The notes under the pieces were generated by a model. The model did no database searches and was not told the origin of the DNA. It saw nothing but the letters and a program-made list of their open reading frames with translations. From Rohdeia mirabilis (GTDB taxonomy: Bacteria; Planctomycetota; UBA1135; GCA-002686595), in the NCBI GenBank assembly GCA_007750655.1, contig CP036290.1, positions 186,001-250,000 of the forward strand: 64,000 bases of DNA, read 5' to 3'. The translations under genes and the position numbers were made by a program. Shown piece after piece: positions 1 to 64,000 of this stretch. Each line of letters opens with the position of its first letter. Within the stretch, counting starts at the first letter, position 1.

Positions 1-1
1 C

Positions 2-1015
2 GCACCCGCCGCCGCTCAGGAAGGGGGCGCACAGCCGCCCAGCGCCGCCGAGGAGAGCCTCGAGTCCACCTGGCGCCAGGTGCTCGGCACCCAGGCCACC
101 GCCGAGGAGCGCACGGCCGACGACGCGCGCCGGGACGGGACCGAGCGCATCGAGCCGGTGCCGCCCGTGCAGCCCGACCGCCGCGGTGAGGACTGGCGCT
201 ACGACGTGTCCATCGGCGGCACGCAGCTCGCGCGGACCGGCTTCGACACGGCGGCCGGCGACGTCGAGCGGCGCACCTACACCCTCGGCGTCGACGCGAC
301 GGTCGGCGGTCGCGACGGCTTCTGGCGTCTGGGCTACGAGTTCGAGAACCACGTCTACCGCTTCGCCGGTGCCACGGGCCTTCTGCCCGGCACCTCGTCG
401 CCCGTCGAGTCGCTCGGCGTGCACCGCTTCGGCGTGACGCGACGCACGCGCCTGTCGGAGAGCTGGCACGGGACCGTGGCGGCGGGGATCGACCTCGCGC
501 TCGAGAACGGCGCCGACATCGGCGACTCCATGACGTGGCGTCTCGCGGCGTTGCTCGGCTACGAGGTCCACGAGGACCTGTCGATCGAGTTCGGTCTGTT
601 CGCGCGCGATCGCCTCGAGGACGACCTCTTGGCCGTGCCGGTGATCGGCGTCAACTGGCGGATCGACGAGGGCACGCGTCTCGCCTTCGACGGCCGCGGC
701 CTGACGTTGTCGCACGCCTACGAGGACGGCGCTCGCGTGTTCACCCGCGCGGCCTACGAGAACCGCCAGTTCCGACTCGACGACACGGGACCGAACCCCG
801 GCGGATCGTTCGCGGACTCGGCTTTCACGGCGATCGTCGGCATGGACTTCGACGCCGGCATCGCGCCCGACTCCCTGGCCACCTCGCGCATCGAGATCTA
901 CGCCGGCGCGGTGCTCGGCCGCGAGCTCGAGTTCCGCGCGGACGGCCAGCGCGTGGGCGGTGCCGACGCCGATCCCGGCGCGGTCTTCGGTCTGCGCGTC
1001 GAACTCGGGCTGTAG
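2..1015 (+). CDS. Outer-membrane beta-barrel-like protein (5' end outside window)
   Basis: The frame is open to the left edge, so the true start lies outside the window; the first GTG inside (80) is probably not the start. The first visible residues (APAAAQ, then Gly/Pro/Glu) look like the end of a signal peptide and a linker. From about residue 60 the protein is a run of alternating polar/hydrophobic strands with Tyr, Phe and Trp at strand ends (for example YTLGVDATVGG, FWRLGYEFE), and it closes with GLRVELGL, like the last strand of a barrel. This resembles planctomycete DUF6268-type outer-membrane proteins. No transporter or enzyme motif is visible; a structural or porin role is inference. 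Confidence 0.7.
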   Translation, partial: APAAAQEGGAQPPSAAEESLESTWRQVLGTQATAEERTADDARRDGTERIEPVPPVQPDRRGEDWRYDVSIGGTQLARTGFDTAAGDVERRTYTLGVDATVGGRDGFWRLGYEFENHVYRFAGATGLLPGTSSPVESLGVHRFGVTRRTRLSESWHGTVAAGIDLALENGADIGDSMTWRLAALLGYEVHEDLSIEFGLFARDRLEDDLLAVPVIGVNWRIDEGTRLAFDGRGLTLSHAYEDGARVFTRAAYENRQFRLDDTGPNPGGSFADSAFTAIVGMDFDAGIAPDSLATSRIEIYAGAVLGRELEFRADGQRVGGADADPGAVFGLRVELGL

Positions 1016-1038
1016 GGGCGCGCTCGGTTCCGCGTCGC

Positions 1039-2148
1039 TCAGCGCGCGGGGAGCGCCATCTGCGCCGCCGCTTCCTTGGTCCCACCGGTCGGCGCGTTCG
1101 CCACGCTCTCCCACGGCACGTTCGGCCACGCGACGTCGCCCTTCGCGAGCAGGAACAGGTACTCGCGGTTCGCCACGTGACTCGTGCGACCGACGCGGCG
1201 GCCTTCACCGTCGTGGATGCCGATGCGTGCGCCGATGTAGCGCGGACGCGCGATCGAACACTCTTCGAACCGGCCGAGTGAACCCAGCAGCGTGCGCAGA
1301 CGCGCGAGGTCGACGAAACCCTCGTCGGAGAACGACAGCACCACGTACGGCGCGCGTGCACCGGCGAGCACCGTGCGCAACGCGTCCTCGCACTCGCGCC
1401 GCAGATTGAAGGCGCTGCGTCGTTCGCGACAGTCCGTGCGCTTGTGCGCGACGCCGTAGGTGGGCGGATCGTCGTTCAGGACGATCGTCTCCCACACGTG
1501 GTAGTTGTTGACGTACTTGTGTTGGTTGTAGGGCGGGTCGACGTACACGAGATCGCCCTCGAGTTCGTCCACGCATGCACACGCGTCCGCTCGCGTCGCG
1601 CGACCGGCGCCGGCGGCGGCGCGCGGCAACAACTCGGGAACGCGCAGCACGAGCGGCTTGTGCGACCGCGGCGACCAGCGCTTCAAGTACGCCATCTGCA
1701 CGCCCGTCGTCGAGTCGACGCGATCGGCCGCTTCGAGCAGCGCCGTCAACAGGACCGCTTCGAGCTCGGGTTCGAGACACCACTCAGCGATCGCGCGCCG
1801 CACGCGGTCGATCCGCCGCCCGTTCGCCGGTTGGAAGTAGCGGCCCTGCTCGCAGAAGGTGGTCGTGACGTAGCCGACCTCACCTTCGAGCGAGTTCAGT
1901 TCGTCGATCAGCCGCTCGGCCCGGTCGTGCCACGTCTCGTGGTCGGCCTGCACGTAGCAGCGAGCGAGAACCTCGGCGTAGGCCGCTTCGTCGTTCGCGA
2001 GCACCCGTTGGCCGCGGCGCTTGAGCGCGTGACCGATCCGCGACGTCCCCGAGAACAGATCCACCGACGTGCGCACTCCGGGCAGCGCGTCGACGAGGCG
2101 CACGATCGCCGGCAGGAGTGCGCGCTTGGATCCGAGGTACTTGATCAC
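1039..2148 (-). CDS. D12-class (Dam-like) DNA adenine methyltransferase
   Basis: Class I SAM-dependent DNA methyltransferase expected to methylate adenine N6. It opens with IKYLGSKRALLP, the family hallmark, followed by the SAM-binding motif DLFSGTSRIG and the catalytic motif VDPPYN (DPPY type). I place the start at the GTG at 2148, directly before IKYLGSK. The frame stays open to a GTG at 2277, but the extra 43 residues are Arg/Pro/Ala-rich and look non-coding. No restriction endonuclease is adjacent, so it is either an orphan epigenetic methylase or has a distant partner. It is convergent with the barrel gene, with only 23 bases between stops. Target sequence cannot be read from the protein. 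Confidence 0.85.
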   Translation of the reverse strand: MIKYLGSKRALLPAIVRLVDALPGVRTSVDLFSGTSRIGHALKRRGQRVLANDEAAYAEVLARCYVQADHETWHDRAERLIDELNSLEGEVGYVTTTFCEQGRYFQPANGRRIDRVRRAIAEWCLEPELEAVLLTALLEAADRVDSTTGVQMAYLKRWSPRSHKPLVLRVPELLPRAAAGAGRATRADACACVDELEGDLVYVDPPYNQHKYVNNYHVWETIVLNDDPPTYGVAHKRTDCRERRSAFNLRRECEDALRTVLAGARAPYVVLSFSDEGFVDLARLRTLLGSLGRFEECSIARPRYIGARIGIHDGEGRRVGRTSHVANREYLFLLAKGDVAWPNVPWESVANAPTGGTKEAAAQMALPAR

Positions 2149-2277
2149 GCCCCACTTGTCGCACCTGGCTCGACGCGGCGCCACGGTCGCGCGGCTCGGC
2201 GGTCGCGTGGTGGGAGCGGGCGGTGCGCCGCGCGCTTCGATTCGGTCGGTGAGCGGCCGTCGGCCGCGCACTCGCAC

Positions 2278-2943
2278 TCAACGGCGCGGGCGCAGCGCGA
2301 GGACCTGGCGTCCGATCCGCGCCACGTCGTCCTCGCCCTCGAGCTGGGTCGCCCCGCACACCGCCGCGCCGCCACCCGCTCGCGCCGCGTCCACCGCTCG
2401 CACCAGGTCGAGCACCCGATCCTCGAGCCTGCGACCCGGGTCCAGGGCCACGACCAGCGTCGGCCGACCGCCGTCCGCCCGGTCCGTCCCCGCGGGCAGG
2501 TCGCTCCACCTGGGCGCGGTTCCCGCGCTCCGCGTCGCGAGTGGCGCACCGCCCTGGGCCTGCGTGGAGCCGCGCGGGGGAGAGGGGAAGGGCGCCCCGG
2601 GCTCCTCGCGGCAGGTGGAGCAGACCACCAGCCGCAGGCCGGGGCGCTCCGGTGGCCGAACGGGCTCGAGCAGGAGGGCCCACAGTCGGCTGCCGTCCGG
2701 GGCTCGGAAACCGAGCTCGATGGCCCGCCGATCCGCCCCCCAGGCCCCGTCCAGGGGTGTTCGACGCAGTTGGAGCTCCGTCCGATCGAGCTCCGCGAGC
2801 CGCTGGCACCAGAACGACCGGTCGAACAGGAATGGCGTCGGGGCGGGTCGATCCACGGGCGGCGGGAGGGCGGGCTGGGCGGCGCAGCGAAACGGGGCGG
2901 TCGGTTCCCGGTGCTCGACAGCTCGGGTCGACCCTCGGTTCAA
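2278..2943 (-). CDS. Hypothetical protein, weak coding candidate
   Basis: A 221-codon frame with a TTG start, ending immediately before the upstream-extended frame of the methyltransferase. The middle part (FWCQRLAELDRTEL, then IELGFRAPDGSRLWALLLEP) vaguely recalls the N-terminal strand region of acetyl-xylan-esterase-type alpha/beta hydrolases. No GxSxG nucleophile or following catalytic region is present, and the flanks are Pro/Arg/Ala-rich. It could be a degraded remnant or a chance frame in high-GC DNA. No function is assigned. Confidence 0.35.
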   Translation of the reverse strand: MNRGSTRAVEHREPTAPFRCAAQPALPPPVDRPAPTPFLFDRSFWCQRLAELDRTELQLRRTPLDGAWGADRRAIELGFRAPDGSRLWALLLEPVRPPERPGLRLVVCSTCREEPGAPFPSPPRGSTQAQGGAPLATRSAGTAPRWSDLPAGTDRADGGRPTLVVALDPGRRLEDRVLDLVRAVDAARAGGGAAVCGATQLEGEDDVARIGRQVLALRPRR

Positions 2944-3481
2944 GATTCGGGCCGCCCGAACCTGACCGAGAGCGTCGTAGGAGCGGCCACCGAACGCCGG
3001 CCCCCGGCGAAACCCGGCGGTTCACGAGATCCGTGGGCGCGACGCCTTCCGCAAATCGCGCCGCTGCCCTAGAACGGGGTCCCCGCTGCGGTCCCAATTT
3101 CCGGTCATCTGACCCCCCGTCCTTGGGAATGACCGCTCTGGGGTCGCGTAATGCGGCGGTCTGATCGACGGGGAGGGGTCCGTCGTGCCTGGACCGCTCC
3201 CACCGGTTCGGGCCCTCGGACACGGCCCGCGCTCGACCTTCGGGTCCTGCACGGCCTCGTTCACGGAAGGCCTCGTTCACAGCCGGCCTCGATCGTTCGC
3301 GATCGCCCACTTCTCCGTCGGCCCTCGTCCCACCCCCTCCCGCTCCACCTCCCCAGGACCTGCCGCGCGACCCGCGCGTGGCGCCAGGGAACGGAACGGC
3401 CCTCTTCGATCCACTCCGCCCCCGGCCCTCGCGGCCGCCGGCGGAACCCACGTCCTTCGCGTCCCCGCGCCCCGTTCCCTC
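2944..3481. other. Gene-free stretch ahead of the amidohydrolase array
   Basis: 538 bases between divergent genes; no plausible small gene was seen. A weak sigma-70-like pair lies at 3123-3152 on the plus strand: TTGGGA, an 18-base spacer, then CGTAAT. If used, the first amidohydrolase gene would have a leader of about 320 bases. This could be the promoter for the whole array, but the match is poor. Confidence 0.3.
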
Positions 3482-4891
3482 ATGCGATCGATCGCGACCC
3501 CGCTGGCGCCCCTCGTCGTCGCCGCAGGCCTCTTCGCCGCCACGCCGGTCCTCTCGGCGTCCGCCGTCGACCCCCTCGAGCCGACCTTCGCCCAGGAAGA
3601 GGAGGCCGCGCCCGCCGAGGAGCCGGCCCTGCTCGCCATCCGCGCCGCGCGGCTCATCGTCGCGCCCGGCCGCGAGATCGAGAACGCGATCGTCCTCGTG
3701 CGCGGCGACGTCATCCAGGCGGTCGGCGCGGACGTCGCGATCCCCGAGGGCACCGAGACGGTCGACGCACCGGTGGTCTGCGCCGGCTTCGTCGACGCCT
3801 GGTCCGCGCTCGGTCTGGACCGCGGCAGCCTCTTCGATCGCTCGACCCGTCCTTCCACGTCGAGCGTCGACGGACTCGAGGTCTACGGCGACGACTACCT
3901 GCGCGACGCCGCCCTCCAAGCGGGTGTGACCACCGTCCGCTCCCAGATCGGTCTCGCGGGCAACGTCCACGGCACCAGCGTCGCCCTGCGCCTGTTCCCG
4001 GATCTCTCCGACGAGCGCGCCGTCCTCGACCCGGACGCCGCGCTCGCGATGCAAGTGCTCGGCAACGACGCGCTCGATCGCATCGGCAACGTCGACCGCC
4101 TGCTCGGACAGCTCGAGAGCGGCGCCGCCTACCTCAAGGCCCAGCGCAAGTACGCCGCGGACCTCGCCGAGTGGGAGAAGAAGATCGCCGAGCTCGAGGA
4201 GGAGCTCGAGAAGGACTTCAAGAAGAAGAAGAAGGACCGCGACAAGGAGGTCGCCGAGGCCGAGGAGGAAGGTAAGGAGTACAAGGAGGAGCGCTACAAG
4301 GAGGACAAGAAGCCTCGCGCCCCCCGCTTCGACGCCGACAGCGAGGTGCTCGGCGCCGTCGCCGAGGGCGAACTGCCGCTGATCCTCGAGCTGCACCGCA
4401 TCCCCGAGATGCGCACGCTCCTGCGCCGTTTGCCCGAGTTCGGTCGCGTGCGTCCGATCCTCGCGGGTGTCAGCGACGCGCGCTTCGTGGCCGACGAACT
4501 GGCCGCCGCCGGCGTGGTCGTCATCGTGAACCCGACGACCCAGGGCGAGGGCGGTGCCTTCGGTTCCAACCACCTCGAGCTCGCCGCCGATCTGGACGAG
4601 GCCGGGGTCGAGGTGCTCTTCGGGTCGGGTGGCCGCGACGCTTCGGCGACCGCCGCTCTGCCGTTGCTCGCCGCGCGGGCCGTCGCCCACGGCCTCTCGC
4701 CCGAGAAGGCCCTCTACGCGCTCACGCTCGGGCCCGCGCGCGCCCTCGATCTGGCCGACCGCATCGGTTCGGTCGAAGTGGGCAAGCAGGCCGACCTGCT
4801 GCTGCTCTCCGGCGACCCGCTCTCCGCCACGACGCGCGTCCAGCACGTGCTCATCGCCGGCGAGAAGGTCCTGAGCGCCGACGCGCGCTGA
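3482..4891 (+). CDS. Exported amidohydrolase-superfamily protein 1, no HxH motif
   Basis: 469 aa from the ATG at 3482, which gives a clear signal peptide (MRSIATPLAPLVVAAGLFA, cut near SAS/AVD). The fold follows imidazolonepropionase-like amidohydrolases: an N-terminal strand sandwich (AARLIVAPGREIENAIVLV) and a C-terminal IGSVEVGKQADLLLLSGDPL signature. The metal site is lost: where active members have PG-x-x-D-x-H-x-H, this has VVCAGFVDAWSALGL. A very charged Lys/Glu coiled coil of about 65 residues (roughly 220-285) replaces the middle of the barrel. It is probably a non-catalytic periplasmic paralogue; a binding or scaffold role is inference. First of nine tandem relatives on this strand. 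Confidence 0.85.
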   Translation: MRSIATPLAPLVVAAGLFAATPVLSASAVDPLEPTFAQEEEAAPAEEPALLAIRAARLIVAPGREIENAIVLVRGDVIQAVGADVAIPEGTETVDAPVVCAGFVDAWSALGLDRGSLFDRSTRPSTSSVDGLEVYGDDYLRDAALQAGVTTVRSQIGLAGNVHGTSVALRLFPDLSDERAVLDPDAALAMQVLGNDALDRIGNVDRLLGQLESGAAYLKAQRKYAADLAEWEKKIAELEEELEKDFKKKKKDRDKEVAEAEEEGKEYKEERYKEDKKPRAPRFDADSEVLGAVAEGELPLILELHRIPEMRTLLRRLPEFGRVRPILAGVSDARFVADELAAAGVVVIVNPTTQGEGGAFGSNHLELAADLDEAGVEVLFGSGGRDASATAALPLLAARAVAHGLSPEKALYALTLGPARALDLADRIGSVEVGKQADLLLLSGDPLSATTRVQHVLIAGEKVLSADAR

Positions 4892-5060
4892 CCGCGACGC
4901 GCACGGAACGCCCGGTCCGCCTCGAGCGGGCCGCCTCCCTGCGCGGCCGAGTTCGCGAGCTGCGATCTCCGATCGCCCTCGAAGGACCGTGACCGACCCC
5001 GAACATCCCATCCGCACACCGGGCCACGCGGCCCACGCCGACACCGTCCCTCCACGACGC

Positions 5061-6344
5061 ATGCTCTCCACCATCCTCGCCGTCACCCTCGCCACCGCGG
5101 CGTGCGCGACGCCGTTCACAGGCGAGTCGTCCATCGACGCTTCGACCGCCCAAGGACCGCTCGCCACGCACGACGCGCGGGTCGCGACCGTTCAGCTCAC
5201 GACCGGTGACTGCTCCTCCGACTTCGGAGTGTCCACCGACATCGGCGGGTCGTGGACTCCCGATGGGCGGGTCCCCGAGAGCGGTTCGGCTCTCGCGACC
5301 GACGGCGTCGAGGCCGCACCGGCGCAGCTCCTGGCGATCGTCGCCGACCAACTGCACCTGCCCGACGGTGCGACCGTGAAGGACGGCGTGCTGGTCGTGC
5401 GCGACGGAGTCATCGTCGCCGCCGGTGAGGTGGACGTCCCCGAGGGGGCGCGGGTCGTGCGCCACGACGGACACGTCACCGCGGGTCTGGTCGCGCCCTA
5501 CTCGGCCGGCTACCTGCCGAGCGACGAGTCCAACGAGAACACGCGCCCGTTCCTGCCCGACGGACGGGTCGTGTACGGCTTCGACCCCGAACTGCCCCGT
5601 CTCGCCGACGCGCTCGAACAGGGCGTCACCACGATCGTCCTGCCGCCCGCCGTCAGTCAGGTCGTCGGCGGCCGCACGGGCGTGGTCAAGACCTACGGCG
5701 GACACGTCGTGTCGCGCGGCGCGCACCTGGCCCTCTCGATGGGATCGCAGGCGGCGAACGTCACGCGCGCGCCCACCAGCTACGGCGGCATGGTGCGTGC
5801 GCTCGACGGGCTCTTCACCGAGCCCCAGGGCGCCTACGCCGAGGTCGCCAGCGGCAACCTCGGGCTCATGACCTACGTCTCCGAGCGCCACGAAGTGGAC
5901 CGCGCGCTGCGTCTGTTCGCACGCCACGGTCTGAAGGGCGCCCTCGTCGGACCCAGCCTCGCGGGCGAACTCGCCGAACGCATCGCCGAGTCCGGTTGTT
6001 CGGTCGTCCTGCCGACGCCCGACCTCGTCCCGAACGAACGCGAGCGCGACGCGATGGTCGCCCTCTTCGAAGCCAAGGTTGCCTTCGGCTTCTGGCTGAA
6101 CGACCCGTCCCGGTACCGCTCGAGCGCGATCACGGCGCTCCGAGCCGGTGCGACGCGGGACGACGCGCTCAACTCGATCACGTCGACCGCCGCGAAGATC
6201 GCGCGCGTCGGCACGTCCGTCGGGCAACTCGCCCGCGGTTTCGACGCCGACTTCGTCCTGTGGTCCGGCGACCCTCTCGAATTCACGACGACCGTCGAAG
6301 CGGTCTACGTCCGCGGCGAACTCGCCTTTGGAGGTGACCAGTGA
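5061..6344 (+). CDS. Exported amidohydrolase-superfamily protein 2, no HxH motif
   Basis: 427 aa. The ATG at 5061 is preferred over the in-frame GTG at 4989 because it begins directly with a signal sequence (MLSTILAVTLATAACATPF). The TAAC segment could be an unusual lipobox. The amidohydrolase pattern is present: DGVLVVRDGVIVAAGEV, a GVTTIVLPP strand and a C-terminal ARGFDADFVLWSGDPL. The metal-binding HxH is replaced by VTAGLVAPYSAGYLP. Its stop overlaps the next start (TGATG at 6342-6346), and a GGAGGTGA Shine-Dalgarno for the next gene lies inside its last codons, so the two are translationally coupled. Confidence 0.85.
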   Translation: MLSTILAVTLATAACATPFTGESSIDASTAQGPLATHDARVATVQLTTGDCSSDFGVSTDIGGSWTPDGRVPESGSALATDGVEAAPAQLLAIVADQLHLPDGATVKDGVLVVRDGVIVAAGEVDVPEGARVVRHDGHVTAGLVAPYSAGYLPSDESNENTRPFLPDGRVVYGFDPELPRLADALEQGVTTIVLPPAVSQVVGGRTGVVKTYGGHVVSRGAHLALSMGSQAANVTRAPTSYGGMVRALDGLFTEPQGAYAEVASGNLGLMTYVSERHEVDRALRLFARHGLKGALVGPSLAGELAERIAESGCSVVLPTPDLVPNERERDAMVALFEAKVAFGFWLNDPSRYRSSAITALRAGATRDDALNSITSTAAKIARVGTSVGQLARGFDADFVLWSGDPLEFTTTVEAVYVRGELAFGGDQ

Positions 6345-7600
6345 TGGCTCTCGGATTCCTCTCCACGTTCGCCGCCACCAGCGCGGCCACGCTCGTTCTC
6401 GTCGGGAACGCGCCCACCACCGGCGCGCTCTCCACCCAGCAGGACGACGGCCCGCGCACGTCGTGGACCGTCACCGCCGACGCCATCTACACGGCGACGG
6501 GCACGGTGATCGAGAACGGTTTCGTCCGCGTCAGCGACGGCGAGATCACCGCGGTCGGTCGCGGCAAGATCAAGGGCGACTTCCACGTGGCCGCGATCAC
6601 GCCCGGCTTGGTCGAAGCTTCGTCCGGCGTCACGATCGGTCCGGAGTCGGTCGAACAGGACAGCGAGTCGACCCCGCACATCTCGGTGGAGGAGGGGCTC
6701 GACCTCTTCAGCACCCGTTGGGCCCGCGAACTGAGCGGCGGCGTCACGACCACGATGGTCTCGCCGCTCGACCGCAACGTGCTCGGCGGACTGCCGGTGG
6801 TCCTCAAGACCGGCGGCGGAGAGCCGACCATGGACGATCGCGTGCTGCGCACCGGCGTCGGCGTCCGTGCCTGCATGGGGTCGGAGCCGTCCTCGGGCAA
6901 CTCGCCGGTCTTCGGCCGCGCCTTCGGCATCTTCAACCGCCGCCCCACGACCCGCATGGGTGTGGAGTGGGTCTTCCGCCGCACGTTCTACGACGCCCTG
7001 CGCGCCCGCAAGGACGCCGACTTCACCTTCGAAGGCGTCGAGACGGTGTACCAGGTGCTCGACGGTGAACTGCCCCTGATCGTCCGCGCCTCGCCGCGCC
7101 TCGACATCATCACGGCGCTCGGCCTCAAGCAGGAGTTCTCGATCCCGAACGTCGTCATCGACGGCGCCGCCGAGGTCCTGCCCGAGGAAGAAGCGATCGT
7201 CGCGTCCGGCGTGTCGCTGATCCTCGCGCCGCTGACCTTCGACGGCAACACCGGCGCCGACCGCGCCTACATGGCCTGGAACACGCCGGCGCGCATGGCC
7301 GAGCGAGGCGTGACCTTCGCGCTCTCCGGCGGCAGCTCGCGCAACGACGACCTGGGTCTCGCGCTCCAGCCGGGCCACGCCATGCGCGGTGGACTGGCCG
7401 CCGACGCCGCGCTCGCGGCCGTCACGATCGTTCCCGCCCGCATGCTCGGCGTCGACGACCGCGTCGGTTCGATCGAGCAGGGCAAGCACGCCGACCTCGT
7501 CTTCTGGAGCGGCGCGCCCTTCCAATACACCTCGTCCATCACGGGCGTCATGGTCTCCGGCGAACTGGCCGTCGACCCGCGCCACGGCGAAGAGCTCTGA
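6344..7600 (+). CDS. Exported amidohydrolase-superfamily protein 3, no HxH motif
   Basis: 418 aa. The ATG at 6344 is chosen over the GTG at 6341 because the Shine-Dalgarno GGAGGTGA at 6330-6337 leaves a 6-base spacer. The N-terminus (MALGFLSTFAATSAATLVLV) looks like a signal peptide. The N-terminal sandwich reads TADAIYTATGTVIENGFV and the C-terminus has VGSIEQGKHADLVFWSG. The PG-x-x-D-x-H-x-H position reads TPGLVEASSGVTI, so the first two metal ligands are absent. Residues LSGGVTTTMVSP preserve the usual GVTT strand. Overlaps the previous gene by one base and is 74 bases from the next; clearly part of the same operon. Confidence 0.85.
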   Translation: MALGFLSTFAATSAATLVLVGNAPTTGALSTQQDDGPRTSWTVTADAIYTATGTVIENGFVRVSDGEITAVGRGKIKGDFHVAAITPGLVEASSGVTIGPESVEQDSESTPHISVEEGLDLFSTRWARELSGGVTTTMVSPLDRNVLGGLPVVLKTGGGEPTMDDRVLRTGVGVRACMGSEPSSGNSPVFGRAFGIFNRRPTTRMGVEWVFRRTFYDALRARKDADFTFEGVETVYQVLDGELPLIVRASPRLDIITALGLKQEFSIPNVVIDGAAEVLPEEEAIVASGVSLILAPLTFDGNTGADRAYMAWNTPARMAERGVTFALSGGSSRNDDLGLALQPGHAMRGGLAADAALAAVTIVPARMLGVDDRVGSIEQGKHADLVFWSGAPFQYTSSITGVMVSGELAVDPRHGEEL

Positions 7601-7674
7601 TCGCCCTTCGGCCCGCATCGGCCCTTCGCCGGCGCTCCTCACGCACACCCATCACGACCTCGACCGAAACCGCC

Positions 7675-9078
7675 ATGTTCAGCCTCGAGCCCACAGGCCG
7701 CCTCAAGGCCGCCTTCCTCGGCACCGCCCTCGCCACGGCCGCCATCGGCCCCTTCACCTCGACCGCGCTCGCCCAGGCGAACGACGCCTTGGTCATCGAG
7801 GCCGGTCGCATCGTCATCGACTCCGAGACCGAGATCGAGGACGGCGTCCTGGTCATCGAAGGCGGACGCATCGCCAAGGTCGGCAAGCGTTCGGAGGTCG
7901 AAGTTCCCTGGGACGCCCAGGTGCTCGGCGGCCCCGAGTTCACGGCGTTCCCCGGCTTCGTCGAGGCCTACTCCGCGCGCGGCATGGACCGCGCCAACGA
8001 GTCGATCGACGTGGCGCCCTTCCTCGACGTGCAGGACTCGATCGACCCGATCAACGTCTACTTCCAGGACTGCTTGCGCTGGGGCATCACCTCGATCAAC
8101 GTCCAGCAGGGCGCGGACTGCGTGATCGGCGGTCGCGGCCGCCTGGTCAAGCCGGTCGGCATCACGATCGACCAGATGACCGTGCGCCCGCACTTCGGTC
8201 TCGTCCTCTCGGCCGACCCGAAGCGCGGCAAGTCGCGCGCGACCCAGGCCCAGGCGCTGCGCGAGTCGTTCTCCGAGCTGCACCGCTACCTCGAGGATCT
8301 CGTCGGCTCCGCCCGCGAAGACGCCGATCTGGCGCGCCGCGAAGCCAAGGCCCAAGGGCGTGAGCTCGAGGGTGAGGACGCCGAAGGCCGCGCCTTCAAG
8401 AGCGCCGCCACGTGGTCCGTCGACGGTCTCGAGCTCGTGCCCCGCGGCGCGATCGACGAGAAGCAGGCCCCGCTGCTGGACCTGGTCGAAGGTCGCACGC
8501 CGGCCTTCATCCACTGCGGTGGACCGCACGACGTGCACATCGCGATCGACGTCGCCCGTGAGAACGGCTTCCTCGAGCGCACGACGCTCGTGCTCCAGCC
8601 CGCGTGCTGGAAGGCCGCCGACGTGATCGTGGAAGCCGGCGTCGACGTCGTGCACACCGGTTCGCTGATCCATCGCGAGACCGACCCGGTCACCGGCGAC
8701 GAGACCGAGACCTTCGTCCTCGACGTCTACCGCGACAAGGGCATCTCGTTCTCGCTGTCGAGCCAGAACTCCTCGACCACCTCGCTGTGGTACCAAGCCG
8801 CGCGCGCCATCGGTCACGGACTGACGCGCGCCCAAGCGATCGACTCGGTCACCATCGCGCCCGCGCGCGCACTGGGCCTCGAGGCTCACGTCGGCTCGCT
8901 GCAGACCGGCCGCCTCGGCAACGTCGTGCTGTTCTCGGGCGACCCGCTCGCGACCACGACCTGGGTCGAACACGTCATCGTCGAGGGCGAGCACGTCTAC
9001 GACCGCTCGAAGGACCCGCGCAACCGGATCCTGATCGAGGGCGAGGACCCCTTCGACAACCTGCGCACCGACGGCTGA
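7675..9078 (+). CDS. Exported amidohydrolase-superfamily protein 4, no HxH motif
   Basis: 467 aa with an N-terminal signal sequence (LKAAFLGTALATAAIG, Ala-Gln at the likely cut). The HxH position reads FPGFVEAYSARGMD. Some later barrel features survive: PAFIHCGGPHDVHIAI resembles the strand that carries a metal ligand in active enzymes, and the C-terminal VGSLQTGRLGNVVLFSGDPL is a slightly altered GK-x-AD signature (GRLGN). An Arg/Glu-rich helical insertion lies near residues 195-240. Catalysis is unlikely without the N-terminal histidines; the domain may bind a ligand or partner. Fourth in the array. Confidence 0.85.
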   Translation: MFSLEPTGRLKAAFLGTALATAAIGPFTSTALAQANDALVIEAGRIVIDSETEIEDGVLVIEGGRIAKVGKRSEVEVPWDAQVLGGPEFTAFPGFVEAYSARGMDRANESIDVAPFLDVQDSIDPINVYFQDCLRWGITSINVQQGADCVIGGRGRLVKPVGITIDQMTVRPHFGLVLSADPKRGKSRATQAQALRESFSELHRYLEDLVGSAREDADLARREAKAQGRELEGEDAEGRAFKSAATWSVDGLELVPRGAIDEKQAPLLDLVEGRTPAFIHCGGPHDVHIAIDVARENGFLERTTLVLQPACWKAADVIVEAGVDVVHTGSLIHRETDPVTGDETETFVLDVYRDKGISFSLSSQNSSTTSLWYQAARAIGHGLTRAQAIDSVTIAPARALGLEAHVGSLQTGRLGNVVLFSGDPLATTTWVEHVIVEGEHVYDRSKDPRNRILIEGEDPFDNLRTDG

Positions 9079-9196
9079 TCCCCAGCGCCGGATCCGCCGC
9101 GCCGACGGGCCGGCCGCAGCGAGCCCGAGCTCGCGCGGCCCGGCGCCGACCGGCCCGCCCACGCCCCGCTCACTCACGCGTCACCACACCAAAGCC

Positions 9197-12100
9197 ATGA
9201 TCAGTTTCGCCCTGGCCCTGCTCGCCGTACCGAGCGCCCCTGCCATCGTCCCCGACGAGGAGTGGGTCGCCGTCCGCGCGGGGACCATCCACGTGGTCGA
9301 AGGCGACCGCACGGTGAAGGACGGCACGCTGCTCGTCCGCGACGGCGTCATCGTCGCGGTCGGCACCGACATCGACGTGCCGTCGGCGGCGCGCGTCGTG
9401 GACTACGGCCCCAGCGCCGTCATCGTCCCCGGCCTGATCGCGTCCGACTCGGACCTCGCGTCGGGTTCGCTGCCCGAGCGCACCGCGAACCCGGGACTGC
9501 TCGGTACCGACGGCTACGACGCCTACGGCAACTACGCCCGCATCCTCTCGGGCGGCGTGACCAGCGCCTACGTGACCCCGTCGCGCGCGCGGCTCATCTC
9601 GGGTCAGGCGGCGATCGTGAAACTGGCCGGTGACGACCCGCTCGCGCGCACCGTCGCGGCGCCGGTGGCGATCGACGGTTCGATCGCGGCCCAGGCGCGC
9701 GGCGTCGAAGGCTACTGGCGTCTGCCGATCCCCGGCACCGTCGACGTGGGCATCGGCCGTCCGCTCGAGCAACTGCCGCGCACCACGATGGGTGCGATCC
9801 TCGCCTTCGAGGAACTGCTCGACGGCGTCGCCGCGGGCGTCGAGCTCGAGCCCTACGGCCCGACCGCGGTCGGTCAACTGGCTCCGCTCGTCGAAGCCAA
9901 GCTGCCCTGGCGCATCACGGCCGACGAGACCCACGAGATCCGCGCGCTCATCGCCCTGGCGAAGGAGCGGGGTCTGAAGCTGGTGATCGAAGGCGCGCAG
10001 GGTGCGGCGCCCCTCGCCGAAGAGTTGGCCGCCGCCGGGATCGGTGTGGTCTTCCAGGTGCCGTTCACGCCCAACCGCGACGGCATCAACCGCGGCAAGG
10101 GTGCGAACGCCAGTTGGCCGGACCTCACCGTCGCCAGCGCGCTCGTCGAGAAGGGCGTTCGCGTCGCGATCGACACCCCGCCCGGCATGGCGCTCAGCGA
10201 TCTGCGCTTCGCCGCCGTGCTCGCGCGCCGTGGAGGCATGTCGGCCGACGCCGCACTGCGCGCCATCACGCTTACGCCCGCCGAGATGTACGGCGTCGCC
10301 GATCGCATCGGCAGCCTCGCTCCCGGCAAGGACGCGGACTTCGCGGTCTTCGTCGGCGAGCCGCTCGAGTTCGGCGCCCTCGCCCTGGCCACCTGGGTCG
10401 GCGGCGAACTGGCCTACGAGGCCGGTGCTTCCGGATCGTCGAAGGCCGAGCGTTCCGAGATCGTCGTCGTTCGCGCCCAGGAGATCCACGTCGGTGACGG
10501 CACGATCCTCGCCCCCGGCGAAGTGCTCGTCGTCGACGGAACCATCGTCGAGGTCGGCGGACGCGTGGCTCGCCCCGGTGGAGCCGTCGTGGTCGACGTG
10601 CCCGTGCTCATGCCCGGGATCATCGACGCGATGGGCCGACTCGGACTCGACGGACGCCGCGGGACGCCCGACCCCGGCTTCGACCTGACCCTGCTCCTCG
10701 AGCCGGGTGACGAGACCGACGTGCGCGTGGCCAAGACCGGCATCACCACGGTCGTGCTCGACTCGCCCGGCATGTCCGGCGACGGCGCGCCGCTCATCGC
10801 CTACCGCCCGGCGTCCCAGGACCTCGAGAGCATGGTCGTCGATCCGCTCGCGGCCATCCGCCTCTCGTGGCCCGACAACGACCGCCGCCGTTCCGGCCGT
10901 CAGGTCCTCTCGATCCTCGAGAAGCTCGGCAAGTACAAGGAGTCCTGGAGCGAGTACCAGGAGAAGCTCGCGAGCTGGACGCCCCCCGAGACGGTCCCGA
11001 CCTTCACTCTGCCCGCCGACGACGAAGCCGCCGCCGAAGGTGACGAGGACGCCGAGGAGGAAGAGAAGGACGACGACAAGAAGAAGAAGAAGAAGAACAA
11101 GGAGGTCGACCCCGACCCGATCACCGGCATCTGGGTCGGCGAGGCCATTCTCGTCGAAGCTCCCGATCAGGCCGGCGAGGACCACGCCGACGACGAGGCC
11201 GGTGATGACGAGGCCGGTGATGACGAGGCCGGTGATGACGGCGACGGCGACGACGACGGTGACGAAGCCGACGCGGATCCTACCGATCACGCCGTCGACC
11301 AGGACCACGCCGAGGAAGTGACCGAGCGGATGCGCCTCCAGGTCCGTCTCGACGAGGACGGGCCGAACGCCGAGGGCTGGCTGCGTTTCGCACCGCTCTC
11401 CGACCAGTTGATCCAGGTCAGCGGGACCTACGGCACCGAGAAGGGTGAGTTCGCCCTCTCCGGGCTCAGCTCCCAGGGTCGCTTCACGATCACCGGAACG
11501 CTCAGCGACAACACGCTCGAGCCCGAGGAGGCCATCACCTTCGAAGGCCGACTGGTCGGCGGTTCGCTCGACGTGCGCGTGCGCGCCGAGCGCACTTCGC
11601 GCGACTACCCGATGGCGAAGCGTCCCGTCCCGACCGACACCGAAGAGGTCGAGGACGAGGACGACGGCAAGCCCCGCGAGCCCCGCCGCGACCCGTCGAT
11701 GGACCAGTACCTGCGCGCCCTCGAGGGCGAGGTCGCGGTCATCTGCCAGGTCGAACGCGCCGACGAGATCCTCGCCTGCGTCGCCGCCTTCGAGTCGGCC
11801 GGCATCAAGCCGGTGCTGCTCGGAGCGTCCGAGGCCCACACCGTGGCCGATCGCATCGAGGGCCGTGTCAGCGGCGTGCTGCTCAGCCACCAGATCGAAG
11901 CGACCGGCGCGACCGTCGACGTCTCGATCAACCGCTACGCGCGGCTGCAGGCCGCCGGGATCCCGGTCGCGTTCTACAGCGACGCGGAAGAAGGCGCGGT
12001 CGACCTCCCGCTCATGGCGACCTTCGCCGTCGAGACCGGGATGAGCCCGACCAACGCCCTGCGCGCGCTGACGTTCGACAGCGCTCGGATGCTCGCCATC

Positions 12101-12223
12101 GACAACCGCGTCGGCCGCATCGCGCGCGGCCTCAGCGCCGACCTCGTGGCTCTCTCCGCCGCTCCGTTCGATCCCACCACGAAAGTGCTGCGCGTCTGGC
12201 TCGCCGGACGCGAGGTCCGTTGA
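9197..12223 (+). CDS. Exported tandem amidohydrolase-like fusion protein (1008 aa)
   Basis: A fusion of two amidohydrolase-like halves. After a short signal peptide (MISFALALLAVPSAPA), half one runs to about residue 415 and ends with IGSLAPGKDADFAVFVGEPL. Half two restarts near residue 420 (RAQEIHVGDGTILAPGEV) and ends with VGRIARGLSADLVALSAAPF. Neither half has HxH: the positions read VPGLIASDSDLASG and MPGIIDAMGRLGLDG. Half two is interrupted at about 600-800 by a Lys-rich block, an acidic Asp/Glu tract encoded partly by a 15-bp DNA repeat (11192-11236), and a beta-rich insert (WLRFAPLSDQLIQVSGTYG). Roughly twice the length of its neighbours. Catalytically inactive by motif; role unknown. 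Confidence 0.85.
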   Translation: MISFALALLAVPSAPAIVPDEEWVAVRAGTIHVVEGDRTVKDGTLLVRDGVIVAVGTDIDVPSAARVVDYGPSAVIVPGLIASDSDLASGSLPERTANPGLLGTDGYDAYGNYARILSGGVTSAYVTPSRARLISGQAAIVKLAGDDPLARTVAAPVAIDGSIAAQARGVEGYWRLPIPGTVDVGIGRPLEQLPRTTMGAILAFEELLDGVAAGVELEPYGPTAVGQLAPLVEAKLPWRITADETHEIRALIALAKERGLKLVIEGAQGAAPLAEELAAAGIGVVFQVPFTPNRDGINRGKGANASWPDLTVASALVEKGVRVAIDTPPGMALSDLRFAAVLARRGGMSADAALRAITLTPAEMYGVADRIGSLAPGKDADFAVFVGEPLEFGALALATWVGGELAYEAGASGSSKAERSEIVVVRAQEIHVGDGTILAPGEVLVVDGTIVEVGGRVARPGGAVVVDVPVLMPGIIDAMGRLGLDGRRGTPDPGFDLTLLLEPGDETDVRVAKTGITTVVLDSPGMSGDGAPLIAYRPASQDLESMVVDPLAAIRLSWPDNDRRRSGRQVLSILEKLGKYKESWSEYQEKLASWTPPETVPTFTLPADDEAAAEGDEDAEEEEKDDDKKKKKKNKEVDPDPITGIWVGEAILVEAPDQAGEDHADDEAGDDEAGDDEAGDDGDGDDDGDEADADPTDHAVDQDHAEEVTERMRLQVRLDEDGPNAEGWLRFAPLSDQLIQVSGTYGTEKGEFALSGLSSQGRFTITGTLSDNTLEPEEAITFEGRLVGGSLDVRVRAERTSRDYPMAKRPVPTDTEEVEDEDDGKPREPRRDPSMDQYLRALEGEVAVICQVERADEILACVAAFESAGIKPVLLGASEAHTVADRIEGRVSGVLLSHQIEATGATVDVSINRYARLQAAGIPVAFYSDAEEGAVDLPLMATFAVETGMSPTNALRALTFDSARMLAIDNRVGRIARGLSADLVALSAAPFDPTTKVLRVWLAGREVR
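11192..11236 (+). repeat. Three exact 15-bp tandem repeats inside the fusion gene
   Basis: Three identical in-frame copies of GACGAGGCCGGTGAT, each encoding DEAGD, sit in the acidic linker of the double-domain protein. Flanking sequence is degenerate Asp/Glu code. Copy number could vary without breaking the frame. Confidence 0.9.
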
Positions 12224-12288
12224 TCGGCCACCGCCACGACGACGACCCGCACCGCCCGACCCGCACCACCTTCGACGAACCGCCCATC

Positions 12289-13659
12289 ATGAAGCGCTTC
12301 ACCTTCGCTGCCGCCACCGTCAGCACCCTCTTCGCCGCCTCCGCACTCGCCGGGACCAACCGTCCTGGCGACGCGATGCGCGCCCTGCAGCCCACGCTGT
12401 CCTCGGAGCCGCTCCCGATCCAGCGGGCCGCGAACGAGGCCGTCGCGCCCGCTGGCATGGTCGGCGGTCCGGGTCTGGCTCTGATGTCGGCCAAGATCCT
12501 GACCTGTGAGCTGGACGGTCCGGGCTACGTCAACAACGGCGTGCTCCTGGTCAAGGACGGCCTGGTCGAGGCCGTGGGTCGCCGCTCGGAGATCGAGATC
12601 CCCGGTGACTACGAGATCGTCGACGTCGGCGACCGCTGGCTGATGCCCGGGATGATCGACCTGCACGCCCACGTCGGCGGCACGTTCGACATCAACGACA
12701 TGGTCTACCAGGCCAACCCGGGCGTGCGCGCGTCGACCGCGGTCATCCCCGCCAACCCCCAGCTGCGCCGTTCGATCGCGGCGGGTGTGACGACGGTGCT
12801 CTTCATCCCCGGCTCCGGCACCAACGTCGGCGGCCAGGGCGTGTTGATGAAGACCGGTCCGAAGACCTACGAGGAGGCGGTCGTTCGCAACCCCGGTTCG
12901 CTCAAGATCGCTCAGTGGGGCAACCCGGAGCGTTGGGCCATCGGCGTCGGCAAGAGCCACCACGGCTACATCATCCGTGGCACCCTCGCGCGCGGCCGTT
13001 CGTACTGGCGCTCGTGGAAGAACTTCGAGTCCAGCGGCGGCCCCGAGCCGTACGTGGATCCGCAGTGGGAAGTCTTCCGCTACCTCTTCGACGGTGACGC
13101 GCAGGTCTCGGTCCACACGCAGGTCCACCAGGTCGTGATGAGCACGATCGACATCATCAAGCGCGAGATGGGCCTCGACGTCTTCATCGACCACGGCACG
13201 TTCGACGGCTGGAAGGCCGGCGGCGAGGCCTACGCGAACGGCGTCAATGCGATCGTCGGCCCGCGCAACGTGTCGATGCCCGAGCGCGGTCTGATCGGCT
13301 GGACGGGCGACAACCCGGAGCGCGTGCAGGGGTGCGCGGCCGGCTACTGGGAGATGGGGCACCGCATGGTCGGCTTCAACACCGACTCGCCCGTCATTCC
13401 CCAGGAAGAGCTGCCGCTGCAAGCCGCCATCGCGGTTCGCCACGGCTTCCCCGACGACGGGCTCCAGACCGTGCGCGGCCTGACGATCGTGCCGGCGACG
13501 ACCATCGGCATGGGCGATCGACTCGGCAGCCTCGAAGTCGGCAAGGACGCCGACGTGGTCGTGATCACCGGTCACCCCGCCGACCCCCGCAGTGCGGTCG
13601 ATGCGGTGTACGTGAACGGCGAACGGATGTACGACGCTTCCGAAAGGCGCCTCTGGTAA
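12289..13659 (+). CDS. Exported amidohydrolase with intact metal motif (HxH)
   Basis: 456 aa; the ATG at 12289 begins a clean signal peptide (MKRFTFAAATVSTLFAASAL). One of only two members of the array with an apparently complete site: MPGMIDLHAH gives His126 and His128. Further candidate ligands are in VSVHTQVHQVV, FIDHGTFDGW and the aspartate of FNTDSPVIPQEE. The C-terminus carries GSLEVGKDADVVVITGHP. It should be an active metal-dependent hydrolase acting outside the cytoplasm. The closest pattern I know is the planctomycete imidazolonepropionase-like amidohydrolases; the substrate cannot be inferred. Near-paralogue of the next gene. Confidence 0.9.
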   Translation: MKRFTFAAATVSTLFAASALAGTNRPGDAMRALQPTLSSEPLPIQRAANEAVAPAGMVGGPGLALMSAKILTCELDGPGYVNNGVLLVKDGLVEAVGRRSEIEIPGDYEIVDVGDRWLMPGMIDLHAHVGGTFDINDMVYQANPGVRASTAVIPANPQLRRSIAAGVTTVLFIPGSGTNVGGQGVLMKTGPKTYEEAVVRNPGSLKIAQWGNPERWAIGVGKSHHGYIIRGTLARGRSYWRSWKNFESSGGPEPYVDPQWEVFRYLFDGDAQVSVHTQVHQVVMSTIDIIKREMGLDVFIDHGTFDGWKAGGEAYANGVNAIVGPRNVSMPERGLIGWTGDNPERVQGCAAGYWEMGHRMVGFNTDSPVIPQEELPLQAAIAVRHGFPDDGLQTVRGLTIVPATTIGMGDRLGSLEVGKDADVVVITGHPADPRSAVDAVYVNGERMYDASERRLW

Positions 13660-13782
13660 CGGCGGGCCGAGACGGCGCGTCGTGGGACCGCTTCGTCGAA
13701 CAGGCCAACTGGAGCCATCCGATCGGATCCGCGCCGACGAGTCCCTTCCTCCGTCCACACCGACCCTGAACCCGCCACGAAC

Positions 13783-15243
13783 ATGTCGCTGCTCACTTCG
13801 TTGACACTCGCTGTAGCCACCGTCGTTCCGCTCGACGGTGGGCACGTCGACCGTTCGTCCGGTCTGATGCCGCCCGGTGCGAGCACGACCGCGAACACGG
13901 CCGCCAACGCGTTCGAACTCGAGAGCGCCAGCTACGAGGCGGCGCTCTTCGCGTGGCAGCAGGGTCTCGACGCCCTCGACGAAGCGGCGAAGCGCGCGCC
14001 CGAAGCTGGGGCGGTCGACGGTCCGGGCCTGGCTCTGCTCGCGTCCAAGGTCCTGACCTGCGAGCTCGAAGGCCCCGGCTACGTGAATCGCGGCGTCGTT
14101 CTGATCCGCGACGGCTTGATCGAAGAGGTGGGGCGTCAGGGCGAGGTCGAGATCCCCGAGGACTACGAGGTCGTCGACTGCGGTCAGAACTGGCTCATGC
14201 CGGGGATGGTCGATCTGCACGCGCACATCGCCGACGAGGACCAGTTCTCGGCCGTCAACGACGCGGTCCTCCTGTCGAACCCCGGCCTGCGGGTCTCCGC
14301 CGCGATCATCCCGGGCAACCGGCGCATGCGCGCCGCGCTGGCTTCGGGCATCACGACGCTGCTCTTCATCCCCGGGTCGGCGACGACGATCGGTGGGCAG
14401 GGCGCGCTCGTGAAGACGGCGCCGGGCACCATGTCGAAGCGCATGGTCAAGGACTCGGCCGCGCTCAAGGTCGCGCAGTACGGCAACCCGGATCGCTGGG
14501 GCCCGCGCGTCGGCAAGTCGTACCTCTACCAAGGGCTGCGCCGCTCGCTCGCCGTGGGTCAGGCCTATGCCGACGCATGGCGCGAGTTCGAGGAGGGCAC
14601 CGGTCCCGAGCCCGCCGTCGACCCCGACCTCGAGATCTACCGCGGGATGTTCGAGGGCACCGTTCCGGTCGCCATCCACACCCAGTGGGTGCAGGTCGTG
14701 ACGGCGTCGATCGACATCATGCGCCGGCAGTTCCAACTGAACATCTTCATCGACCACGGCACCTTCGACTCCTGGCGTGTCGCCGCCTACGCCTGGGAGC
14801 ACGGTGTCAACGCGATCATCGGCCCGCGCGTCGTCTCGATGCCCGTCCGCCACATGATCGACTGGTCGGGTGACAACCCCGAGCGGGTCCAAGGCTCCGC
14901 CGCTGGCTTCTGGGAGGAGGGACACCGCATGATCGGCTTCAACACCGACTCGCCGAACGTGCCCCAGGACGAGTTCCCGCTGCAGGCCGCCCTCGCGGTC
15001 CGTCACGGGTTCCCGGACGACAAGCTCCAGACCGTGCGCGGCCTCACGATCATCCCCGCCATCACCATCGGCCTCGGCGACCGACTCGGCAGCCTCGAAG
15101 CTGGCAAGGACGCCGACGTGGTGGTCCTCTCCGGCCACCCGGCCGATCCCCGCACGAAGGTGCGCGAAGTCTGGGTCGACGGCGTGAAGTCGTTCGACGA
15201 GGACGTGAAGAAGCGCGCTCCCGAGTCCCGCTCGCCCAAGTAG
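13783..15243 (+). CDS. Exported amidohydrolase with intact metal motif (HxH), second copy
   Basis: 486 aa. Strongly similar along its whole length to the preceding gene (GPGLALLASKVLTCELEGPG, SIDIMRRQFQL, FIDHGTFDSW, FNTDSPNVPQ), so the two arose by tandem duplication. The metal motif is intact in MPGMVDLHAHI (His146, His148). The N-terminus is hydrophobic (LLTSLTLAVATVV), consistent with export, and is followed by about 50 residues not shared with the paralogue. The Lys/Arg-rich tail is also unique. Expected to be an active metal-dependent hydrolase; the substrate is unknown. Confidence 0.9.
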   Translation: MSLLTSLTLAVATVVPLDGGHVDRSSGLMPPGASTTANTAANAFELESASYEAALFAWQQGLDALDEAAKRAPEAGAVDGPGLALLASKVLTCELEGPGYVNRGVVLIRDGLIEEVGRQGEVEIPEDYEVVDCGQNWLMPGMVDLHAHIADEDQFSAVNDAVLLSNPGLRVSAAIIPGNRRMRAALASGITTLLFIPGSATTIGGQGALVKTAPGTMSKRMVKDSAALKVAQYGNPDRWGPRVGKSYLYQGLRRSLAVGQAYADAWREFEEGTGPEPAVDPDLEIYRGMFEGTVPVAIHTQWVQVVTASIDIMRRQFQLNIFIDHGTFDSWRVAAYAWEHGVNAIIGPRVVSMPVRHMIDWSGDNPERVQGSAAGFWEEGHRMIGFNTDSPNVPQDEFPLQAALAVRHGFPDDKLQTVRGLTIIPAITIGLGDRLGSLEAGKDADVVVLSGHPADPRTKVREVWVDGVKSFDEDVKKRAPESRSPK

Positions 15244-15255
15244 CACACCCCATCA

Positions 15256-15279
15256 CGCGCTCCGTCCAGGCGGAGCGCG
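15256..15279 (+). terminator. Hairpin between amidohydrolase genes
   Basis: A perfect 9-bp stem (CGCGCTCCG with CGGAGCGCG) and a 6-base loop, 13 bases after the stop. No U-tract follows; it may stabilise an mRNA end or act as an attenuator. A second 8-bp hairpin (GGCCCGTG with CACGGGCC) lies at 15317-15343. Confidence 0.4.
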
Positions 15280-15380
15280 CCACCGACGATCAACTCCGAC
15301 GATCACACCTGATCACGGCCCGTGCGCACACGCGTCACGGGCCCCGTCGGACCACGACCCTTCCGTCCGCGCAAAGCCCC

Positions 15381-16613
15381 ATGCTGTTCCCCTCCATCGT
15401 CCTCGGCGCGACCGTCGCCCTCGCAGGATCGATCGACGCTTCCACCACCGAAGCCGTGGCGACTCCGAACCTGTTCGCCCTGCGGGTCGGGACGGCCGAG
15501 ACCATCAGCCACGGCACGATCCCGAACGCCGTGATCCTGATCGAGAACGGCCGCATCGTGATGGTCGGCGAGGACCTCCCGATCGAGCGCGGCATCCCGA
15601 CCTTCGACTTCCCCGACGCGGTGGTGATGCCCGGCATGGTCGGCTCCCGCAGCCGCCTCGGCCTCGACGGTCGGGCCGGTACCGACATCACTCCGGAACT
15701 GAGCGCGGCCTTCGAGCTCGAACCCGGCGCCAAGGTCTTCGGTGACGTGCTCGAACTGGGTGTCACCACGCTCGGCCTCTACCCGGCCGGCGGCGGCATC
15801 CCCGGCGTCGGCATCGCGGTGCGCACGAAGGGCTCGACGTTCGAGGAGATGCTCCTCGCCGAGCCCACCAACCTGTCCATGTACATCTCGTCGAACGAGA
15901 GCGCCAAGAAGCTCATCGAGAAGGGCTTCGAGCTCGTCGACAAGTACATGGAGGACGTGGCGAAGGAGCGCGAGAAGTTCGACAAGGCCGTCGAGAAGGA
16001 GAAGGACAAGAAGAAGAAGGAGGAGATGGTCTTCACGCCTCCGGTCCCCGACGAGAAGGCGCTCCCCATGCTGCGCCTCGTCACCGGCGAGCTGCGCGCG
16101 GTCATCGGCATGCGCAAGGCCGCCGACTACCTGCACCTGATGGACGTCATCGGCGAGCGCGAGTTCGACTGGGACGTCCAGGCCAACCTCACGGACGACG
16201 GCGACTTCTTCTACATCGCCGATCGCCTCGGCGCCGCCGGTCGCCGGATGATCGTCAACCCGTCGATCACGCTGCACCCGGGCACCCGCCGCGAGCGCAA
16301 CCTGCCGAAGGAGCTCCACGAAGCCGGTTGCAAGCTGGCCTTCGTGCCGGAGTCGGACTCGGTCGGTGGGTTCCGCGATCTGCGCGCGGACGTGGCCACG
16401 CTCGTGCGCTACGGCCTCGACCGTCAGGTCGGTCTGCGCGCGCTGACGCTGGAAGGTGCCGAGGTCATCGGCATGGCCGATCAGCTCGGCAGCATCGACG
16501 CCGGCAAGTTCGCGAACCTGCTCCTGTTCGACGGTGATCCGCTCGAAGCGGGAACCGAGCTGTTGGGCGTCATGCTCGACGGTGACTTCGTCGCCGGAGA
16601 CCTGGCCGACTGA
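15381..16613 (+). CDS. Exported amidohydrolase-superfamily protein 8, no HxH motif
   Basis: 410 aa with a short hydrophobic N-terminus (MLFPSIVLGATVALAGS). The sandwich reads NAVILIENGRIVMVGEDL; the metal motif position reads VVMPGMVGSRSRLGLDG, so both histidines are gone. As in the first gene of the array, a Lys/Glu coiled coil is inserted in the middle (about residues 170-220, with KEKDKKKKEE). The C-terminal signature LGSIDAGKFANLLLFDGDPL retains the GK but has AN for AD. Likely a pseudoenzyme; the shared coiled coil suggests self-association or partner binding. Confidence 0.85.
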   Translation: MLFPSIVLGATVALAGSIDASTTEAVATPNLFALRVGTAETISHGTIPNAVILIENGRIVMVGEDLPIERGIPTFDFPDAVVMPGMVGSRSRLGLDGRAGTDITPELSAAFELEPGAKVFGDVLELGVTTLGLYPAGGGIPGVGIAVRTKGSTFEEMLLAEPTNLSMYISSNESAKKLIEKGFELVDKYMEDVAKEREKFDKAVEKEKDKKKKEEMVFTPPVPDEKALPMLRLVTGELRAVIGMRKAADYLHLMDVIGEREFDWDVQANLTDDGDFFYIADRLGAAGRRMIVNPSITLHPGTRRERNLPKELHEAGCKLAFVPESDSVGGFRDLRADVATLVRYGLDRQVGLRALTLEGAEVIGMADQLGSIDAGKFANLLLFDGDPLEAGTELLGVMLDGDFVAGDLAD

Positions 16614-16691
16614 GCACGCCCCGCGCGCTCCGCCACCCTCCACGACCGCCAGACGACGACCGAACGACTCAGCACACCGACGACGAACGCG

Positions 16692-18179
16692 ATGAAGCAC
16701 CTCAACTCACTCAACGCCGCGGCCTTCGCAGCCGCACTCCTGGCCGCTCCCACCCTGTGGGCCGCGACCGCTCCGACCGCGCTCGGCCTCGCGCCGACGA
16801 CGAGTGTCGCGGCCGACGACGACGAGGACGAGAAGGAGGACGAGTGGCACCTGGTTGCCGGCGGTGACGTGTACACCGGCACGGGCGCCGTCCTGCGCGG
16901 CGCCTCGATCCTGATCAAGAACGGCCTGATCCACGAGATCGGCTACGACCTGTTCGTCCCCGAGGGGGCCGGCGAGACCGACGTCAGCGGCTACCGCGTC
17001 TACCCGGGACTGATCGCGCTGGGCGCTACGAGCCGGGTCACGACCGGTCGCTTCGCCGCCGAGGATCCGACCTGGGCGATCGATCCGCTCAGTGATCCCG
17101 ACGAGTGGATGACGTCCTTCGAGGACGAGGACCTCGACCTGCCGACCGTGGACCAGGACGGGTTCAAGTCGCGCTACATCGACAGCTACGACCCGTTCAG
17201 TCCCTACATGACCCTCGCGCTGGCCAACGGCATCACGGCCTGCGAGCAGAGCGGCGCCGCGTTCAAGCTGCGTCGCGACGGCATCGAAGGCGTGGTGATG
17301 AACGAGGACACCTCGACGAACTTCAACATGCGCGGCGGGTCCGCGCGCCAGCGCACCCGCGACGGGTTCGCCGGCGCCGCGAAGTACCTGCGCGACATGG
17401 CCACCTGGGAACGCCGCGGCAAGCCCAAGGACGACGAGCCCTCCACGCGCGGCGTCGACACGAACTCCCTGCGCGTGCTGCGCAACGAGCTCGACGCGAC
17501 CTTCTTCGCCGACGACCGCCTGACGCTGCTCGCCATCGCGCGCCTCGCCCAGGACTACGGTTTCCGGCCCATCGTCCAGGGCTGTCGCGAGGGTTGGATC
17601 GTGGCCGACGAGCTGGGCCGCGCCGGCGCGCTCGTCGTGTTGGATCCGCGCGAGCGCTCCTGGAACGATCCCGAGTCCCTGTACGAGTCCGGCTCGAGCA
17701 TCGAGAACGCGGCGATCCTGCACCGCTCCGGTTGCCAGATCGCGGTGCGCACGCCGTCGGCTTCGATCGACACGAGCGGTATCGCCGGTCGCGACCTTCT
17801 GTCGCTCAGCCTGCAGGCCGGCTACGCCATCCGCGGCGGCCTGGACGAGGAGGTCGCGCTGGCCGCGATCACGCTCGTTCCGGCGCGCGTCCTGGGCATC
17901 GACCACCGCGTGGGTTCGATCGAAGTCGGCAAGGACGCCGACCTCCTGGTGACGCGCGGTGACATCCTCCACTACGAGACGCTGGTGGACCTGGCCTTCG
18001 TCATGGGCAAGATCGCCTACGACAAGAACAAGGAGCTCTACTACGCCCACCTCCAGCCGCACCAGATCGCGGCCGATCTCGAGGCCGACGCCGCCGCCGA
18101 GAGCGAGGACGGGTCCGAAGCCGATGACGCGGACGGTGACACCGACGGTGACGCGGACGAGTCGGGCGACGACGACTGA
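16692..18179 (+). CDS. Exported amidohydrolase-superfamily protein 9, no HxH motif, acidic tail
   Basis: 495 aa, last of the tandem array. The signal peptide (FAAALLAAPTLWAATAPTA) is followed by an acidic stretch (DDDEDEKEDE). The N-terminal sandwich is LVAGGDVYTGTGAVLRGASI, and the motif position reads YPGLIALGATSRVTTG with no HxH. The C-terminal signature HRVGSIEVGKDADLLVTRGD is well kept. It ends in a 35-residue Asp/Glu/Ala/Ser tail. A strong hairpin terminator follows at 18227-18263, consistent with the operon ending here. Probably non-catalytic. Confidence 0.85.
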   Translation: MKHLNSLNAAAFAAALLAAPTLWAATAPTALGLAPTTSVAADDDEDEKEDEWHLVAGGDVYTGTGAVLRGASILIKNGLIHEIGYDLFVPEGAGETDVSGYRVYPGLIALGATSRVTTGRFAAEDPTWAIDPLSDPDEWMTSFEDEDLDLPTVDQDGFKSRYIDSYDPFSPYMTLALANGITACEQSGAAFKLRRDGIEGVVMNEDTSTNFNMRGGSARQRTRDGFAGAAKYLRDMATWERRGKPKDDEPSTRGVDTNSLRVLRNELDATFFADDRLTLLAIARLAQDYGFRPIVQGCREGWIVADELGRAGALVVLDPRERSWNDPESLYESGSSIENAAILHRSGCQIAVRTPSASIDTSGIAGRDLLSLSLQAGYAIRGGLDEEVALAAITLVPARVLGIDHRVGSIEVGKDADLLVTRGDILHYETLVDLAFVMGKIAYDKNKELYYAHLQPHQIAADLEADAAAESEDGSEADDADGDTDGDADESGDDD

Positions 18180-18226
18180 TCCCGCCGGGCGACCGGGGCG
18201 CGACCCGCTCCGATCGGAACCCCCAC

Positions 18227-18263
18227 GACGCGGCGCGTCGGCCTCGGGCCGGCGCGCCGCGTC
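18227..18263 (+). terminator. Hairpin ending the amidohydrolase array
   Basis: A 17-bp stem with one G-U pair (GACGCGGCGCG-T-CGGCC against GGCCG-G-CGCGCCGCGTC) and a TCG loop, 47 bases after the last amidohydrolase stop. The following TCGTTCC is only slightly U-rich, typical of high-GC terminators. Confidence 0.65.
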
Positions 18264-18426
18264 TCGTTCCCGGACGCCGCGCCCGCAGCTTCCAGCCCTC
18301 GTGGAGCAGGCATTCGACGGACGGGATAGGCTTGGGGCCGTCCCCGTGCGGCGTTCGAAGCGCGTCGCGACGAAGACACTCGAGGGGCCCGAACCCAGCC
18401 CCCGGACCGTCCTTCCCCGCCCTCCC

Positions 18427-19491
18427 ATGATCCTCTCGCATCTCTTGCGCGCGCTCGGCTATGGAGCACGAGGCGGAAGGAACCTCACCTGCGAAGAGGC
18501 CTACGACGCGTTCGCCGCGATCCTCGACGGCCGCGAGAGTGAGATCCAGGTCGGCGCGTTCCTGGTGGCCATGCGCTGCAAGGGCGTCACCTGCGAAGAG
18601 TTGGTCGGCTTCGCCAAGGCAGCACGCGAGCGCGCGACGCTGCCCTGCGCCGGACTCGAAGGCCTCGTCGCCGTGTCTGGCCCGATGGAGGGTTTCCAGA
18701 CCGCGTCGCCGCTCGAGGTGGCCGCCGGGTTGATCGCAACCGCCGCTGGCGCGAAGGTCCTGCTCATCACCGATCGCGCCGTCCCGCCTCGTCGCGGTCT
18801 GACGGCGGCGAGCGTGCTGCACCAACTGGGCGCCGGACTCGCCTGGACCGCGCGCGAGGCGGAGGACTCGGTCGAGCGTTTCGGCTTCGCCGCGGTGACG
18901 ACCACGGGCCTCCTGCCGCCGCTGCTCGGACTGCGTCGCGTGCGCCGTGACGTCGCCGTCCGCACGCCGCTCGCCACGGTCGAGAAGCTGCTCGCTCCGC
19001 CCGGTGCCAGCGTCGTGCTCGGCGCGCAACCGGGTCCGGTGCTCGGCACCGCGGTCGAGGTGACCCAGGCGCTCGGACACAGTTCGGCGCTCACGATCCA
19101 AGGCGTCGAGGGCGGCATCGTCCCGGCGCTCACCCGGCGCACGCGCGGCATCCACCTCGACGGCAACCACCAGGTGCCGATGACGGTCGACCCCGGCGAC
19201 TTCGGCTTCCGCGCCGACCACGAGCCCGAACTGCCGATGTTCGGCCCTCCCGACGAGGGTCAGGGTTCCGGCGACAATCCGATGCTCGTGCGCGCTGCCT
19301 GCGACCAGGCCTTGGCGGTGCTTTCGGGCGAGACCGGCCCCGCGCGCAGTGCCGCCCTGCTCGGCGCCGCCGTGATCCTGCGCGCCGGCCGCATCGCACA
19401 GACGTTCGCCGAGGGCGTCGATCAGGCCGCGGCCACGCTCGAGTCCGGCGCGGCGCACGATCTGCTGCGGCGGATGCGCGAGCCGCGCTGA
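18427..19491 (+). CDS. TrpD2/YbiB-like glycosyl-transferase family 3 protein
   Basis: 354 aa from the ATG at 18427; the longer upstream frame overlaps the previous gene and terminator. The fold is that of anthranilate phosphoribosyltransferase: an N-terminal helical bundle (EEAYDAFAAILDGRESEIQV, AFLVAMRCKGVTCEELVGF), then an alpha/beta domain (PPRRGLTAASVLHQLGAG, TIQGVEGGIVP). The GTGGD-type phosphoribosyl-pyrophosphate loop of true TrpD is replaced by AVSGPMEGFQT, as in the TrpD2/YbiB group, members of which bind nucleic acid instead of making tryptophan. No trp genes are nearby. A DNA/RNA-binding role is therefore more likely than tryptophan synthesis. Confidence 0.8.
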   Translation: MILSHLLRALGYGARGGRNLTCEEAYDAFAAILDGRESEIQVGAFLVAMRCKGVTCEELVGFAKAARERATLPCAGLEGLVAVSGPMEGFQTASPLEVAAGLIATAAGAKVLLITDRAVPPRRGLTAASVLHQLGAGLAWTAREAEDSVERFGFAAVTTTGLLPPLLGLRRVRRDVAVRTPLATVEKLLAPPGASVVLGAQPGPVLGTAVEVTQALGHSSALTIQGVEGGIVPALTRRTRGIHLDGNHQVPMTVDPGDFGFRADHEPELPMFGPPDEGQGSGDNPMLVRAACDQALAVLSGETGPARSAALLGAAVILRAGRIAQTFAEGVDQAAATLESGAAHDLLRRMREPR

Positions 19492-19728
19492 GCCCCGCGG
19501 TGCGAGCGTGCGGTCGCGTCCGTCCGAGCGCGCTCGCTTCGAAGCGACCGCCGACGGGCCTCGGCCATGAGCGGCCCGTCCCCTGCGACCGGTCACCGGA
19601 GCGAGGGTCGTCCGACCCGCCGTCGTGCCGAACGGGTCGCTCTTCGCCAGCAGGTCGGCGCGCAACCGATCCCAACACGCGCGCGATCGGAAGACGGACG
19701 TGATCGGTCCTTCCCTCGCCGCTCGACC

Positions 19729-20277
19729 TCAGCCGTTCGACGCGCCGCGACCCTCGTCACCGACGTCGGCGAACGAGTCTCCGATCCGTCCGCGCAGGCG
19801 TTCGACCGCGTTCGCCATGCGCTGGCGCACGGTGCGGTCGGCGATGCGCAGACGCCGCGCGGTCTCCTCGGCGCCGAGCCCGCGGTAGAAGCGCAGGATC
19901 ACCACGTCGCGCTCGGCCGGCGGGAGCGAGAGCACGGCTTCGGCGAGGAAGCGGCGCAGGTCCGCGTGGCTGGCGGCGGCGTCGGTGGCGTCGCCGACGT
20001 CTTCGTGGCGGGCGGTTGCGCTCTCGCGCCGTTCGCGACTGCTGCGCGAGCGGAAGTCCGAGTGGGCTTGGTTCTCGAGGACCCGCGCCAGCCAACGCCG
20101 CAGGTTCTCGGCCGTGGCGGGGGGCGAACTGAGCGCCTTGACCCACACGTCCTGGACCAGGTCCTCAGCCGTCGCTGCATCGCGGGCCATGCGCGCGGCG
20201 AGCGCCCCGAGGAACTCGGTGTGGCGCAGCATCTCCTCGATCGAGATCGGGGTCTGGTCGGAGGGCTGGCCGGACAT
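19729..20277 (-). CDS. ECF-type RNA polymerase sigma factor
   Basis: 182 aa sigma-70-family regulator. Region 2 is visible as MARDAATAEDLVQDVWVKAL with the downstream WLARVLENQAHSDFRSR, and region 4 as LPPAERDVVILRFYRGLGA followed by the helix-turn-helix EETARRLRIADRTVRQRM. No anti-sigma gene lies next to it. It is divergent from the ThrE-type exporter (75 bases between starts). It may direct transcription of extracytoplasmic or stress genes; targets cannot be read from this window. Confidence 0.9.
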   Translation of the reverse strand: MSGQPSDQTPISIEEMLRHTEFLGALAARMARDAATAEDLVQDVWVKALSSPPATAENLRRWLARVLENQAHSDFRSRSSRERRESATARHEDVGDATDAAASHADLRRFLAEAVLSLPPAERDVVILRFYRGLGAEETARRLRIADRTVRQRMANAVERLRGRIGDSFADVGDEGRGASNG

Positions 20278-20351
20278 GGACGCGTGAGTGTACCCCGCGT
20301 CCGCGGTCGACTACCGTGCGCGCCGCAGCACTCTTTCGCCGCTTCGAGCCC

Positions 20352-21620
20352 ATGAACGCCCTTTCCGAGATCCCCCCGCTCGCGCCCGAGATCGAGCCCG
20401 ATCGGATGACCGACCGGGAGCGCGAGGCGGTCGAGTTCGTCCAGACGCTCGGCAACGCGTTGCACCGTTTCGGCGCGCCGGCGAACAGGCTCGAGGACGT
20501 GCTCCAGGTGCTGTCGTCGGAGCTCGGCCTACGCGGCAGTTTCTTCAGCACGCCGACCGCGATCTTCTACGCCTTCGACCTGCCCGAGCATCGGCAGTTC
20601 GCGCGCCTGCACCGCGTCCATGCGAACGAGCTCGACCTGTCGAAACTCGCCGAGATGGACGCCCTGTTCAATCGAGCCCTCGAGGGCGGCATTGCGCTGA
20701 AGGAGGCGACGAGGGAGGTCGAACGGATCGTCGAACGCCGCCCGATCTACGGCGCGCCGTTGGCCGTGCTGGCGTTCGTGGCGGTGTCCGCGTCCGCTTC
20801 GACCTTCTTCGACGGGGGCCTGCGCGAAGCGGGGTTGGGCGCCATCTGTGGCCTGGTCCTCGCCTCCACGTTCTTCCTCACGCGGCGCCTCACGAATCTC
20901 GGTCGCCTGTTCGAGCCGTTGGGCGCTCTGCTGGTCAGCTTGACCGCGATCCTGCTCGCCGGCGCGTTCGAGGCCAACTGGTGGACGGCGACGCTCGCGG
21001 GGCTGATCGTGCTCGTCCCCGGCTTCAGCCTGACGATCGGCGCGACCGAGCTGGCGCTCAACCACCCCGCGTCCGGCGTCGCGCGTCTGGCCGTCGCGTT
21101 CACCACGCTGTTGATGCTGACGATGGGAGTGTTGCTCGGTCGTCAGTTGGGGACGGAAGTCCTGGGGTTCGAGCTGTTCGACGGACTCGGGCTGGCCGCG
21201 CCCGTGTGGCAGGAGCCGCTCTCGCTGCTCGTCGCGGGATTGAGCTTCGGCGTGCTGTTCCGCATCGCGCCGCGCGACCTGCCGTGGTCGGTGGTCGCGG
21301 TCGCGCTGCCGTACGTGGCGTTCGAGGCCGGCATCTCCGAGCTCGGCCGCGAAGCGAGCATCTTCGTCGGCGGCCTGATCGCGGGCTGTTTCGCCAACCT
21401 GTTCGCGCGCGCGTTCTCGCGGCCCTCGATGATCGTACGCCTGCCCGGCATCCTGATCCTCGTGCCCGGCGCGACGGGGCTCCTGTCGCTCGAACGCATC
21501 GCCGACGGGGACGCCGCGCTCGGTGTCGAGAACCTGTTCCGAGTCGCGATGACCGCCACGTCGCTCGTCGCCGGCTTCTTCGTCTCGAACGTCGTGCTGC
21601 CGCCTCGCAAGGCGCTCTGA
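20352..21620 (+). CDS. ThrE-family threonine/serine exporter
   Basis: 422 aa from the ATG at 20352; an upstream in-frame start at 20316 would add 12 Arg-rich residues. The family layout is present: a cytoplasmic ThrE/DUF1212-like N-terminal domain (residues about 20-140, GNALHRFGAPANRLEDVL and FFSTPTAIFYAF) and about ten membrane segments, including the family motif region LVPGFSLTIGATEL and a late PGILILVPGATGL. Fused forms with both halves in one chain are common in bacteria. Role: efflux of threonine, serine or small related metabolites across the inner membrane. Divergent from the sigma factor and convergent with proS. Confidence 0.88.
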   Translation: MNALSEIPPLAPEIEPDRMTDREREAVEFVQTLGNALHRFGAPANRLEDVLQVLSSELGLRGSFFSTPTAIFYAFDLPEHRQFARLHRVHANELDLSKLAEMDALFNRALEGGIALKEATREVERIVERRPIYGAPLAVLAFVAVSASASTFFDGGLREAGLGAICGLVLASTFFLTRRLTNLGRLFEPLGALLVSLTAILLAGAFEANWWTATLAGLIVLVPGFSLTIGATELALNHPASGVARLAVAFTTLLMLTMGVLLGRQLGTEVLGFELFDGLGLAAPVWQEPLSLLVAGLSFGVLFRIAPRDLPWSVVAVALPYVAFEAGISELGREASIFVGGLIAGCFANLFARAFSRPSMIVRLPGILILVPGATGLLSLERIADGDAALGVENLFRVAMTATSLVAGFFVSNVVLPPRKAL

Positions 21621-21637
21621 CCCGGACGCGAAACGGC

Positions 21638-21682
21638 GAGCGCGCGGCGCCGGACTCGTTCGAGGTCCGGCGCCGCGCGCTC
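21638..21682. terminator. Bidirectional hairpin between ThrE-type exporter and proS
   Basis: A perfect 17-bp GC-rich stem (arms 21638-21654 and 21666-21682) around an 11-base loop that itself contains CTCG/CGAG. It lies between two convergent stops and should terminate both transcripts. Confidence 0.75.
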
Positions 21683-21705
21683 TCCATGCCAAAGTCGTTC
21701 GCGGC

Positions 21706-23178
21706 TCAGTAGTTCTTGGCGAACAACACGCGTTGAGCGGAGGGCTTGCCGGTCTTGATGCACGTCCCGGCTTCCGCGGCGGGACCGTCCTCGGCGTAGG
21801 GCAGGCAGCGAATCGTGGCTTTCGTCTCGTTCTTGATGGCGAGCTCGGTCTCCTGCGTGCCGTCCCAGTGTGCGTACACGAACTTGCTGCCGCCGTCCTT
21901 GAACACGTCGACGAAGTCGTCCCAGCTGTCCACGTGGACGGTGTTGTCGGCGAGGCGCTGCTGGGCCGCGGTGAACAGACCCGACTGCAGTTCGTCGAGG
22001 ACCTTGCCGAGCGCGACGCCCAGTCCGTCCATCGACAGCTTCTCCTTGATCGGCTTGCCGCGTTCGTCGATCTCGGCCAGACGTCGTTTGATCATCACCG
22101 CGTTGTCGGCGATGTCGCGCGGGCCGAGCTCGATGCGAACGGGGACGCCCTTGCGCTCCCACTCGTAGTACTTGGCGCCCGGTTTGACGGCGTCGCGGTC
22201 GTCGACCTTCACCGCCAGTCCGTCGTCGCGCAGTTCGCTCGCGATGCGGTGCGCGGCTTCGAGGACCTCGGCCTTCTCCTCGTCCTTGCGGTAGATCGGG
22301 ACGATCACCACGTGGATGGGCGCGAGCTTGGGCGGCAGCACCAGGCCCTCGTCGTCGGAGTGCGTCATGATCAGCGCGCCGACGAGTCGCGTGGACACGC
22401 CCCACGAGGTCTGCCACACGTGTTCGCGTTGGCCTTCGGCGTTCTGGAACGTCACGTCGAACGCCTTGCCGAAGTTCTGGCCCAGATCGTGACTCGTGCC
22501 CGCCTGCAGCGCTTTGCCGTCCTGCATGTAGGCCTCGATACAGCGCGTCTCGACGGCGCCGGCGAAGCGCTCGTTCGCGGTCTTGACGCCGCGGATGACC
22601 GGCATAGCCATGACTTCGTGCGCGAAGTCGCGATAGACGTCGAGCATGCGCGCGACCTCTTCCTGCGCCTCGGCGTGCGACGCGTGCGCGGTGTGGCCTT
22701 CCTGCCACAGGAACTCGCTCGTGCGCAGGAACAGGCGCGTACGCAGCTCCCAACGCATGACGTTCGCCCACTGGTTGATCAACAGGGGAAGGTCGCGGTG
22801 GCTGTCGATCCACTTCGAGAAGAAGTGTCCGATGATCGTTTCCGACGTGGGGCGGATGGCGTACGGCTCTTCGAGCTCCTTGCCTCCGGCCTGGGTGACC
22901 ACGGCCAACTCCGGCGCGAAACCCTCCACGTGCTCGGCTTCCTTCGTGATGAAGGACATCGGGATGAGCAGCGGGAACGCGGCGTTCTCGTGTCCGGTCT
23001 CCTTGAAGCGCCGGTCGAGATCGGCCTGCATCTTCTCCCAGATCGCGTAGCCGTGCGGGCGGATCACCATGCAGCCCTTGACCACGCCCGCCGCTTCGGC
23101 GAGTTGGCCGCCGGCGATGACGTCCTGGTACCACTGGGCGTAGTCGTCGGCGCGACTCGTGATGTGTTGCTGTGCCAT
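21706..23178 (-). CDS. proS: Prolyl-tRNA synthetase, archaeal/eukaryotic type
   Basis: 490 aa class II aminoacyl-tRNA synthetase that charges tRNA-Pro. Visible marks: [27 protein letters not shown], the motif 2 region ([35 protein letters not shown]) and motif 3 ([10 protein letters not shown] preceded by [19 protein letters not shown]). There is no editing (INS) domain, and the C-terminal zinc-type domain ends in FAKNY with the terminal Tyr typical of the eukaryote-like class. Length matches that class. The ATG at 23178 gives the conserved [13 protein letters not shown] start. Confidence 0.96.
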
Positions 23179-23653
23179 GGTCGGTCGTCCGCGGCCCCGG
23201 GGATCGAACGCAAGAGCGGCCTCGCAAGAGTGCGAGAAGGGGTCGCAGGCCGAGCAAGGTAGCCGGTCGCTGTGCCCGGGCGGCCGCGCGCCGGTTCGAA
23301 ATCACCCCCGGTGAGGCCACGGCGCGGTGCCGTCGCTCCGAGCTCGACAGGTCCGCGACCTCAGGAGTCCGCGACAGGACGGCCCAAGAATGGACGGCGT
23401 CCTCGAGTTGGGCAGGACGGGATCCTGTGCGGTGGGGGCGACGGTCGAGGAAGGGTCGAATCCACGATCCTGGCGGCCCATGGGTTCGGCTGCGCTCGGG
23501 CCTCTCCCGACGCGGCTCCACTTCAGAACCTTGGCCGGCGGACGTTCCCGCTCGCCGGCGCTCTAGACTGGATCCGGCGGCGCACCGCGTGCCAGCCACG
23601 CACCGGACCCGCACCGCCCGACCCTCCGCCTCACGACGCACCTCTTCAGGACC
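23179..23653. other. Gene-free stretch between proS and the rhodanese gene
   Basis: 475 bases between divergent starts. No coding, tRNA or terminator structure is convincing. A CTAGACT box at 23563-23569 could be a -10 element for the rhodanese gene, but no -35 at normal spacing is obvious. Confidence 0.3.
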
Positions 23654-24199
23654 ATGACCACCACCACGATCGAACCGGCCATGACGATGGCCGAGATCCT
23701 CGAGCGGATCCCGTCGGCCCAGCGCGCCCTGTTCCAGCGCTACCACGTGGGCGGCTGCTCGTCCTGCGCCTTCCAGCCCACCGACACCCTCGAGCAGGTC
23801 TGCAAGGAGCACAACATCCTCGACGTCAACGAGGTGGTCCAGTACCTCGAGCGCGCCGGCGAGGTGGACGCGAAGATGACCGTCGAGCCGACGGTCGTGA
23901 AGGGCTGGCTCGACGCTGGTGAGACGCTGCGTTTCATCGATGTGCGCGAGCCCCACGAGATCCAGCTCGGCCGCGTGCCCGAGGCCGAGCCGATGGACTA
24001 CACGAACAGCCAGAGCTACATGGAGCTGCCGAAGGACACGAAGCTCGTGTTCCTGTGCAAGGACGGCGCCCGCAGCCTGGACGTCGGCGCCTACTTCGTC
24101 GGCCACAAGTTCACGAACGTGTCGTCGGTGAAGGGCGGCGTGGACGCCTGGCGGGCCCAGGTGGATCCCACGGTTCCGGCCTACGACATCGAGGACTGA
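23654..24199 (+). CDS. Rhodanese-domain protein with N-terminal cysteine domain
   Basis: 181 aa, cytoplasmic. Residues 1-75 form a small helical DUF1858-like domain with a Cys pair (HVGGCSSCAFQPTDTLEQV). Residues about 80-175 form a rhodanese domain: FIDVREPHEIQLGRV, then the active-site loop FLCKDGARS with catalytic Cys, and VKGGVDAWRAQVDP. Rhodanese domains carry a persulfide and pass sulfur to thiol acceptors; the extra cysteines may take part in sulfur or redox relay. A 21-bp hairpin terminator follows directly. Partner genes are not evident from the neighbours. Confidence 0.88.
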   Translation: MTTTTIEPAMTMAEILERIPSAQRALFQRYHVGGCSSCAFQPTDTLEQVCKEHNILDVNEVVQYLERAGEVDAKMTVEPTVVKGWLDAGETLRFIDVREPHEIQLGRVPEAEPMDYTNSQSYMELPKDTKLVFLCKDGARSLDVGAYFVGHKFTNVSSVKGGVDAWRAQVDPTVPAYDIED

Positions 24200-24224
24200 G
24201 GCCAGCGCGTCACGTGCTCGGGAC

Positions 24225-24270
24225 GCGCGAACGGCGTCGCTCGATCTGCATCGAGCGACGCCGTTCGCGC
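24225..24270 (+). terminator. 21-bp perfect hairpin after the rhodanese gene
   Basis: Arms at 24225-24245 and 24250-24270 are exact reverse complements around the loop CTGC, 25 bases after the stop. No U-tract follows. A weaker GGGC/GCCC hairpin followed by six T residues lies at about 24328-24352 and may be the actual release point. Confidence 0.8.
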
Positions 24271-24374
24271 AGCGATCCCGCCGGACCGCGGCCGCGCCTG
24301 GTGTCTCCGCCGCGCACCGAGCCGACGCGGGCGCGGGACGAGCCCCTTTTTTCGCATCGCGCTCCCGCGAGACC

Positions 24375-24402
24375 TTGCACCCCCTCGGTCGGGTGGTAGC
24401 AT
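24375..24402 (+). promoter_or_regulatory. Candidate sigma-70 promoter of the C-loop RNA
   Basis: TTGCAC (24375-24380), a 16-base spacer, and TAGCAT (24397-24402). The predicted start, 6-8 bases downstream, falls at about 24408-24410, exactly the base of the first hairpin of the structured RNA. The hexamers are imperfect, so the fit to the RNA boundary is the main support. Confidence 0.5.
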
Positions 24403-24407
24403 TCCAT

Positions 24408-24674
24408 CAGCCTCGCGAGACCCCCTCTCGCAGGCGCTTCGGACCAGCCACCCCAAAGAGACCCCCCTCTTCGGCTGGTTCTGCCTCGGATCGATCGAAC
24501 CCCCTTCGATCTCCGTGGCGCCCGGAAGCACCCCCTGCCTCGAGACTTCTGGGCCGCTGGCCTGGTACCCCAACTGGAGTCCCCCTCCAGATCCAAGCTG
24601 GCCCGACAGCCTTCCCCAAGGCTGCCGACCGCGCGGAGTCGTCCCTGCGACCCTAGGGACGACTCCCTTTTTTT
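24408..24674 (+). ncRNA. Candidate structured small RNA with repeated CCCC/CCCCC hairpin loops
   Basis: About 267 nt, no plausible ORF. Successive stem-loops: 24410-24435 (loop ACCCCCT), 24443-24479 with inner stem 24456-24471 (loop ACCCCC), 24487-24515 (stem GATCGAA/TTCGATC, loop CCCCC), 24520-24554 with inner GCA/TGC (loop CCCCC), 24574-24590 (CTGGAG/CTCCAG, loop TCCCC), 24607-24624 (CAGCCTT/AAGGCTG, loop CCCC), then an 11-bp terminator hairpin 24635-24666 and seven T. Stems differ in sequence while the loops are alike, which points to selection on the loops. C-rich loops are known in sRNAs that pair with G-rich ribosome-binding sites; that role, or a protein sponge, is inference. I do not recognise the family. 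Confidence 0.72.
24635..24674 (+). terminator. Intrinsic terminator of the C-loop RNA
   Basis: An 11-bp stem (GGAGTCGTCCC with GGGACGACTCC), a 10-base loop, then a C and seven T residues at 24668-24674. This is the most canonical rho-independent terminator in the window. Confidence 0.88.
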
Positions 24675-25334
24675 GTCTCGACGTTCGTTCGACGCCAGCG
24701 CAGCGCGAGCGTGCCACGACGCTTCGGATGGCCTGGGTGCGATGGCACTGCTGCTTCGCGTCGGTGGTCTCCGCCCAGAGTGGGACCCGTCCAGACTGGG
24801 ACGACCGTTCCGCGTCTCCACGCACGATCGCGAGCGTGGAACGTTCGGCCGCGGGAGGGCCGCGCCACATCGCCACGAGCGGTGAACCGATCGTCCGCCG
24901 GCCCCCCGTTCGATCCGTCCGCCGCGCGCACTGGGTGGGCAGAGAAGAGGGCGGAGCCCGACCGAGGTCGAACTCCGCCCGGTGATCCACCCGTGGCGCG
25001 GGGAGATAGATGACTTCGCGGCGGGGCCCCTAGAGGCCCCCTCGTTCCTTGTCCTTTACCCCGAAGCACGCCTGGCCCCTGCGCCGGCGGATCACGCTCA
25101 GCAACCGTGGGGTCCCCGGCCTCTCAGGGACGCCCGCGGCGCATTCCATCCATCGTTCGGGTCGCGCCCCTTCTGAACCGCGACTCCTGAACAATGAGAG
25201 TCGGACCCCGCGGTTGCGCTCCTGGTTCCACTTCCGTGGGGTTCGATCACTTGTGGGAACAGGTAGTGCCCAGGTGTGGGACGCGCGAGCTGGGGGTCGC
25301 CCTAGGGCCCGGCGGCCGGGGACGACGACGGGGC
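24675..25334. other. Gene-free stretch with two hairpins
   Basis: 660 bases without a believable gene. At 24949-24980 there is an 8-bp hairpin (GGGCGGAG/CTCCGCCC, inner CGACC/GGTCG); on the minus strand it is followed by TCTTCTCT, so it may terminate the pseudopilin transcript. At 25023-25040 a GGGGCC/GGCCCC hairpin is followed on the plus strand by a T-rich run. Other frames here are Arg/Pro-rich and look non-coding. Confidence 0.4.
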
Positions 25335-25898
25335 TCAGCGCGGCAGCACGTGGTCGTCCGGATCGCCGGGCGTGGACTCGCGGTCGGCCGCGGCCTGCAC
25401 CACCGCGGCACCGGGACCCAGGCCGAGGCCCAGGGGGCGGCTCGAGATCAGGCCGCTCGCGCTGTCGACCACCACCTCGCGCCGGTCGTCGCCGAAGCGC
25501 AGCACGATGCGGCCACCGCTGGCCACCTCGCCCCGGGCGTCGAACAGGACCCCCTGGATCGCCTCGAAGTCCGCCAGCTCGACCTCGACCCCCTCGAAGA
25601 CCGCGTCGCGGGCGTAGTCGCGCACGAAGTCGAGGCCCGTCCGGGGATGCAGCAGCGGGATCCGCAGCGAGTCCACGGCCGTGTAGCCGTTGCCCTCGAA
25701 CAGCACGTAGGTGGCGTCCGCGTGGACCAGCGCCCGGCTCTGGGCGGCCCGCAGGTCCTCCACGAGCAGCTGACCCGCGCTGTCCAGCGTGATCTCCGAG
25801 CGCCCGAAGTGCCCCAGGACCCAAACGCCGAAGACCACCCCCAGCAGCAGCAGGGAGAGGAACACCTCGAGCAGTGAGATTCCGCGACGTCGGGCCAT
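25335..25898 (-). CDS. GspH/FimT-type pseudopilin
   Basis: 187 aa. The start at 25898 gives MARRRG followed by ISLLEV, the prepilin peptidase site (G, then hydrophobic, with Glu at +5), and a hydrophobic helix (FLSLLLLGVVFGVWVLG). The upstream extension to 26078 is Arg-rich and excluded. The rest resembles GspH/FimT: LLVEDLRAAQSRALVHADATY, then a beta-rich globular part. The protein should be processed by a prepilin peptidase and assembled into a type II secretion or type IV pilus-like fibre, but no other pilus or secretion gene is nearby. Divergent from the sialidase gene. Confidence 0.85.
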   Translation of the reverse strand: MARRRGISLLEVFLSLLLLGVVFGVWVLGHFGRSEITLDSAGQLLVEDLRAAQSRALVHADATYVLFEGNGYTAVDSLRIPLLHPRTGLDFVRDYARDAVFEGVEVELADFEAIQGVLFDARGEVASGGRIVLRFGDDRREVVVDSASGLISSRPLGLGLGPGAAVVQAAADRESTPGDPDDHVLPR

Positions 25899-26106
25899 GT
25901 TCGGTCGACAGGAGCGGCCGAAGCGGCACCCGTCGTGTCGGATCGACCTGGTGGGGGCCTCGACTTGACCCGGACGGCCCCGACCGTGATCCCGGGAGGA
26001 TCCACAGGTCCTCGATCCGGTGCACCGCCGCCGGAGCGGCTCGAGCCGAGCCACCGTGCCCGCCGCGCCGGTTGACACCTGCCGCGCCGGCGCGGTTCAT
26101 GGGGGC

Positions 26107-28986
26107 ATGGACGCCGACTCGACGACTTCGCTGGGACGCCTGCTCGCACGTTTCGCCGTCTGGGGCGCGATCCTCCTCGGAACCACCGCGGGGTTCGCGG
26201 GAGTCGACGACGCCCGGGGTGCGGGGCCGCTCGGGTCCGCCGGCGCGCAGGACGACGAGGCCGGGGACGACCTGTTCGACTCGCGCGGCGAGCCGCGCCT
26301 CGACGCCGAGCGACTCGTCGCTTGGTACAGGCCGAGCATGCAGGTGGCGAGTTCGGGCGACAGTTGGGAGGCCTACGACTACTCCGAGCACGGTCGCCAC
26401 GGCCAGTCGTTCTCGCTCGGCCGCTTCACCGTGGACGAGGACGCGTTCGGGGCGATCGACGGACCGTGCACCGTCGTCTGCGCCGCGCGCGTGGACGCGG
26501 GCGACGGCGGCTACCTGTTCGACGGCGCGGTGGATGGCGGGCGGCGCGCGCTGTTCGCGGGCTGGAGCCAGGCGCCGGCGCGCTTCACGACCTACGGCGG
26601 CGCGGCGCGATCCGGAGCGCCGGTGCGCGGGGGCACGTGGCAGGTCCACACCGTCGTCTTCGGTCGCGAGCACACGACGCACTACGTGGACGGCGTCGCG
26701 CGTTCGGTGGGGGCGGCGCCCACCGAACCGCTGCGCGGACTGACGGTGGGGCAGCGTTACGACGGGAGTCTCGCGCTGAATGGTGCGATCGCGCACCTCG
26801 TCCTGTACCGCGGCGAACTCTCGCGCGACGAGCGGCGCGGGATCGAGCGCTGGCTCGCGGCGCAGTGCGGATCGGACGGGATCGAAGCGGCGCCCTTTCC
26901 CGCGCGTCCCGTGTTCACCGCCGGCGACGGCCTCTACCACACCTACCGCATCCCGGCCGCTTCGGTCACCGCGTCCGGCGCGGTGCTCTGCTTCGCGGAA
27001 GGGCGTGCGTCCCGGAGCGATCACGCGGCCAACGACCTCGTGCTGCGGCGTTCGCCCGACGGCGGCCGCACCTGGGAGCCGGTGCGCACGCTGTTCTCCG
27101 ACGGCGCCAACGCGCTGAACAACCCGTGCGTCGTCGCGCTGCACACGGGCGAGCACGCGGGGCGTGTGCTGCTGGTCTGGCAGCGCTATCTCGAGGGGCA
27201 CGACGAACACGGCGCGGCCGCCGGCTACGACGATCCGAAGGTCTGCCGTAGCTACGTGGCGCACTCCGACGACGAAGGCCTGACCTGGAGCGAGCCGCGC
27301 GAGATCACGCGCGCGGTCAAGCCGCCCGCTGCGACGTCCACGGCCAGCGGCCCCGGTGCGGCGCTGCAGCTGCGCGACGGCCCGCACGCAGGGCGCATCG
27401 TGGTGCCGTTCAACTGTGGGCCCTTCGGGGAGTGGCGCGTGTACGCCGCGTGGTCGGACGACGGCGGCGCGACCTGGGAGCGCGGCGACTTCGGCGACGA
27501 CACGGGTATCGCGGGACGCGGCAACGAGGTGCAGATGGTCGAGCTGCCGGGCGGCGCGCTGCTCTTGAACGCACGTGTGCAGGGCGGCGGGCGTCGGCGG
27601 GTCCAGGCGCGCAGCACGGACGGTGGCGCCACGTGGTCGCCGCTCGAGGTCGCGGCGAATCTCGTCGAACCCCAGTGCATGGCGTCCGTCCTGGCGCTGC
27701 CCGGCGGCCCGCACGGCGCGCGACTCGTCTACTGCGGACCGCGGTCCGAGCGCGCGCGGGTGGCCGGAACGCTGATGCTGTCGGACGACCAGGGCCGCAG
27801 TTGGCAGCTGGGCCCGTGCGTGTACGACGGCGGATTCGCCTACTCACAACTGGTGCGGCTCGACGCGGACACGCTCGGCGTGCTGTTCGAGCGCGACGGC
27901 TACCGCGGCATCGACCTGGTGCGCGTGCCGATCGCGGCGCTGCCGAGCCCTCCACGAGCAATCAGTCTCCACCCGCCACCGCCGCGCGGCCGGAACCAGC
28001 GCGGGGACGGTGCGGCTCCGCCGGCGCCGCCCTTCCCCGAACTGCCGCGCGGACCGGGACTCGCGGCCGAGTTCCCGCTCGACGCGGGCATCGACGAGCA
28101 CGAGCGCGTGCTCTTCGCCGAGCGCTTCGACGGCTCGACCCTCGACGAGGTCCTGGCGCGCTGGACCGACCACACCCAGGACTCGAGCGTGTTCGAGCTC
28201 GTGCGCGGTGGCCCGCTCGACGGCGGTGACGGTGCGCGCGTCCTGCGCGTCACCGCCACGCCGAGCGAGAACACGGGCGGACATCTGTACCGCGTCGTTC
28301 CCGGCGTCGAACGCATGTACGCGCGCTTCTGCGTGCGCTATCCGTCCGACGCGCTCGGCTACCAGCACCACGGCGTGCACCTGGGCGGCTACGAGCCGTC
28401 GACGCCCTGGCCCCAGGGCGGAGCCGGTTCGCGACCCGCAGGCGACGATCGCATCACCGTCGGCATCGAGCCGTTCGCCCACGACGGTCGGATGGCGGCA
28501 CCCGGCGCCTGGAGCTTCTACTGCTACTGGCACGAGATGAAGATCTCGGCCGACGGCAACCACTGGGGCAACGGCATCGAACCGAGCGAGCGTCTGCAGA
28601 TCCCGGCCAATCGCTGGCAGACCGTCGAAGTGATGGTCCAACTGAACACGCCCGGCGAGCGCGACGGCGAACTGGCCCTGTGGCTCGACGGCGAGCCGGT
28701 CATGCACGTGCGTGCTGGCACACCGCGCGCCCACTGGAGCGGCCTGGGCTTCGACGTGCTCGACGAAGGCGACCCCGAGGCCGAGCCCTTCGAGGGCTTC
28801 TCGTGGAGGACGAGCGCCGAGCTCGAGCTCAACTTCTTCCAGCTGCTGCACTACGTCACCCCGCGGGCCTTGCGCCGGGCCGGCGTCACCGACGTGGAGG
28901 CCCCCGTGGCCGTGGAGTTCGACCACGTGGTCGTGGCCGAGGACTACGTCGGGCCGGTCGCGGCGCGGTCGACGAGCGAGCGCTAG
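26107..28986 (+). CDS. Secreted sialidase (GH33-like) with LamG-like and C-terminal carbohydrate-type domains
   Basis: 959 aa; the ATG at 26107 begins a signal-anchor-like N-terminus. Residues about 60-255 are a concanavalin/LamG-like domain (NGAIAHLVLYRGELSRDERR). The six-bladed propeller follows, with the Arg-Ile-Pro motif at Arg281 (YRIPAAS), the FAEGR motif, and five Asp boxes starting near residues 316, 387, 450, 503 and 559 (S-x-D-x-G-x-T/S-W). These are hallmarks of exo-alpha-sialidases, which release sialic acids from glycans. Residues about 660-959 form a separate beta-rich domain seen in planctomycete polysaccharide-active proteins. The stop codon lies at the edge of a 167-bp palindromic element. 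Confidence 0.88.
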   Translation: MDADSTTSLGRLLARFAVWGAILLGTTAGFAGVDDARGAGPLGSAGAQDDEAGDDLFDSRGEPRLDAERLVAWYRPSMQVASSGDSWEAYDYSEHGRHGQSFSLGRFTVDEDAFGAIDGPCTVVCAARVDAGDGGYLFDGAVDGGRRALFAGWSQAPARFTTYGGAARSGAPVRGGTWQVHTVVFGREHTTHYVDGVARSVGAAPTEPLRGLTVGQRYDGSLALNGAIAHLVLYRGELSRDERRGIERWLAAQCGSDGIEAAPFPARPVFTAGDGLYHTYRIPAASVTASGAVLCFAEGRASRSDHAANDLVLRRSPDGGRTWEPVRTLFSDGANALNNPCVVALHTGEHAGRVLLVWQRYLEGHDEHGAAAGYDDPKVCRSYVAHSDDEGLTWSEPREITRAVKPPAATSTASGPGAALQLRDGPHAGRIVVPFNCGPFGEWRVYAAWSDDGGATWERGDFGDDTGIAGRGNEVQMVELPGGALLLNARVQGGGRRRVQARSTDGGATWSPLEVAANLVEPQCMASVLALPGGPHGARLVYCGPRSERARVAGTLMLSDDQGRSWQLGPCVYDGGFAYSQLVRLDADTLGVLFERDGYRGIDLVRVPIAALPSPPRAISLHPPPPRGRNQRGDGAAPPAPPFPELPRGPGLAAEFPLDAGIDEHERVLFAERFDGSTLDEVLARWTDHTQDSSVFELVRGGPLDGGDGARVLRVTATPSENTGGHLYRVVPGVERMYARFCVRYPSDALGYQHHGVHLGGYEPSTPWPQGGAGSRPAGDDRITVGIEPFAHDGRMAAPGAWSFYCYWHEMKISADGNHWGNGIEPSERLQIPANRWQTVEVMVQLNTPGERDGELALWLDGEPVMHVRAGTPRAHWSGLGFDVLDEGDPEAEPFEGFSWRTSAELELNFFQLLHYVTPRALRRAGVTDVEAPVAVEFDHVVVAEDYVGPVAARSTSER

Positions 28987-29149
28987 TGGTGTGATTCGCT
29001 CTGTTGAGGCATTTCGGCGTTCCGTACGGGATGCGATGCAAGGCGCGCCGACGACTCGACTTCGCTGTGAGTCTCGGAGGAGGCGCAACGCAGCAGCGCG
29101 CCCGTACGGGACGATGGAAATGCCCCAAGAGAGCGAATCACACCACTAG
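28983..29149. repeat. 167-bp palindromic element (long imperfect inverted repeat)
   Basis: Starts with CTAGTGGTGTGATTCGCTCT and ends with its reverse complement; arms of about 48 bases (28983-29030 and 29101-29149) differ at only a few positions. The left edge includes the TAG stop of the sialidase gene. There is no ORF inside. It resembles a MITE- or REP-type element that could form a long hairpin at the 3' end of the mRNA. Confidence 0.85.
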
Positions 29150-29220
29150 CCTTCGCGGTCGGCGCCGCGCGCTCGAGGGCGTCGACCGCTCCACGTTCGA
29201 CAGCGGAGGGCTCCAGGACG

Positions 29221-29715
29221 ATGATGGACGCCATGTCCGACCGCCTCCACATCCTGTTCCGCCCGACGAGCTTCTTCTCGCGCAACCGCGAGGTGGTCGT
29301 CGACGGCGTGGTCCGCACGCGCCTGGAGCGGCACGTCTTCAGCCGCCGGTGCGACGTGCACCTGGACGGCCGGGCGTACTCGATGCGTCCGAAGGGCTTC
29401 TTCGGCCGCCACTACGTGCTGGAGCTCGCCGGCGAGGAGATCGCTCGCGTCGAGCGCACGGGGTTCATCAAGAACCGCTACTCGTTCGTCAGCAGCGGCC
29501 CGCGCACGCTCGTGATCGTGCCGCGCGGGTTCTGGCGGCCCAGCTACGCGCTGCTCGACGGCGAGCGCGAAGTCGGCCGCTTCAGCAACCAGGGGACGTT
29601 CGGGTCGCAACTCGTCGGCGACCTGCCGGCCGACACGCCGCTGCCGCTCGCGCTCTTCATGGGCTTCGTGTGCCTGACGGTCCGCGAGGAGCGCGACACG
29701 AACGCCTCGAGCTGA
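29221..29715 (+). CDS. Tubby/LURP-like beta-barrel protein of unknown function
   Basis: 164 aa, no signal peptide. Repeated short strands (REVVVDGVVRTRLERHVFSR, CDVHLDGRAYSMRPKGFFG, YVLELAGEEIARVERTGF) and a C-terminal hydrophobic helix (PLALFMGFVCLTV) recall the LURP-one/scramblase-type tubby C-like fold, where the buried helix closes the barrel. Three in-frame ATGs (29221, 29224, 29233) could be the start. No partner is evident: it is followed by the oligopeptidase gene after 121 bases. Family assignment is by pattern only. Confidence 0.7.
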   Translation: MMDAMSDRLHILFRPTSFFSRNREVVVDGVVRTRLERHVFSRRCDVHLDGRAYSMRPKGFFGRHYVLELAGEEIARVERTGFIKNRYSFVSSGPRTLVIVPRGFWRPSYALLDGEREVGRFSNQGTFGSQLVGDLPADTPLPLALFMGFVCLTVREERDTNASS

Positions 29716-29836
29716 GCGGCTCTCGGCTCGCGACCGATCCTCGCGCGCTCGCCTCTCACTCCCTAGGATCGCCCTCCGCGAGCGCGCCACGGAGCCCACG
29801 ACCCGCGCGCCCTCCACCACCTTCGGGTCCCCATCC

Positions 29837-31996
29837 ATGCAGCGCTCACCCATCGTCGCGGCTCCGTTCAGCACGCTGCTGATCGCGGTCCTCCCGTTCG
29901 CCGTTCTCACGTCCTGCGCCACGACCGACGTGCACGATCTCGACCCGCCGTCGGCCCGCGTCCGGCCCCACGTGCTCACCGCCCACGACGACGTGCGCGT
30001 GGACGACTACTACTGGCTGAACCAGCGCGAGGACCCCGAAGTCATCGCCTACCTCGAGGCCGAGAACGCGTACACCGAAGCCGTGACCGCGCACCTCGCC
30101 GGCCTGCGCGACGAGCTGTACGACGAGATCGTCGCGCGCATCTCGCCCGACGACGTTTCGGTGCCCTACGAGGAGGACGGCTACTGGTACGCGACGCGCT
30201 ACGAGGAGGGCGGCGAGTACCCGATCTACACCCGGCGCAAGGGCGCGCCCGACGGGCCCGAGCAGGTGCTGCTCGACGGGCCGAGGCTGGCCGAGGGACA
30301 CGCGTACTTCGCGATCGGCGGCTTCCAGGTCACGACGGACGGCCACACGCTCGCCTACGCCTTCGACACGGTCGGCCGCCGCAAGTACGACGTGCGCTTC
30401 AACGACCTGATCGGGCGGCGCGCCTACGCCGAGGTGCTCGAGGACGTCACGGGGAACATGGCCTGGGCCGCCGACGGGCGCACGCTGTTCTACGCGCGCC
30501 AGGATCCGCAGACCCTGCGCTCGTACCAGATCTGGCGGCACGTGCTGGGCACCGATCCCTCCCAGGACGAACTCGTGTACCAGGAGGACGACGAGGAGTT
30601 CCGCTGCTTCGTGTCGCTCACGAAGAGCAAGCGCTACCTGTTGATCGGCTCGTCGCAGACGCTCTCGAGCGAGTACCACTACCTCGACGCGAGCGACCCG
30701 CGCGGTGCGTTCCAGGTGGTGCTGCCGCGCGAGCGCAACCACCGCTACTCGGTCGAGCACTTCGGCGACCACTTCTACCTCCTGACGAACGACTCGGCGA
30801 AGAACCGGCGCCTGGTGCGCACGCCGATCGGCAGCCACGATCGCTCGGCCTGGGAGGAGGTCGTGCCGCACGACCCGGACGTCCTGCTCGAAGGCACCGA
30901 GTTCTTCTCGGGCCACCTGGTGCTGCGCGAGCGCGCGGAGGGTCTGACGCGCATTCGCGTGCGCGAGTGGGCGACCGGAGCCGAGCACCTCGTCGACTTC
31001 GGCGAGCCCGCCTACGCCGCCGCCCTGTCGAACAACCGCACGTTCGACACCACGACGCTGCGCTACGTCTACTCGTCCTTGACCACGCCGCGTTCGGACT
31101 ACGACTACGACCTGGTGACGCGCGAGCGCGTGCTGCTCAAGCGCGACCAGGTCCTGCCGACCGAGCGCTGGGGCGCGTTCGACCCGGCCAACTACGTGAC
31201 CGAGCGGCTGTGGGTCGGCGCGCGCGACGGCGAGCGGATCCCGATCTCGCTGGTCCACCGCCGCGACGTTCCGCGCGACGGCACCCAGCCGTTGTTGCTG
31301 TCCGCCTACGGCTCGTACGGATCGAGCCGCGACGCGACGTTCTCGAGCGCGCGCCTCAGCCTGCTCGACCGCGGCTTCATCTACGCCATCGCCCACGTGC
31401 GCGGCGGCCGCGAGATGGGCGAGCGCTGGTACGACGACGGGAAGCTCTTCAACAAGAAGAACACGTTCACCGACTTCGTCGACTGCGCGCTGTACCTGAC
31501 CAGTTCGGGCTACACGTCGACGGATCGCCTCTTCGCGCAGGGCGGCAGCGCTGGCGGACTGTTGATGGGCGCGATCTGCAACATGCGTCCCGAGCTCTTC
31601 CGCGGCGTCGTCGCCAACGTGCCGTTCGTCGACGTGGTCACGACCATGCTCGACGACACGATCCCGCTCACGACGTTCGAGTACGACGAGTGGGGCAACC
31701 CGAACGAGCGCGCCGCGTACGAATACATGCTCTCGTACTCGCCCTACGACCAGGTCTCCGAGCAGGACTATCCGGCGCTGCTCGTCACCACCGGTCTGCA
31801 CGACAGTCAGGTCCAGTACTGGGAGCCGGCGAAGTGGGTCGCGAAGCTGCGCGTGATGAACACGGGCGACGAACCGCTCCTCTTGCGCACCGACATGGCG
31901 GCCGGGCACGGCGGCGCCTCGGGGCGCTTCAAGCGCTTCGAGGAGACCGCGTTCACCTACGCGTTCCTGCTCGATCTGGTGGGGGAGGAACGGTGA
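29837..31996 (+). CDS. ptrB: Oligopeptidase B-like prolyl oligopeptidase (S9) lipoprotein
   Basis: 719 aa serine peptidase of family S9A, which cleaves short peptides after basic residues. The N-terminus is a lipoprotein signal (AVLTSC), so it is predicted to be membrane-anchored outside the cytoplasm, unlike the cytosolic E. coli enzyme. A beta-propeller spans about residues 45-440 and an alpha/beta-hydrolase domain follows. Catalytic residues: Ser571 in GGSAGG, Asp656 in GLHDSQVQYWEP, His691 in AGHGGASG. Its stop overlaps the ATG of the next gene (TGATG, 31994-31998), forming a coupled three-gene operon. Confidence 0.92.
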   Translation: MQRSPIVAAPFSTLLIAVLPFAVLTSCATTDVHDLDPPSARVRPHVLTAHDDVRVDDYYWLNQREDPEVIAYLEAENAYTEAVTAHLAGLRDELYDEIVARISPDDVSVPYEEDGYWYATRYEEGGEYPIYTRRKGAPDGPEQVLLDGPRLAEGHAYFAIGGFQVTTDGHTLAYAFDTVGRRKYDVRFNDLIGRRAYAEVLEDVTGNMAWAADGRTLFYARQDPQTLRSYQIWRHVLGTDPSQDELVYQEDDEEFRCFVSLTKSKRYLLIGSSQTLSSEYHYLDASDPRGAFQVVLPRERNHRYSVEHFGDHFYLLTNDSAKNRRLVRTPIGSHDRSAWEEVVPHDPDVLLEGTEFFSGHLVLRERAEGLTRIRVREWATGAEHLVDFGEPAYAAALSNNRTFDTTTLRYVYSSLTTPRSDYDYDLVTRERVLLKRDQVLPTERWGAFDPANYVTERLWVGARDGERIPISLVHRRDVPRDGTQPLLLSAYGSYGSSRDATFSSARLSLLDRGFIYAIAHVRGGREMGERWYDDGKLFNKKNTFTDFVDCALYLTSSGYTSTDRLFAQGGSAGGLLMGAICNMRPELFRGVVANVPFVDVVTTMLDDTIPLTTFEYDEWGNPNERAAYEYMLSYSPYDQVSEQDYPALLVTTGLHDSQVQYWEPAKWVAKLRVMNTGDEPLLLRTDMAAGHGGASGRFKRFEETAFTYAFLLDLVGEER

Positions 31997-32403
31997 TGCG
32001 ACTCGGTCCGTACGGCGTCGCCGCGCTGGCCGCGCTCGGCGGCGCGTCCTGCGCGTCGACCCCCGTCGACTTCGCGCGTTGCCAGCACCGCTTCGCCTTC
32101 GAGTCCACGCCGGCGGAGATGACGATCGTCGACGCCGCGCGCACGGGAACGGTGGGCGTTCGCGACGACAGCACGGGCGCGTGGATCACGTTCCTCTACC
32201 GTCTGCGCGGCGACGAGCTGCTGGTCGACGTGCACGTACCGCCCTCGGGGGCCGCGCGGCTCGCAGTCGAACCCGACGACGACGGCGTCTACCGCGTCGG
32301 TTTCGGCGGCCCGCCCGACGTGGACGTCACCATCCACCCGAACGCCATCGGGACCATCGACATGGAACTGTTCGTCACGAACGACGAGGATCGAGACCGA
32401 TGA
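31996..32403 (+). CDS. Small lipoprotein of unknown function
   Basis: 135 aa, start overlapping the oligopeptidase stop. The N-terminus (VAALAALGGASCAS) has a lipobox-like GASC, predicting a lipid anchor. The mature part is beta-rich (TGAWITFLYRLRGDELLVDV, IDMELFVTNDEDRD) and acidic at the end. Its stop overlaps the next start (ATGA at 32400-32403), so it is translated between a lipoprotein peptidase and a cytoplasmic methyltransferase. No family recognised. Confidence 0.8.
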   Translation: MRLGPYGVAALAALGGASCASTPVDFARCQHRFAFESTPAEMTIVDAARTGTVGVRDDSTGAWITFLYRLRGDELLVDVHVPPSGAARLAVEPDDDGVYRVGFGGPPDVDVTIHPNAIGTIDMELFVTNDEDRDR

Positions 32404-33854
32404 CGCGCGACGGCTACCAGGACGAGATCGACTACTGGGCGCGCGAACTCGCGCTCGAAGGCGTTCACCGCGAACACACCGAGAAGCGCCTCAGTCCGGC
32501 CGGTCGGAGCGACGAGCACCCGATCTGGATCGACGGCCTGATCGACGTGCTGACCGAGCGCAAGCAGGGAGGCGGCCCGCCGCGCGCACTCGACCTGGGC
32601 TGTGGTCCGCTGGGCACGCTCGGCCACGCGCACGAGGTCGGGCGACTCGACGTGACGGGTGTGGACCCGCTCGCCGACGCCTACACGGAGTTGCGCACGC
32701 GCTTCTCCATCGACTATCCCGAGCCGTTGATCGCGACGACGGGCGAACGCTTGTCCGAGCACGTCGAGCCGGCCAGCGTCGATCTGATCTATTCGCGCAA
32801 CTCGCTCGACCACGCCGAGGACGTCCAGCGTTGCTTCGAGGAGGCGGCGCGCGCCCTGCGGCCCGGTGGCGTGTTCGCGCTCGAGGTCTTCGCCTACGAG
32901 GGCTTTCGCGAGGGCTACGACGGCCTGCACCGCTTCGATTTCCACGTGCACGACGGTGCGCTCGGTTGCACGGACGAGCACGGCCGCGAGGCGCTCGACC
33001 TCTCGGAGTTCGACCTCGAACTCGTGACGCTCGAACCGCGCGAGACGCGCAAGCCCGCGGGCGTCGGCGCCGACACCACGACCGTGCGCGCCGTGTTCGC
33101 CCGCTCGCGCGACGCGGAGCTGCTCGATCGGGTCCGTGCGGCCACGTGGCTCGCCGACGAACGCGCGCGGGTCGAGCAGTTCCTCGATCCGACGGGCGTC
33201 TACGCGCACCGCATCGCGGACGGTTGGGACACCGAGTTGTTGCGCAGCATGTACCCGACCTGGTCCGACGCGGTCCTGGGGGACGTGCGCCGCGCGGATC
33301 CCGGCCTGCCGCGGGTGCTCGAGCTCGACGCGCGTTCGATGCCGACGCTCACGTGGGCGCAGTTGAGCGGCCTGGCCCACGTGGAGGCCGCCGACCCGCA
33401 GGCGTCGGCCTTCGCAGCGATCTTCGCGCGTCACCGACTGCCGGCGCACCCGGTCGCGATGCGCGAGGCCACCGCGCGCGAGGCACTGACCGCGACGGCG
33501 CCCGGTTCGTTCGAGGTCGTCCACCTGCGCGACGCGCTCGAACGCGACAACGATCCGGTCGGTCTGGTCGAACTGGCCGCGCGCGCGCTGGCGCCCACGG
33601 GCGTCCTGCTGCTGGAAGGTTCGGTGCGTTCGAGTTCGGGCGAGGCCTGGCGCCACCCGTTCGGCAACGCGGTGCGTGTCGAGGATGGCCGACTGGTCGT
33701 GCGGCGCCACGCGCTCGGTGACGAACGCGTCGAGGTGATCGATCCGCAGGCGCTCGGACTCGAGACGGTCGTGCTCACGATGCTCGACGCCACCGATCCG
33801 CTGCGCGAGCCGGGCACCGTGTACCGCGCCGCTTGGCGACGGCCCGAGCGCTGA
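32400..33854 (+). CDS. Methyltransferase-domain protein with a second, degenerate methyltransferase-like half
   Basis: 484 aa. Residues about 60-200 form a class I SAM-dependent methyltransferase: motif I is ALDLGCGPLGTL, with VTGVDPLADAY as motif II, SVDLIYSRNSLDHAED as motif IV and LRPGGVFALEVFA after it. Residues about 300-480 repeat the layout (RVLELDARSMPTLTW, VEAADPQASAF, SFEVVHLRDALERDNDP, LAPTGVLLLEG), but the glycine-rich SAM loop is lost. The second half thus looks like an internal duplication that no longer binds SAM. Substrate unknown. Third gene of the oligopeptidase operon; its stop directly abuts the convergent stop of the next gene. Confidence 0.85.
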   Translation: MTRDGYQDEIDYWARELALEGVHREHTEKRLSPAGRSDEHPIWIDGLIDVLTERKQGGGPPRALDLGCGPLGTLGHAHEVGRLDVTGVDPLADAYTELRTRFSIDYPEPLIATTGERLSEHVEPASVDLIYSRNSLDHAEDVQRCFEEAARALRPGGVFALEVFAYEGFREGYDGLHRFDFHVHDGALGCTDEHGREALDLSEFDLELVTLEPRETRKPAGVGADTTTVRAVFARSRDAELLDRVRAATWLADERARVEQFLDPTGVYAHRIADGWDTELLRSMYPTWSDAVLGDVRRADPGLPRVLELDARSMPTLTWAQLSGLAHVEAADPQASAFAAIFARHRLPAHPVAMREATAREALTATAPGSFEVVHLRDALERDNDPVGLVELAARALAPTGVLLLEGSVRSSSGEAWRHPFGNAVRVEDGRLVVRRHALGDERVEVIDPQALGLETVVLTMLDATDPLREPGTVYRAAWRRPER

Positions 33855-34466
33855 TCAGCGCGGGTCGCTCGGCACCGTCTGGCCGTCGGCGGGCGCGGGT
33901 TCGAGCTCGGCCGGGTCGGCGGCTTCGTCGCCCGGACTTGCGCCGTCCTCTTCCGCGGCCTTCGCACCCGCGTTGAGCGCGTCCTCCAGCTCGAACGCGT
34001 TCGTCGGATCGAGTTCGTGCGACAGGGCGCGCGCGATGAGCCAGCGCCCGTTCGACTGCCGCCGCCACAGGTCGACGAAGCGCCTGAACGACGACCGGGG
34101 CTCCTCGCCCTCCGCGACGCGCTCGACGAACTCGACGGTTCCGAGCGCGTAGGCCAGCGGGCCGTGTCCGTTCAGCTCGACCATCTGCAGGCGCACCTTG
34201 CGGATGTCCGGAAGTTGGGCGTAGTAGGCCGTGAGCGCTTCGGTGCCGACGATCGGCGAGCCGTCGCCCGGCAGGATCACACCTTCGGTCTCGTAGCAGC
34301 TCGCGATCGCTTCCGCGTCGCCCGCGACCACCGCATCCGCCCAGAACTTGGCCTCGGACTCGATCACCGCGCGGTCGCGAGACGTGAATCCCGACGGCAG
34401 GGAACAGGCGGGGAGGACGGCGAGCGCGACGAGAGCCGCACCGAGGAAGAGTCGTTCGAAGCGCAT
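33855..34466 (-). CDS. Lipoprotein with SnoaL/DUF4440-like (NTF2-fold) domain
   Basis: 203 aa. The signal peptide ends in a lipobox (VLPAC), so it is a predicted lipoprotein. Residues about 30-150 match the NTF2-like pattern: ESEAKFWADAVVAGDAEAIA, CYETEGVILPGDGSPIVGTE, FVDLWRRQSNGRWLIARAL. Such domains bind small ligands or serve as enzyme-like pockets; there is no specific catalytic evidence. The C-terminus is a Pro/Glu/Ala-rich tail. The gene ends exactly where the convergent methyltransferase gene ends, with no room for a terminator. Confidence 0.82.
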   Translation of the reverse strand: MRFERLFLGAALVALAVLPACSLPSGFTSRDRAVIESEAKFWADAVVAGDAEAIASCYETEGVILPGDGSPIVGTEALTAYYAQLPDIRKVRLQMVELNGHGPLAYALGTVEFVERVAEGEEPRSSFRRFVDLWRRQSNGRWLIARALSHELDPTNAFELEDALNAGAKAAEEDGASPGDEAADPAELEPAPADGQTVPSDPR

Positions 34467-34530
34467 GGCGGGCGACGCTAGCGCCGACGGCCGGCGTGCG
34501 CCAGCGCCAGTCGTCGTCGCGGGGCGCTTC

Positions 34531-36057
34531 TCAACGAGCGCCCGCCGCCAAACCGACCAGGTCGCGCACCAGGGCTTCGCACCCGGCCGACTGCTCGGGG
34601 TGCGGGCTCGAGCAGACGACGCGGCCGGTGCCGAAGCGACCCGACACGATCGCAGGCGTGTTCGGCATCACGCCGCCCGGCACACCGGCCTTCTCGACCT
34701 CGCCCCGGAACCAGGCCAGAACGCGGTAGTCGGGCAGGTTCGGGTCTCGCGCAGGCGCGAAGATCGGGCCGTTGGCGTAGCGCAGCACGAGGTCTCGTGA
34801 CTCGGCTTCGAGCGTGGACGCGCCCCGGCTCGTCAGTTCGACGTCGACGTTCCCCTCGCCGCGCGCCCAATGCTCCCGGTCGACCACGTCGGCGTCGAGG
34901 ATCCCGAGCGACCAGCTGTAGTTGTTCGCCGCCAGGTAGGCGCCCGCACAGATTCCGACGTAGCCGCCGCCGCCCTCGACGAACGCGCGCACCGCATCGC
35001 GTCCGTCCGCGCCGATCGAGTTGGCCTGGGCCGAACCGCTGCCGCCGGGGAAGACCACCACGTCGAACTCGGCGAGCACGCCCGCGCGGATGTCGCTCGC
35101 GCACACGCGGCGGACCTCGAAGCGGCCGTCATCCGGACCCGCGGCCTCGAGCAGTTCTTCGAGCCGATCGGGACCGACACCGCCCACGCCGGCCGACGCG
35201 TACAACGCCACCAACGTTTCGTCCGGGTCCGCCTCCGTTCCCACCAGTACGTCGGGACCGTGGTCGAGCATGCCCAACCCGGTCAGGAACGTCGCGACCA
35301 GGATGCGATGCTGCCGTGCGCGGAACGCGACCGCCTGGCCCTTGGTCGTGGTCTCGAGGATCATGCTCGGAATGCCGAGCACGTCGTGCGCCGCCCGCGC
35401 GAGACTGCCCGACACCGCCGTGTTCTTGACGATGAAGTGCTTCTTCTCGTCGGCGATCGAGGCGTTCAGCTCGCCGACCATCGCGGCCGCGCGAGCCAAC
35501 GACGCGGGCGACGCGTCGGAGATGATCGAGCTGCCAACGCTCTTCGGCTCGATCTGCGTGAAGTGGTAGCCCTCGTGCAGATCGAGCAGGTAGTCGGGTT
35601 CGAGCTCCTGCACCAGGTCCCAGATCGCCGCGGGCAGAGCGCCGTCGGGTCGGTCGTCGTCCGAGCGCGGGAAGCAGCGGTTGAGGTCGCGTTCGTCGTC
35701 CACCGCTCCCGCTTCGGCCGCGGCGCGGGGTACGCGACGCGTGCCCGCCTCGAGCGCCGGACCGTTCGCGCGCGGCACGACGATCAACGTGCCGCGCGTC
35801 GGCGTCCAACCCGCGATCTGCTCGGCGGCCATCGCCCCGGCCGGTTCGTCGCCGTGGACGCCGCCCACCACCAACACGGTCGGGCCCTCGGCGGGCCCGA
35901 CGATCGTGACGACGCGCGCGCTGTAGGGTGTGTCCGGCGCGATGTGTTGGGCGTGAATCGTCAGCTGCCGGCCGAGCTGCGCGGCCAGAGGTTCGGCGAG
36001 GACCGTAGGGCAAAGGCCGAACAGGGGCACCAACAGCGCGATCAGGAAGCGGACCAT
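34531..36057 (-). CDS. Exported M14/AstE-like zinc peptidase fused to a glutaminase-like (BPL_N) domain
   Basis: 508 aa with a signal peptide (FLIALLVPLFGLCPTVLA). Domain 1 (about 45-250) is a carboxypeptidase/succinylglutamate-desuccinylase-type zinc domain: ligands His68 and Glu71 in GGVHGDEP and His161 in LLDLHEGYHF, with the family's RDLNRCFP. Domain 2 (about 330-440) resembles the class I glutamine-amidotransferase fold found at the N-terminus of biotin-protein ligases: VVFPGGSGSAQ, then GGGYVGICAGAYLAA with a nucleophile-elbow Cys. The pairing of a zinc amidase-type domain with a periplasmic glutaminase-like domain is unusual; substrate unknown, possibly amino-acid or peptide amides. 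Confidence 0.85.
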   Translation of the reverse strand: MVRFLIALLVPLFGLCPTVLAEPLAAQLGRQLTIHAQHIAPDTPYSARVVTIVGPAEGPTVLVVGGVHGDEPAGAMAAEQIAGWTPTRGTLIVVPRANGPALEAGTRRVPRAAAEAGAVDDERDLNRCFPRSDDDRPDGALPAAIWDLVQELEPDYLLDLHEGYHFTQIEPKSVGSSIISDASPASLARAAAMVGELNASIADEKKHFIVKNTAVSGSLARAAHDVLGIPSMILETTTKGQAVAFRARQHRILVATFLTGLGMLDHGPDVLVGTEADPDETLVALYASAGVGGVGPDRLEELLEAAGPDDGRFEVRRVCASDIRAGVLAEFDVVVFPGGSGSAQANSIGADGRDAVRAFVEGGGGYVGICAGAYLAANNYSWSLGILDADVVDREHWARGEGNVDVELTSRGASTLEAESRDLVLRYANGPIFAPARDPNLPDYRVLAWFRGEVEKAGVPGGVMPNTPAIVSGRFGTGRVVCSSPHPEQSAGCEALVRDLVGLAAGAR

Positions 36058-36211
36058 GGGCCGATCCTACGCCCGCTTCGCGACTCGCGTTGGGGACCGC
36101 GCCCGACCGTGCGGCACCACGGGAACACCGCGTTGGGGTAGCGTGTGGCTTCTGGGGTCGGCGATCCGTGCCGGACCCTTCGAACGTCGCCTTTTCCACC
36201 CGGAGGTCCCG

Positions 36212-36256
36212 ATGTACAGCACCACGACTGTCGCCGCGGCTTCCGCCCGCGCCTGA
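36212..36256 (+). CDS. Possible 14-residue leader peptide with strong ribosome-binding site
   Basis: ATG at 36212 preceded by GGAGG (36202-36206) at a 5-base spacing, one of the best Shine-Dalgarno sites in the window. It encodes MYSTTTVAAASARA and stops. A multi-stem hairpin (36287-36362) and a 13-bp repeat follow before rsgA. This layout suits an upstream control peptide, but so short a frame could be chance. Confidence 0.35.
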   Translation: MYSTTTVAAASARA

Positions 36257-36286
36257 CCTCGCGCGAGCCCGCCCAGCGGGTTCCGC

Positions 36287-36362
36287 CGACGACGGAGAGC
36301 GGGCGGATGCGCCCAACAACGACTCCCGCCTCCGATCGAGGCGGGCGCACGCTCCGTCGTCG
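36287..36362 (+). ncRNA. Candidate three-way-junction RNA element upstream of rsgA
   Basis: An outer 11-bp stem (CGACGACGGAG, 36287-36297, with CTCCGTCGTCG, 36352-36362) encloses a GGGCG/CGCCC hairpin (301-314 of this kilobase) and a perfect 7-bp hairpin (CCCGCCT/AGGCGGG, 36325-36345). No U-tract follows. It could be a cis-regulatory leader, possibly linked to the small ORF just upstream. The class is not recognised. Confidence 0.4.
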
Positions 36363-36384
36363 CCGCGCCGCTGTGCCCAGATCC

Positions 36385-36410
36385 GTCACGTGCAGATGTC
36401 ACGTGCAGAT
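36385..36410. repeat. Two 13-bp tandem repeats with CACGTG core
   Basis: GTCACGTGCAGAT is repeated exactly, back to back, about 90 bases before rsgA. The palindromic CACGTG at one-helical-turn-plus spacing (13 bp) could be a protein-binding site or just a duplication. Confidence 0.6.
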
Positions 36411-36500
36411 GCTGTTGCGCCACGGCACCCGTTCCGTCCCTGGCGGAGCCCCGTCGACGCCACCGCGTGCGATCCACACGGACTCACACGATGAACGGCA

Positions 36501-37715
36501 TTGGAATCCAATCACGACAAGGAGAAGCAGGTCGCGCGCCATCTGGCTGGTAACGCCAAGGCGCGCAGTCTCGCGGAACGGAAGGAACTGAAGGCTCGTA
36601 GCGCGGAACGCCGCGTCGAGCGCATGGAACGGGCCCGGCGACGCCAGCCCGACGACGACGACTTCGACGGACTGGACGGCGACGACGAGGTCGGGACACG
36701 CGTTCCGCCCCAGCGCGTCAAACACGTCCACGTGCGCGTACCGACGGCGGCGCTCGAACCGCCGGAGCCGATCCCGGAGTCCGCGGTCGACGCGCGCGAT
36801 CTGGCGTTGGTCACGGGGCTCGCTCCGGGCCGCGCGCGCGTGCGCGACGTGGCCGTCGGCGAGACCGACGAGTTCGACGCCGATCTCGACGCGGCTCTCG
36901 CGCGCACCCAGCGTGCGAGCGTGGCGGTCGGCGATCGCGTCGTGCTCGAACGCCGCGTCGGTGGTCGGCCGCGCGTGGTCGGCGTCGTCGAACGGCGCTC
37001 GACCATCGCACGCGCCGACGGAACGCGGGCCGGCGCCGAGCGCGTCGTCGCCGCCAACGTCGATCGCGCGCTGGTGGTCGCGGCGGCCCGCAGTCCGCGT
37101 CTGCGGCCGCGGCTCGTCGATCGCTACCTGATCGCGCTCGAAGCCGGCGGCGTCCGGCCGATCGTCTGCGTCAGCAAGGTCGACCTGGTCGAGACCGCGG
37201 CCGAGCGCGCCGAGATCGAGGCGATCCTCGACGAGTTCCGCGCGCTCGAGGTGCCCGCCCTGTGCGTCTCGGTCGAGTCGGGCGAGGGCTTGGACGATTT
37301 GCGCGCACTGGTGCGCGGTCAGACTTCCGTGCTCGTCGGGCAGAGCGGCGTCGGCAAGTCGTCCCTCGCGAACGGCCTGTTCGGCGCGCTCGACCTGGTG
37401 ACGGGGCGCGTGCGCGACGGCGACGGCAAGGGCCGGCACACCACGACGGCCTCGAGCCTGTTCGAGGTCGACGACGCCGGTACGCGCCTGATCGACACGC
37501 CCGGCGTGCGCTCGTTCGGGTTGGTGGACGTGACGCGCAACTCGCTCGAGTCGTTCTTCCCCGACTTCGACGCCGCGCGCGCGAGTTGCCACTTCGGCGA
37601 CTGCGGGCACGTGGACGAGCCGGACTGTGGCGTGCGCGCCGCGGCCCTGGCGGGCGAGGTTCCCGCGCGTCGCTACGAGGCGTACGTGCGGATCCGGGCC
37701 TCGCTCGACGGCTGA
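36501..37715 (+). CDS. rsgA: Ribosome small-subunit-dependent GTPase A
   Basis: 404 aa circularly permuted GTPase that assists late maturation of the 30S subunit. A Lys/Arg-rich N-terminal tail precedes an OB-like RNA-binding domain. The GTPase motifs follow in permuted order: G4 (CVSKVDL), G1 Walker A (GQSGVGKSSL), T-rich G2 region (GRHTTTAS) and G3 (DTPGVRSFG). The C-terminal zinc site is CHFGDCGHVDEPDC. The start is uncertain: the frame opens at a TTG (36501), nine bases after an in-frame stop, and the first internal ATG is about residue 42, which would remove only the basic tail. Confidence 0.93.
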   Translation: MESNHDKEKQVARHLAGNAKARSLAERKELKARSAERRVERMERARRRQPDDDDFDGLDGDDEVGTRVPPQRVKHVHVRVPTAALEPPEPIPESAVDARDLALVTGLAPGRARVRDVAVGETDEFDADLDAALARTQRASVAVGDRVVLERRVGGRPRVVGVVERRSTIARADGTRAGAERVVAANVDRALVVAAARSPRLRPRLVDRYLIALEAGGVRPIVCVSKVDLVETAAERAEIEAILDEFRALEVPALCVSVESGEGLDDLRALVRGQTSVLVGQSGVGKSSLANGLFGALDLVTGRVRDGDGKGRHTTTASSLFEVDDAGTRLIDTPGVRSFGLVDVTRNSLESFFPDFDAARASCHFGDCGHVDEPDCGVRAAALAGEVPARRYEAYVRIRASLDG

Positions 37716-37737
37716 CGGAAATGCCCTGCGACGCGCA

Positions 37738-37792
37738 GAGCGCCGCGTCCGGTCCACTTCGGAGTCGTCCGAGGTGTCCGGGCGCGGCGCTC
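37738..37792. terminator. Bidirectional hairpin between rsgA and the M56 fusion gene
   Basis: Outer arms GAGCGCCGCG (37738-37747) and CGCGGCGCTC (37783-37792) extend through a T-G pair into CCGG/CCGG, and the loop contains a further imperfect stem (CACTTCGGA/TCCGAGGTG). It sits between two convergent stops. Confidence 0.75.
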
Positions 37793-37812
37793 GTTCATGG
37801 CAGCCGAATCGA

Positions 37813-40800
37813 TCAGTGGTCGGAGCCTGACTCCTCGATCGCCTGCAGCGCGAGCACGCACATGGCCGTCATCGCGACCTCGCTACCGGCGTCGTGCCAG
37901 GCGTCCACCGCGGCCCAGTACGCGCGGCCGTTCGCGTCGCGATCGAAGTGTTCGAGCAGCGCCGACTCGAGCCTGCGGTTCCAACGCTCGGCGAGTGCGC
38001 CACCGAGGACCTGGATCGCGTCCGTCCCGAAGGCCCAGTAGTAGCTGTCCGTCGTGCCTTCGCCGCGCGACCACCGGGGCGGCTTCGAGGCGAGGAGAGC
38101 CAGGCTCGCGATGTGTTCGTCCACCTCGACCAGGTCGACGCCCCAGTCGCGGTAGGCGCACAGCGCGACGGCCGTGGGGAACTCGACGGCGTCGCCGGGG
38201 AAGTCGTCCTTCTTCTTCCCGATGCGGCTCGTGGCGGTGCCGCAACCGATGTAGCCGACGCGGCCCGTCGCCGGGTCGAAGTTCTCGTCGAGGACCGCGA
38301 ATCCGCCACGCTGCTCCTCCCGACCGACCTCGAGGCCGACGTCGCGCGCCGCGGCGAGCGCACTCAGCATCCAACCCGTGACGACGGAGTCGTTGTCGCC
38401 CGCCGGCGGATAGTCGTAGCGCCAGCCCTGGTAGGGATTGCGCGCTCGGGCACAGAAGTCCACGGCGGCCCTCGCCGTCGCGAGCCAGGCCTCCGAGTCC
38501 TGCGGAGCCAGCTCGCTCGTGTGGTACGCGATCCACGCCGTCAGCGCGCGGGCGTGGGACGGGTTCGTGTACCAGCTCGGTCCCGACAGGATGAACGCAC
38601 CCGTCTCGTCGTCCTGCTGGTCGGCGAGCCATGCGATCGCACGGGACAGCGCGCGTTCGCGGCCGGGGAACTCGAAGCCGGCCGGCGCGTCGAGCAGTGC
38701 GAGGATCGCGTTCGCCGTCACGCCCACGTCGTCGAACTCGCCGGCCGCGGCCTTCGCGTCGTCCTTCGTGCTCGCGCGCCAACGGCCGTCGTCCGACTGG
38801 TTCGCGAGCAGGTACTCGAGCGCGCTCGCCACGACCGTGTGGCGGTCGGGGGTCTGGGGTTCGCGGGTCGGCGCGTCGGGGGTCCGACGTTCGGGCGTCC
38901 GTGACTCGGAAGACCGTGCTCCCGACTCCCCGGGTGCCGGCTGCTGCGTCTCGGACGCGTGCGGCACGCCTTCCGGAAGCGCCTGCAGGGTCAGCAGACA
39001 CCACGCGGTCATCGGAACCTCGGTTCCGGCCACGTGCCAGGCGCCGACGGCGGGCCAGTAGGCGTTGCCGTTCGCGTCGGTCGCGTGGTTCGGCACGAGC
39101 GCGGTCTCGATCGCCTGGTTCCAGAGCGCGGCCTTCGAAGCGCCGAACGACTGGATGGCCTCGGTGCCGGCCTGCCAGTAGTAGATGTCGATCGATCCTT
39201 CTTCGATCGACCACTTGGGTAGCGCTTCGACGAGCCGCTCGGAGCCGAGGATGAGCCCGTCGTCATCCGCCGTCCCGCGCCCCCATTGCAGGCGCGCAGC
39301 GATCGCTTGAGCCGTGTGGGTCTCGACCAACTCGGGCGGATGGCTGTCGACGGACCGCTCGTAGCGCGCGCTGGTCAGTCCGCCTCCGATGTCCGGCCAG
39401 AACCCGGTGCGACCCGTCTCGGGGTCGAAGCAGGTCATCAAGTAGCCGAATCCTCCGTCGACTTCCCGAACACCAACCGTGAGACCAAGGTCGCGGGCCT
39501 CGACAAGAGCACACAACACCCATGCGGTGGTCTGGGCCTGACACGACTCCAAGTTGGGGGCACACTCCCAGCCTCCGAGCGTCGTTCGAGCATCAACAAG
39601 GAACTCGACAGCACGCTGCGCGATCGCGATGCGCCCGTCTCGCCCTTCGACCGGGTCGAGCGCCTCGTTGGCCGCGAGCCAGCCTCGAAGGGCGAAGGTG
39701 TGTGACTGGACGACCTGCGGCCCATCCGTCGAGCTGGCGAAGGACCCGGTCTCGCTATCGAATCGACTCGTGAGCCAGGCCATTCCAAGGCGCAGTGCCT
39801 GATCGCGTCCAGGCGTGGTGTCCGGGGCTTGCGAAAGCGCGAGCATGACCAGTCCGGTCGCGCCCGGGTCGTTCAACTCGCGCACGTATCCCTTGGGCGG
39901 GTCGGCCCCCGCGTCCGTGGTCGCGGCCCAACTCCCGTCGAACCGCTGCTGCTCGATCAAGTAGGCCGCCGCGCTCGCCATGACCTCGGCGCGCGACTCG
40001 GCGGTGCTCCGTTCCGCGGGCACGAACGGCGCGGGATCCAGGGCGACGACCTCGACGGGCGCCGCAGCCTCGATCTGCGAACCAGCGGCATCGGTCGCCA
40101 GCGCTTCGACCCGAGGCGTGGGCACATCGACCGGCCGCAGTCCACTGCCGAGCAGGCCGACCCCTGCGACCACCAGACCGAGAGCGGAGAAGGGCGACAG
40201 GCCGCGCGAGGCACGGACGGCGGGGTCGAGCAGTTTCATGATGCGCCTGCGTTCGAGGGACTCGGGGTGGGCGAGGGGCACGGCGCCGGTCGCCAGGGCG
40301 TGGCTCGAACGGCGGCGTTCGAGCACGTGGAGGAGGGTCTTGGCCGCGCGCGGTCCGTCGGCGCGGGGTTCGCGCGCGAGGGCCGCTTCGTCGCAGGCCA
40401 ACTCGCGCTCGCGTTCGGCGAACAAGGGCGCGAGCCACACGGCCGGGTGCAGCGGCCACAGCGCGCGCACGAGGTGCACCAGCGTCGAGACGAGCACGTC
40501 GCGCCGCCGCACGTGGGCGAGCTCGTGGCGCAGGATCCAGTCGAGCGCCGGCGCGTCGAGTTCGGTGGCGAGCGACGCGGGCACGAGCACGGTCGCGCGC
40601 ACGAATCCGGTCGTCGCGGGCGATTCGAGCTCGTCCGTGAGCCGCAGGTCCACGCGCCGGTCGAGGCCCGCATGGCGCGCGAGCGTGTCGAAGCGCGCGG
40701 CGAGTTCGGCCGCGGGTCGACCGGTCGCGCGGCGCACGAGGGCCGCCGTTCGCGCGAGACGCACGAGGACCAGCGCGACACCCGCGAGGGCGACCGCGAG

Positions 40801-41412
40801 CCACACGAGGACGCCCCAGGTCGCGGCGCGGAGCTCGACCGCGGCCGCGTTCGAGCGTGCGAACGGCGAATGCACACCGTTCGTCGAACCGAGCGTTCCG
40901 TCGTTCGCGGCACCGCTCTCGGAATCGTTCGCGGCGTCGCTGCCGGAATGGGCCTGATCGGCCTGGAGCGCGCGCGCTCCCGCGTCCCCGGCAGCCGCTC
41001 CCTCGAGGGCGAGTTCTCTCCCCGACGCTGCGCCAGTTGCGCGAGCGGGTTCGTCCGCGACGACTTCACCGGGCGTCCCGTCGTCCGCCGATCGCGACGA
41101 AGCGTCGAGCGCCGCCGTGCGGGTCGCACCGACCGTCGGCGCGTCCGACTCGTCCGCGCGCGCCGCCAACTCGAGCGGCAGCTCGGGGAACGGATCGACC
41201 CAACCGGCCACGGCGACGGGCGGCGCGACCAGCGGCACCAACGGCAGCAGCCACAGCCAGCTCGCCGCATGGGCCGACAGCCGGCGCTTCAGGAGTGGCC
41301 GCGCGATCAGCAGCACGGCCAGGACCGCGAGCGACGCCAGGCCCGCGCGCCAGGCCCAGTCGAGCCCGTCCGCGGCGGCGACGTTCCACCAGGTGATCGT
41401 CTCGGAGCTCAT
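37813..41412 (-). CDS. M56 (BlaR1/MecR1-type) membrane peptidase fused to two cyclase-like alpha-toroid domains
   Basis: 1199 aa. The N-terminus has membrane helices (about 23-38, 51-70, 198-220, 405-425). The metalloprotease motif is HELAH at 296-300, with the downstream Glu in ERELACDEA. This matches antirepressor peptidases that cleave BlaI-type repressors. In place of a beta-lactam sensor, the extracellular part is two repeats of a squalene-cyclase/prenyltransferase-like (alpha/alpha) toroid: about 476-845 (QQRFDGSWAAT, GGWECAPNLES) and 880-1195 (NQSDDGRWRAS, YQGWRYDYPPAGDND). They are joined by a Thr/Pro/Glu linker (about 848-880). Toroids may sense a ligand or partner. The start overlaps the BlaI-type gene's stop (ATGA). 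Confidence 0.9.
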   Translation of the reverse strand: MSSETITWWNVAAADGLDWAWRAGLASLAVLAVLLIARPLLKRRLSAHAASWLWLLPLVPLVAPPVAVAGWVDPFPELPLELAARADESDAPTVGATRTAALDASSRSADDGTPGEVVADEPARATGAASGRELALEGAAAGDAGARALQADQAHSGSDAANDSESGAANDGTLGSTNGVHSPFARSNAAAVELRAATWGVLVWLAVALAGVALVLVRLARTAALVRRATGRPAAELAARFDTLARHAGLDRRVDLRLTDELESPATTGFVRATVLVPASLATELDAPALDWILRHELAHVRRRDVLVSTLVHLVRALWPLHPAVWLAPLFAERERELACDEAALAREPRADGPRAAKTLLHVLERRRSSHALATGAVPLAHPESLERRRIMKLLDPAVRASRGLSPFSALGLVVAGVGLLGSGLRPVDVPTPRVEALATDAAGSQIEAAAPVEVVALDPAPFVPAERSTAESRAEVMASAAAYLIEQQRFDGSWAATTDAGADPPKGYVRELNDPGATGLVMLALSQAPDTTPGRDQALRLGMAWLTSRFDSETGSFASSTDGPQVVQSHTFALRGWLAANEALDPVEGRDGRIAIAQRAVEFLVDARTTLGGWECAPNLESCQAQTTAWVLCALVEARDLGLTVGVREVDGGFGYLMTCFDPETGRTGFWPDIGGGLTSARYERSVDSHPPELVETHTAQAIAARLQWGRGTADDDGLILGSERLVEALPKWSIEEGSIDIYYWQAGTEAIQSFGASKAALWNQAIETALVPNHATDANGNAYWPAVGAWHVAGTEVPMTAWCLLTLQALPEGVPHASETQQPAPGESGARSSESRTPERRTPDAPTREPQTPDRHTVVASALEYLLANQSDDGRWRASTKDDAKAAAGEFDDVGVTANAILALLDAPAGFEFPGRERALSRAIAWLADQQDDETGAFILSGPSWYTNPSHARALTAWIAYHTSELAPQDSEAWLATARAAVDFCARARNPYQGWRYDYPPAGDNDSVVTGWMLSALAAARDVGLEVGREEQRGGFAVLDENFDPATGRVGYIGCGTATSRIGKKKDDFPGDAVEFPTAVALCAYRDWGVDLVEVDEHIASLALLASKPPRWSRGEGTTDSYYWAFGTDAIQVLGGALAERWNRRLESALLEHFDRDANGRAYWAAVDAWHDAGSEVAMTAMCVLALQAIEESGSDH

Positions 41413-41804
41413 TTCGATCGACGCTCCTGCTCGTCCTCGACGAGCTTCTTGAGTTCGGCGAGGTCCGCGCTCGACAGCTCGCTGCGCTTCACCAGGTGCG
41501 CGAGCAGAGGCGCGACCGTGTCCTCGCGCGCCTTCGCGAGCAACTTCTCACCCGCGTCGAACAGCGCCCGTTTCGGCGAACGGCGCGCGCTGTACAGCTG
41601 TCCGCCACCGACCGCGGCCTTCGTCGCGAGGTGTCCCTTCTGCACCAGTCGGCGCAGCAGGGTCTTGATCGTCGAATCGGCCCAGCCCTCGCTCGCGGCC
41701 AACGCGTCGCACACGTCGCGCGCGGTGCAGGGCCCGTGCTCCCACACATGGCGTAGAGCCTTCCACTCGGACGGGCTGGGTTCGGACTTCGGGTTCTTGG
41801 TCAT
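41409..41804 (-). CDS. BlaI/MecI-family transcriptional repressor
   Basis: 131 aa from the ATG at 41804 (MTKNPKSEPSPSEWKALRHV); the upstream in-frame ATG at 41843 is less likely. The N-terminal winged helix has the family pattern: LRHVWEHGPCTARDVCDAL, then STIKTLLRRLVQKGHLATK, followed by a dimerisation helix region (LLAHLVKRSELSSADLAELK). Such repressors bind TACA-N2-TGTA dyads and are inactivated by proteolysis by the M56 partner encoded next. Two such dyads lie just upstream, so the operon is probably self-regulated. Confidence 0.93.
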   Translation of the reverse strand: MTKNPKSEPSPSEWKALRHVWEHGPCTARDVCDALAASEGWADSTIKTLLRRLVQKGHLATKAAVGGGQLYSARRSPKRALFDAGEKLLAKAREDTVAPLLAHLVKRSELSSADLAELKKLVEDEQERRSK

Positions 41805-41867
41805 GGTCGTGGTCCTCGGGGGCGCTCGTGGCGCGTCGGCCATCCCTACGGGTCGGCTCCCGCTCGG

Positions 41868-41897
41868 TTACATCTGTAATCTTGTCTACAGCTGTAA
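41868..41897 (-). promoter_or_regulatory. Two BlaI-type operators (TACA-N2-TGTA)
   Basis: TTACATCTGTAA (41868-41879) and CTACAGCTGTAA (41886-41897); the second core TACAGCTGTA is a perfect palindrome. Centres are 18 bp apart. They lie about 65-90 bases upstream of the repressor ATG, within the likely promoter, and match the known BlaI/MecI dyad. Confidence 0.85.
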
Positions 41898-41972
41898 CCC
41901 AGATCCCGCAACCCCCTTTCCGGCACGAGAGCGGCCGACGGGGCGCTCGAGGCACCCCGCCGGCCGCAGTGG

Positions 41973-43109
41973 TCAGGGGTCGTCTCCCTCGTCGGGAGGC
42001 GCTCCGATCAGCCGCCCGAGCTGGCCGAGGACGTCGTCCTGCCCCAGCACGAAGGTGGCGCGCGTGCCCTTCAGGATCTCCTGCAGGGCCTCGAGCTCCT
42101 TCATGCGGCGCAGGGCCGGCGTGCTCTCGAACAGCTTGGCGGTGTTGGCCTGGCTCCGGGCCGCCGCGGTTTCCTCGCGACGACGGATCAGGTTGGCTTC
42201 GGCGCGCTTGGTCGCCTCGATCACCTGGTTGAGGATCGTCTTCATCTCCCCGGGCAGGATCACGTCGCGGACGCCGAGGCCGGTCAGTTCGAGCCCGAGC
42301 TGTGCAGCGCGATCCGCCAGTTCGACCTCCAGCTCGCTACCGACCGCATTGCGATCGACGAGCAGGTCGTCGAGTTCTCGGGCACCGACCGCTTCGCGCA
42401 GAACGAGCTGCGCGGCGCGGTAGAGGGCCTGTCCGGCGTCGGCCGCCACGTCGACGGCGCTCTGGACGTCGACGACGCGGTAGGTCACGAGCAGGTTGAC
42501 GCGCAGGGTCACGCGGTCCTTGGTCATGATCTCCTGGCCAGCGACGTCGAGCGATTGCTCGCGCAGGTCGATCGCCGTCCACTTCAGCTCGGCCGACGAC
42601 TTCCAGAACGCGTGCAGTCCGGGTCCACGAACCCCGATCTGCGCCCCGTCGCGGCGGAACACGACGCGCTCGTTGGCGTCGACGCGCACCGCGTGCACGA
42701 AGAAGGGCGCGGTCGGGTGCCGCAGGATCGCGTCGAGCCGCGGGTGTTCGAGCGCGCCGGCGCCGCTCACGTCGAGGACTTCCACCGCGAGCGTGTAGGG
42801 GCGCTTCCAGAACGCGTGGCGTCCCGGACCGACGATCTCGAACAGGCGGCCGTCCTTCCAGACGAGCGCACGCTGGTGGTCGAGCAGTTCGACCACTTCG
42901 AGCTGCTCGAGGATCGCTGCGTCCTCGATCAACACGTCGAGCAGCGGGTGCTCGAAGCGCGTGACGAGGACGTCCACGACCTCGAGCTCGTCGCGACCGA
43001 AGGGCCGCTGGAGCACGGTGTGGTTGCCCGGATCGAGCACGCGCGCGAGGTCGCCGCGGCGGAACACGAGTCCGATCTGGTTCTTGGAGATGTGCGTCTT
43101 GAACAGCAT
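41973..43109 (-). CDS. Slipin-type SPFH/Band 7 protein
   Basis: 378 aa. The ATG at 43109 has GGAGG seven bases upstream. The N-terminal third (KNQIGLVFRRGDLARVLDPG) repeats a pattern later in the chain (ANERVVFRRDGAQIGVRGPG), suggesting two related beta modules. The SPFH domain proper lies at about 180-290 (MTKDRVTLRVNLLVTYRVVD, ALYRAAQLVLREAVGARELD, LGLELTGLGVRDVILPGEMK). The helical C-terminus (EATKRAEANLIRRREETAAA) would form the oligomeric coiled coil. Slipins assemble membrane-associated rings or microdomains. There is no obvious TM helix and no NfeD partner here. Confidence 0.88.
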   Translation of the reverse strand: MLFKTHISKNQIGLVFRRGDLARVLDPGNHTVLQRPFGRDELEVVDVLVTRFEHPLLDVLIEDAAILEQLEVVELLDHQRALVWKDGRLFEIVGPGRHAFWKRPYTLAVEVLDVSGAGALEHPRLDAILRHPTAPFFVHAVRVDANERVVFRRDGAQIGVRGPGLHAFWKSSAELKWTAIDLREQSLDVAGQEIMTKDRVTLRVNLLVTYRVVDVQSAVDVAADAGQALYRAAQLVLREAVGARELDDLLVDRNAVGSELEVELADRAAQLGLELTGLGVRDVILPGEMKTILNQVIEATKRAEANLIRRREETAAARSQANTAKLFESTPALRRMKELEALQEILKGTRATFVLGQDDVLGQLGRLIGAPPDEGDDP

Positions 43110-43865
43110 GGGAGGTCCTCCGTTCCGTCGCGGAATGGGGCAGGGGGGGCAATGAAGAGGGACGTGCCGTCGCCGAGGTCGGCGGCGGTGCGCGTGGATG
43201 CGGAGCGGTTCGGAACGGCCCGTGCCGGATGCATGGGCCGTCCGCGCAGAGCGGGTGCGGGAAGTGGAAGTGCGGTCCGCGACGCACTCGTGTGGACGGG
43301 CGCGTGTCCGGCGTGCGGTGGGGTGCGAGGTCCGGCGGCGGCGTACCGACGCGGACGGTGGTCGAGCGCTCCGATGGGCCGTTCCGTGCGCGCGAGCGAC
43401 GGCGGAACGGGATCGGGCGCGCGGCCAGTCCGGCGTCGGCGAGCACGTCGTCGGAACGCGGCGCACCTCGGGACCGCGCGCCGGAGGGCGGCCGTCGAAC
43501 GCTTCACGCGGTGCTCGAACCAATGGGTGGAACGGGCCGCGGAAGGTGCGACGACGTGCTCCGGCGCCCGTCGCTCGAGACGCCGCGGACCGCGTGGAGA
43601 CCGTTCCAGGCCAGGGAGGAGTCGAACCTCACGTCACGGATCGAAAGCCGTGTGTTCACCACGAACACCACCCGCCGGCGACACTTCGAAACCGTGTCGC
43701 GGAACACGTGGCCGAGACGCGACGGATGCGTCGACCGCGCGCCGCCGGACGTCGTCCAGCAGGTGATCGGAGGGGTGGATGGCGTCGTGGAACGCCTGGA
43801 ACGGTGGGGGGGAAAGAGCGGGCGAGTGGCTGGGCCGCACGGCTGGAGCGGGCCCGGAACGCAAC
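43110..43865. other. Gene-free stretch upstream of the slipin
   Basis: About 750 bases with strong GC skew changes but no believable coding frame. A T-arm-like and anticodon-arm-like sequence on the minus strand (about 43608-43681) resembles tRNA-Glu in places, but the acceptor arms do not pair. The leader of the slipin gene must lie here. Confidence 0.3.
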
Positions 43866-43896
43866 GAGGCCCAGGGCAGCGGATGCCCCGGGCCTC
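43866..43896 (-). terminator. Hairpin following small ORF 2
   Basis: GAGGCC/GGCCTC with an inner GGGCA/TGCCC stem, 46 bases downstream (minus strand) of the 51-residue frame. It parallels the palindrome that follows small ORF 1. Confidence 0.55.
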
Positions 43897-43942
43897 GGCA
43901 CGGATGCGCACACCCGAGGCGTGCGACCGCTGTTGGTCGGGG

Positions 43943-44098
43943 TCAGTCGGGCGGCACCTCGTCGATGCGACCGACCTGGTCGTTGGCCGTGCACGACACG
44001 TAGGAACGCGCCGTGTTCGACGGGTGGATGGAGCCGCGCAGGCCGCACCACGGCTGTCGCCGAGCCATCTGGGTGTCGAGGTGGAGTAGGGTCTTCAT
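43943..44098 (-). CDS. Possible 51-residue protein (small ORF 2)
   Basis: Begins MKTLLHLDTQMARRQPW and ends in GRIDEVPPD, with two Cys. No Shine-Dalgarno is obvious. It belongs to a duplicated unit: a small frame, a strong GAGG-CCCGGG-type hairpin 40-50 bases later, then a similar GGGCCCGCTC flank; the sister unit starts 242 bases upstream. Function unknown. Confidence 0.4.
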   Translation of the reverse strand: MKTLLHLDTQMARRQPWCGLRGSIHPSNTARSYVSCTANDQVGRIDEVPPD

Positions 44099-44169
44099 CG
44101 GTGGTTCGTGGTGTTCGGTGTGCGGTGCGAAAGGGCGCATGGAGCGCAGCGCGAGCGGGCCCACAACGC

Positions 44170-44203
44170 GAGGAGCCCGGGGGTCGCGACCCCCGGGCTC
44201 CTC
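44170..44203 (-). terminator. 34-bp perfect palindrome following small ORF 1
   Basis: Every base from 44170 to 44203 is self-complementary, centred on TCGCGA. It reads the same on both strands and would make a very stable hairpin. It sits 38 bases after the stop of small ORF 1. Confidence 0.7.
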
Positions 44204-44241
44204 TCCAAGGCGCGTGCACGCGCCGGAATCGTCCTCGTGGG

Positions 44242-44340
44242 TCAGGTGGATCGCGTGCCGATCTGCGGCACGACGATCAGGATGCCTTCGATCTGCGAGC
44301 GGTCGCAGAGCGGCATCGAGCTGTGGAGGAGGACGAACAT
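44242..44340 (-). CDS. Possible 32-residue protein (small ORF 1)
   Basis: Begins MFVLLHSSMPLCDRSQ and continues IEGILIVVPQIGTRST. The hydrophobic centre and mixed composition differ from shadow frames, which are Arg/Pro-rich here. Divergent from the CNNM gene. Sister of small ORF 2 by layout (LLH near the N-terminus, hairpin after the stop). Confidence 0.4.
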   Translation of the reverse strand: MFVLLHSSMPLCDRSQIEGILIVVPQIGTRST

Positions 44341-44549
44341 GGGCGTTTGGTGCGGAACTTCGCCGCGCAGGTCTCGCGCGGCGGGCGGAGGTTCTAACGG
44401 TTCGAACGCGCCGCGTGATCACTCCTTTTCGGGTTTTCTTCGCGTTCGCCGCGAGTTTCGAGACGCGCGCACCACCGCGACGCGCACGTCCGACCTGCGC
44501 AGCGGGTAGCTTGGCGGCGCGTCGAACACGCCCGACCAACACCGACCCC

Positions 44550-45602
44550 GTGACATCCATCATCGTCGTCGCCAGCCTCACGCTGCTGGCCTCGTTCCTC
44601 TGCTCGCTCTTCGAGGCGGCGCTCTACTCGATCACGCCCACGGGCATCGGCATCCTGCGCCAGCGGACGCCCGGCCCCGCGGTCGAACGCTTGGCTCGAC
44701 TCCGTGAGGACGTGGAGGAGCCGATCGCGGCCATCCTCACGATCAACACCGTCGCGCACACCGTCGGCGCGGCCTGGTGTGGCTCGATGGTCGGCCAGAA
44801 GTACGACAGCGCGGCGGTCGGCATCTTCGCGGCCGTGTTCACGGTGCTCGTGCTGGCGCTCACCGAGATCGTCCCCAAGAGCCTCGGTGTTCGCTACGCC
44901 CGCCAACTCGCCACGTCGATCGTCTGGCCCATCCAAGTGATGATCTGGAGCGTGTGGCCCGTGGTGTGGATCGCGAAGAAGGCGATGGGCCTCATCACCG
45001 GATCCGCGGTGGGGCACGGGCCGGGCGAGGACGAGGTCGTGATCGTGTCGCGCCTGGCCGCCAATCGCGGAGCCCTGCGCGCCGAAGAACACCGCTGGGT
45101 CCGCAACGTCCTGCGACTCGATCTCGTCACGGCCGGCGACCTGCGCACGCCGCGCACGGTCGTGGAGACGCTGCCCGCCGAGACGGCCGTCGCCGACCTC
45201 GCGCAGCTGTCCGAGCGGTGGTCGCACAGCCGCGTGCCGATCACGGAAGGCGGGAGCGCGGACGCCGTGATCGGACTCGTCCACCGACGCGAAGCGTTCG
45301 ACGCGGCGCTGCGCGAGCCGGACGCCGATCTGATCCTGCGCGACCTCATGCGTCCGATCCGTTTCGTGCCCGAGACGATGCCGGCGCACCAGCTGCTCGA
45401 GCTGTTCCTCGCCGATCGCGTCCACATGGTGGCCGTGGCGGACGAGTACGGCGGGTTCGAGGGCGTGGTCACGCTGGAGGACGTGCTCGAACAGATGCTC
45501 GGCAGCGAGATCGTGGACGAGCACGATCGCGTCGACGACATGCAGGCACTGGCACTCGCACGGGCCGCGGAGCGGCAGGGCGAGCGCGACGACGAACGCT
45601 GA
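44550..45602 (+). CDS. CNNM/DUF21 membrane protein with CBS pair
   Basis: 350 aa from the GTG at 44550; the in-frame extension to 44013 has no coding character. Residues about 1-150 are the DUF21/CNNM membrane domain (SLTLLASFLCSLFEAALYS, FTVLVLALTEIVPKSLGVRY, the latter with the conserved ALTEIVPKSLG). Two CBS motifs follow (about 195-325), ending in VAVADEYGGFEGVVTLEDVL, typical of the CorC/HlyC group. There is no C-terminal transporter-associated domain. These proteins are linked to magnesium or other divalent-cation transport; specificity is inferred from family only. Confidence 0.9.
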   Translation: MTSIIVVASLTLLASFLCSLFEAALYSITPTGIGILRQRTPGPAVERLARLREDVEEPIAAILTINTVAHTVGAAWCGSMVGQKYDSAAVGIFAAVFTVLVLALTEIVPKSLGVRYARQLATSIVWPIQVMIWSVWPVVWIAKKAMGLITGSAVGHGPGEDEVVIVSRLAANRGALRAEEHRWVRNVLRLDLVTAGDLRTPRTVVETLPAETAVADLAQLSERWSHSRVPITEGGSADAVIGLVHRREAFDAALREPDADLILRDLMRPIRFVPETMPAHQLLELFLADRVHMVAVADEYGGFEGVVTLEDVLEQMLGSEIVDEHDRVDDMQALALARAAERQGERDDER

Positions 45603-45645
45603 ACAGGACTCGGCGACTCTGGCGGCCGCTGCGTTACGAGCCCCT

Positions 45646-45970
45646 CGAACGCCGCGTCGCACCGTTGATCGCCACGGTGCAGCGGGTGGCTCGATCGCCC
45701 CTGGCACGTGGTGGTGCACACCGCCGATCCAGGTGCTGGTCGGGCGTGGATGGACCGGGGCGCCGGAGCGCGGGGTGCGACGCGCTCGATCGCAACGCTT
45801 CGACCGAACGCCGCGTCGCACCGTTGATCGCCACGGTGCAGCGGGTGGCTCGATCGCCCCTGGCACGTGGTGGTGCACACCGCCGATCCAAGTGCTGGCC
45901 GGGCGACGATGGACTGGGGCGCCGGAGCGCGGGGTGCGACGCGCGCGATCGCGGCGCTTCGACCGAACGC
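45646..45970. repeat. Two 159-bp tandem repeats plus a partial third
   Basis: The sequence starting CGAACGCCGCGTCGCACCGT at 45646 recurs at 45805 and begins again at 45964 before diverging. The two full units are nearly identical. Each contains a GCACCGT/ACGGTGC hairpin. Period 159 is a multiple of three but neighbouring frames look non-coding. It fills the space between the CNNM and trans-sulfuration genes. Confidence 0.9.
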
Positions 45971-46099
45971 AGGCGCCGCGACGTGGGACGCGCGGGACTC
46001 GCGGGGCGCGCGGTGCAGCGGCGCGGCTGAGCCGAGCGCTGTCGGTCGAGGCGAACGACGCGCCGCGGGTGAGTGGGTCACGCCGCGGCTCGCCCGTCC

Positions 46100-47245
46100 T
46101 CACCGCTGGGCGAGCGCCAACGCTTCCTCGAGGTCGAACAACAGGTCGCGCTCGTCCTCGATACCGACGCTGAGGCGCAAGAGTCCGGGCGGCAGGTGCT
46201 CCTGGCCGCCGAGGGCTGCGCGGCGTTCCATCGTCGACTCGACGCCGCCGAGACTCGTCGCGTGGTGGACGAGGCGCACGTGTGCGCAGGCCGCGTCGGC
46301 CACGTCGGCGCCGCCGCGCACGTCGAACGACAGCACCGCGCCGAAGCCGTCGAGCTGTTCCTTGGCGAGCGCGTGCTGCGGGTGCGTGACGAGGCCGGGG
46401 TAGCGCACCACTTCGACGTTGGGGTGCCTGACGAGACGTTCGGCGAGGAACTGCGCGGTGGCCTGGGCGCGCTCGAACCGCACCGCGAGCGTGCGCGCAC
46501 CGCGGACCGCGAGGAAGGCCTCGAGTGCGCCGGGCGTCGCGCCGTTCAGCCCGCGCGCGTGCCGCAGGGCGTCGCTCACGCCCGGGTCGGCGGCGATCGC
46601 CACGCCGCACAGGAGGTCCGAGTGCCCACCGATGAACTTCGTCGCCGAGTGCACGACCACGTCCGCGCCGAGCTCGAGCGGTCGCTGCGTGATCGGTGTC
46701 GCGAACGTGTTGTCGACCACCGTCAACGTGCCGTCGCCGCGCGGTGCACCCAGGATCGCGCGCAGGTCGGAGAGCGCGAGCAGTGGATTCGACGGCGACT
46801 CGAGCCAGACGAGGTCGGCCGAGCCCGCCGCCGCGCACCAACCCGCGGTGTCGTCGACGGCGAGGCGCTCGACGGTCCAGCGGCCGGTGCGCTGGCCCTT
46901 GGCCGCGAGCGCCGCGACGCCCTGGTAGCAGTCGCTCGGCAGGACGACGCGCGCGTTCGCGGGCAGGAGTTCGAACACCGCGGCGATCGCGGCCATCCCG
47001 CTGGCGAAGCTGGTGGCGTGGGTCGCGTCGGGTGCGGACTCGAGCGCGGCGACGACGGCTTCGAGCGCTTCCCAGGTGGGCGTTCCGTCCTCGCGGCTGT
47101 AGGCTCGGAGCGAACCACCGTCGGCGTCGTCCGCCGGCGCGCGCCCGAAGTTTGAAGCGGCCACGAGCGGTGCGTTAAGGGCGGCGCCGGCGCCGTGCGG
47201 CCGACCGGCGGCCACGGCGAGCGTGCGGAGCGAGAATCGAGTCAT
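46100..47245 (-). CDS. Cystathionine gamma-synthase-family PLP enzyme
   Basis: 381 aa of the Cys/Met-metabolism PLP family. The PLP lysine is Lys203 in VVVHSATKFIGGHSD. Other landmarks: the substrate loop YSREDGTPTWEALE, THATSFASGMAAIAA, LVWLESPSNPLL and VVDNTFATP with the PLP-binding Asp. The C-terminal LSVGIEDERDLLFDLEEAL is standard. Members are cystathionine gamma-synthase, gamma-lyase or O-acetylhomoserine sulfhydrylase; sequence alone does not separate these reliably, so no symbol is given. Role: sulfur amino-acid metabolism in the cytoplasm. Its start lies eight bases from a long palindromic element. Confidence 0.93.
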   Translation of the reverse strand: MTRFSLRTLAVAAGRPHGAGAALNAPLVAASNFGRAPADDADGGSLRAYSREDGTPTWEALEAVVAALESAPDATHATSFASGMAAIAAVFELLPANARVVLPSDCYQGVAALAAKGQRTGRWTVERLAVDDTAGWCAAAGSADLVWLESPSNPLLALSDLRAILGAPRGDGTLTVVDNTFATPITQRPLELGADVVVHSATKFIGGHSDLLCGVAIAADPGVSDALRHARGLNGATPGALEAFLAVRGARTLAVRFERAQATAQFLAERLVRHPNVEVVRYPGLVTHPQHALAKEQLDGFGAVLSFDVRGGADVADAACAHVRLVHHATSLGGVESTMERRAALGGQEHLPPGLLRLSVGIEDERDLLFDLEEALALAQR

Positions 47246-47252
47246 CGTTGGA

Positions 47253-47362
47253 TTGTCGGTACGGTGTCAGGCACGCGGCTGCCACCTGCCGCCGAAACTG
47301 CCGCGATTCGCAACGACTCGGCGCGGCAGGTGGCAGCCGCGTGCCTGACACCGTACCGACAA
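47253..47362. repeat. REP-like palindromic element (40-bp perfect inverted repeat)
   Basis: Arms 47253-47292 and 47323-47362 are exact reverse complements; each contains GGTACGGTGTCAGGCACG, and the 30-base loop is GC-rich. Same family as the element at 53625-53760. It occupies nearly the whole gap between two divergent genes. Confidence 0.92.
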
Positions 47363-47384
47363 CCCAACTCGCCCAGGAACCTCG

Positions 47385-47837
47385 ATGGTCCACGTCACCT
47401 CGCGATCCGCACGCCTCCTTCTCGCACTGCTCCTCATCGGCATCGGGACGGCGATTGTCCTCGCGACAACCTCGAGTCGCCCCTTCTACGACCTGGACGA
47501 GATCGAGGTCGTGCTCGTGTCGGATGGTGAGTCGCAGCTCGCACTCGACTTCCATGTTCGCGACGGTCGTCCCTGTCCGGGAGTACGTCTCCGTCACCAG
47601 GGCGAACAACAGGTCGTCGCCTTCCTGCGTCCGGGTCAGTCGCAGGCTGCCGACGTGGTTGCGGCGCCGTCACTCTCGACCGACGGCGCCCTGCGTGTGG
47701 TCCTCCCCGTCGCGCCCGTGGCCCTCGACGAGGAACGCGTCGTCACCCTCGTCATCGAAGACGGGAACGAGTTCGAGACGGTGGTGACCTTCACGGAGTC
47801 GGCTCGTCCTCCGGTCGTGTCCGAGGGCTCGAACTGA
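47385..47837 (+). CDS. Small membrane-anchored or exported protein of unknown function
   Basis: 150 aa. One N-terminal hydrophobic helix (RLLLALLLIGIGTAIVLAT) acts as anchor or signal. The rest is beta-rich (IEVVLVSDGESQLALDFHV, ERVVTLVIEDGNEFETVV) and recalls an immunoglobulin-like fold. AGGA at 47375-47378 is a fair ribosome-binding site. No family recognised. Confidence 0.7.
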   Translation: MVHVTSRSARLLLALLLIGIGTAIVLATTSSRPFYDLDEIEVVLVSDGESQLALDFHVRDGRPCPGVRLRHQGEQQVVAFLRPGQSQAADVVAAPSLSTDGALRVVLPVAPVALDEERVVTLVIEDGNEFETVVTFTESARPPVVSEGSN

Positions 47838-47948
47838 CGCACCTCGGGCGCTCCGTGCCCGGCGCCACAGTCACAGCACCGCTGCCGTCGCTCTCGGAGT
47901 TCGCGGCTCGTGCGGCCCATGGGTGCGATCCGAGCTCGGGACTCGCCG

Positions 47949-48632
47949 TCAGTCTCGCAGTGCACGCGGGTGCAGCACGTTGTTCTCGAGGCTGATGTGC
48001 TCCATCACGTCGCGCTCGAGCTGCTCGAGTCCCAGGTACAGCGCGCGCCACGTGGTGCACGCCTCGGCCGGCGGCACGTAGTCGGTCGCCAGCGCGCGCA
48101 GCTTCTCGAGGTTGAGGCCGTGGTCCTTGTGCTCGTCCTCCATGCAGCTGATCGGCATCGACGCCATGCGTCCGCGGCCCGCAAGGATCATCGGGAACAG
48201 CACCTGCTCCTCCTTCCGCATGTGTTCGTCGAGGCTCTCGAGCATCAGCGTCAAGTGCGCCGCGAGTCCTCGTGGGCAACTGGCCTTGTCGCCGTGCACG
48301 CGCTCGACCTTCTCGGCCATGTCGAGCAGGCGCGGGACCTCGGCGCGGTGGGCGGCGTGGAAGTCCTCGAGGATGTGCTCGATCAGCGCGGGGATCGGAG
48401 CGTCGTCCCAGCGTTCGAAGTCGGAAGCGTCGGCGGTGGCCGCTTCGAGCTCCGCGATCAGCGCCGCGGGGTCGAGTCCCTTCTTCGCGCTGATGTCCGC
48501 GATCGAGATGCGCCCGTTGCAGCAGAAGTCGAGGCCGTGGGCGTGGAAGACGCGGGTCGCGCCGGCGAGGCGGACGGCCAGGTCGGCGAGGGTCGAAGCG
48601 GGCGTGATGGAGGGGGTGTTGGTCGTGGACAT
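47949..48632 (-). CDS. ric: RIC (YtfE/ScdA) iron-sulfur cluster repair di-iron protein
   Basis: 227 aa from the ATG at 48632. The N-terminal ScdA-type domain has the double cysteine LDFCCNG (Cys37, Cys38). The hemerythrin-like domain supplies the di-iron histidines and carboxylates: IEHILEDFHAAHRAE, LDEHMRKEEQVLFP, CMEDEHKDHGLNL and VMEHISLENNVLHPRA. RIC proteins repair iron-sulfur clusters damaged by nitric oxide or oxidative stress. It is divergent from norR, and a sigma-54-type promoter lies about 215-230 bases upstream of its start, so it should be NO-induced through NorR. Confidence 0.94.
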   Translation of the reverse strand: MSTTNTPSITPASTLADLAVRLAGATRVFHAHGLDFCCNGRISIADISAKKGLDPAALIAELEAATADASDFERWDDAPIPALIEHILEDFHAAHRAEVPRLLDMAEKVERVHGDKASCPRGLAAHLTLMLESLDEHMRKEEQVLFPMILAGRGRMASMPISCMEDEHKDHGLNLEKLRALATDYVPPAEACTTWRALYLGLEQLERDVMEHISLENNVLHPRALRD

Positions 48633-48846
48633 GGTGGTGGTGGAGCGAGGAACTTCGAGGGGAGGCGTGCGGTGCTGACGTGTGCGGAGCTGACGTGTGC
48701 GGTGCGCGGACGAGCCGGGATCGAACGGCTGCGCTGGCGCCCGATGGACGAGTCGAACTGGTCCAGATCGGCGCGCCCGCAGTGGCGCCGCGCCCGGGTG
48801 GCAGGCGACTCCGTGGACTCGCGCTGCGCAGGGCCACACCTCTCTA

Positions 48847-48862
48847 GGCAGCAACCGTGCCG
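48847..48862 (-). promoter_or_regulatory. Sigma-54 (-24/-12) promoter candidate for ric
   Basis: On the minus strand the sequence GGCACGGTTGCTGCC has GG (48861-48860) and GC (48849-48848) separated by exactly 10 bases; the -24 element GGCACG is perfect and the -12 element CTGCC deviates from TTGCA. The predicted start is near 48836, giving a leader of about 200 bases. Confidence 0.65.
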
Positions 48863-48915
48863 CGCCGCGGAACCCCGCTCCCCGCCCCCTGGGCACTATG
48901 GACCGGCCAAGGTGA

Positions 48916-48926
48916 GTCGATATGAC
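48916..48926. promoter_or_regulatory. NorR-like enhancer box 1
   Basis: GTCGATATGAC matches GTCA-N3-TGAC at seven of eight defined positions and has the GT-N7-AC core. It lies about 55-65 bp upstream of the -24 element, the usual enhancer distance. Confidence 0.55.
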
Positions 48927-48959
48927 ACGCCGCGTACCGGTCGGCCGGGCACAATCGCT

Positions 48960-48970
48960 GTCGAAATGAC
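48960..48970. promoter_or_regulatory. NorR-like enhancer box 2, overlapping the norR start codon
   Basis: GTCGAAATGAC, differing from box 1 at one base, lies 44 bp (about four helical turns) further away. It overlaps the norR ATG at 48966, so occupancy would also affect norR expression. Confidence 0.55.
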
Positions 48971-50531
48971 ATCACCCCTCGACCCCCTCGCCGGCCTGCT
49001 GCCCTTGGCCCTCGACATGACCGCGTCCCTCTCGGCGGCGGACCGACGCCGGCGGCTGGTGGAGGCCGTCACCCGCGCCCTGCCCTGTGACTGCGCGGCG
49101 CTCCTGCGACTCGAGGGCGACGTGCTCGTGCCGGTTGCCGCGATCGGGCTCTTGGCGGACCTCATGGGGCGGCGCTTCCGGCGCGGCGAGCATCCGCGAC
49201 TCGACATCATCTGCACGGCGACCGACCCCACGCGCTTCCCCGCCGACAGTCCACTCGCCGATCCGTACGACGGTCTGGTCGAGGGGGCGACGGCCACTGC
49301 GAGCGGTGGAGTGCTGACCGGGCACGTGCACTCGTGCCTCGGGTGTCCGTTGATCGTCGAGGGCGAGCTGGTCGGCGTGCTGACCGTCGACGCTCTGCGC
49401 GTGGGAGCCTTCGACTCCGTGGGCGATCGCTACTTGGAGGCCTTGGCCGCGTTGGCGGGCGCGAGCCTGCGCACGAGCGATCTGATCGAGACGCTCGAGC
49501 GCACGGCCGAGCGCCAGCGGCTGGTCGCGAACGAGTTGGTGCGCGACGCGCTCGCCAGCCGCGGTGCGACGTTGGTCGGGGCGAGCGACGCGCTCACGAA
49601 GCTGCGCCGCGAGATCGAGTTGGTCGCGCCGAGCGACTTCGGCGTGCTCGTGACCGGCGAGACGGGCGTCGGCAAGGAACTGGTGGTGCGCATGCTGCAC
49701 GCAGAGTCGGGCCGGGCCGATCGCCCGCTCGTGACGGTCAACGCGGCGGCGCTGCCCGAGTCGATCGTCGAGAGCGAGCTCTTCGGCCATGTGCGCGGCG
49801 CGTTCACCGGAGCCGAGACCGAACGCCTCGGTGCCTTCGCCATGGCCGACGGAGCGAGCCTGTTCCTGGACGAGATCGGCGAACTGCCCCTGCACGTCCA
49901 ACCGAAACTCTTGCGCGTGCTGCAGGAGGGTGAATTCATGCGCGTCGGTTCGGACGCGGTGACGCGCGTGGACGTGCGCGTGCTGGCGGCCACCAATCGC
50001 GATCTGGAGGAAGAGGTGCGCGCCGGTCGGTTCCGAGCCGATCTGCTGCACCGCCTGGATGTGTGCCGCATCACCGTGCCGCCGCTGCGTGAGCGCGCCG
50101 AGGACGTGGCGCCGTTGGCCGGGCACTTCGCCGACGCCAACCGCGCGCGCTTCGGAACGGGGCCGGTGCGTTTCGCCGCGGACGCCCAGCGCGCGCTCAC
50201 CGCCGCCGCTTGGCCCGGCAATGTCCGTGAACTCGAGAACACGGTCGCGCGCGCCGTGCTGCACGCTTCGTCGCGGGTCGAGCGCGGCGAATCCGTCCTC
50301 GTCAAAGCGAGCGATCTGGGCCGCATCGGTGAGGCCTATACCTTGGCGCCCGTGGTCGCGTCGTCGAGCGCGGGCGGGATGACGCTCGCCGAGTCCGTTG
50401 CGATCACGCAGCGTGCGAGCATTGAGCGCGCGGTCGCCGCGAACGCCGGCAACTGGGCCGCAGCCGCGCGCGAGCTCGGCGTCGACCGCGCCAACCTGCA
50501 TCGGTTGGCGCGGCGCTTGGGGGTGAAGTAG
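48966..50531 (+). CDS. norR: NorR-type nitric-oxide-responsive sigma-54 activator
   Basis: 521 aa. The N-terminal GAF domain (about 1-180) shares the NorR pattern MGRRFRRGEHPRLD and RFPADSPLADPYDGL; in NorR this domain carries a non-haem iron that binds NO. The AAA+ domain has Walker A GETGVGKE (231-238), the sigma-54 contact loop GAFTGA (278-283) and Walker B LFLDEIGE. The C-terminal Fis-type helix-turn-helix is NWAAAARELGVDRANLHRLA. The ATG at 48966 is the only start that keeps the NorR-like N-terminus. Divergent partner of ric, with two NorR-like boxes between. Confidence 0.93.
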   Translation: MTSPLDPLAGLLPLALDMTASLSAADRRRRLVEAVTRALPCDCAALLRLEGDVLVPVAAIGLLADLMGRRFRRGEHPRLDIICTATDPTRFPADSPLADPYDGLVEGATATASGGVLTGHVHSCLGCPLIVEGELVGVLTVDALRVGAFDSVGDRYLEALAALAGASLRTSDLIETLERTAERQRLVANELVRDALASRGATLVGASDALTKLRREIELVAPSDFGVLVTGETGVGKELVVRMLHAESGRADRPLVTVNAAALPESIVESELFGHVRGAFTGAETERLGAFAMADGASLFLDEIGELPLHVQPKLLRVLQEGEFMRVGSDAVTRVDVRVLAATNRDLEEEVRAGRFRADLLHRLDVCRITVPPLRERAEDVAPLAGHFADANRARFGTGPVRFAADAQRALTAAAWPGNVRELENTVARAVLHASSRVERGESVLVKASDLGRIGEAYTLAPVVASSSAGGMTLAESVAITQRASIERAVAANAGNWAAAARELGVDRANLHRLARRLGVK

Positions 50532-50554
50532 GGCTCTCGGTGCCGAGGGCATTC

Positions 50555-50710
50555 GGTGCCGCACTCGCAGCATTGAATTGGACGCAGAGGTGTACCGGAG
50601 CAGTTCCGCTGAAGGTCGCCGCCACACTCACCTGACGGTGGGGCACAACCCCGTGGAAGCGGGCTGCTGCGACCCCTTCGCGTCGAGAAGGGCGCAGCGA
50701 GTGCGGCGCC
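50555..50710. repeat. 156-bp element with GGTGCCGCACTCGC terminal inverted repeats (copy A)
   Basis: Begins GGTGCCGCACTCGC and ends with its reverse complement at 13 of 14 positions. Shares GTGTACCGGAGCA and other blocks, in the same order and spacing, with copy B at 52477-52633. No ORF inside; MITE-like. The remaining 296 bases up to 51006 are less GC-rich and show nothing recognisable. Confidence 0.8.
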
Positions 50711-51006
50711 TTCCAGCGCATCGCCCCATTGCTGATCAGCGACCCGCAAAGCCATAGAACCGTAGTTCGCCAGAGAATGTAGGCTCGAACGAGTTACTCC
50801 TGTGCGAGCGAACAACCAGATCGGACAGCGAATGAAGGCCAGGCCGCATTCAGACTCCGGGCGATGACCTTGCACCGCTGATCGTCGGTCGGCAAGCGAC
50901 TCACCCGCGCCACACGTACAAGCGGGCTGGAGCTCAACTACACTTGATCGCCTCCCACCGGCAGGCCTCTCCACTCCAACAGATAGGCAACCAAGATCGA
51001 GATCCA

Positions 51007-51402
51007 ATGAAAGATATCCCCGGCGTCGACGAGAACGGCAGTCCTAAGAATGGCCCCTTCAAACTGTTCTTCAAGAACGGCCTCATCTCTTGCCAGGGTG
51101 AGTTCGACAACGGAAAGAAGTCAGGAAAGTGGAAGTACTTTCTAAACAATGGACAGATGCAATCTTCAGGCAGCTTCAAGGACGGAAAGATCGCTGGACG
51201 GTGGAAGTGGTTCTTCAAGACCGGTGAACCGCGGGGGACGGGCGGCTTCGACGATGAAGAACAGAAGCATGGTGCGTGGAAGCGATACCACGCCAACGGC
51301 CAGCTTTGGGACGAAGGCCGTTTCGAACACGGCAAGAAGGTCGGCCCTTGGAAGGTCTACGATGAGGCGGGCGAGCTTCTGAAGACGCAAACATTCAAGT
51401 AG
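51007..51402 (+). CDS. YwqK-like (MORN-2 repeat) protein
   Basis: 131 aa from the ATG at 51007; the frame also extends to a TTG at 50944. It consists of about five 23-residue repeats of the type G-F-x-x-G-x-x-x-G-x-W-x-x-Y/F-x-x-N-G (GEFDNGKKSGKWKYFLNNGQ, KDGKIAGRWKWFFKTGE, FEHGKKVGPWKVYDEAGE). This is the MORN-variant repeat of YwqK-type proteins, some annotated as antitoxins in polymorphic toxin systems; a toxin partner is not proven here. Codon use is visibly less GC-rich than in most of the window, suggesting recent acquisition. Confidence 0.8.
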   Translation: MKDIPGVDENGSPKNGPFKLFFKNGLISCQGEFDNGKKSGKWKYFLNNGQMQSSGSFKDGKIAGRWKWFFKTGEPRGTGGFDDEEQKHGAWKRYHANGQLWDEGRFEHGKKVGPWKVYDEAGELLKTQTFK

Positions 51403-51495
51403 CAGAGCAGGCGCCCGGTCAACCTCTCATCGCAGCAGACGGTCCACTGCCCAGGCCGCCCTCGAGCGGGCACTCGTTCGACAGCGGGAGTCGGG

Positions 51496-51807
51496 ATGGA
51501 ACTCGACAGAACCGAGCGACTCGCAAGGATCCATGCAGTGTGGGCGCTGTTGCTCACAGGCGTAGCGGCTAGACTCGTCATGGCTGTTGGAGTCACACGA
51601 GACTGGAGGCTGATCATGCTCGTAGGTGTTGCGGTGCCTCTCGCCCTCGTTGCAGTCATCCAATGCGGTGCCGTGGCGCCACGAGCGGCCGAGCCGTACG
51701 GTGCCGCGAGCCGTACGGTGCCGAGCCGTACGGTGCCGAGCCGTACGGTGCAGCCGTACGGTGCCGCACACCAATCTGCTGGTGCACGACGCCGCATGCC
51801 CGAGTAA
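51496..51807 (+). CDS. Small membrane protein with repeat-encoded tail
   Basis: 103 aa. Two hydrophobic stretches (HAVWALLLTGVAARLVMAVG and LIMLVGVAVPLALVAVI) suggest a two-helix membrane protein. The C-terminal 35 residues are produced by a tandem DNA repeat (RTVPSRTVPSRTVQPYGAA) and would change with repeat number. It could be an immunity-type or orphan accessory protein; evidence for expression is limited to composition. Confidence 0.5.
   Translation: MELDRTERLARIHAVWALLLTGVAARLVMAVGVTRDWRLIMLVGVAVPLALVAVIQCGAVAPRAAEPYGAASRTVPSRTVPSRTVQPYGAAHQSAGARRRMPE
51693..51764. repeat. Five copies of GCCGTACGGTGC spaced 13-17 bp
   Basis: Copies start at 51693, 51710, 51725, 51740 and 51753. Copies two to four have an exact 15-bp period (three codons times five). 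The unit contains the palindromic CCGTACGG. Located in the 3' part of a small ORF. Confidence 0.92.
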
Positions 51808-51819
51808 CCTCTCACAGCC

Positions 51820-52413
51820 ATGGCCATTGACCTGATGATCATGCCCCTGAGTCGCTACTTCTCTGGCGACTACATAACGCCCGCCATGCGGCAGGCGTGG
51901 TCGGTGGGCGCCAGCTACAAGATCCTCACCAGTGAAGGCGCGCGGGAGTGTCCGCCGGATGTTCCGTTGGGCGGCCTTGATGCGACCAGCAAGCGCCACG
52001 CCGCTCTGCCGGAGCTCATCGAGAGCCTCCGACTCTTGCCATTCGGAATCCCCGATTCTCTGTGGGACGAAGCATCCGATGTGGAGCCGTGCTTCTACCG
52101 TCTCGAGCTGAGCTCGCTGGAGATGCTCCTCGAGGAGGCCGCAGAAGCTCTCGTTGCGAAGCCGTCCTTTCTGGGGCGCTTGGTTGGCAAGAAGGCTGCG
52201 CCCTCTCACTTTCTTTCGGCGGAGATGTTTCTTCCTGTTCCGTTCTCGGAGCACTTCGCTCTCGGGAACACTCTCACTGGCTCTGTCCACACGGCAAAGA
52301 GAGAGCTCGAGTCCCACACGTGGTCGAGTGGGGCACGGCCTGCGTACGAGCACTGGATCGCAGCATTGGAGGACGCCATCGCGCTGAATCAGCCCCTCGT
52401 TGTCGACATGTAG
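51820..52413 (+). CDS. Hypothetical protein in lower-GC patch
   Basis: 197 aa, starting MAIDLMIMPLSRYFSGDYIT. No signal peptide or membrane helix. Mixed alpha/beta composition with an ending typical of soluble accessory proteins (AYEHWIAALEDAIALNQPLV). I do not recognise it. Together with the YwqK-like and small membrane genes it forms a roughly 1.5-kb lower-GC patch bounded by two copies of the same 156-bp element, so it was probably acquired or rearranged as a unit. Confidence 0.75.
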   Translation: MAIDLMIMPLSRYFSGDYITPAMRQAWSVGASYKILTSEGARECPPDVPLGGLDATSKRHAALPELIESLRLLPFGIPDSLWDEASDVEPCFYRLELSSLEMLLEEAAEALVAKPSFLGRLVGKKAAPSHFLSAEMFLPVPFSEHFALGNTLTGSVHTAKRELESHTWSSGARPAYEHWIAALEDAIALNQPLVVDM

Positions 52414-52476
52414 TGCGCCATCGAGCTGCTCGTTGCAGTGGACCGAGCCGGCCGCTTCGAGCAGTGCCTCGGCCTC

Positions 52477-52633
52477 GGTGCCGCACTCGTAGAGTCGATT
52501 CTCACGCCGACGTGTACCGGAGCAATTCCATCGTCAGTCGCAGCCCCACCTACTCAACGACGGGGCCCGGCGCGCGGTAGCTCCCTTCTGCGGCACTCCT
52601 CCGCGCCGAAAGCGGCGCAGCGAGCGCGGCACC
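52477..52633. repeat. 157-bp element with GGTGCCGCACTCG-type terminal inverted repeats (copy B)
   Basis: Aligned with copy A over its length: GGTGCCGCACTCG at the left, GTGTACCGGAGCA 35 bases in, and GGCGCAGCGAG-GCGG at the right. Same orientation as A. Directly followed by one arm of the REP-like family (52643-52672). Confidence 0.8.
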
Positions 52634-52642
52634 GCACTTCAG

Positions 52643-52672
52643 GTGGCGGGTTCGTGCCTGACGCCGTACCAA
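52643..52672 (+). repeat. Single arm of the REP-like palindrome next to a start codon
   Basis: Contains CGTGCCTGACGCCGTACC, identical to the right arm core of the element at 53625-53760. No matching left arm is present. It ends two bases before the ATG of the SDR gene, so it forms that gene's leader. Confidence 0.85.
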
Positions 52673-52674
52673 CC

Positions 52675-53628
52675 ATGAAGATCATCATCCCCGGAGGCAG
52701 TGGCCAGGTCGGCACGTTGCTCGCGCGCGCGTTCACGGACCGCGGCCACGACGTCGTCGTGATCGGTCGTCGGCCCGCGCCGGCGCCCTGGCGCACGGTC
52801 CAGTGGGACGCCGCCACCCACGGAGATTGGGCTGCCGAGTTCGACGGCGCCGACCTCGTCGTGAACCTCGCGGGCCGCAGCGTCAACTGCCGCTACACGC
52901 CCGAGAACCGGCGGCTGATCATGGATTCGCGCGTCGTGACCACGCGCCTCGTCGGCGAAGCGATCGCCGCTGCTGCCGCGCCGCCGCCCCTGTGGCTCCA
53001 GGCCAGCACGGCCACGATCTACGCGCACCGCTACGACGCGCCGAACGACGAGGCGACCGGCATCATCGGCGGCGACGAACCTGGCGCGCCCGACACCTGG
53101 AACTTCAGCATCGACGTGGCGCGCGCCTGGGAGCGCGAACTCGACGCCGCCGACACGCCGCGCACGCGCAAGGTCGCGCTGCGTTCGGCGATGACCATGA
53201 GCCCCGACGCGGGCGGCATCTTCGCCACGCTCCTGACGCTGGTGCGGCGCGGTCTGGGCGGAACCTGCGGCGACGGTCGGCAGTACGTCTCGTGGATCCA
53301 CGAGACGGATTTCGTGCGCGCCATCGATTGGATCGTCGAGCACGAGGACATCGTCGGGCCGATCAACCTCGCCGCGCCCGAGCCCTTGCCCAACGCCGCG
53401 TTCATGCGCGAGTTGCGGCGTGCGTGGGGTGCGCCGATCGGGCTTCCGGCGACGGCGTGGATGCTCGAGATCGGCGCGGTGTTCATGCGCACCGAGACCG
53501 AGCTGATCCTGAAGAGCCGACGCGTCGTGCCGGGATTGCTGGTCGAACAGGGTTTCGAGTTCCGCTACCCGACCTGGCCCGAGGCGGCGAAGGAGCTGTG
53601 CGCGCGGTGGCGCCTTCGTGCGGGGTGA
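52675..53628 (+). CDS. TIGR01777-type NAD(P)-dependent epimerase (atypical SDR)
   Basis: 317 aa from the ATG at 52675. The nucleotide-binding loop is IIIPGGSGQVGTLLA at the N-terminus (GGxGxxG). The family pattern continues: VVNLAGRSVNCRYTPENRR, LWLQASTATIYAHR, then GGDGRQYVSWIHETDFVRA and PINLAAPEPLPN, the classic marks of YfcH-like proteins. The usual DUF1731 C-terminal tail is recognisable (LLVEQGFEFRYPTWPEA). Reaction unknown for this family. The gene is bracketed by REP-like sequence: one arm before its start and a full palindrome whose left arm contains its stop. Confidence 0.92.
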   Translation: MKIIIPGGSGQVGTLLARAFTDRGHDVVVIGRRPAPAPWRTVQWDAATHGDWAAEFDGADLVVNLAGRSVNCRYTPENRRLIMDSRVVTTRLVGEAIAAAAAPPPLWLQASTATIYAHRYDAPNDEATGIIGGDEPGAPDTWNFSIDVARAWERELDAADTPRTRKVALRSAMTMSPDAGGIFATLLTLVRRGLGGTCGDGRQYVSWIHETDFVRAIDWIVEHEDIVGPINLAAPEPLPNAAFMRELRRAWGAPIGLPATAWMLEIGAVFMRTETELILKSRRVVPGLLVEQGFEFRYPTWPEAAKELCARWRLRAG

Positions 53629-53760
53629 TGGTCGGGACGTTCGGTACGGCGTCAGGCACGAAACTGCCACCGGCCGCCGAAGTCGCTGCGATTCGCAGCG
53701 ACTCGGCGCGGCCGGTGGCAGTTTCGTGCCTGACGCCGTACCGAACGTCCCGACCATCAC
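53625..53760. repeat. REP-like palindromic element (53-bp perfect inverted repeat)
   Basis: Arms 53625-53677 and 53708-53760 are exact reverse complements, and the loop holds a further perfect stem (AGTCGCTGCG/CGCAGCGACT). Shares the GGTACGG-GTCAGGCACG core and loop sequence with the element at 47253-47362. The SDR stop codon lies inside the left arm. Confidence 0.93.
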
Positions 53761-53812
53761 AGAGGGAGTAGCATGAGGCGTCCCCAACTCGCGAACGCTC
53801 CTGCCCAGCGCC

Positions 53813-54325
53813 ATGCCGACCCTCGACGACGTTCTACGACAGATTCGCGCCCTCGCCTCCGCCGACACGTTCGGCACCACGAAGGAAGTCCGCCACCTGC
53901 CCGACGTGCTCTTCGACGACGAGCCGGTCCTCGGCATCACCTCGGGCATGATGGCGGGCGACACGTGGCTGATCGTGTGCACGGACCGGCGCGTCGTCCT
54001 CTTGAACCGCGGGCTCGTGTACGGGCTGAAACAACGCGAGATGCCGCTCGAGCGCATCAACTCGATCGAGCACTCGACCGGACTCGTGTTGGGCAGCATC
54101 GCGATCTGGGACGGTGCGGATCGCATGGAGATCCGGAACGTCGTCAAGCAGACCGTCATGCCGTTCGTGGACGCGGTGAATCGAGCGCGCGTGGCGCTCG
54201 GCAGCGAGCGTGCGAGCGGCGACGACCGGGTCACTCAGCTCGAACGCCTCGCCGACCTGCGCGAGCGCGGCGCCCTGACCGAAGCCGAGTTCGACGAACA
54301 GAAGCGGCGGGTGCTCGAGGCCTAG
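53813..54325 (+). CDS. PH-like and SHOCT domain protein
   Basis: 170 aa, cytoplasmic. Residues about 30-125 are a bacterial PH-type domain (GMMAGDTWLIVCTDRRVVLL, PLERINSIEHSTGLVLGSIA). The C-terminal 27 residues are a SHOCT helix pair (LERLADLRERGALTEAEFDE, then KRRVLEA). SHOCT motifs are short oligomerisation or targeting segments fused to many domains. The role is unknown. Same strand as, and 30 bases ahead of, a small membrane protein gene, possibly an operon. Confidence 0.85.
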   Translation: MPTLDDVLRQIRALASADTFGTTKEVRHLPDVLFDDEPVLGITSGMMAGDTWLIVCTDRRVVLLNRGLVYGLKQREMPLERINSIEHSTGLVLGSIAIWDGADRMEIRNVVKQTVMPFVDAVNRARVALGSERASGDDRVTQLERLADLRERGALTEAEFDEQKRRVLEA

Positions 54326-54355
54326 CTTCTGTTCTCTCGAGCGAAGACCGCTTCC

Positions 54356-54709
54356 ATGACCAACCCCGACGCCGATCTCCCGCGCGATCCAGCCATCCAG
54401 CGCGAAGTGCGCATCCAGCTCGTCGAGCACGCCCAAGCGCTGCTCTGGCGGATGCTCGTCGGTGGCGTGGTCCTCGGAGTGATGTTCGCGTTCGCCGGAG
54501 CCGTTCGAATGGGCCCCGTCGGTCTGTTCCTCGGCGCCGCCCTGGGAGCAGCGCTCGGTGCACTCGGTGGCGCGCTCGTCACGCTCGTTCGAGCCAGTGC
54601 GTCGCACGACGCTGCGGGCGCAAGCACTGGAACGATCGCAACTGGACGGGCGCGCGACGAGGGCGCCTCGGGTGGGCGCCACCTTGAGGAGCGTCCCGAC
54701 GCTCTTTGA
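54356..54709 (+). CDS. Small membrane protein
   Basis: 117 aa. Two adjacent hydrophobic, Gly/Ala-rich helices (about 33-53, LVGGVVLGVMFAFAGAVRM; and 55-80, GLFLGAALGAALGALGGALV) follow a short acidic N-terminus. The Gly-zipper-like pattern suggests tight helix packing. The tail is polar. Probably co-transcribed with the PH/SHOCT gene. No family recognised. Confidence 0.65.
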   Translation: MTNPDADLPRDPAIQREVRIQLVEHAQALLWRMLVGGVVLGVMFAFAGAVRMGPVGLFLGAALGAALGALGGALVTLVRASASHDAAGASTGTIATGRARDEGASGGRHLEERPDAL

Positions 54710-54739
54710 CGATCAGGCTGTTCTCGACGAGCGCGATCG

Positions 54740-55002
54740 ATGACCGACCTTCCCGCAGAATCCTGCATCTCGCTGCGTCGCGGAGCTTGGTTCGTCTTCC
54801 CACACGGCAACCGCGTCGTGCGTGCTTGGGGTGGAGCGAGCGGCGCGGAGCGAGTCTACGTGGACGACCAACTCGTGGCCGAGGGGGGGGGCTGCGGCGC
54901 GGGAGCGTCCACACGTTTCCGATCGACATCTGTCAGTGTCGGCGCGGGCTCGCGCGTTCCCTCGGCGGATCGGCGTCCTGCCGGGTCCACCGGGCGAAGT
55001 AG
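54740..55002 (+). pseudogene. Frameshifted small gene at a nine-G run
   Basis: The first frame (MTDLPAESCISLRRGAWF and then NRVVRAWGGASGAERVYVDD) reads as protein up to a run of nine G at 54883-54891, after which it turns into Ser/Arg-rich shadow sequence. The plus-two frame takes over with LRRGSVHTFPIDICQCRRG and stops at 55002; LRRG recurs in both halves. Moving one base in the G-run would restore a protein of about 87 aa. Real mutation, slipped-strand variation and sequencing error are all possible. Confidence 0.55.
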
Positions 55003-55077
55003 TCGGTCGAGCCAATCGGTCGAGGTCGCGAGCAGGATCATCGTCGAGCGCTGTCGCGCGAGTCCTACACTCGCCCC

Positions 55078-55827
55078 ATGCCCACCCCCTTCACTCCGCC
55101 CCACGGCGAGCCCGAACACGCCGGCGCCCACCTGCGCGAGCGCGGCTACACAGTCCTCGCGCCGCGCGGGCTCGCCACGCTGATGGGGGAGGCGGACGCG
55201 AGCGATCCGCTCGCGGCTCTTGCGCCGTTCTGGAGCGACCTGCCGATCGACGCGCACCTGCGCGACGGCGGCGCCTACCGGTTCCGGCGGCACGGTTCGT
55301 TCGTCGTCGAGGGCGGGGAGCTGCGCGGGGTCGAGCATCGCGCGCACTGGCAACCGCTCGACTACAACGCGCTGCACGGCGGCATCGAGCGCATGTTCGA
55401 GCCGCTGGCTCCCGCGCTCGTCGCCGATCCGCTGTGGGCGCGGCTGCTGTTGGCGCTGACCGAGCGCGCCAGCGAGTTGCGCGGCACGACCGGCCCATGG
55501 TTCGTCGAAGCGCACGCGTTCCGCATCACCACCGGCGACGGCATCGGCCGCCCGACGCCCGAGGGCGCGCACCGCGACGGCGTCGATCAGGTGGCCGTGA
55601 TCCTCATGGCTCGCGAGGGCATCGTGGGCGGCGAGACGCGCGTGTTCGAGGCGAACGGCCCCAACGGCCAGCGCTTCACCATGACCGAGCGCGGCACGAC
55701 GCTGTTGATCGACGACGCGCGCGCGATCCACGAGACGACGCCGATCCAGCCTCTGGAGCCGAACGGCGCCGGCCACCGCGACACGCTCGTGCTCACCTGG
55801 CGCTTGGGCGGCTTCCAGGAGCCGTGA
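55078..55827 (+). CDS. 2OG-Fe(II) dioxygenase family protein
   Basis: 249 aa, cytoplasmic. The iron triad appears as His165 and Asp167 in PEGAHRDGVDQVAVI and His218 in RAIHETTPI. A later Arg (Arg234, in GHRDTLVLTWR) could hold 2-oxoglutarate. The layout (RGYTVLAPRG, AHWQPLDYNALHGGIERMFE, GGETRVFEANG) is that of the PF10014-type group, which includes amino-acid hydroxylases such as isoleucine dioxygenase. Substrate is probably a free amino acid, by family only. A 155-bp palindrome follows immediately. Confidence 0.88.
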   Translation: MPTPFTPPHGEPEHAGAHLRERGYTVLAPRGLATLMGEADASDPLAALAPFWSDLPIDAHLRDGGAYRFRRHGSFVVEGGELRGVEHRAHWQPLDYNALHGGIERMFEPLAPALVADPLWARLLLALTERASELRGTTGPWFVEAHAFRITTGDGIGRPTPEGAHRDGVDQVAVILMAREGIVGGETRVFEANGPNGQRFTMTERGTTLLIDDARAIHETTPIQPLEPNGAGHRDTLVLTWRLGGFQEP

Positions 55828-55832
55828 GTCTT

Positions 55833-55987
55833 CATACGGAGTCGCACACCGTGCGGAAACTCTGGGCAAGAAAGTGCCGCACTCGACGGGCGCCGAATAC
55901 CGCTCTGGAGCTCTCGAGAGCGGTTGTGCCGAAACGAGTGCGGCCCATACCTGCCCAGAGTTTCCGCACGGTGTGCGACTCCGTATG
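55833..55987. repeat. 155-bp cruciform element (36-bp perfect inverted repeat)
   Basis: Arms 55833-55868 and 55952-55987 are exact reverse complements. Inside are nested inverted pairs GCCGCACTCG/CGAGTGCGGC (55876-55885, 55935-55944) and ACCGCTCT/AGAGCGGT (55899-55906, 55917-55924). The inner GCCGCACTCG matches the ends of copies A and B. Lies between convergent genes. Confidence 0.93.
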
Positions 55988-55991
55988 ACGA

Positions 55992-56720
55992 TCAGCTGGC
56001 GAGGGCGCGCACGAGCATCCATCCGCCCAGGCCGACGAGCACGAAGCCGAACACGGCGTCGACCAGCGCGCCGTTCCTGCGCAGCCAGCCCGCGGCTCCC
56101 GTTCCCGCCAGGACCAGCGCGACGACCACGTACCACAGGGTGTCGATCACCATGGCGACGCTCGCCACGCCGATGCGCTCGGCCAGCACGGCGCCGGGCG
56201 GCACGAGGTTGCTCAGCAGGGCGAGGAAGAAGACCGCGATCTTCGGGTTGAGGAACGCGATCAGGAAGCCCTCGCGAAAGCCGCCGCGGCCCGGATCGGC
56301 GACGGGGGAGTGGGCGAGCGCGGCCGCATCTGCGTCGGTCACTGCGTCGGTCGCGCCAGCGGTGAGCGGTGCCGACTCGGTCCCGCCGGAACCCGGACCC
56401 GCCGCCGCTCGCGGCGCCGACACCCCCTGTGCCGCCGTGCTCACCATCACCGCGCGCAGGATCTGCACGCCCAGGAACACGAGATACGCGGCGCCGGCCA
56501 CCATCACCGGCCGCTCGATGAACGCGACCACCGCGCGCAGACCGATCACCGCCACGGCCGCGTAGATCCCGACCCCGAGCCCGTGCCCGACCGCGCACGC
56601 CACGCCGCGCGCGCGCCCGCCCGACACGGTGTTCTTGAGCACGACCGCGAGGCTCGGCCCCGGCGTCACCGCGCCGCTCGCGCACACGGCGGCGATCGTC
56701 AACCAGGCCTCGAGGTCCAT
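55992..56720 (-). CDS. LysE/RhtB-family amino-acid exporter
   Basis: 242 aa from the ATG at 56720 (MDLEAWLTIAAVCASGAVTP). The family motif GAVTPGPSLAVVLKNTVSGG lies near the N-terminus, with GFLIAFLNPKIAVFFLALLS in the second half. About six membrane segments. A hydrophilic Ala/Asp-rich loop of roughly 45 residues (about 98-145) between them is longer than usual. Exports amino acids or small amines; substrate unknown. Its stop is five bases from the palindromic element. Confidence 0.9.
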   Translation of the reverse strand: MDLEAWLTIAAVCASGAVTPGPSLAVVLKNTVSGGRARGVACAVGHGLGVGIYAAVAVIGLRAVVAFIERPVMVAGAAYLVFLGVQILRAVMVSTAAQGVSAPRAAAGPGSGGTESAPLTAGATDAVTDADAAALAHSPVADPGRGGFREGFLIAFLNPKIAVFFLALLSNLVPPGAVLAERIGVASVAMVIDTLWYVVVALVLAGTGAAGWLRRNGALVDAVFGFVLVGLGGWMLVRALAS

Positions 56721-56901
56721 CGGCGCAGTCTGACCGGGCGCGCGACTCGCGTCCACGCCAGCCGCTCGCGCTCCGGTGTACCGTGAGCGCCGACGCCCGG
56801 GTCGCGCCCGCGCCGGTCGCCCACGTCGGTGGGCGCGCGCTCCCGCACTCCGTCCGAGCGTCCACCGCTGCCGTCACCATCCAAAGCTTCAGAGCTCGAC
56901 C

Positions 56902-57501
56902 ATGCGCCTCCGCCTCGCCCCGCTCGTCGCCGCCGCCCTCTCGACCGTCGCCGTCGCCGCCGCCACCACGACCGCCGTCACCAGCTCGTTCGACTCCGCG
57001 CCCGCCGGCGTCCCGATCGTCGCGACCTCGGTGCCCCTGCCCCAGGTCGCGCTCGATCCGCACCTCCCGCTGCCGGCCGGTCGCCTGGGCGGGAGCTTCG
57101 GGCCGACGGCGGACGACCTCTTGAACGGCTCGCTCGTCGTCACCGAGGAGAAGCAGATGCGGCTCGTGTGGCGCGGGCTCTTCCGGGTGCCGTTCGACGC
57201 CTCGCTGTTCGACTTCCAGAACGAGGCCGTGATCCTCGTCGGCGGTGGCGCGCTGCAGACGGCGTCCTTCTCGATCAGCGCCGTCGAGCGCGTCGACGCG
57301 GAGTACGCGGGCTTCCTCTTCCTGCCCAGCGGGCCGTCGACCGAGACCGACCCCTTCCTCAGCGTGACGGCGACCACGGTCTTCGGCGGCATCCAGCCGT
57401 TCCCGACGCCGCCGGCCACCTACCGCGTGGCCGCCGTCGCGATCGACCGCGCGCTGCTCGACGACGTGGTCGTGCACCGCACCGCGATCTTCGCACCCTG
57501 A
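56902..57501 (+). CDS. Exported protein of unknown function
   Basis: 199 aa from the ATG at 56902. The signal peptide is LRLAPLVAAALSTVAVAAAT. The mature chain is beta-rich without cysteines (MRLVWRGLFRVPFDASLFDF, FSISAVERVDAEYAGFLFLP). No catalytic motif or known domain recognised. The upstream frame to 56776 is Arg/Pro-rich and excluded. The 298 bases after it hold no obvious feature. Confidence 0.7.
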   Translation: MRLRLAPLVAAALSTVAVAAATTTAVTSSFDSAPAGVPIVATSVPLPQVALDPHLPLPAGRLGGSFGPTADDLLNGSLVVTEEKQMRLVWRGLFRVPFDASLFDFQNEAVILVGGGALQTASFSISAVERVDAEYAGFLFLPSGPSTETDPFLSVTATTVFGGIQPFPTPPATYRVAAVAIDRALLDDVVVHRTAIFAP

Positions 57502-57799
57502 CCAATCGCACCCTGAGCACTCGCGCTCGGGGAGCGCAGGCGTCGAGCTGGTCGGCCACGTCTCGGCCGCCCGGGCGCGGAGCCGCCAACTCCGAGCGCC
57601 CGGGCCAGTACGGCCGGTACCGAACTCTGGGTAGCGGCTCGCCCTGAGCGACATTGCGGTGCACCGCATCGGATGCCGCGATCTTGGTACCGTGCCTCGG
57701 ACGCGAAGACCGACGTCGGTCGCACACCGTCGCCCCCGCGCGAGCGCCGTCACTCGAAGGGCGCCCGATCAGGCGACAGAGCGTCCAAGAGACAGCACC

Positions 57800-58099
57800 A
57801 TGAGCAACGACATCCTGGACCGTATCCGCCGCGAACTCGACGACATGCGCGGCAAGGTCGACCACCTGCGCGTCAAGGCCTCCCTCGGCAAGATGGAGCT
57901 GCGCGATGCCGTCGCCGACCTGAAGCACACCTTCGAGCCGACCTACGAGAAGGCCCGTACCGCCGCCACCGAGGCGGCCCAGTCCGGCGCCCGTGAGACC
58001 CAGGCGATCGCGAAGAGTCTGATCGCCGGTTGGGACGAGGTGCGCCGCACCTACAAGGGCTTCGCGAAGGACGCGGGCGAGGACGAGTCGAAGGGCTGA
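57800..58099 (+). CDS. Small amphipathic helical protein
   Basis: 99 aa, start at the ATG at 57800. Almost entirely charged amphipathic helix (ILDRIRRELDDMRGKVDHLR, MELRDAVADLKHTFEPTYEK, ATEAAQSGARETQAIAKSLI). It resembles small apolipoprotein- or phasin-like coiled-coil proteins, but no specific family is claimed. Followed 22 bases later by the next gene. Confidence 0.75.
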   Translation: MSNDILDRIRRELDDMRGKVDHLRVKASLGKMELRDAVADLKHTFEPTYEKARTAATEAAQSGARETQAIAKSLIAGWDEVRRTYKGFAKDAGEDESKG

Positions 58100-58121
58100 G
58101 CGCCGTTCGACCCGCTTCCCC

Positions 58122-58550
58122 ATGACGAAGCACGACGACGCCTCGTGGCACTACGGCGGCGACTTCCCGACCGATCTCCCCGACGAGGCTGGAGCGACGC
58201 ACATCGGCATGTTCGTCGCGTGGGCGCTGCTCTCGGGGCTCGCGAGCGAGTTCTTCCAGGAAGAGTTGGCCGCTGAACTGGCCGAACTGCGCGCCGGATC
58301 CACGACGCCCGGCGCGTTCCTCATGGCTGCGTGCGACGGCAAGTTCACGGACGACGCGCTGAGCGACGAGGGCAACGCATTCGCCGCTGCGTACTTCAGC
58401 TCGGATCGAGGTGGCTACTTGGACGACTACATCGGCCTGGTCGGCGGCGACCACGACTCGCTCTACCACGTCCCCGACACCTGGACGACGTTCGCGATGC
58501 TGAAGCCCGACCTCGATCGACGCCTCGCCGCCTGGCGCGCCCAACGCTGA
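58122..58550 (+). CDS. Conserved hypothetical protein with WHYGGDFP motif
   Basis: 142 aa, soluble. Starts near DASWHYGGDFPTDLPDEAGA, followed by THIGMFVAWALLSGLASEFF and, later, DDYIGLVGGDHDSLYHVPDT. I know this pattern from uncharacterised bacterial proteins (DUF7832-like), often small accessory or immunity-like; the label is from memory and uncertain. Same strand as the small helical protein, possibly an operon. Confidence 0.8.
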   Translation: MTKHDDASWHYGGDFPTDLPDEAGATHIGMFVAWALLSGLASEFFQEELAAELAELRAGSTTPGAFLMAACDGKFTDDALSDEGNAFAAAYFSSDRGGYLDDYIGLVGGDHDSLYHVPDTWTTFAMLKPDLDRRLAAWRAQR

Positions 58551-58584
58551 GAGGCGCGCGGGAGCGTGAACGCGCCGGGCTCCG

Positions 58585-59250
58585 CTATCTGAACGCTGCG
58601 CCGAACAGCTCGCCGAACGGCGCCCCTTCGTGACAGCTCAGGCACGAGTCGGTCCGACCGGACGAACGCACGTCGCCCGCGGGCCCGACCTCGGCGTAGG
58701 TCCAGACCCCGTCGGCGTCGGCGACCATGACCAACGTCTCGCTGCGGCCCGCCGGACGCCACGACACGCCATCGATCGTGACCACGTCCGCGGGCGGTCG
58801 GCCCGGGCCCGGCGGCGTCCAGCGCGTCGCCTCGTTCGTGGTCAGCACCAGCGCCTGGTGGGCCTGCGGCGCGCCGCTCTCGAGTCCGCGGTAGGCGGCG
58901 GGGTCGCGCGCCGCGAGACGGCCGAGGCGCACCGCTTCATCCTGAGTCTCGAGTCGACAGCTCACGGCCCGAACGGTCGTCGGCCCCGAGCCCGGGCCGG
59001 CGAGCGTCGTCGCCACGTTCGTCGGGACGACCGGCGTGAGCGGCATCCAGGTGGGTGAGTCGGCCACGACGGCGGCGATGTCGAGCGGTGGAGCGGGCGC
59101 GGAGAGGGTGTCCTTTGGCGACGCTCCACCTGGTCCGCGAGCGAGACCTGCGCCGAGCGTCGCGAGGCCGGTGATGGCGAGGGTCGTGGCGAGGAGTCGG
59201 ACCGCGCCGGAGCTCGTCGCGGTGCACGGGGTCTGGGTTCGTTGTCGCAT
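58585..59250 (-). CDS. Exported protein with single CxxCH haem motif
   Basis: 221 aa. An N-terminal signal helix (VRLLATTLAITGLATLGAGL) is followed by a mature region ending in SCLSCHEGAPFGELFG, a c-type haem attachment site (CLSCH) about 17 residues from the C-terminus. The position and the preceding VMVADADGVWTYAEVGPAG recall cytochrome P460-type proteins. Role would be a periplasmic electron carrier or NO/hydroxylamine-type chemistry, by inference only. Divergent from the kinase gene. Confidence 0.78.
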   Translation of the reverse strand: MRQRTQTPCTATSSGAVRLLATTLAITGLATLGAGLARGPGGASPKDTLSAPAPPLDIAAVVADSPTWMPLTPVVPTNVATTLAGPGSGPTTVRAVSCRLETQDEAVRLGRLAARDPAAYRGLESGAPQAHQALVLTTNEATRWTPPGPGRPPADVVTIDGVSWRPAGRSETLVMVADADGVWTYAEVGPAGDVRSSGRTDSCLSCHEGAPFGELFGAAFR

Positions 59251-59309
59251 GCCACGGGAACGCCGGGGCTCGGCGCCGCGTTGGCACCTCTTGGTCCTGG
59301 CGTCGGGCC

Positions 59310-61610
59310 GTGCGACTTGCGGACCATGGCCCCGTGAACGAGCGCGACCCCCACGACTCCGAGTCGGCCACGCTGCCCTCCCAGCCGGACGCCCGTCCCC
59401 AGGAGAGCGCGGGCGATCGGATCGACCGCTACACGCTGATCGAGCAGATCGGCAGCGGCGGGTTCGGGAGCGTCTGGCGCGCGCGGCAGACCGAGCCGGT
59501 CCGCCGCGACGTTGCGCTCAAGATCCTGAAGCTCGGAATGGACACCGAAGAGGTCGTGCGACGCTTCGCGGCCGAACGGCAGGCGCTCGCGCTGATGGAC
59601 CACCCCTTCATCGCGAAGGTCCACGACGGCGGTGCGACCGCGGCGGGCCGCCCGTACTTCGTGATGGAGTTCGTCGACGGCGTGCCGATCACGAAGTACT
59701 GCGACGACGAACGGCTGGGTGTGCGCGAACGGCTCGAGTTGTTCACGAAGGTCTGCGCGGCGCTCCAGCACGCCCACGCGAAGGGCGTCGTCCACCGCGA
59801 CGTGAAGCCCAGCAACGTCCTGGTCACGAGCACGGAGTCGGGCCCGGAGCCCAAGGTCATCGACTTCGGGATCGCGAAGGCGCTCGAGGCGGACCTGAGC
59901 GAGCACACGCTGGTGACCGGCGAGCTGCAGATGATCGGGACGCCCGAATACATGGCGCCCGAGCAGACCGGGGTCGACGTCGGCGGCATCGACACGCGCG
60001 TCGACGTGTATTCGTTGGGCGTCCTGCTCTACGAACTGCTCACCGGAGCGCAGCCGTTCGACCTGCGCGGTGCGCTCCTGGACCTGGGCTTCCACGAGAT
60101 GTTGCGCCGCATCCGCGAGGCCGAACCGACGCGCCCTTCGACCCGCATCGCGAGCGCGGGGGACAGCGGCATCTTCGTTGCGTCCATGAGGCGTGTCGGG
60201 CCGATGCAGTTGCAGAGCGAGCTGCGCGGCGATCTGGACTGGATCGTGCTGAAGGCGCTCGAGAAGGACCGCGAGCGTCGCTACGAAACGCCGGCGGCGC
60301 TGGCACAGGACGTGCGCAACCACCTGGACCACCGCCCGGTGGTCGCGATGCCGCCGAGCCGCGCCTACTTGGTCAGCAAGTTCGTGCGGCGCAATCGGAT
60401 CCAGGTGATCGGCGCGCTCGCCCTCTTCGGCGTGCTCGTCGTCGGCGTGATCGGTACGGGTTGGGGCCTCGCGTGGGCGCTCGACGAACAGGACAGGGCC
60501 GAACGCGCCGCGGAGTCGGTGGGCGAAGCGAAGGATGCGGCGCTCGCGCTCGTGGACGAGCTCGAACTGGCGCGGGACGAGGCCGAGCAACAGCGCGACC
60601 GCTACCAGCGCGAGTACCTGCGCGCGCTCGAAGCCAAGTTCCTGATCACGGACATGTTCCAGGCCGTCGATCCGATCAGCGTCGACGGCGCCGACACGAG
60701 CCTCTTGCGGCGCGTGCTCGAGCGGGCCGAACGGTCGATCGTGGAACGCGAGGCCCGCGACCCGTGGGTCGACGTCGAACTGCGCAGCGTCTTCGCGGCG
60801 ACGTACGCGAACTTCGGCGATCACGAGCGCGCGCGAGAGATTCTCGAGACCGCGATCGCCGACTTCGCGCCGCACGCCGAGGAGCGCGACGCCACGTTGC
60901 TCGACCTGCGGATCGAACTCGCGAGTGCCATGGTCCTCGGCGGCGCGTACGAGGACGCGGAAGAGTTGCTGGCGCGGATCCTGCCCGAGGTCGTGGCGAG
61001 CGGCGGGGGCGAGTCGCGCGCGATGATGAGGACGCTCGAACTGCGGGCGGAGCTCGCGGCGCGGACCGGTCGGATGCGCGCCGCGCTCGCCGACGGTGGG
61101 CGCGCGCTCGAGTTGCACCGGTCGGTGTACGGCGACACGTCGAGTCGCACGGCCGTCGCCATGGGGCGGCTGAGTGGTTGGTACGAGCTGGACGGTCGGC
61201 TCGAGCGCGCGGAGGAGCTGGCGACCGAGTCCCACGCGATCTTCGCCAGGAACCTCAAGTCGGACCCGATCTGGGCGTTCGAGGCGCTCGAGCGATTGGT
61301 GCTGATCCGCGCGCGCCTCGGGCACTTCGCGGCGAACCTGCCGCTCGCCGATGCGTACGTCGACGAGGCGGAACGACTCTTCGGTGCCGATCGTCCGGCC
61401 ACGCTCCGCGCGCGGGCGGTGCTCGCGACCTACTACGCAGAGGTCGGCTCTCACGTACCCGCGATGCAGTTCCAGTCCGACGTCGTGGACGGTTTCGCAC
61501 GGATCTACGGGATCGACGCCGCGCCGACCGTCGCCGCGCGCGAACGGCTCGCGGCCCTCGTCGAAGCGGCCGAAGCGTGGATCGACGGCGCGGACGCTTC
61601 CGGGCGCTGA
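59310..61610 (+). CDS. Ser/Thr protein kinase with TM helix and C-terminal repeat region
   Basis: 766 aa from the GTG at 59310 (a second in-frame GTG at 59334 is possible). Kinase domain about residues 41-345: glycine loop IGSGGFGSVW, Lys71 in VALKIL, catalytic loop VHRDVKPSN (Asp164), Mg-binding VIDFGIAK (Asp185), then TPEYMAPEQ. An extra GDSGIFVASMRR segment, usual in planctomycete Pkn kinases, precedes the C-lobe end. One TM helix (about 368-392) leads to an extracytoplasmic coiled coil and TPR-like helices (FGDHERAREILETAIADF, GAYEDAEELLARILP). Phosphorylates unknown cytoplasmic targets; the repeats probably sense or bind partners. Confidence 0.93.
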   Translation: MRLADHGPVNERDPHDSESATLPSQPDARPQESAGDRIDRYTLIEQIGSGGFGSVWRARQTEPVRRDVALKILKLGMDTEEVVRRFAAERQALALMDHPFIAKVHDGGATAAGRPYFVMEFVDGVPITKYCDDERLGVRERLELFTKVCAALQHAHAKGVVHRDVKPSNVLVTSTESGPEPKVIDFGIAKALEADLSEHTLVTGELQMIGTPEYMAPEQTGVDVGGIDTRVDVYSLGVLLYELLTGAQPFDLRGALLDLGFHEMLRRIREAEPTRPSTRIASAGDSGIFVASMRRVGPMQLQSELRGDLDWIVLKALEKDRERRYETPAALAQDVRNHLDHRPVVAMPPSRAYLVSKFVRRNRIQVIGALALFGVLVVGVIGTGWGLAWALDEQDRAERAAESVGEAKDAALALVDELELARDEAEQQRDRYQREYLRALEAKFLITDMFQAVDPISVDGADTSLLRRVLERAERSIVEREARDPWVDVELRSVFAATYANFGDHERAREILETAIADFAPHAEERDATLLDLRIELASAMVLGGAYEDAEELLARILPEVVASGGGESRAMMRTLELRAELAARTGRMRAALADGGRALELHRSVYGDTSSRTAVAMGRLSGWYELDGRLERAEELATESHAIFARNLKSDPIWAFEALERLVLIRARLGHFAANLPLADAYVDEAERLFGADRPATLRARAVLATYYAEVGSHVPAMQFQSDVVDGFARIYGIDAAPTVAARERLAALVEAAEAWIDGADASGR

Positions 61611-61658
61611 CGTGTCGCCGGACGGCGTCGGCTGCGCCCGGCGACGCACCGTCCTCGC

Positions 61659-61701
61659 GAACGGTGGTCGCTCGGACGGTGGTCGCTCGAACCGTGGTCA
61701 C
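61659..61701. repeat. Three-copy 15-bp repeat downstream of the kinase
   Basis: Two near-identical units (ACGGTGGTCGCTCG, period 15) and a degenerate third. Located between the convergent kinase and thioredoxin-like genes. Confidence 0.7.
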
Positions 61702-61742
61702 GGGGCGGGGCCGATCGTCGGGCACCGCGTTCGGGTGCTCGC

Positions 61743-63089
61743 TCAGCGCCGCAGCGGCCGCGCGTGCTCCTCGAGTTCCGCCGCGATCCGGGCGATGTCG
61801 GTCGCCTCGAGGCGTTGCGCGCCGCGCCGCACCATCTCGACGAACCAGGCGCACTCGGCCGGCGAGACCGGACAGCCGATGTTGCCCTCGGGGCCGTCGC
61901 TGGCGACCAGTTCGCCGCCGGTCGCATCGGTCACGACGGACCACGGGATGCCGCCGGTTCGATCACCGCGCAGTCTCTTCGCCACTTCGGCGCCGTGCGT
62001 GTGGCGTTCGGTGTCGATCTTCAGGAGGACGAAGTCGCGGGCCATCAGTTCCGCGACGACGGGGCGTTCCAGGAACTCCTGGAACTTGAAGCACCAGCCT
62101 CACCAGGGCGCGCCGAGGTGCACGAGCACGCGCTTGTTCTCGCGTGTCGCCTGTTCGAGCGCCGTCCTCCACAGCACCTCCGCGTCCTTCACCGGCACGC
62201 GATGCGCCTCGGCGAAGCGGCGCAGACCGGCACCGTCGAGGCCGGCGAGAGCCACGCTGCCGAGCACGTCACCGGCGGAGGTCAGCGCGACCAGATGCGC
62301 GCCGTCGGTCGGAACGCCGAGCGCCTCGACGAGATCCGCGTGCTCGGCCCGCAGGACGTTCGCGTTCACGTACTCGTTGAACAGGAAGCGTCCGAGATCG
62401 CGATCCCCCTTGGCGAGCGCGTCGAAGCCTCCGCGTGCTTCGGCGCCACCGACGATCGCGAGGATGCGTTGGTCCTTCCTGGTCGCCGTCGCGTGCGCCT
62501 CCGCCAGTGCCGGGTGGATCGCCGTCGGATCGGGTTCGGCCAGGAGGTACTCGATCGCGCGTTCGAGCTCGCCGTTCGCGAGGTCGGCGAAGCGCAGGTT
62601 CCCCGCTCGATCGATCAGGTAGTAGTCGGGGTAGGAGTCCACGGCGTACGCGGACTTGGTCGCGTTCGCCACGTCGATCGCGACCGGATAGCCGATCTCC
62701 TGCTCACGGACGAAGTCCGCCATCTTCTCGCCGCCGTTCGTCGTGTGCACACCGATGAGGACCAGACCCTGGTCCGCGTAGCGCCCGCTGAAGTCCTTCA
62801 GCTTCGGGACGCCCGCTCGACACGGGCCTCACCAGGTGCCCCAGAAATCGAGCACGACCACCTTGCCGCGCAGTTCGGTCAGATCGAGCGGCGCGGTGCC
62901 GTCCTCCCCGCCCGCGTTGAGCCAGTTCTCGACCGCGAGGGCCGGAGCCGTCCGTCCTTCGAGCGCGTCCTTCGCGCTGCGGTCGCCTTCCCGTGAGAAG
63001 TCCGCGTCCGTTCCTTTCGACTGCGCCGTCGCTCCCGTGGCCGCGAGGGCCAGGAGCGCGAACGCCGGCATCCATGTTCGTGTTCGCAT
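61743..63089 (-). CDS. Exported double-thioredoxin-like selenoprotein with two predicted selenocysteines
   Basis: One 448-codon frame interrupted by two in-frame UGA codons (62829-62831 and 62100-62102); read as Sec they are residues 87 and 330. Signal peptide MRTRTWMPAFALLALAATGA; GAGGA at 63098-63102 is a fair ribosome site. Domain 1 (about 40-175) is TlpA/redoxin-like: VVVLDFWGTW-U-GPC, then LIGVHTTNGGEKMADF and SYPDYYLIDRAG. Domain 2 (about 305-448) is thioredoxin-like: RVLVHLGAPW-U-GWC, then FVLLKIDTERH and GGIPWSVVTDATG with the cis-Pro. In ordinary homologues both U positions are Cys (CxxC). Both UGAs have SECIS-like hairpins just downstream. Probable periplasmic thiol/selenol redox role. 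SelA/B/C/D are not in this window. Confidence 0.85.
62067..62084 (-). promoter_or_regulatory. Candidate bacterial SECIS element for the second UGA (Sec330)
   Basis: In the mRNA a perfect 7-bp stem (TTCCAGG/CCTGGAA) with loop AGTT. The loop starts 23 bases after the UGA and has G as its second base. This meets the known bacterial rules (loop about 16-37 bases after UGA, G among the first loop bases, stem of at least 4 bp). Confidence 0.75.
62784..62808 (-). promoter_or_regulatory. Candidate bacterial SECIS element for the first UGA (Sec87)
   Basis: In the mRNA a lower CCC/GGG pair, a small bulge, then a 6-bp stem (GCTGAA/TTCAGC) closed by loop GGAC. The loop starts 33 bases after the UGA and begins GG. 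Stem and position fit the bacterial SECIS consensus. Confidence 0.75.
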
Positions 63090-63194
63090 CGGTTCGTTCC
63101 TCGTGCGACGCGTCGCTCGCTGCGAGCGGGATGCTCGACGGCGCGCGTCGCGGCCAGCGTAGCCCGTCGACCGCTCCGCGTGGGGCGGCGGGAG

Positions 63195-63770
63195 TCAGCG
63201 CGACCCACTGGCGCCGGCCGCGGCGTCGAACGCTCGCTCGATCTCGGCCAGCGCCTCGTGCGGCGTCGCGGCGACCACGACCGCGCCGCTCAGTCCCTCG
63301 CGCACGAAGCCCTCCTGGACGGCGTGCTCGAGCGTCGCCAGGAGCGGGCTCCAGTAGCCGCGCGTGTCGACCAGCACGATCGGCTTCGCGTGGATGCCCA
63401 GCTGTTTGAAGCACAGCATCTCCGCCACTTCGTCCAGGGTTCCGAGTCCGCCGGGCAGCGCCACGATCGCGTCGCACTTCATGTCGAGACCGGCCTTGCG
63501 CGCGCGCATGTCGGCGACGACCTCCATGTCGAGCGTCGCTTCGCACTGCACGCCCATGTGGACGAAGCGGTCGAGGATGACGCCGCGCACCTCGCCGCCC
63601 GCCGCGCGCGCCGCACTCGACACCGCGCCCATCAGGCCGTTCCGGCCGCCGCCCCAGGTCAGCGTCCAACCGCGCTCGGCGATGCCGCGTCCGAGCGCGC
63701 GGGCGGCCTCGAGGTACTCGGCGTGGACTCCGTCCGCGGAGGCCGCGAACACCGTGATGTGGTGCGTCAT
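63195..63770 (-). CDS. LOG-family (TIGR00730) Rossmann-fold phosphoribohydrolase
   Basis: 191 aa from the ATG at 63770 (MTHHITVFAASADGVHAEYL); the upstream extension is Arg/Pro-rich. The family signature is VALPGGLGTLDEVAEML (PGGxGTxxE), with GWTLTWGGGRNGLMGAV near the N-terminus and DMKCDAIVALPG leading into it. These proteins, once labelled lysine decarboxylases, hydrolyse nucleoside 5'-monophosphates such as cytokinin riboside phosphates or AMP to free base and ribose phosphate. Cytoplasmic. The 230 bases after it, up to the window edge, hold no supported gene. Confidence 0.92.
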   Translation of the reverse strand: MTHHITVFAASADGVHAEYLEAARALGRGIAERGWTLTWGGGRNGLMGAVSSAARAAGGEVRGVILDRFVHMGVQCEATLDMEVVADMRARKAGLDMKCDAIVALPGGLGTLDEVAEMLCFKQLGIHAKPIVLVDTRGYWSPLLATLEHAVQEGFVREGLSGAVVVAATPHEALAEIERAFDAAAGASGSR

Positions 63771-64000
63771 GGCCGCGATCGTGGTGATCGCCGCAGCGCT
63801 GCGCCAGCCCGCGGTCGGAGGGACCCAGCGAGCGGAGCTGCTGTTGCGCCAACCCGAGGAGCCACCCACGAAGATGCGGCGAGGAGCCCCCCCCGGAACT
63901 CCCCGCCGCACGGGTGTTCGGCCTGCCGGTCGCGGTGCGTCCGGGTGCCGTTCTCCTCGGCTCATGGGCCCTGGCGGCTCAGGCGACCAGGTCCCACATG

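What the first reader, a model, noticed from the sequence alone, without database searches (positions are those of the whole stretch)
61743..63089. One exported selenoprotein with two selenocysteines, each in its own thioredoxin motif
Seen: three consecutive minus-strand ORFs share one frame and are separated only by UGA at 62829-62831 and 62100-62102. Translation across them gives W-U-G-P-C and W-U-G-W-C, exactly where CxxC thioredoxin-fold proteins have their first Cys. Chance stops would not both hit that residue. Each UGA has its own SECIS-like hairpin at the right distance. Known: Sec replaces the attacking Cys in several bacterial thioredoxin-like selenoproteins. Inference: a two-domain secreted selenol relay; two Sec in one bacterial chain is rare. 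Automatic callers would split it into three fragments.
Basis: partly seen in the sequence, partly recalled or inferred. Interest (0 to 1): 0.95.

Follow-up and report, generated by a model that had tools for sequence, protein, structure and literature searches.

The report
Double-selenocysteine exported thioredoxin-family protein
A bacterium, likely of the phylum Planctomycetota, carries a gene whose two internal UGA "stop" codons are predicted to be read as selenocysteine, one in each of two thioredoxin-type active sites of a single, likely exported protein; the same double-UGA arrangement stands in at least 16 other genomes, so ordinary gene callers would cut up a whole protein family.

Summary
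Confirmed. Window 61743-63089 (-) is one frame of 448 codons interrupted only by UGA at residues 87 and 330, each exactly at the first Cys of a W-C-x-x-C motif. The genome holds selA, selB, selC (tRNA-Sec) and a selD with its own in-frame UGA. A full-length Cys/Cys relative exists (44% identity). At least 17 genomes, this one included, carry the gene with UGA at both places: 10 with this architecture, 7 with a shorter one. UGA2 has a strong, positionally conserved SECIS hairpin (loop 22 nt downstream); UGA1's hairpin is good here but weakly conserved, so its decoding rests mainly on comparison. A relay between the two selenols is not shown; two relatives keep the first Sec but lost the second motif, which speaks against an obligatory relay. 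Proteins with 2-3 Sec are known in prokaryotes (14 entries of a 119-family catalogue, by my count), but none listed has, by its name, this architecture. New variant of a known kind.

The parts
61743..63089 (-). whole gene: ATG, 448 codons with two in-frame UGA, terminal UGA
63097..63102 (-). possible ribosome-binding site GAGGAA, 7 nt before the ATG
   Evidence: read in the sequence; inference
63024..63089 (-). residues 1-22, likely signal peptide (basic start, hydrophobic stretch, ATA/Q)
   Evidence: by eye; low-confidence helix 9-19 in the model; no predictor run
62532..62978 (-). residues 38-186, domain 1, TlpA/ResA-like thioredoxin fold with WUGPC
62829..62831 (-). UGA1, predicted Sec87
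62780..62813 (-). SECIS-like hairpin behind UGA1, loop GGAC at +32, -16.9 kcal/mol
   Evidence: weakly conserved in relatives
62628..62630 (-). Pro154, presumed cis-Pro of domain 1
   Evidence: invariant in 5 aligned sequences; role recalled
62196..62513 (-). residues 193-298, domain 2, thioredoxin fold without CxxC
61749..62183 (-). residues 303-447, domain 3, Thioredoxin_7 (DsbD-gamma-like) fold with WUGWC
   Evidence: Pfam Thioredoxin_7 48.8 bits, cut-off 27; model
62100..62102 (-). UGA2, predicted Sec330
62066..62085 (-). SECIS hairpin behind UGA2, 8-bp stem, AGUU loop at +22, -12.2 kcal/mol
61944..61946 (-). Pro382, presumed cis-Pro of domain 3
   Evidence: invariant in 5 aligned sequences; role recalled

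Best explanation
The gene reads as one 448-residue chain in which two in-frame UGA codons, each exactly where relatives have the first cysteine of a thioredoxin motif, are predicted to be decoded as selenocysteine, giving a likely exported thiol-disulfide oxidoreductase with two selenol active sites. Shown: the frame, the UGA positions, their recurrence in 17 genomes, the Cys/Cys relative, the complete selA/selB/selC/selD set, and the positionally conserved hairpin behind UGA2. Predicted: SelB with Sec-tRNA reads each UGA with the help of the hairpin behind it, while the terminal UGA, which has no comparable hairpin, stops translation. The chain would be exported by its signal peptide and fold into three thioredoxin folds: a TlpA/ResA-like domain with W-U-G-P-C, a middle fold without redox motif that likely serves as spacer or binding surface, and a Thioredoxin_7 (DsbD-gamma-like) domain with W-U-G-W-C. 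Inferred chemistry: each selenolate attacks a substrate disulfide and is resolved by the downstream Cys as a selenenylsulfide, which a membrane reductase would re-reduce (one DsbD_TM-type protein is in the genome). Most likely both sites reduce extracytoplasmic disulfides, with domain 3, which resembles the domain of DsbD that hands on electrons, feeding domain 1 at least in part; that last step is the least certain.
For: Frame and motifs. Sec machinery over the curated cut-offs: tRNA-Sec 70.9 bits, selA 483, selB 321.7 (348.3 with its neighbour), selD 285.6; ARAGORN tRNA-SeC with anticodon tca; selD with ACAGUAAK. U or C at the two sites in 13 of 13 and 20 of 21 covering loci. Uninterrupted relative P0002 with Cys at both, 44% over residues 30-447. 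17 double-U genomes. Purifying selection behind both UGAs in 10 pairs of close relatives: pN/pS 0.16-0.30 between them and 0.19-0.36 behind UGA2. UGA2 hairpin: 23 of 24 sequences pass the strict rule, 21 with AGUU at +22, against 215 of 2087 other codons. Domains. One DsbD_TM gene.
Against: No direct evidence of Sec in the protein. At UGA1 the strict hairpin rule passes in 7 of 26 sequences and the loose one in 17 of 26, while the loose rule also passes 248 of 683 control codons; the UGA1 fold is not unusual (z -0.88). Of the five cells with changes on both sides in the UGA2 stem, two come from sequences that do not share the hairpin. G010 and G090 lost the second site while keeping U87, which argues against an obligatory relay. 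Export and chemistry rest on sequence likeness.
Confidence: 0.85

Rival explanations
1. Two independent Sec thioredoxin domains sit on one chain, and no electrons pass between them; the fusion only co-localises two reductases.
For: Matches that cover only one domain and carry U there are common: 11 distinct loci with U87 only and 11 with U330 only, of 126 (whether the other domain is truly absent was not checked for each). The second site can be lost while the first stays (G010, G090).
Against: The pair was found in two architectures, with and without the middle fold, which suggests coupling; domain 3 matches Thioredoxin_7, the class of the electron-passing domain of DsbD (recalled).
Confidence: 0.4
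2. A decaying gene or assembly errors: chance TGA stops split a former Cys/Cys protein.
For: A Cys/Cys relative exists, and UGA1 has only a weakly conserved hairpin.
Against: The same two codons are TGA in 17 genomes, the sequence behind each is under purifying selection, and the genome holds the Sec machinery.
Confidence: 0.02
3. UGA is read as another amino acid (for instance Trp) or by general read-through, not as Sec.
For: Neither Sec nor any other residue has been shown in the protein.
Against: A Sec tRNA with anticodon tca and SelA, SelB, SelD are present; relatives have Cys at the sites; the gene itself ends in UGA.
Confidence: 0.03
4. The UGAs act as a selenium switch: with little selenium the ribosome stops at UGA1 and the 86-residue stub is lost, so that the gene is expressed only when selenium is plentiful. 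This can hold together with the main reading.
For: UGA1 lies early and its hairpin is the weaker one.
Against: Nothing in these calls tests expression.
Confidence: 0.2

Closest known systems
Redoxin-family (PF08534) and thiol-disulfide-isomerase-like (cd02966) UxxC selenoproteins of the prokaryotic catalogue (PMC13188914, Table 1)
   Same: redoxin/TlpA-type domain with Sec at the attacking position of UxxC
   Different: listed with one Sec; here a second Sec thioredoxin domain and a middle fold follow
TsoB, rhodanese/DsbD fusion-like selenoprotein (NF045694)
   Same: two Sec in one bacterial chain; its C-terminal part matches our domain 3 (residues 309-393)
   Different: 38.5 bits against a cut-off of 805; listed with a UxxxxU motif and a rhodanese/DsbD-like make-up
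ResA-like WAxxUGC selenoproteins (NF041054)
   Same: ResA-like domain with a Sec motif in the family's name
   Different: 45.3 bits against a cut-off of 300; UGC instead of UxxC
ResA / TlpA / DsbE and the C-terminal part of DipZ (Cys proteins)
   Different: Cys, not Sec; no second redox thioredoxin domain of the Thioredoxin_7 kind
DsbD gamma domain, Thioredoxin_7 and DUF255/DsbH-like domains
   Same: domain 3 over the Pfam cut-offs of Thioredoxin_7 and PF03190
   Different: no membrane part in the chain; Sec instead of the first Cys
Selenoproteins described earlier in Planctomycetes (PMC4807772, passages read)
   Same: same phylum, Sec machinery and several selenoproteins
   Different: the passages seen name formate dehydrogenase, formylmethanofuran dehydrogenase and unnamed candidates in a table that I could not read; no double thioredoxin protein is named there

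Membership tests
bacterial selenoprotein | in-frame UGA with conserved coding sequence behind it | tested here: met
   pN/pS below 1 behind both UGAs in 10 close pairs; full-length relatives
bacterial selenoprotein | Cys (or Sec) at the same place in homologues | tested here: met
   13 of 13 at residue 87, 20 of 21 at residue 330; Cys/Cys in P0002
bacterial selenoprotein | selA, selB, selC and selD in the genome | tested here: met
bacterial selenoprotein | SECIS hairpin 16-37 nt behind UGA2 | tested here: met
   -12.2 kcal/mol, AGUU loop at +22 in 21 of 24 relatives
bacterial selenoprotein | SECIS hairpin 16-37 nt behind UGA1 | tested here: inconclusive
   window hairpin fits in loop and distance, but its upper stem (-5.8) misses -7.5 and only the whole hairpin (-16.9) reaches it; strict rule 7 of 26, loose 17 of 26, loose controls 248 of 683
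bacterial selenoprotein | Sec found in the protein | not testable with these tools
   needs mass spectrometry or 75Se labelling
TlpA/ResA-type redoxin (domain 1) | Pfam AhpC-TSA / Redoxin over the curated score | tested here: met
   69.1 against 26 and 62.9 against 26.6 bits
TlpA/ResA-type redoxin (domain 1) | WCxxC motif | tested here: met
   WUGPC, Cys form in P0002
ResA proper (NF002854) | curated score of 170 bits | tested here: not met
   76.4 bits
Thioredoxin_7 domain (domain 3) | Pfam curated score of 27 bits | tested here: met
   48.8 bits
DsbD (NF001419) | curated score of 330 bits | tested here: not met
   18.8 bits, residues 307-363 only
TsoB double selenoprotein (NF045694) | curated score of 805 bits | tested here: not met
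   38.5 bits

The most novel reading that the evidence does not exclude
A so far undescribed family of Planctomycetota proteins is an intramolecular selenol relay: a Sec DsbD-gamma-like domain hands electrons to a Sec TlpA-like domain of the same exported chain, and the pairing of two Sec thioredoxin centres was kept or assembled in more than one architecture because the two selenols work as a couple.
Probability: 0.3. Interest if true: 0.8.

Novelty: new variant of a known kind. Interest (0 to 1): 0.62.

Why it matters
It points to a bacterial protein family in which two separate thioredoxin centres of one chain each use selenocysteine, in a phylum that a 2026 review of prokaryotic selenoproteins does not name (term search of its main text for planctomycet: 0), although selenoproteins of Planctomycetes have been reported (PMC4807772). 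Standard translation reports three fragments, so the family is likely to be missing or broken in protein databases. It offers a natural test of how ribosomes get through two Sec codons in one message with unequal SECIS elements, and natural U/U, U/S, U/Q and C/C versions to compare.

Tried and rejected
Rejected: pseudogene or assembly error (recurrence in 17 genomes) and a changed genetic code (the gene ends in UGA; Sec machinery present).

Given up as proof: the published SECIS rule for UGA1. The strict form fails for 19 of 26 U87 sequences and the loose form passes 248 of 683 control codons. For U330 the Cys homologues pass the loose rule in 5 of 9 cases (strict: 1 of 9), so there the evidence is the fixed AGUU loop and the stem, not the rule. 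In the stem count (5 of 8 pairs with a change on both sides, 0 of 500 shuffles) each of these is one cell; two are in the window gene, one in L133, and two in sequences that lack the hairpin (L037, L038); the slid controls show 2-4 such pairs.

Not used: pN/pS between the window gene and 11 relatives (0.29-0.78, with 0.40-0.75 of synonymous sites changed), which is near saturation. The broad pattern W-U-x-x-C in the own genome (81 matches against 67 for the reversed pattern) says nothing. The tree of domain 1 (102 rows, 141 columns) needs 6 Sec/Cys changes, but starred branches force only 1, so the number of origins stays open. The structural list for the whole model covers residues 36-187, so domain 2 was folded and searched alone; domain 3 was not. 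The distance between the two active sites was not measured: model coordinates are not in the Python box. Neighbour genes were looked at by eye in the window and in L051 only; none was seen in common.

Rows left out of counts: one search chose loci by a peptide pattern that contains the first Cys, so its loci are not in the 13 of 13 and 20 of 21 counts; they are in the C87 control, the 126-locus tally and the tree. In one search the rows L096 (C/C) and L159 (C/T) have a doubtful alignment at 330. Double-U genomes are a lower bound: of the matches the 30 best loci were read, the 12 best.

Literature: 9 full-text searches listed no report of this protein; preprints and most subscription papers are not held. 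PMC13188914: abstract, sections 5, 7 (parts 1 and 2 of 3) and 10, and passages. PMC4807772, PMC2398784, PMC9312934, PMC12013277: passages only. Others: search listings.

Full report
Observation. The frame at 61743-63089 (-) is open for 448 codons except for TGA at 62829-62831 and 62100-62102, and ends in TGA. Read with TGA as U it gives WUGPC at residue 87 and WUGWC at 330. The chain begins with a basic and hydrophobic stretch ending in ATA/Q that looks like a signal peptide (by eye).

Machinery. The genome (one contig of 4.95 Mb, 89.5% complete) holds tRNA-Sec (70.9 bits, cut-off 47; ARAGORN: tRNA-SeC, anticodon tca), selA (483 bits, cut-off 267.9), selB (321.7 bits, 348.3 with its neighbour; cut-off 242.25) and selD (285.6 bits, cut-off 125). 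selD begins about 70 nt behind selA and has one in-frame TGA, in ACAGUAAK, so it is itself a predicted selenoprotein.

Comparison. All of 61 genomes (own and 60 relatives) had matches to the protein; of the 30 loci fetched and read, 13 cover position 87 (8 U, 5 C) and 21 cover position 330 (12 U, 8 C, 1 S). Both are U in the own genome, G013 and, in a shorter protein, G055. A profile search of the 154 genomes held for the order gave matches at E <= 1e-40 in 69; of the 30 best loci read, 14 genomes have U at both sites: ten with the window's architecture (G000, G013, G080, G092, G097, G098, G099, G100, G102, G103) and four shorter ones (G055, G106, G146, G153). A sample of 392 genomes of the phylum gave 19 with a match at E <= 1e-60; of the 12 best loci, three further double-U genes lie in another family (G275, G317, G341). 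That makes at least 17 genomes. G010 has U87 and S330, G090 has U87 and Q330. An uninterrupted 443-aa protein of a Planctomycetota MAG (P0002) has Cys at both positions and aligns over residues 30-447 at 44% identity.

Selection. Among five close relatives (10 pairs) pN/pS is 0.00-0.13 before UGA1 (from residue 30), 0.16-0.30 between the UGAs and 0.19-0.36 behind UGA2. The stretches behind both UGAs are kept as protein.

SECIS. The published model asks for a 3-9 nt loop, a 4-16 bp stem, G in the first two loop bases, 16-37 nt from UGA and at most -7.5 kcal/mol (PMC13188914, Fig. 2 legend). At U330, 23 of 24 distinct sequences pass with contiguous stems and 24 of 24 if bulges are allowed; 21 share the AGUU loop 22 nt behind UGA. 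In the 8-bp stem, 90.3% of cells pair (shuffles 85.0%), 5 of 8 pairs have a change on both sides (none of 500 shuffles reached that), and sliding the partner lowers pairing to 33-57%, with 2-4 such pairs; each both-sided change is a single cell, and two of the five come from sequences without this hairpin. Controls: 215 of 2087 other codons of these genes pass the strict rule; Cys homologues pass it in 1 of 9 cases at 330 and 0 of 78 at 87. At U87, 7 of 26 pass the strict and 17 of 26 the loose rule, against 2 of 78 Cys homologues, but the loose rule also lets 248 of 683 control codons and 5 of 9 Cys homologues at 330 pass. Of the ten genes of this architecture one passes the strict and five the loose rule at UGA1. 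The window's own UGA1 hairpin has loop GGAC at +32 and -16.9 kcal/mol over its length, -5.8 for the upper stem. So UGA2 has a convincing SECIS and UGA1 a plausible but weakly conserved one. The terminal UGA has only -2.2.

How it would work. Each Sec stands at the N-terminal, attacking position with a Cys three residues on, and Pro154 and Pro382, presumed to face them, are invariant in the 5-sequence alignment. The likely cycle is selenolate attack on a disulfide, resolution by the Cys and re-reduction from a membrane thiol reductase; one DsbD_TM protein is in the genome (59.1 bits). Whether domain 3 feeds domain 1 is inferred from its likeness to the DsbD gamma domain (role recalled) and from the pairing in two architectures; G010 and G090 show that domain 1 is kept without the second motif.

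Novelty. The 2026 review lists 119 families; by my count of its Table 1, 14 entries have two or three Sec. By their names none combines a redoxin with a second Sec thioredoxin domain. Of the 18 NCBIfam models listed for this protein none reaches its cut-off. Nine full-text searches listed no report. Sec at the attacking Cys and more than one Sec per chain are known; the double-centre architecture and its spread in Planctomycetota appear to be new.

Noticed in passing
order of the window's genome (154 genomes): The coding pattern for W-U-G-P-C (TGGTGAGGNCCNTGY) occurs in 146 of 154 genomes, while the reversed control is mostly 0 or 1 per genome: the order looks rich in thioredoxin-type selenoproteins.
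   Followed up: partly
G000:C1 near 2896420, 3481330 and 4139060: Three more WUGPC-coding sites in the own genome; two lie in matches to this protein with one in-frame TGA, so further Trx-like selenoprotein genes are likely.
   Followed up: partly
L017/L018 (G000:C1:1897562-1899801): selA and selD lie next to each other and selD has an in-frame TGA at its active-site position.
   Followed up: yes
window 62066-62085 and the U330/C330 relatives: Most Sec forms of domain 3 read EEFL behind the motif, which spells the SECIS (GAG GAG TTC CTC); several Cys forms read E-G/D/A-W-M/L instead, though the Cys protein P0051 also has EEFL. The SECIS may constrain the protein.
   Followed up: no
window 63195-63965 (-) and 59310-61610 (+): Neighbours: upstream on the same strand an ORF with GGGRNGLMG and PGGLGTLDE motifs as in LOG-family proteins (recalled); downstream, convergent, a serine/threonine-kinase-like ORF. 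No family search was run.
   Followed up: no
window about 52600 and 53700-54200: ORF translations hold near-identical short stretches (GTASGTNPPPEV, GTASGTKLPPAA, RPVAVSCLTPYRTSRPS), which suggests a short dispersed repeat between genes.
   Followed up: no
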